Shown here: positions 1 through 16,952 of the stretch, in pieces | How the letters are laid out: each line of letters starts with the position of its first letter | How positions within the stretch are numbered: the first letter of the stretch is position 1 | NCBI GenBank assembly: GCA_021323555.1 | Contig: JAJONP010000060.1 | Span: 1-16,952, forward strand | Source: Gammaproteobacteria bacterium | GTDB lineage: Bacteria; Pseudomonadota; Gammaproteobacteria; DSM-16500 | Reading direction: 5' to 3' | DNA length: 16,952 nt | Notes under the pieces: generated by a model | Database searches by the model: none | What the model saw: the letters and a program-made list of their open reading frames with translations, nothing else | What the model was told of the DNA's origin: nothing | Program-made: the position numbers and the translations under genes

Positions 1-108
1 CGCGTTTTTTGCATCGTAATCTACCAATCAAATCTACCTCATAGTCTTTTAAGAATGTCGTTTTAATTTGGTGGATTACGACGCAAAAAACGCGTCTAAT
101 CCACCCTA
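1..108. repeat. REP-like long palindrome upstream of ddl
   Basis: Bases 1-26 and 69-94 form an inverted repeat matching at 24 of 26 positions, separated by 42 nt. The right arm also folds on itself: GGTGGATTA at 70-78 pairs with TAATCCACC at 98-106 across a short core rich in A and CG. The pattern (GTAGGGTGGATTA...TAATCCACC, read on the minus strand) resembles dispersed palindromic repeats common in proteobacterial genomes and often linked to REP-associated tyrosine transposases; that link is from memory, not from a search. The left edge may be cut by the window. It lies about 90 bp before the ddl start and could act as an mRNA hairpin. Confidence 0.75.
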
Positions 109-193
109 CCCTTCTAAGCTATCAATGTACTAGTAGTAAACTCGGAAAAAGGGTATAGTCCTACACAAAATAATGATGCATTTCGAGTCTTAC

Positions 194-1354
194 ATGAGTC
201 AAACAAATAAAATTCGTGTGGCGGTTTTATATGGCGGCCGTTCTGGTGAGCATGAGGTGTCGCTTATGTCAGCTACGAATGTGATAAAAAACTTGGATCG
301 AACGCGTTTTGATGTGGTGCCTATTGGCATCGACAAGCAAGGTGGTTGGTTTCTAGGTGATGATATTTTAAAAAAAGAATTAAACTCGCCTGCACTTCTT
401 CGTTTGCAAAAAGATTCAGAAAGGCTGTTATTTAATCCTGATTTAATTGGCAAAGCGCCCCAGCAAATACCCGCAAATCAATTGGTTAAAGATTCTCATC
501 GTATTTTTGATGTTGTTTTTCCAGTGATTCATGGAACTTTATGTGAAGATGGCACGGTGCAAGGGCTTCTGGAATTGGCGGCTGTACCTTATGTAGGCTG
601 CGGTGTGTTATCTTCAGCGATTGGTATGGATAAAGATGTATCAAAGCGCTTGGCCAAAGATGCGGGGATACAGGTATCACCTTATTTGATTATTAAACAG
701 GCAAATTGGGAAAAAGATCCCACACAGTTTTGTGTCTTGGTGGAGCAAACCTTACGTTATCCTGTATTTGTAAAACCTGCAAATACGGGTTCCAGTGTTG
801 GCGTAGAAAAAGTAAAACATTCATCGACATTATCTGCAGCAATTAATACAGCCTTTCAGTACGATACCAAAGTGATTATTGAGCAGGGTATTGATGCTAT
901 GGAAGTCGAAGTCGCTGTGTTAGAGTCGCTTGAGCCAGGCCATGAGCCTTTTGTCAGTATCCCTGGTGAAGTCAGACCGAGTAGTGCGCATGAGTTTTAT
1001 TCGTATGCGTCAAAATATTTAGATGAAAATGGCGTAGAACTTATTATTCCAGCACCTATTTCAGAGGTACTCACAGAAAAAGTGCGCGCGTATGCTAAAA
1101 ATATTTTTGTTGCATTGGAATGTGAAGGGATGGCGAGAGTCGACCTTTTCGTAGAGCGCGATACTAACCAAATTTATTTTAATGAAATTAATTCTATTCC
1201 AGGATTTACCGAAGTCAGTATGTATCCTAAATTAATGTCTGCATCAGGTGTCGATTATCCTGAGCTACTGACTCGCCTAGTTATGTTAGCTGTCAATCGA
1301 TATGCAAAAAAATCTAAACTGAAACGTGAGTTTTATTCTTCTGAAAGTATATAA
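194..1354 (+). CDS. ddl: D-alanine--D-alanine ligase, DdlA type
   Basis: Joins two D-alanines using ATP in the cytoplasm, giving the dipeptide for the peptidoglycan precursor. Family signs are clear. The N-terminal loop reads YGGRSGEHEVS. The substrate-binding motif HGTLCEDGTVQG follows, with Cys where many relatives have Gly. The ATP-grasp core has VKPANTGSSVGV, and the C-terminus has NEINSIPGFTEVSMYPKL, which binds metal and closes the active site. The length of 386 residues is a little over E. coli DdlA (364). I chose ATG 194 because family members start a few residues before the KIRVAVLYGG strand. An in-frame ATG ATG at 173 would add seven residues. Neither start has a good ribosome site. 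The gene is followed after 2 bp by an outer membrane channel gene, so the two are probably co-transcribed. It is not in a mur/fts cluster here. Confidence 0.95.
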   Translation: MSQTNKIRVAVLYGGRSGEHEVSLMSATNVIKNLDRTRFDVVPIGIDKQGGWFLGDDILKKELNSPALLRLQKDSERLLFNPDLIGKAPQQIPANQLVKDSHRIFDVVFPVIHGTLCEDGTVQGLLELAAVPYVGCGVLSSAIGMDKDVSKRLAKDAGIQVSPYLIIKQANWEKDPTQFCVLVEQTLRYPVFVKPANTGSSVGVEKVKHSSTLSAAINTAFQYDTKVIIEQGIDAMEVEVAVLESLEPGHEPFVSIPGEVRPSSAHEFYSYASKYLDENGVELIIPAPISEVLTEKVRAYAKNIFVALECEGMARVDLFVERDTNQIYFNEINSIPGFTEVSMYPKLMSASGVDYPELLTRLVMLAVNRYAKKSKLKREFYSSESI

Positions 1355-1356
1355 AC

Positions 1357-2811
1357 ATGCAACGGTCACTATTTTTATTATCATTATCATTTCTATTAGG
1401 AGTGGTACTTACGTGCCAAGCCCAATCTAGCTCTGCGCGTACGCTTTCGTTGAATGATGCTATCCTGCTGGCCATGCGTGAAAATCCTAACGTACAGCGT
1501 CAGCAGTTAAGTCATGTGAGTGAGAAATACGCGTTAGAATTGGCAGAATGGAAGTTTAAGCCCCATTATTTTTTGGATGCGACTAAGACAACATCGCAAC
1601 AATATTCAACGACTGCATCGGGTCTTGTCACGCAAAATACAACTGCTATCAACCCTAAAGTCACTTTAAAAACTGTCTATGGCACAGATATTACGTTGAA
1701 CGCTACCAATAATATAGGGAATAATTACAACCCAACAGTCGGAATTACCGTTATACAACCCCTTCTGAAAGGGTTTGGCCGTCCTATTGTAGAAGCGGAA
1801 TTATTGAATGCGATGGACAGTGAAAAAATCAGTCGTTTAAATTTAGAAGATAGGTTGCGTTCGACAGTGACGAATGTAATAAACGCTTATTTGGACGTGA
1901 TTTCTGCAGAAAAGACATTGGAAATTGATAAAAATGCTTTAAAACGCGCCGAAAAATCGGTAGAGCAAACAAAACTGTTCATCAAGGCAGGACATAAAGC
2001 AGGTGTTGAATTGGTAACTGTGCAAGCTTCTGTGGCAGAATCTGACTCAAAGATTGAAGCCGATAAGAACAATCTGGCTCAAGCGCGTATGCGATTATTA
2101 CAAGAGATAGGCTTGGATCCTGATACCAATATTGTATTTAGCGATATTGATATACCAACGTTAATTAAAAAATATTCTATACCAGTGTTAGCGGATGCTA
2201 AAAAATTAGTGGTTGAACACGATGTCTCTTATCAGGCTGCTCAAATGACTTATGAAGGTGCGACAAAACGCAGTTTAGTCATTGCTGAAGATAATACACG
2301 TTGGAAGTTGGATGTGACTGCGAATGCAGCAACGGGCAGCTCAGGAGGTGGAGGGCCTAATGCGGGGATTAATAGTCTTGTGAATGGTATGAATCGCACT
2401 GACAATGTGAGGCTGGATTTAAGTATACCGATCGATGATCAAGCTGCAAAAATAGGGCTTGCGAATGCTAAAATAGCACTACGTCAGGCGGCGATTGGAT
2501 TAAAAGAGCAAAAATGGGAAGAGGAAACAAAAGCGATTAATGCCTGGAATGCTATTTTTAGCGCGGAACGCTCATTGAAATTATCAGAACAGGCAGAAGT
2601 CCTTCAGCAAAAAATGTATAACATCTACGAGCAAAAATACAATTATGGCTTAATTGATAGCCTGGAACTGCAATCAACGCGACAGCAATATATGACAAGT
2701 CAGCAGCAGTTTGTGGCACAGCAAATAAATTATTTAAAAGCATTAGTTTCTCTGGATCAACTCATAGGGCGGACTCTTGAAACATGGCATATACAGGTGA
2801 ATTATGATTAA
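1357..2811 (+). CDS. TolC-family outer membrane efflux channel
   Basis: Predicted outer membrane factor of a tripartite exporter, giving the channel through the outer membrane. A signal peptide is visible at residues 1-22 (basic start, leucine-rich core, cut near CQA-QS). The mature part shows the usual opening LSLNDAILLAMRENPNVQRQ, then two long helical regions rich in Gln, Ala and Lys (roughly residues 150-260 and 365-475), as in the two OEP repeats of TolC. The beta-strand segments between them contain NPKVTLKTVYG and, in the second half, a glycine-rich stretch near residue 325. The length of 484 residues is normal. It starts 2 bp after the ddl stop and overlaps the next gene by 8 bp. Which TolC subgroup or substrate it serves cannot be read from the sequence. 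Confidence 0.9.
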   Translation: MQRSLFLLSLSFLLGVVLTCQAQSSSARTLSLNDAILLAMRENPNVQRQQLSHVSEKYALELAEWKFKPHYFLDATKTTSQQYSTTASGLVTQNTTAINPKVTLKTVYGTDITLNATNNIGNNYNPTVGITVIQPLLKGFGRPIVEAELLNAMDSEKISRLNLEDRLRSTVTNVINAYLDVISAEKTLEIDKNALKRAEKSVEQTKLFIKAGHKAGVELVTVQASVAESDSKIEADKNNLAQARMRLLQEIGLDPDTNIVFSDIDIPTLIKKYSIPVLADAKKLVVEHDVSYQAAQMTYEGATKRSLVIAEDNTRWKLDVTANAATGSSGGGGPNAGINSLVNGMNRTDNVRLDLSIPIDDQAAKIGLANAKIALRQAAIGLKEQKWEEETKAINAWNAIFSAERSLKLSEQAEVLQQKMYNIYEQKYNYGLIDSLELQSTRQQYMTSQQQFVAQQINYLKALVSLDQLIGRTLETWHIQVNYD

Positions 2812-3958
2812 TCGCTTTTTTATTTTTTTTCTCATCATTTTTATATGCGGTTGTAGCCATCAAGATGATGATAAAAATCAAGATGACAATAAAGAGCAAG
2901 AAATTATCACGGTAACATCGCATCCTTTGGTGACACATTTATTTTATGCGGGTTCGGTACAGCCTTTGAAATCCATTGTTTTGACATCGCCTGCAGAAGG
3001 TGTGATTGAAGACATGACATTTCATTATGGGGATGTTGTCAAAGCACAACAGCCTTTATTTGTTATTTCATCCAGTAAATTTCAAACGGATTATAAAAAT
3101 GCATTGATGCAATATATCAAAGCAAAAACAGAGTATGCTAATAATGAAAGTTTATTCAAAGAAAATGAATTTCTTTATAAGAACCAACTCATTTCTTTAG
3201 ATGCCTATAAAGCCGCTAAAACAAATTATTTCAATGCGCAATTAAGTTTTATTCAAGCGAAAGAGGCGTTAACGAGTATGTTGCAGCAACTAGATAAGCA
3301 ACCTTTTAACTTTGAAGAATTAACGATTACAGATATGAATAAAATTAATAGTGTCCTCAATCAAAAAGAAAATACACAAAAAATTCATTTATCTTCTCCC
3401 GCATCGGGCGTTATCTTGCTGGCTTCTAAAGATGACAGTGGTGACTTCTCTGTAAAAATTAATAAAGGGTCATCTGTCAAACAGGGTGATATGTTGGCGC
3501 TGATTGGTGATGTGAGCGGGTTGATTATTCATATTAGTGTGAATGAATTTAATGTGAATCAATTAAAAGTGGGTCAGCCCGTGAAAGTGACGGGAACTGC
3601 ATTTCCTCAATTTGTACTGAAAGGCCAAATTTCGGGTGTTGATAGGCAAGCCCAGTCTGGACAAAATGGCGTGCCTGTTTTTGCTGTTGAAATTACTGTG
3701 CCCAAATTAACACCCGCAGAGCAGGCAGTGATTCATGTCGGCATGAGTGCAAAAGTCGAAATTACCATTAAAGGCACGCCTGTGATTACTGTTCCTATTG
3801 CGGCGGTGTTCATTAAAAATAATAAGACATATGTGAAGATGCAAGATCCGGATCATCAAATAACGGAAGTGCCAGTTAAAACAGGCCAAACAACAGAGGA
3901 TTCAGTTGTGATCGAGTCTCCACTCAAACCAGGAGATACTATTGTCGTTCCTCATTGA
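2804..3958 (+). CDS. periplasmic adaptor lipoprotein (MacA/HlyD family)
   Basis: Membrane fusion protein linking the inner membrane ABC transporter to the TolC-like channel. The N-terminus is a lipoprotein signal with lipobox ICGC, lipidated on Cys17, then a very acidic and Asn-rich linker (residues 20-34). A first half-lipoyl motif (SPAEGVIEDMTFHYGDVV, about residues 65-82) is followed by a helical hairpin of about 110 residues. The second lipoyl half is SSPASGVILLA, with KQGDMLALIGDVSGL after it. The beta-barrel and membrane-proximal domains are at the C-terminus. ATG 2804 has AGGTGA just upstream and overlaps the channel gene by 8 bp. The 3' end overlaps the ATPase gene by 17 bp. Family assignment is firm; the substrate is unknown. 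Confidence 0.92.
   Translation: MINRFFIFFLIIFICGCSHQDDDKNQDDNKEQEIITVTSHPLVTHLFYAGSVQPLKSIVLTSPAEGVIEDMTFHYGDVVKAQQPLFVISSSKFQTDYKNALMQYIKAKTEYANNESLFKENEFLYKNQLISLDAYKAAKTNYFNAQLSFIQAKEALTSMLQQLDKQPFNFEELTITDMNKINSVLNQKENTQKIHLSSPASGVILLASKDDSGDFSVKINKGSSVKQGDMLALIGDVSGLIIHISVNEFNVNQLKVGQPVKVTGTAFPQFVLKGQISGVDRQAQSGQNGVPVFAVEITVPKLTPAEQAVIHVGMSAKVEITIKGTPVITVPIAAVFIKNNKTYVKMQDPDHQITEVPVKTGQTTEDSVVIESPLKPGDTIVVPH
3931..3935 (+). promoter_or_regulatory. strong ribosome binding site for a TTG start
   Basis: AGGAG lies inside the 3' end of the adaptor gene, 6 nt before TTG at 3942. No ATG or GTG at this place gives the expected ABC ATPase N-terminus, so this site decides the start of the ATPase gene. 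Confidence 0.8.
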
Positions 3959-4616
3959 GTTAAAAAATATTACTAAAGTTTATAAAACGGGGCTTAGTGA
4001 ATTTCACGCGCTTAAGGGTATTAGTTTTACATTAATGCCCGGTGAAATGCTCGCTATTGTAGGATCATCAGGTTCAGGTAAATCAACCTTAATGAATATC
4101 ATGGGATTTTTAGATCATTGCACAATGGGTGAGTATTTTTTTAATGATGAAAATGTTTCACGTTTATCAGAACAAGCATTAGCTGTAACACGTAATAAAA
4201 AAATTGGTTTTGTTTTCCAGTCATTTTTTTTATTGCCGCGATTGAATGCATTGCAAAATGTGATGTTGCCGCTTTTTTATCGTGAAGAACCTCTGTTGAG
4301 GGCAAAAGAAAAAGCAAGAAAAATTTTAAAAAAAGTCGGTATGGATCTTTTTGAGAACCATAAGCCGAATCAATTATCCGGCGGGCAGCAACAACGTGTT
4401 GCAATTGCGCGGGCATTGGTGGGTGACCCAGATGTTATTTTTGCAGATGAACCAACCGGATCATTGGATTCTAAAACAGGACAAGAAGTGATGGATTTAT
4501 TTTTACATCTTAATCAAGATGAAGGTCGAACGATTGTGATTGTAACGCATGATAAAGAAGTGAGTCGCTTGTGTAAACGTACCATTACTTTAAAAGATGG
4601 GCTAATTGATGGATAG
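3942..4616 (+). CDS. ABC transporter ATPase, MacB/LolD type
   Basis: Cytoplasmic ATPase powering the permease encoded next. All motifs are intact: Walker [10 protein letters not shown] (41-49), Q-loop Gln93 in [10 protein letters not shown], signature LSGGQQQR (145-152), Walker B VIFADE (165-170) with D-loop SLD (174-176), and switch His203 in VTHD. The length of 224 residues fits the stand-alone LolD/MacB-ATPase group. It begins with TTG, supported by AGGAG 6 nt upstream, and overlaps the adaptor gene by 17 bp. The E. coli MacB carries this domain and the permease in one chain; here they are two genes, as in LolD/LolE and many peptide or antibiotic exporters. The dedicated adaptor and channel argue for efflux rather than lipoprotein sorting. 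Confidence 0.95.
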
Positions 4617-4621
4617 GTTAC

Positions 4622-5821
4622 GTGAAATTAATTAATCATTTACAGACAGGTTTTTCTAACTTACTGGCATTCAAATTACGCTCAATACTCGCTTTATTAG
4701 GTATTTTAGTGGGAACAGCTTCAGTGGTGGGGATGGTGTCGGGCGGTGAATTAGCAACCAATGAAGCATTAAGACAATTTAAAACATTAGGCACAGATTT
4801 ATTAGCAATTTCAGTCAGTGATTCATCAGAGAAAAATACAGAAGCTGCAGGGTCTTTTAATCAATTGCTCCTGCCTGAAGCAATAAATATTGGGAAAGCA
4901 GATCCAGGTATCATTGACGTAGCGCCTTATTCGCAAGTGTATAATACCATGCAGTTTGATGGACATACATTAGACGGAAGTGTATTAGGCGTCACGGAAA
5001 ATTTTGCGCGTATTGTCCATGTGGATGTAGAGAAAGGACGGTTTATTTCATTGCTGGATGGATATGCATTCTTTTGTGTCATTGGAAATAAGATCAATGA
5101 ACAAATAAAAAAACTGACATTTCAGGATGCGATAGGCCAACAAATACAAATAGGTAAAAATATTTTTACGATAGTAGGCGTGGCAAAGCCTTGGCCTGAA
5201 AATAGTTTTGTGTATGCCGATATTAATAATACAGTCATGGTCCCTATTTTAACGTCTATTTCACTCAGTAAATACGCCTCTATTAATAATATTATTTTAC
5301 GGTTGACGTCTGATGCTGTGATTGAGGATGTGCAAAAAAATATAACGAATTATATTAATGGAACGGTCGCGAATAAACGCTTGTTTTTTCGGAGTGCAAA
5401 AGAGCTTATTGCGCGCATGTCAAAACAAAGCCAAATTTTGACAGTGTTTTTAGGGTTGATTGGCAGTATCTCATTATTAGTCGGCGGCATTGGGGTGATG
5501 AATATTATGCTGGTGTCCGTGGTAGAACGTCGTCGAGAAATAGGCGTTCGTTTAGCGGTGGGTGCAAAGCGTTCTGACATTTGGGCTTTATTTTTAAGTG
5601 AAGCGATTATGCTGTCTTTTATAGGAGGCACATGCGGCGTGATGATTGGCATGATGATTGCCTATACCATGGCTTTAGTTTGGCATTGGCAATTCACTTT
5701 ATTTTTATTGCCACCTCTAATCGGGTTTTCTGTTTCTGTCGTGATTGGCATTTTCTTTGGGTTTTACCCTGCGTATAAAGCTTCGCGGTTAGATCCGATT
5801 GAGGCACTGCGTTCGGAATGA
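4622..5821 (+). CDS. ABC permease, MacB_PCD/FtsX type
   Basis: Inner membrane subunit of the tripartite exporter. One N-terminal membrane span (about residues 21-41, SILALLGILVGTASVVG) leads into a large periplasmic domain (about 45-265, MacB_PCD). Three C-terminal spans (about 272-298, 322-345, 355-382) form the FtsX domain. The conserved cytoplasmic loop VERRREIGVRLAVGAKR and the end YPAYKASRLDPIEALRSE are typical of MacB. The start is GTG at 4622, 5 bp after the ATPase stop, with a weak AGG upstream. The length of 399 residues is normal for a separate permease. It is the last gene of the run; a hairpin follows at 5826. MacB-type pumps are mechanotransmission devices acting on periplasmic substrates, which is likely here too. 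Confidence 0.93.
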   Translation: MKLINHLQTGFSNLLAFKLRSILALLGILVGTASVVGMVSGGELATNEALRQFKTLGTDLLAISVSDSSEKNTEAAGSFNQLLLPEAINIGKADPGIIDVAPYSQVYNTMQFDGHTLDGSVLGVTENFARIVHVDVEKGRFISLLDGYAFFCVIGNKINEQIKKLTFQDAIGQQIQIGKNIFTIVGVAKPWPENSFVYADINNTVMVPILTSISLSKYASINNIILRLTSDAVIEDVQKNITNYINGTVANKRLFFRSAKELIARMSKQSQILTVFLGLIGSISLLVGGIGVMNIMLVSVVERRREIGVRLAVGAKRSDIWALFLSEAIMLSFIGGTCGVMIGMMIAYTMALVWHWQFTLFLLPPLIGFSVSVVIGIFFGFYPAYKASRLDPIEALRSE

Positions 5822-5825
5822 TTTG

Positions 5826-5862
5826 CCTTGATTTTTGATGATGCGATCATTAAAATTCAAGG
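5826..5862. other. stem-loop after the exporter operon
   Basis: Seventeen bases on each side (5826-5842 and 5846-5862) pair at 15 positions around a GCG loop, beginning CCTTGA and ending TCAAGG. It starts 4 bp after the permease stop. No run of T follows on either strand, so it is not a classical intrinsic terminator; it may protect the 3' end of the mRNA or mark the junction with the broken gene downstream. Confidence 0.55.
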
Positions 5863-5919
5863 TAGAGGGTAATAGCTCAGGTGCCTCTGTTCAGTTAAAT
5901 AAAAACGGCCAGTTTAGGA

Positions 5920-6744
5920 ATGATTACAGATAAACCCTGGCTTTTACAGTGGCTAGACAATCCTGATCAATTCATACAGCAACCCTTAAATCGTTTGTCA
6001 CTCCCTTATCCACTTTATGAAATATTATGGCGTGGCGCATTACCTGAAGCAAACTTCTTGCCCAAAGATGTTATTAGCGATTTTCATTCATCCTATCAAC
6101 GGACTTATATTGAACGCGATATTCGTCTATTGGCTAATGTTTCTGATTTAGCTCAATTCGGACGTTTTGTGCGGCTAGCTGCAGCGTTGACTGCGCAGGA
6201 AATTAATTATACTGAATTAGGCCGTGATATTGACGTCACGCCCCAAACAGCAAAACGTTGGCTCACCACCTTATCTCAAACATTTGAATGGTTCGAAATA
6301 CCTGCCTATTCTAATAACTGTATTAAACGTATAAGTGGAAAGCCAAAAGGTTATTTTGCAGATACTGGCCAAGTTTGCTATTCCCAAATGATTTCAAGTC
6401 CTGAAGCTATTGCAGCCCATCCATTATGGGGAGCCTTGTTTGAGAATGCCGTTGTTTGTGAGTTACGCAAGCAGGCAAATTTAATTGCTGTACCGCCGCG
6501 ATTTTATCATTGGCGCTTGCATAGTGGAGCTGAAGTTGACTTAATACTCGAACGCGATGGTAAATTTTATCCTATCGAAATTAAGGCAAAAAGCAAAATC
6601 ATATCGAACGATGCAAAAAATATCGCTGTATTTCGCAAGCTTTATCCTCATTTGAATATACAAAAAGGTTTGATTATTGCACCGAGTGAAATAAGGTATC
6701 CCGTTACTGAAAATGACTGGGTTATGCCGTGGGATTGTTCATAA
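5920..6744 (+). pseudogene. 5'-truncated DUF4143 (AAA_14) ATPase relic
   Basis: The 274-residue reading frame matches only the second half of the AAA_14/DUF4143 family as I remember it. It has the winged-helix middle (TAQEINYTELGRDIDVTPQT, about residues 91-110) and the C-terminal PD-(D/E)XK-like part GAEVDLILERDG...YPIEIKAKS (about 205-228). Full-length relatives have about 120-150 more residues at the N-terminus with a P-loop (GPRQVGKT type). Nothing like that exists upstream: the frame is closed by TAA at 5896 and the exporter operon lies just before it. The ATG at 5920 has AGGA touching it, too close for a useful ribosome site. It is therefore most likely a dead remnant, although the remaining frame is uninterrupted. 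Its 3' end overlaps the convergent PH-domain gene by 6 bp. Confidence 0.75.
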
Positions 6745-7194
6745 TGAATATAACAATTCTTGCAGTTTTTTCTGAAATTCCATTGGTGCGTTTATTTCAG
6801 TGAATTTATCTGTTTCGCCTCCAAATGTATTAATAAAAAGTGTGCCGTAATTGAAAGCTTGTGCTAATAAACTTTGATTAACACCTACATTCGCAATCGC
6901 AGATAAACGTGTTTCATTGGTATGCCTATAAAAAAATCCTTCTCGCATCATAACTCTTTTGTTGGTAATCGCAAATTCCGAAGCACTGTAAAGTAAAAAC
7001 TGATTTAGCCACGCTAAGCTCGAAAGAAGCAATAGTCCATAAGAAATTTTAACAATGAATGGGTTAGCATTCGCTAAAAAAAATAATGCGAGGAGTGTCC
7101 AAAAAAAAGGGACTAGAAAAATAATGAAATGTTTTTTGGTGCGATATAAAACTGTTTCATCAGCAATTAAATTTTTATTGATAGACTCAAACAT
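6739..7194 (-). CDS. bacterial PH-domain membrane protein (bPH_2/DUF304)
   Basis: Small membrane protein of 151 residues. Two membrane spans (about residues 23-42 and 48-68) are followed by a bacterial pleckstrin-like domain, recognised by the strand pattern EFAITNKRVMMREGFF (73-88), the central RLSAIANVGVNQSLLAQAFNYGTLFINTFGG and a final amphipathic helix. Family members are widespread; their role is not well defined. ATG 7194 is preceded by AAGGAG, 8 nt away on the minus strand, a very good ribosome site. It lies 23 bp after the flavoprotein gene on the same strand, so the two probably share a transcript. No link between their functions is evident. Confidence 0.85.
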   Translation of the reverse strand: MFESINKNLIADETVLYRTKKHFIIFLVPFFWTLLALFFLANANPFIVKISYGLLLLSSLAWLNQFLLYSASEFAITNKRVMMREGFFYRHTNETRLSAIANVGVNQSLLAQAFNYGTLFINTFGGETDKFTEINAPMEFQKKLQELLYSL

Positions 7195-7217
7195 CGTATT
7201 TACTCCTTAAAAAATTC

Positions 7218-8363
7218 TCAAAATAACATAGGCATTTGTTTGACTAAAATAGATCTTTCCTTTGCCATTTCGTTCGTCAAAATAAACCCGTAAAGTTGTT
7301 GCTGTTGATTATAAAATAATGCGCGGGTGCTATTGTCTTGTGTTTCAATCTCCCATTTTCCTGGCATATCTTTGGGTGGCGGGCAAACAACCAATGGGTG
7401 AGCAGGTGTTTTAACTACAATAGGCATTGCAGGATATTGTACGGGCGTCCTTTCTCCTGAAAGCGTTTTTGCTAAAGCCCGTGAACAATTAAGGATGGGA
7501 GTGATATAAGGCAGTACATGCCCTTCTACTTCCGCGCAATCACCTAATGCATAAATATCTTGTAGGCTTGTTTCTAAATACCGATTGACTAGAATACCAC
7601 GGTTTGTTTTAATGCCTGCGGCTACCGCCAAAGCAATATGGGGTTTTAAACCAATGGCCGATAAAATAAAATCAGATTCTATCGTATTTCCATTGGATAA
7701 TTCTAAACAATAACCTGTCTTTGTTTTATTAACTTGGTTAGCAATACATTGAAAATGAAAGTGGACGCCATTTTCTTCGAGTGCCTCTTGCAATAGTTTC
7801 CCAATTTTTTCAGGCACGAGTAAGTCAAGCGGTGCGTTTGCAGGCGTGATTACATGAACCTGATAGTGTGCATTACTGAGGTCATTTGCAAATTCACAGC
7901 CAATAAGTCCTGAACCTAAAATGGCAATAGTTTTTTTATGTTTGATGCGTTCTTGAAAAGTAGTGTAATGGTAAATATGATTAATGGATAATACATCTTG
8001 TACAGCATCGCCTTGCAATGGGGGGGTGATAACTTCAGCACCACACGCCAAGACTAATTTTTGATAGGGAATAATTTCATCATTCATAAAAATAATTTTT
8101 TTAGCAACATCAATGGCTGAAACAAGCGTATGAGTATGGATCGTTGCATTCAAGTCCTTTGCCATTTTGTCGACAGTCGCTGTTGTAATCGAATCCGATG
8201 ATTTTCCTCGACTTAATGCAATGCTGATCTCCGGCTTAGGATAATAGCGCCCATCATCCGCTGTCACGAGAACAAGGGGAAAGGTTTGATTCATTTTGCG
8301 AAATTCGCGTGCTAGCTGGTAACCTGCTAAACCAGTGCCGATGATGATGATAGGAGGCTGCAT
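7218..8363 (-). CDS. rubredoxin-NAD(+) reductase-like FAD flavoprotein
   Basis: Predicted cytoplasmic flavoprotein passing electrons from NAD(P)H to a small iron protein. The FAD-binding Rossmann motif GTGLAG is at residues 9-14, the NAD(P)H-binding motif GSGLIG at 150-155, and the second FAD motif DIYALGDCAE at 269-278. The length of 381 residues and the short C-terminal domain resemble AlkT/RubB rubredoxin reductases more than the longer nitrite reductase or ferredoxin reductase subunits. I chose ATG 8363 because a TAGG lies 8 nt upstream; TTG 8369 would add two residues and sits too close to it. No rubredoxin gene is next to it. Other pyridine-nucleotide disulfide reductase family roles are possible. 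Confidence 0.82.
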   Translation of the reverse strand: MQPPIIIIGTGLAGYQLAREFRKMNQTFPLVLVTADDGRYYPKPEISIALSRGKSSDSITTATVDKMAKDLNATIHTHTLVSAIDVAKKIIFMNDEIIPYQKLVLACGAEVITPPLQGDAVQDVLSINHIYHYTTFQERIKHKKTIAILGSGLIGCEFANDLSNAHYQVHVITPANAPLDLLVPEKIGKLLQEALEENGVHFHFQCIANQVNKTKTGYCLELSNGNTIESDFILSAIGLKPHIALAVAAGIKTNRGILVNRYLETSLQDIYALGDCAEVEGHVLPYITPILNCSRALAKTLSGERTPVQYPAMPIVVKTPAHPLVVCPPPKDMPGKWEIETQDNSTRALFYNQQQQLYGFILTNEMAKERSILVKQMPMLF

Positions 8364-8437
8364 TATCAAAACCTAATGTTATATTTACCTACTAGGCTAT
8401 AGTACAATAAAAAAATGTTCCTGTATAAGCGTGAAAT
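8364..8437. promoter_or_regulatory. divergent promoter region, flavoprotein / ubiC
   Basis: This 74-bp gap separates two divergent genes and so should hold both promoters. On the plus strand TACAAT at 8403-8408 is a fair -10 box with a poor -35. On the minus strand TATAAC is a fair -10, with TTGTAC 18 bp before it. Both assignments are weak. Confidence 0.35.
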
Positions 8438-9001
8438 ATGAAAAAAACCATAAAACCCACATGGGAAAAGCTCTCAGTATGGCAAAAAAGAGCAATAAAA
8501 TTGCCATGGCAAGCTTGGCTACTGCATGGGGGTTCATTTATGCAACGTTTAGTGCAGCACGGTGTAGCCGATACGCGCATTAAAATCTTAAGCGAGAGTT
8601 GGCAACGACCCAAGCAGGAAGAAAGCGTATTGTTAAGGACCGATCCTCCAATTCGTGTATTCGTACGTGAAGTTCTTATCTGCAATGAACAGCAGTCTTG
8701 GATGTTTGCACGTACTGTGATTCCACGTGAGATGTTGACAGGGGAAGAGCAGGCATTAGCTCATTTAAAAGAGCGTTCTTTGGGTTCAGTGCTATTTAAA
8801 AATCCCGCATTAAAACGAAGTGAATTTGAAGTAGCTTGTTTGAAACCCCATATGTTTTTGCATAGTAAAGCGGTGAGTGCCGTAGAGGAATCTCTGCCAG
8901 ATTTATGGGCACGCCGTTCGGTATTTTCTTTACCTGGAAAATCATTATTATTAACCGAAGTATTTTTACCAGATATGATGCTCTTCAATGAAGAAACTTA
9001 A
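8438..9001 (+). CDS. ubiC: chorismate lyase
   Basis: Splits chorismate into 4-hydroxybenzoate and pyruvate, the first committed step of ubiquinone synthesis. The fold is recognised from the segment FVREVLICNEQQSWMFART with the key arginine at Arg77 (E. coli Arg76), the loop RSLGSVLF (114-120, product-binding region) and the C-terminal LWARRSVFSLPGKSLLLTE with Glu174 (E. coli Glu155). The length of 187 residues is slightly longer than E. coli UbiC (165), mostly at the N-terminus. ATG 8438 lacks a clear ribosome site. Its 3' end overlaps ubiA by 14 bp, so the two enzymes, which act one after the other, are translated from one message. Confidence 0.92.
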   Translation: MKKTIKPTWEKLSVWQKRAIKLPWQAWLLHGGSFMQRLVQHGVADTRIKILSESWQRPKQEESVLLRTDPPIRVFVREVLICNEQQSWMFARTVIPREMLTGEEQALAHLKERSLGSVLFKNPALKRSEFEVACLKPHMFLHSKAVSAVEESLPDLWARRSVFSLPGKSLLLTEVFLPDMMLFNEET

Positions 9002-9848
9002 GCCTTATATTTTTTTGATGCGCTTGGATAAGCCTATCGGAATCTTTTTATTAGTATGGCCAACCTTGTGGGCATTATGGCTGGCAGGTGCTGGTAAACC
9101 CCCTTTTCAGATTGTGTTGATCTTTATTTTAGGAGTTATCTTAATGCGTTCCGCAGGCTGTGTAGTGAATGATATAGTTGATCAACGAGTTGATGGATAT
9201 GTCGCTCGTACGCATCAGCGACCTTTAGTGATAGGCTCTGTTTCAACGCAAGCCGCAATGATTTTGTTTTTGAGTCTCATGCTATGCGCTTTTTCTTTAG
9301 TTTTATTATTGAATAAATTAACTCTCTGTTTAGCGTTTGTCGGGGCAATACTTGCTATTATCTATCCTTTTTTAAAACGTTTTACGCATTTACCTCAAGT
9401 AGGTTTAGGATTTGCTTTTTCATGGGGGGTACCTATGGCTTTTGCTGCCGTCACAAACTCAGTGCCTGTCTTTTCTTGGGTCATTTTTTTTGCGGCAGTG
9501 ATATGGTCTGTTATATACGACACTTTATATGCCATGGTGGATCGCGAAGATGATAGAAAAATCGGAATTAAATCAACCGCTATCTTGTTTGGTAAATCAG
9601 ACAAATGGATAACGGGTTTATTGCAAATGATCTTTCTCGTATTACTCTCATTCATTGGATTTTTTTATCAATTAAATAAACTGTATTATTTAGGTATAAT
9701 AAGCGCTGCAATTTTATTTATTTATCAGCAAGCACTTATTCGAGATAGATATCCTGACAATTGTTTTAAAGCTTTTTTAAATAATCATTGGGTCGGCTGT
9801 GTTATTTATATAGGAATTGTATTGGGTTATGTTAATTGTTGCAGATGA
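8988..9848 (+). CDS. ubiA: 4-hydroxybenzoate polyprenyltransferase
   Basis: Integral membrane enzyme attaching the polyprenyl chain to 4-hydroxybenzoate from UbiC. Both Asp-rich magnesium/diphosphate motifs are present: NDIVDQRVD (61-69), followed by ARTHQRPL, and YDTLYAMVDREDD (177-189), followed by GIKSTAILFG. Eight or nine hydrophobic spans are spread along 286 residues, normal for UbiA. The opening MRLDKPIGIFLLVWPTLWALW is also typical. It overlaps ubiC by 14 bp and the pdxB gene by 20 bp, so an operon ubiC-ubiA-pdxB is likely. Confidence 0.96.
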   Translation: MKKLKPYIFLMRLDKPIGIFLLVWPTLWALWLAGAGKPPFQIVLIFILGVILMRSAGCVVNDIVDQRVDGYVARTHQRPLVIGSVSTQAAMILFLSLMLCAFSLVLLLNKLTLCLAFVGAILAIIYPFLKRFTHLPQVGLGFAFSWGVPMAFAAVTNSVPVFSWVIFFAAVIWSVIYDTLYAMVDREDDRKIGIKSTAILFGKSDKWITGLLQMIFLVLLSFIGFFYQLNKLYYLGIISAAILFIYQQALIRDRYPDNCFKAFLNNHWVGCVIYIGIVLGYVNCCR

Positions 9849-10839
9849 AGCCATTCCCTGCGTCAACCATTATTTTGGTTTTGATAATGAAATTATTTTA
9901 AAGCCAGGCCGCGCGTTGACGCGTAATGATGTATTGCTTGCGGATATTTTATTGGTACGCTCAGTAACAAAAATTAACCGTGCATTGTTAGAAGATACGC
10001 ATGTCAGATTTGTAGGAAGTACAGTGACTGGCACAGATCATCTTGATATAGATTGGTTAAATAGCGCAGGCATTCAATGGAGTGCAGCGTCCGGCTGTAA
10101 CACTATCGCAGTGGCTGAATATACAGTAGCTGTGATCGCTGCCTTGCAGAAAAAAGGATTATTACTGCAGAAGAATTGCCGCGCAGGTGTAGTTGGAGTA
10201 GGAAGAATCGGAAGTGAAGTTGTTAAAAAGTTAAAAATATTAAATTTTGATATCGTACAGTGTGACCCTATACGCGCTCTTCAAGATAAGAACTTTAACT
10301 CCACCTCTATTGAGGATTTTTCAGACTTAGATATTATTCTATTGTATACGCCTTTAACTAAAGAAGGGCCCTATCCCACGTATCACTTAATTGAAAAATC
10401 ATTCTTAAAACGCCAAAAAAAAGATTGTATCTTATTCAATGCAGGGCGCGGTGCAGCCATCAATTTTTCAGATTTAATGGCATATGGACGGCATTTAATT
10501 TGGTGTTTGGATGTATGGGAAAATGAACCTCATATTAATAAAGAAGTGCTGTTCGCATCGACATTAGCGTCACCGCATATCGCAGGACATTCCGTGCAAA
10601 GTAAATACCGTGGAATTGATATGATTTATAAAGCGGCGATCCAGCGAGGTGTTCTCCCTGATCGTTCAATAGAAAGTTTTAATTTCCCAACAATAGAAAT
10701 TGCTTTGGATAGTAAAAAAGTGGATTGGCGCGATATCGTACTTGCTATTTATAATCCTTTTGAGATTTCTGAGCAGATGAAGCAGGCTAGTTTATTGGAT
10801 TTAGAATCTGCTCGTGTGCTTGATAGAATTTTTAAATAA
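9829..10839 (+). CDS. pdxB: erythronate-4-phosphate dehydrogenase, short C-terminus
   Basis: Oxidises 4-phosphoerythronate with NAD in the DXP-dependent pyridoxal phosphate pathway. The family opening MLIVADEAIPCV is present. The NAD-binding motif GVGRIGSEVV is at 123-132 and the catalytic triad is complete: Arg207 in FNAGRGAAI, Glu233 in DVWENEP and His250 in SPHIAGH. The Glu-His spacing of 17 equals that in E. coli. I chose ATG 9829, as a TTG at 9817 would add four unmatched residues. The protein is 336 residues, about 40 shorter than E. coli PdxB (378): it stops at LDRIFK, where relatives continue through a conserved RKNYPLRREF-like end of the dimerisation domain. The last 70 codons are duplicated downstream at 12790-13024. 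Function is likely but the short end is odd. Confidence 0.9.
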   Translation: MLIVADEAIPCVNHYFGFDNEIILKPGRALTRNDVLLADILLVRSVTKINRALLEDTHVRFVGSTVTGTDHLDIDWLNSAGIQWSAASGCNTIAVAEYTVAVIAALQKKGLLLQKNCRAGVVGVGRIGSEVVKKLKILNFDIVQCDPIRALQDKNFNSTSIEDFSDLDIILLYTPLTKEGPYPTYHLIEKSFLKRQKKDCILFNAGRGAAINFSDLMAYGRHLIWCLDVWENEPHINKEVLFASTLASPHIAGHSVQSKYRGIDMIYKAAIQRGVLPDRSIESFNFPTIEIALDSKKVDWRDIVLAIYNPFEISEQMKQASLLDLESARVLDRIFK

Positions 10840-10858
10840 ATAGTCATCTACTGCTTGC
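10631..10858 (+). repeat. pdxB 3'-end direct repeat, left copy
   Basis: The last part of pdxB plus about 19 bp past its stop matches 12790-13040. I count six substitutions in about 210 aligned bases of coding tail, apart from a 26-bp insertion in the right copy. Beyond the stop the match weakens and ends near 10858. The two copies bracket the first AbiE pair. Confidence 0.9.
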
Positions 10859-10927
10859 TAATCAGTTACAGTAACTCTCAAATGAAAAAAAGGGTGTGTC
10901 AAATTAAAATAATTGCAGAAAGATAGC

Positions 10928-10961
10928 TGTCTATTAGTAAATGTTCACGACCTAATAGGCA
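10928..10961. repeat. inverted repeat upstream of first abiE pair
   Basis: TGTCTATTAG (10928-10937) and CTAATAGGCA (10952-10961) pair at nine of ten positions across 14 nt. A smaller perfect palindrome, AGTTAC-A-GTAACT, lies at 10864-10876. No T run follows either one, so they are not clear terminators. They could be operator sites for the first AbiEi, but the two do not share a sequence. Confidence 0.4.
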
Positions 10962-10995
10962 AAGTCCGTATTTTACCGAAATTTAAAAATCTGAC

Positions 10996-11025
10996 TTGAT
11001 TTCTTATAGCCATATCCATTACACT
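10996..11025 (+). promoter_or_regulatory. possible promoter of first abiE pair
   Basis: TTGATT (10996-11001) and TACACT (11020-11025) are separated by 18 bp, each matching four of six consensus bases. The start codon at 11066 follows 40 bp later. This is a weak call. Confidence 0.3.
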
Positions 11026-11065
11026 ATGCTCATGAAACCACACAATACGTTGCCCATGGTACTTA

Positions 11066-11866
11066 ATGAAACTATCTCAGTACATTAATCAACTCCAACA
11101 AACAGGTAGAAAAAGCTTTAGTAAAGATGAAGCAGTTAAAGCGCTTCACCTGTCCTCTAAGGCTTTTGATATGGCCTTACTAAGGCTGCGGAAAAAGGGT
11201 ACTGTAGTGACCCCTTATAAAAATTTTCATATCATTGTTCCTCCTGAATACCAAGTATTGGGTTGCTTACCTGCCAATCAGCTTATACCTCTTCTTATGG
11301 AACATTTAAAAATTTCTTATTACGTATGCTTATTATCTGCCGCAGAGTTGCATGGTGCTGCTCACCAGCGACCGCAAATTTTTCAAGTGATGACTAATAA
11401 ACGTATGCGACCGATCCACTGCGGGAAAATCACAGTCAATTTTATTTTTAAAAAAGACTTATCCTATATCCCCACCCAGCCTTTTAATGTACCCACAGGC
11501 TATTTGATAACATCAACGCCTGAAGCGACTGCAATGGATTTATTTCTTTATCCTTACCAAGCAGGCGGCATCAATCATATTGCAACTGTCTTATCCGAAT
11601 TAGTTGAAGCCATTGAACCACAAAAGCTGTTAGTATTAGCACACTCTTCTGCCCAAAATGCTTGGGTGCAGCGTTTAGGGTATATTCTGGAAAAAATTGA
11701 TCCTTACGAAACAACACGGAAAGTAGAATGTATTAAGTTTCTGAGAGAGCATGTTCAGGGCATTCATCCTTCTTATGTTTCGCTTATTGCCAGAGGTATA
11801 AAAAGTTTGTCGCGTGATAAAACATGGCGCATTATTGTGAATACAGACATAGACAGTGACATATGA
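11066..11866 (+). CDS. AbiEi-family antitoxin, system 1
   Basis: Predicted antitoxin and autorepressor of a type IV (AbiE) toxin-antitoxin pair. Residues 1-60 form a winged helix-turn-helix (SKDEAVKALHLSSKAFDMAL, then LRKKGTVVTPYKNFHIIVP, as in COG5340 proteins). The middle has the usual AbiEi features YVCLLSAAELHGAAHQRPQIFQ and a segment with TSTPEATAMDLFLYP, placing it in the group that follows the TPEATALDL-like motif. The length of 266 residues is normal. The ATG has no visible ribosome site; no better in-frame start exists, since TGA at 11033 closes the frame. Its last 4 bp overlap the toxin gene (ATGA), a tight coupling typical of such pairs. It lies between two copies of the pdxB 3' end, which suggests acquisition. 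Confidence 0.85.
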   Translation: MKLSQYINQLQQTGRKSFSKDEAVKALHLSSKAFDMALLRLRKKGTVVTPYKNFHIIVPPEYQVLGCLPANQLIPLLMEHLKISYYVCLLSAAELHGAAHQRPQIFQVMTNKRMRPIHCGKITVNFIFKKDLSYIPTQPFNVPTGYLITSTPEATAMDLFLYPYQAGGINHIATVLSELVEAIEPQKLLVLAHSSAQNAWVQRLGYILEKIDPYETTRKVECIKFLREHVQGIHPSYVSLIARGIKSLSRDKTWRIIVNTDIDSDI

Positions 11867-12708
11867 TTCCACAAAGTTTTATTCAAGACTGGAAATATCG
11901 CTATGCTCCTTGGCCGTCATTGACCATGGTGGAGCAGGATCTGATTATTAGCCGTGCATTGGTAGAACTATATCAGCAGCCTACAATTAAAAAAGCCCTT
12001 GTCTTTAGAGGGGGTACTGCATTAAATAAAATTTATATTAACCCGCCATCCCGCTACAGCGAAGATATTGACCTCGTACAGATTAAAGCCGGCCCCATTA
12101 GGGAAATAGTGGATACTATTCGTATAGTATTAGATCCTTGGTTAGGTGAGCCTAAGAGAAAACTGACAGATAGATGTGTAAAATTACTTTATCGTTTTCA
12201 ATCAAGTGAAAATTTACCTGCCAGACTAAAAATAGAAATTAACACAACTGAACATTACCATGTGCTTGAATTAGCGAAAGTTGATTTTTCGGTTGAATCA
12301 GCATGGTTCACTGGAACGACACAAATCCTCACTTATCAATTAAATGAACTCATGGGTTCAAAAATGTGTGCGCTCTATAACCGTCGTAAAGGCAGAGATT
12401 TGTTTGACTTGTGGCTAGTACTTAAAAATAACTTGGTTGACACACAAACTGTTTTAGAGGTTTTTCTAATGCATTGCGAAAAGGTAGGACAAAAAATCAC
12501 ACGAACTTTATTTGAAAGAAACTTATTTGAAAAAAACAAATATGATGATTTCCGTCTGGATATTTTAGGACTACTTGCAAATACGGAACAATGGTCTTTT
12601 ACAGAAGCCTATCAAATGGTAAATGATAGATTAATTTGCCTGTTGCCTGGGGAGAAATGGAAAAAGCCTGCTTGTGAAATTGAAAAGACTGTTGAAAATA
12701 AGCTATGA
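11863..12708 (+). CDS. AbiEii-family nucleotidyltransferase toxin, system 1
   Basis: Predicted toxin of the type IV pair, a DNA polymerase beta-like nucleotidyltransferase. The four motifs described for AbiEii proteins can be seen: motif I FRGGTALNKIY (Gly50-Gly51-Thr52), with the acidic pair in RYSEDIDL (Asp68, Asp70); motif II/III LKIEIN with Glu125; and motif IV KMCALYNRRKGRDLFDLW (Lys167, Arg178, Asp179). The length of 281 residues is normal. All catalytic residues are present, so it looks active. Start and antitoxin stop overlap as ATGA. Related enzymes block growth by modifying tRNA or another substrate; which target applies here cannot be told. Confidence 0.88.
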   Translation: MIPQSFIQDWKYRYAPWPSLTMVEQDLIISRALVELYQQPTIKKALVFRGGTALNKIYINPPSRYSEDIDLVQIKAGPIREIVDTIRIVLDPWLGEPKRKLTDRCVKLLYRFQSSENLPARLKIEINTTEHYHVLELAKVDFSVESAWFTGTTQILTYQLNELMGSKMCALYNRRKGRDLFDLWLVLKNNLVDTQTVLEVFLMHCEKVGQKITRTLFERNLFEKNKYDDFRLDILGLLANTEQWSFTEAYQMVNDRLICLLPGEKWKKPACEIEKTVENKL

Positions 12709-12789
12709 ATTAAAAAAACAGAGCCAGGCTTGCATGGTTGCATTAGATGTTATGTTGAAAATACAATTACGCAAACCTGACCCCTTTTG
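12709..12789. mobile_element. possible transposase-element end fragment
   Basis: Eighty-one bases without a gene between the toxin stop and the pdxB fragment. The end reads ACGCAAACCTGACCCC followed by TTTT, a string that I recall at the edges of REP-associated tyrosine transposase elements in proteobacteria. No transposase remains. The pdxB-derived repeat begins directly after it at 12790. The call rests on recall and needs a search. Confidence 0.35.
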
Positions 12790-13024
12790 AAGCGGCGGTC
12801 CAGAGAGGTGTTCTCCCTGATCGTTCAATAGAAAGTTTTAATTTCCCCACAATAGAAATTGCTTTGGATAGTAAAAAAGTGGATTGGCGCGATATCGTAC
12901 TTGCTATTTATAATCCTTTTGAGATTTCTGAGCAGATGAAGCAGGCTAGTTTAAATTTGTCACTCTAAAAAACAGTTTATTGGATCCAGAATCTGCTCGT
13001 GTGCTTGATAGAATTTTTGAATAA
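12790..13024 (+). pseudogene. pdxB: duplicated pdxB 3' end, dead fragment (right copy)
   Basis: A copy of the last 70 codons of pdxB, about 97% identical at base level to 10631-10839. It has no start, and its upstream border is unrelated DNA. A 26-bp insertion at 12950-12975, bounded by TTTA on both sides, brings an early TAA at 12966 and shifts the frame; after it the ancestral tail resumes and reaches a TAA at 13022-13024. The first base differences (A to G near 12798 and C to A near 12804) and the others are scattered. Similarity continues about 16 bp past the stop into the operator-like repeat of the next abiE pair. It marks the right border of the segment carrying system 1. Confidence 0.9.
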
Positions 13025-13050
13025 AACTGTCATTTATTGACAGTTTTATT
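13020..13050. promoter_or_regulatory. AbiEi operator-like inverted repeat 1
   Basis: AATAAAACTGTCA (13020-13032) and TGACAGTTTTATT (13038-13050) are perfect 13-bp arms around 5 nt. It overlaps the -35 box TTGACA at 13037-13042 and the stop of the dead pdxB tail. The core ACTGTCA-5-TGACAGT recurs at 13097-13115. Confidence 0.8.
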
Positions 13051-13066
13051 CAAAAACATAGATAAA
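13037..13066 (+). promoter_or_regulatory. promoter of second abiE pair
   Basis: TTGACA (13037-13042, perfect consensus) and GATAAA (13061-13066, four of six) are 18 bp apart. Transcription would start near 13073. The -35 box lies inside inverted repeat 1, and inverted repeat 2 would lie in the leader, so a bound repressor at either site should block expression. Confidence 0.6.
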
Positions 13067-13096
13067 ATCAATAAAATATGCTATTATTCGATCGAA

Positions 13097-13115
13097 ACTG
13101 TCATTATTTGACAGT
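13097..13115. promoter_or_regulatory. AbiEi operator-like inverted repeat 2
   Basis: ACTGTCA (13097-13103) and TGACAGT (13109-13115) pair perfectly around 5 nt, with the same core and spacing as repeat 1. Centres are 71 bp apart. It ends 12 bp before the abiEi start codon, covering the place where a ribosome site would be. Confidence 0.8.
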
Positions 13116-13127
13116 ATTGAGCAAATT

Positions 13128-13772
13128 ATGAAATACCCATTAGAACCTAAATTAATGACTTATCCACGAGCTTATCTGACGGATAGTGAAATGACGTTCT
13201 TACTCAAGGGAAGCCAGGATAGCCGGTATAGTAAAGTAAAACGATGGTTAGCATCGGGAAAATTATTGCATATTCGCCGTGGATTATATTATTTAACAGA
13301 ACAATCAGGACATCTTACCAAACCGCATCCATTTGAATTGGCACACTTCATTTATGCGCCTTCTTATATTAGTTTTGAGTCAGCGCTGAGTTATCATGGA
13401 TTCATCCCCGAAGCAGTCTATTCTATCACCTGTGCTTGTACTAAACGAAATAAAGCATTCGAGACTCCTTTAGGTAAATTTAATTATTTAAAATTACCCG
13501 TGAAAAATTTTTATATTGCCGTGGAGCTCATGACTGAAGGCAGTTATCATTTTTTTATGGCCAAGCCTTGGAAAGCCATCTGCGATTATATTGTTTGTTA
13601 TAAAAAAGAATGGCGTTCGATTGATCCGTTAATTAAAAGCTTGCGTATTCAGTGGGAAGATTTTCCAGGGATAACCTATGAAGAAATTGAACTGTTAGAT
13701 GAATATTATCATCATAAACGCATGACGCGCTTTCTTAAAAGTATTAAACAAGGAGATAAATGTGAGCGTTGA
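13128..13772 (+). CDS. AbiEi-family antitoxin, system 2
   Basis: Predicted antitoxin and autorepressor of a second, different AbiE pair. At 214 residues it belongs to a shorter AbiEi group than the first one. The N-terminal winged helix is at about residues 15-60 (LTDSEMTFLLKGSQDSRYSK then LASGKLLHIRRGLYYL). After it comes ELAHFIYAPSYISFESALSY, the segment that defines such antitoxins (compare YVCLLSAAELHG in system 1), and a C-terminal region with a Trp- and Tyr-rich end. Two identical-core inverted repeats lie just upstream, which fits negative autoregulation of this family by binding two inverted repeats, known for Streptococcus AbiEi. ATG 13128 has no strong ribosome site. It overlaps the toxin gene by 11 bp. 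Confidence 0.85.
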   Translation: MKYPLEPKLMTYPRAYLTDSEMTFLLKGSQDSRYSKVKRWLASGKLLHIRRGLYYLTEQSGHLTKPHPFELAHFIYAPSYISFESALSYHGFIPEAVYSITCACTKRNKAFETPLGKFNYLKLPVKNFYIAVELMTEGSYHFFMAKPWKAICDYIVCYKKEWRSIDPLIKSLRIQWEDFPGITYEEIELLDEYYHHKRMTRFLKSIKQGDKCER

Positions 13773-14616
13773 GATTGTTCAAACAAAATTATTATCCTAT
13801 CAATGCCACACAGTGCTTGAGCAAGAAAACGCACTTAAAGAAATTCTTCAAGAGATTGCTTTATTAGCGCTTTCACGTGCTGGATTTTTTCAGGTTGCTG
13901 CTTTTCAAGGGGGAACTTGTTTAAGAATTTTGTATGGGTTAGAACGATTTTCTGAAGATTTAGATTTTACATTAAAAAACCCGGACAAAAATTTTATCTG
14001 GAAAAAATATATTGCTTCTATGCAAGAGGAGTTTAGTGCGTATGGATTTTCTTTGGAAACAAAAGATAGAGAGAAGTTAGATAATACTATTAAAATCGCT
14101 TTTTTAAAAGCAGATTCAGATGGCGGTCTTTTAATTATCAAGGATAATAGAACAAATAAACCTAAATTAAGAATTAAGCTAGAGATAGATTCTAATCCTC
14201 CTGAGGGTGCAACCTACGAATTAAAATTTCTGGATTTTCCTTTGCCTTATAGTATTAACGTGCAGGATTTATCAAGCCTATTTGCAGGGAAATGCCATGC
14301 TTTACTTTGTAGGGAGTACACAAAAGGAAGAGATTGGTATGATTTTATCTGGTATATTTCAAGAAAAGTACCTATTAATTTTATTTTTCTGAATAATGCT
14401 ATTTCACAAGCAGGCCCTTGGAAAGAAAAAAATATTTCAATAACTCCGCATTGGTTTTATCAGCAACTTAAAATAAAAATCATGGCTATGAATTGGGATG
14501 AGGTCAAACAAGATGTCGTACATTTTCTAAGGCCAAAAGAACGGGCAACCCTTGATCTTTGGTCTAAAGAATTTTTTCTCTCGCGTTTAGAAAAACTAAT
14601 AGATTATATTAATTAG
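13762..14616 (+). CDS. AbiEii-family nucleotidyltransferase toxin, system 2
   Basis: Predicted nucleotidyltransferase toxin of the second pair. Motif I is FQGGTCLRILYG (Gly50-Gly51-Thr52), with RFSEDLDF after it (Asp66, Asp68). The third acid is Glu141 in LRIKLEID, and motif IV reads FAGKCHALLCREYTKGRDWYD (Lys177, Lys188, Arg190, Asp191). All expected active-site positions are filled. The length of 284 residues is normal. It begins with GTG at 13762, with AGGAG 6 nt upstream, so it should be translated well, and overlaps the antitoxin by 11 bp. Outside the motifs it shares little with the system 1 toxin, so the pairs are separate acquisitions rather than duplicates. The next gene is convergent and 13 bp away. 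Confidence 0.88.
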   Translation: MSVEIVQTKLLSYQCHTVLEQENALKEILQEIALLALSRAGFFQVAAFQGGTCLRILYGLERFSEDLDFTLKNPDKNFIWKKYIASMQEEFSAYGFSLETKDREKLDNTIKIAFLKADSDGGLLIIKDNRTNKPKLRIKLEIDSNPPEGATYELKFLDFPLPYSINVQDLSSLFAGKCHALLCREYTKGRDWYDFIWYISRKVPINFIFLNNAISQAGPWKEKNISITPHWFYQQLKIKIMAMNWDEVKQDVVHFLRPKERATLDLWSKEFFLSRLEKLIDYIN

Positions 14617-14629
14617 AGTGCATTTAAAA

Positions 14630-15598
14630 TCACACAGTCCACTCCACGTCTGACTGCTTCAAAGCTACTATGTCCTCTTCTTTCAAGCCTGTGACATCGG
14701 CAATCACACTGACTGCTATGTTTTTTGAAAGCATACGAAGGGCTACTTTTTCTACGCCTTCTTTTATCCCTTCGGCTTTGCCTTGTTCTACACCTTCTTT
14801 TATCCCTTCGGCTTTGCCTTTCTCTATACCTTTTTCCATCGCTAATGCCTGCGCAGTCGCAAGTTCTATTTCCCGGGTTTGGATCAGGCTCGCCTCTAAA
14901 CTCAAACTTTCCATGTAACGCTCATAGGCACGTCTGTCTTGTTCAGATAACTGCAACACATCCATCCGTTTTTTGGCTAACTTAATGCCTTTAGCTTTAA
15001 AGCCTTCTTGAATCGCTTCATTTTTCAGTAAATAAACCCATTCATCAAAGCCATTTTGGATGATATTTTTAAAACGCTTGAGTTGGATCAGGTAATACGT
15101 GGGATAGATATCTTGCGGGCGATGGTAATCAAAATTTAAGTACGATTTTTTATCGCTCTCGCTAAAAGCTAAGCTTTCTTGGGTACGCATTCCCTTAAAC
15201 TCTGTTTCACCTTTGTATAAATAGTCAGTTCCTTGTCCTAGGTTAAATAATAAAATACTCACTGAAATGACTTTGGGGATGGCACTATAGGGTTGGCCTT
15301 TTTCAATATACTCGGTCACGACTTTAGAAGTACCGAATAAAATGCGATGCCAATAATCCCATTCACTGGCCGTTTGGACTTCGATAATGATTTTTTGCTT
15401 TTTTTGAGTTTCAACAAGAAGATCGACTCGATTGAATTTATCAGTGTCTTGCTCGCTATTCGATTCACTTTCGAGTAAAGAATCAATATGAATCGGCTCT
15501 TGCAACAATTCCGATAAAAACCCCTCCAAAATAACAAAATTCGCTTTTTGACGTAAGATATTTTTAATCGCCCAGTCAAAACGAACCAGCTTAGACAT
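14630..15598 (-). CDS. Rpn / PDDEXK_2 family nuclease-like protein
   Basis: A 322-residue protein of the Rpn (recombination-promoting nuclease, PDDEXK_2) family. The N-terminus FDWAIKNILRQKANFVILEG is the usual opening, and the active-site pattern is visible as Asp59 in NRVDLLVE and Glu73-Val-Gln75 in IIIEVQT. The middle part RILFGTSKVVTEYIEKGQPY is also typical. The C-terminal quarter is a charged helix with near-identical 12-residue repeats (GKAEGIKEGVE) and a final HTH-like segment (SVIADVTGLKEEDI). Members promote RecA-independent recombination, and some form toxin-antitoxin systems with a short internal product. ATG 15598 has AGAGG about 11 nt upstream on the minus strand. It sits next to an IS relic and two AbiE pairs. 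Confidence 0.88.
   Translation of the reverse strand: MSKLVRFDWAIKNILRQKANFVILEGFLSELLQEPIHIDSLLESESNSEQDTDKFNRVDLLVETQKKQKIIIEVQTASEWDYWHRILFGTSKVVTEYIEKGQPYSAIPKVISVSILLFNLGQGTDYLYKGETEFKGMRTQESLAFSESDKKSYLNFDYHRPQDIYPTYYLIQLKRFKNIIQNGFDEWVYLLKNEAIQEGFKAKGIKLAKKRMDVLQLSEQDRRAYERYMESLSLEASLIQTREIELATAQALAMEKGIEKGKAEGIKEGVEQGKAEGIKEGVEKVALRMLSKNIAVSVIADVTGLKEEDIVALKQSDVEWTV
14750..14821. repeat. 36-bp tandem repeat, two units, inside the Rpn gene
   Basis: Units 14750-14785 and 14786-14821 differ at two of 36 bases. Each encodes 12 residues of the charged C-terminal helix, and the unit length keeps the frame. Such repeats can expand or contract, so the tail length may vary among strains. Confidence 0.9.
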
Positions 15599-15673
15599 AT
15601 TCTTTTTTACCTCTTTTTATCTCATTTTTTGGTATTGTATATGATTAAGCCTACATTTTCCTTACATTTTTAA

Positions 15674-15831
15674 AAGGAATTAGGTATTCCCTCGGCTACG
15701 CTTCACACGTGGATAATACGTTAAAAAATAAAGGTACCCTCGCTAGGATAGACGTACATAGTGGAAAAGATAGAGCAACGCTACTTGAAGAGAATCGCCG
15801 CTTATATAAAGAACTGGTTAGAGCCCCATGA
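15674..15831 (+). pseudogene. IS3-type transposase OrfA relic
   Basis: The sequence between the Rpn gene and glmS encodes two pieces of a transposase OrfA in neighbouring frames. Frame one (15674-15715) reads KELGIPSATLHTWI, the helix-turn-helix of IS3-family OrfA, and is soon closed by TAA. Frame two (15721-15831) reads about 36 residues ending ATLLEENRRLYKELVRAP and a stop, matching the leucine-zipper tail of OrfA (LEENRRLRKEL type). A frameshift between them and missing ends show it is dead. The stop at 15829-15831 comes just before the glmS stop on the other strand. Assignment is by pattern recognition only. Confidence 0.7.
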
Positions 15832-15832
15832 C

Positions 15833-16952
15833 CTACTCTACCGTAACTGATTTCGCCAAATTTCTGGGTTGGTCCACATCTGTTCCTTTTAAAACAGCCA
15901 CATGATATGCCAATAATTGTAAAGGCACTGTATAAGCAATAGGTGCGAGTAGTTTATCAACCACAGGCATTTCAATAATATGCATATTATTTTCTTCAGA
16001 TTTTACACTATCTGTAAAAACATAAAGCTCGCCGCCGCGCGCATGCACTTCTTGTAAGTTAGATTTTAATTTTTCGAGTAATTCATCGTTCGGTGCAATG
16101 GCAATGACAGGCATATTCTTATCGACCAACGCAAGTGGCCCATGCTTTAATTCCCCCGCAGGATAGCCTTCCGCATGGATATAGGAAATTTCTTTTAATT
16201 TAAGCGCTCCTTCTAATGCAACAGGATACAATGCGCCGCGACCCAAAAATAAAGCATGTGCTTTATCTACAAAATTTTCTGCAAGACGGCTGACAGCAGA
16301 ATCTATTTTAAGTATTTTTTCAAGTATATGAGGCAATTTTCGTAATTCAGTCATAAGATGGTGTTCATTTTCTTCAGATAAGTAGTGATGACGTCCTAAT
16401 GCGATGGTTAATAAAAGCAGTGCCGTCAATTGCGTGGTAAATGCTTTAGTTGAAGCAACCCCAATTTCAATGCCTGCGCGCGTCATAAAATGTAAATCTG
16501 ATTCGCGGATTAATGAACTTTCTGGCACATTACAAATCGCCAGTGAACTTAAGTAGCCTATTTTTTTGGATAGACGAAGTGCAGCTAATGTATCTGCTGT
16601 TTCTCCTGATTGCGATAGTGTGACAAATAAACTATTTGCAGGTACGACTGTTTTACGGTAACGAAATTCACTTGCGACTTCAACGGAGCATGGGATGCCA
16701 GCCAATGACTCTAACCAGTAGCGTGCGACCATCGCTGCATGGTAACTTGTACCACAAGCAACGAGTTGTACATGCTGTGTTTTCTGAAAAATTTTATTTG
16801 CAGTCACTCCAAAAGCGCTTTCTAAAAGCGTATTTTTTCCAAGGCGGTCTTCTAAACTGGTCATGACTGCCTGCGGCTGCTCAAAAATTTCTTTTAGCAT
16901 GTAATGCCGAAACTCACCACGATCTATCGCACCTAAATTCATCGTAGAGTGA
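15833..16952 (-). CDS. glmS: glutamine--fructose-6-phosphate aminotransferase, C-terminal part (partial)
   Basis: Makes glucosamine-6-phosphate for cell wall and lipopolysaccharide synthesis. The part in the window covers both SIS (sugar isomerase) domains: [26 protein letters not shown] and STKAFTTQ in the first, [19 protein letters not shown] in the second. It ends with [10 protein letters not shown], the invariant C-terminus of GlmS. The frame stays open to the right edge, so the N-terminal glutaminase domain lies outside the window; the internal ATG at 16942 is not the start. The residues match those at about 240-609 of the E. coli enzyme. Its stop is 2 bp from the end of an IS relic, so foreign DNA entered directly next to this essential gene without damaging its end. 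Confidence 0.97.

Follow-up and report, generated by a model that had tools for sequence, protein, structure and literature searches.

An AbiE toxin-antitoxin cassette between two copies of the pdxB 3' end, probably the product of an insertion that duplicated the gene's tail

Insertion with long target duplication was reportedly described for restriction-modification genes by Nobusato et al. in 2000 and by Furuta et al. in 2010. As far as the available portions of three papers go, restriction-modification units are flanked on both sides by host DNA repeated in direct orientation, "in the order of 100 bp" (PMC3874152, PMC1643837, PMC3031569). A duplicated gene end is also met at a prophage element; in the part of PMC11148124 that deals with e14 in the icd gene of E. 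coli K-12, the duplicated tail (icdC) is 165 bp long and has 12 differences. Cis-mobilizable elements (CIMEs) are characterized, in the accessible text of PMC5704250, by retention of attL and attR after loss of the integration and transfer genes. Finally, AbiE promoters carry inverted repeats that are bound by AbiEi, according to the portion of PMC7319586 that was available.

The locus described here lies in a stretch of 16,952 nucleotides (the window) from a gammaproteobacterium of the DSM-16500 lineage. Base-by-base alignment finds that the last 210 bp of pdxB recur as a direct repeat about 2 kb downstream:

9829..10839, plus strand: live pdxB, for erythronate-4-phosphate dehydrogenase (336 aa; Pfam 2-Hacid_dh domains)
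10631..10840, plus strand: tail copy 1 (live), the last 210 bp of pdxB, to 1 base after the stop
12790..13025, plus strand: tail copy 2 (dead), with 26 bp of ancestral pdxB that copy 1 lacks
12948..12973, plus strand: the 26 bp private to copy 2, their placement ambiguous by 6 bases (AGTTTA repeats)

The copies differ by six substitutions in 210 bp (10639, 10645, 10689, 10801, 10802 and 10834; 97.1% identity) and one 26-bp gap, and so agree with the first-pass annotation, which had noticed two pdxB 3' ends about 97% alike. A direct-repeat search returns the same pair as two blocks, with spacing 2159 and then 2185 and identities of 97% and 94%. The repeat ends 1 base beyond the pdxB stop codon (10837-10839). 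Its earlier extent, to 10858 and 13040, had to be cut back, since the extra stretch scores close to chance: of window pairs drawn at random 0.041 do as well, and of shuffles 0.076. An assembly artefact or a chimera of two loci would be a trivial explanation, and we consider it very improbable: six substitutions and 26 bp separate the copies, which excludes a double reading of a single sequence, and the cluster of the toxin between them (P0121, 100% identical) is found on 2 contigs, the longest of 46,395 bp.

The stretch between the tails is occupied by a single AbiE operon and its flanks:

10841..12789, plus strand: cassette of 1949 bp, probably inserted, AbiE system 1 with flanks
11066..11866, plus strand: AbiEi-1, predicted antitoxin, 266 aa (Pfam AbiEi_1 2.8e-41; PADLOC AbiEi 1.2e-88)
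11863..12708, plus strand: AbiEii-1, predicted nucleotidyltransferase toxin, 281 aa (Pfam AbiEii 9.5e-35; PADLOC 1.7e-96)
12725..12784, no strand given: degenerate member of a palindromic repeat family of about 60-75 bp (GGGGTCAGGCTTGCA...TGCAAGCCTGACCCC), members of which occur in relatives

The AbiE genes are the only open reading frames of at least 80 aa within the insert, and Pfam, PADLOC and the palindromic repeat together uphold the earlier view that the tails enclose only AbiE system 1 and a short possible mobile-element end. In this system and in a second one directly downstream, adjacent AbiEi and AbiEii genes have overlapping frames, and PADLOC matches all four genes and Pfam three of them; by their make-up both are predicted to be AbiE type IV toxin-antitoxin operons. 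Two relatives of AbiEii-1, P0122 and P0123, are 85% and 80% identical. No integrase was found by Pfam among the 17 of the window's 25 open reading frames of at least 80 aa that were scanned, and the first-pass statement that none is present holds for those 17 proteins. Nor does the insert resemble a classical transposon, as its open reading frames of at least 80 aa are AbiE genes and the duplication is 210 bp rather than short. Outside the bracket, one gene (14630-15598) has a match to PDDEXK_2, a nuclease family transposase in Pfam's description. The region 10600-13120 has no blastn match in the plasmid and phage collections, and in IMG/VR no AbiEii-1 relative was confirmed and a 31-base piece of the tail has no exact match. 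An 18-base motif of the cassette end does occur in six viral contigs; around it these contigs resemble one another and, by eye, have nothing in common with the window beyond the motif, and we therefore take these matches as chance.

The pdxB sequence itself allows the losses to be placed in order. The live PdxB has 336 aa and the PdxB protein P0001 has 366; in an alignment of P0001 and 14 others, the 30 missing residues lie near the C-terminus and include the FD-x-x-R motif, which is kept in 30 of 30 relatives' PdxB C-termini. Copy 1 does still code, as had been noted, with a product shorter than P0001. A stretch of about 64 bp, judged from the length of P0001, is present in that gene and absent from both tail copies. 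The 26 bp found only in copy 2 have AGTTTA at both ends and, with the bases behind them, encode FKFVTLKNS, which P0001 reads at the same place. These bases had been taken for an insertion in copy 2; an insertion or small mobile element is ruled out by the match to ancestral pdxB codons, and by this comparison they are evidently ancestral pdxB sequence that was deleted from the live copy between the two AGTTTA repeats.

Since both copies lack the stretch of about 64 bp that P0001 and the relatives keep, the simplest view is that duplication of the tail followed this deletion, and it probably took place within this lineage. The common gap points to one resident target as the origin of both repeats, and exchange between copies or strains may have contributed to it. 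Two of the six changes between the copies are silent, close to the 21% expected at random, a share that reveals no long separate history under selection, and this, with the shared derived deletion, favours duplication within the lineage. The tails are 97% identical as DNA, compared with 75-77% for the P0001 tail protein against copy 2.

These findings make it likely that an AbiE-only cassette of about 1.95 kb was inserted behind the pdxB stop and that the gene tail was duplicated. We infer the following order. An older deletion of about 64 bp in pdxB would have preceded the duplication; the cassette would then have entered behind the pdxB stop, ahead of the second AbiE operon, duplicating the last 210 bp; the 5' part of pdxB would have remained joined to copy 1, which codes, and copy 2 would have become dead DNA; last, the live copy alone would have lost 26 bp between the AGTTTA repeats. 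The molecular route is a matter for speculation, and our tentative and narrow preference is for duplicative insertion, as the insert lies between 210-bp, 97% identical direct repeats of its target, which is what insertion with long target duplication leaves.

The edges of the cassette bear on this choice. Further features on its right side are:

13014..13056, no strand given: perfect 19-bp inverted repeat across the end of copy 2, containing ACTGTCA-N5-TGACAGT (13026-13044)
13097..13115, no strand given: second ACTGTCA-N5-TGACAGT, upstream of AbiEi-2
13128..13772, plus strand: AbiEi-2, predicted antitoxin (PADLOC AbiEi 1.7e-51; no Pfam match)
13762..14616, plus strand: AbiEii-2, predicted toxin (Pfam 2.7e-30; PADLOC 9.9e-102)

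Both edges of the cassette are at palindromes, the pdxB end at a perfect hairpin and the cassette end at the degenerate palindromic repeat, and we count this for duplicative insertion. The latter repeat ends 5 bases short of the dead tail and beats 500 of 500 shuffles against each of four family members; the core pattern of the family has 20 matches in 5 of 36 genomes (reversed control, 0). The mobile-element-like end suspected beside the dead tail can thus be assigned, by its likeness to these sequences, to a palindromic family dispersed in relatives. This assignment comes through the relatives and not through folding, for 174 of 200 shuffles fold at least as well as single-stranded 12700-12800. 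The ACTGTCA-N5-TGACAGT within 13014..13056 is possibly an AbiE-2 operator, a pdxB terminator or both, and it begins at 13026, the base directly after tail copy 2.

A different route would be integration of AbiE-1 as a site-specific element at an att site in the pdxB 3' end; we hold this to be possible and somewhat less probable. Such an element would have brought a replacement tail (copy 1) and displaced the resident one (copy 2), with its recombinase acting in trans or since lost, as in a cis-mobilizable element, and AbiE-2 would perhaps have arrived earlier. The end of the repeat 1 base after the pdxB stop is expected of an element that targets a gene's 3' end, and it counts against duplicative insertion, as a duplication has no reason to stop there; both AbiE operons are, moreover, joined to a pdxB tail at nearly the same point, and e14 in icd is a precedent, to judge from the part of PMC11148124 available. 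On the other side, the same private stretch is missing from both tails, and of the two tails the live one is further from the ancestral gene, so that a well-kept replacement tail is not supported. Two of six changes are silent here, as opposed to 10 of 12 in e14 when each of two replacements is counted as one change, a difference in small numbers (Fisher p = 0.11). The lack of an integrase among the 17 of 25 frames scanned also speaks against such an element, although a CIME may have lost its integrase. There is no third tail behind AbiE-2; searches with the tail by blastn and with that of P0001 by tblastn return the known two and otherwise weak matches only, the best with E 0.003 over 21 bases. 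Finally, a repeat of 210 bp would be a long one for an att site.

Comparison with relatives agrees with insertion at this site. All 30 relatives' loci have a single pdxB tail, with no second tail or AbiE beside pdxB in the DNA available for each, as insertion predicts; these loci are distant, their PdxB being 72% identical or less, and glmS is found at none of them. In two genomes (G011 and G022) the PdxB search gives two pieces, which lie at contig ends and are read as one gene split by assembly. Neither a donor locus nor a close strain with an empty site was found, which counts against duplicative insertion; in the nearest genome available PdxB is 72% identical.

We also searched for bracketing direct repeats within 6 kb of other toxin-antitoxin genes. 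They occur at 9 of 73 AbiEii places; for ParE the figure is 7 of 40 (Fisher p = 0.57), for pdxB 1 of 27 (p = 0.28); random positions at 24 pdxB loci are bracketed in 286 of 4800 cases, all from four loci. The AbiEii sample is 73 of 102 matches, leaving out the 27 weakest (below 70 bits) and two stronger matches, G017:C35 and G033:C10:25493; the ParE sample is the top 43 of 74 matches minus two at a contig start and G010:C68, which adjoins a stretch already in the AbiE set; and the pdxB control is 27 of 30 loci, without L056, L086 and L087 (369, 114 and 521 bp downstream). Because ParE controls are bracketed as often, we claim no AbiE-specific pattern, and this parity counts against duplicative insertion. 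In a test of tight flanks, 5 of the 66 operons with enough flank (out of 75, the 73 places and the window's two) score at least 25, window system 1 included, compared with 0.07% of random pairs; owing to its fixed flank length this test missed L156 and L081.

Individual brackets point in more than one direction. Gene-end repeats flank some other AbiE operons of the order, the genes concerned being an icmF gene, a tRNA and an integrase gene: at L156 the last 34 bp of icmF, stop included, stand on either side of the operon, L079 has a 29-bp repeat whose start falls in the final bases of a tRNA-Ser, and the bracketed islands L121 and L111 retain an integrase fragment inside. The att-like repeats and the integrase fragments favour a site-specific element and count against duplicative insertion. 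At L111 and L121 the repeat reaches the contig end, and L121 includes a stretch of N; L141, one of the nine AbiE brackets, is read as dispersed repeats; and the repeats at L107 and L081 resemble tRNA 3' ends by eye, where ARAGORN and Rfam call no tRNA. At L132 a duplicated stretch has left collinear remnants on both sides of the operon, and this locus thus fits duplication better than an att site. A 2-kb, 82% identical repeat brackets the ParE locus L161 as a tandem duplication, and the pdxB locus has a single novel junction (12789/12790), as tandem duplication leaves. Tandem duplication of pdxB tail and AbiE, after which one AbiE was replaced by the other system or deleted, is nevertheless distinctly unlikely here: the two AbiE systems differ in their best PADLOC models, so that another event, at precisely the end of the tail, would be required.

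Toxin-antitoxin and defence genes are widespread and their vehicle is often invisible; here one such arrival has probably left a scar with orderable steps (a deletion, a duplication with insertion, and a private deletion). The pdxB scar would represent one way for a unit to settle beside a core gene without killing the gene, and it bears on whether bare toxin-antitoxin operons move by themselves. The route was known before for restriction-modification genes, and AbiE would extend it. That the order's AbiE operons are in general bare, integrase-less two-gene cassettes that join gene 3' ends with the tail copied or carried and the gene surviving, two of them being stacked at pdxB and each attached to one of its tails at the stop codon, seems to us unlikely.

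Compared with the described systems, so far as the portions of the sources cited above describe them, the locus is most like the restriction-modification insertions in being a small defence or addiction unit with no known mobile element, between direct repeats of host sequence; it differs in its cargo, a predicted AbiE type IV toxin-antitoxin operon, and in its target, a core gene 3' end whose empty site is deduced from distant relatives. With e14 in icd (PMC11148124) it shares a core-gene 3' end duplicated past the insert and an upstream gene in frame; unlike that prophage, the insert is about 1.95 kb with no integrase found in the proteins scanned, two of six differences are silent, and the same private stretch is missing from both tails. 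Like a CIME it has gene-end repeats around a cargo without integrase, and two cassettes may have accreted behind the same gene; unlike a CIME its repeat is 210 bp with a common private deletion, and an att core or intact related element is hypothetical. AbiE-2, like the AbiE promoters of PMC7319586, is preceded by inverted repeats, here two copies of ACTGTCA-N5-TGACAGT, which are putative operators and shorter than the 23-bp repeats of the S. agalactiae AbiE.

The final 210 bp of pdxB (10631-10840) are present again at 12790-13025, and between these copies lie only AbiEi-1 and AbiEii-1, with 225 bp before them and 81 bp after; the first-pass annotation's claim that the pdxB 3' end occurs twice around AbiE system 1 is thus borne out. 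Aligning copy 1 (the live tail) with copy 2 (the dead one) shows 6 substitutions, and copy 2 has 26 bases that copy 1 does not. The repeat border is one base 3' of the pdxB stop codon, and likeness past it is about that of chance. Neither a repeat search nor a similarity search with the tail found a third strong copy in the window. No integrase was matched among the 17 of 25 window ORFs of at least 80 aa scanned with Pfam, in agreement with the earlier reading. Pfam domains mark what we take to be ddl, an efflux operon, a DUF4143 gene, a PH-domain gene and a rubredoxin-reductase-like gene, as well as ubiC, ubiA, pdxB (named after its homologues), the two AbiE operons, a PDDEXK_2 (Rpn-like) gene and glmS. 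The PDDEXK_2 gene (14630-15598), whose Pfam family is described as nuclease family transposase, is outside the bracket; two 36-bp tandem repeats at 14746-14817 within it encode KAEGIKEGVE repeats. The DUF4143 gene (5920-6744, 274 aa) is possibly truncated, as Pfam did not find its ATPase part, and a 27-nt inverted repeat (93% complementary) lies in front of ddl, at 1-94.

The history of the tail was read from an alignment of the window PdxB with 15 relatives. Its closest relative, the protein P0001 (identity 81% by search and 86% by alignment), has 30 residues in its C-terminal region that the live window PdxB (9829-10839) lacks, among them an FD-x-x-R motif that is present in the C-termini of 30/30 relatives' pdxB genes. 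Because copy 2 keeps FKFVTLKNS, identical to P0001, directly before the shared end, the 26 bp previously called an insertion are instead ancestral sequence lost from copy 1. Two AGTTTA hexamers bracket them in copy 2, and slippage between these very likely caused the loss. Both copies lack a further ~64 bp (90 bp by P0001 length, minus 26), an older deletion that took the FD-x-x-R codons with it. Translated in the pdxB frame, copy 2 stops early (at ...MKQASLNLSL), so that, prior to the 26-bp loss, the gene's end would have been frame-shifted, and the loss would have restored the old pdxB ending to frame. The most economical order would be the older deletion, then duplication of the tail with the insert, and then the 26-bp loss in copy 1.

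With P0001 as sole reference, copy 2 preserves the ancestral residue twice, V at codon 271 (where the residue varies among other relatives) and E at the last codon; one codon appears altered in both copies. Silent differences, which the P0001 protein sequence alone does not polarise, are 2/6, against 21% expected for random changes.

A PdxB genome scan gave 11 loci (top identity 72%), and a PdxB search across the order (36 genomes) gave matches in 35 of them, some weak or partial, again with 72% as top identity; in two further genomes PdxB is in two pieces at contig ends. At 30 relatives' pdxB loci there was no second pdxB tail, and tblastn found no AbiE-1, AbiE-2, Rpn-like gene or glmS nearby in downstream DNA of 114 bp to 11 kb (under 2 kb in 4/30). 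On the upstream side, ubiA adjoins pdxB in 30/30 and ubiC in 14/30 (L012-L041). Since none of these genes turned up in the DNA examined at the relatives' loci (PdxB identity at most 72%), an AbiE-bearing pdxB-glmS interval sets the window lineage apart from them. The repeat, its absence at those loci and the fact that AbiE system 1 alone lies between the copies support insertion of the cassette directly behind pdxB, accompanied by duplication of the gene's tail.

How the tail came to be duplicated can be told in two ways. We lean, with somewhat less than even confidence, to duplication within the lineage, in which the tail would have been copied together with the AbiE-1 insertion, because both tails share the older deletion, their identity is high, silent changes are few and the live tail is the derived one. 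The other is an element that inserted at the pdxB 3' end carrying a tail of its own, a reading that we hold to be somewhat less probable; a repeat border at the stop codon and two AbiE operons stacked behind pdxB tails are in its favour.

The following features lie at the edges of the cassette and of copy 2.
12725-12784, cassette side: degenerate member of a palindromic repeat family, aligned with four relatives' members
13014-13056, gene side: perfect 19-bp inverted repeat into which copy 2 runs (repeat search)
13026 (start), within the 19-bp inverted repeat: ACTGTCA-N5-TGACAGT
13097-13115: second ACTGTCA-N5-TGACAGT

Each of the four relatives' members aligns to 12725-12784 better than 500/500 shuffles. 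The family, GGGGTCAGGCTTGCA...TGCAAGCCTGACCCC, is dispersed, ~60-75 bp long and present in several genomes of the order (L210, L217, L219, L223, L227). Its core pattern TGCAARMCTGACCCC has 20 matches in 5/36 genomes of the order, and the reversed pattern, as a control, 0 in the 36. Four core matches form inverted pairs that span 59-75 bp, many sit between longer ORFs, and no transposase was recognised by eye beside them; the variant TGCAAAACTGACCCC, which accounts for one of the 20, falls within a 526-aa open frame and may be unrelated to the family. AbiE promoters bear inverted repeats to which AbiEi binds (parts of PMC7319586), so the ACTGTCA-N5-TGACAGT pair may be candidate AbiE-2 operators.

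AbiEii matches numbered 102, in 31/36 genomes, and direct repeats bracketed AbiEii within 6 kb in 9 of 73 tested. Inspection of the bracketed loci showed the following.
L156 (3297-5167): AbiE with the 3'-terminal 34 bp of an IcmF-domain gene, stop codon among them, repeated exactly on either side
L079 (2365-4715): AbiE between tRNA-Ser and an SRP RNA gene; a 29-bp repeat, beginning in the tRNA's last bases, lies to either side
L107: two 81-bp repeats (88%) enclosing AbiE and nothing else
L081: AbiE plus one more gene, enclosed by 183-bp repeats (91%)
L106 (3400-7190): AbiE flanked by decayed copies (177 bp, 89 bp; 79-80%) of the 3' end of a neighbouring phage-type integrase gene
L132: next to a tmRNA gene, AbiE bracketed by collinear remnants (42, 20, 43 bp) left from duplication of a glyoxalase-family/phosphotransferase-like stretch (the second label by eye)
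L121, L111: repeats enclosing a Phage_integrase fragment
L141: dispersed repeats

The att-like cases among these also speak for a tail-carrying element. The ORF list of L079 holds no integrase-sized ORF apart from AbiE. By eye the L107 and L081 repeats resemble tRNA 3' parts; neither ARAGORN nor Rfam called a tRNA there. The L106 array, in which both decayed copies lie behind the integrase gene they derive from, is much like the pdxB case. Among ten AbiE-1-type operons of the order (L074-L083, 44-60% identity), two were bracketed (L079, L081) and a pdxB tail was seen at none.

AbiE is not special in being bracketed by repeats, since ParE was bracketed at 7/40 and pdxB at 1/27 control loci (AbiE against ParE, Fisher p = 0.57). 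ParE brackets were of several kinds, namely a tRNA-like fragment array (L195, by eye), tandem duplications and other repeats, and we claim no enrichment by kind because kinds were not scored blindly. At L195:3556-8294 a fragment that by eye resembles a tRNA 3' part occurs three times (paired over 163 and 144 bp), and a ParE toxin gene is flanked by two of the copies.

In a non-exhaustive literature search we found no published account of AbiE cassettes bracketed by core-gene tails. Long duplications around restriction-modification units were reportedly first described by Nobusato (2000) and Furuta (2010). Parts of PMC3874152 and PMC1643837 describe duplications on the scale of 100 bp flanking such units, elements that kept att sites and lost their integrase are treated as CIMEs in a section of PMC5704250, and AbiE on an integrative element is already published (for example, within PMC11062541). 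The e14 tail in icd is changed at 12 nucleotides, and two amino acids are replaced, according to a portion of PMC11148124. Such silent-rich differences are the mark of a tail that has been under selection on its element. For the window tails the silent share is 2/6 against 10/12, the latter count being assumed for the Fisher test and the numbers small (p = 0.11).
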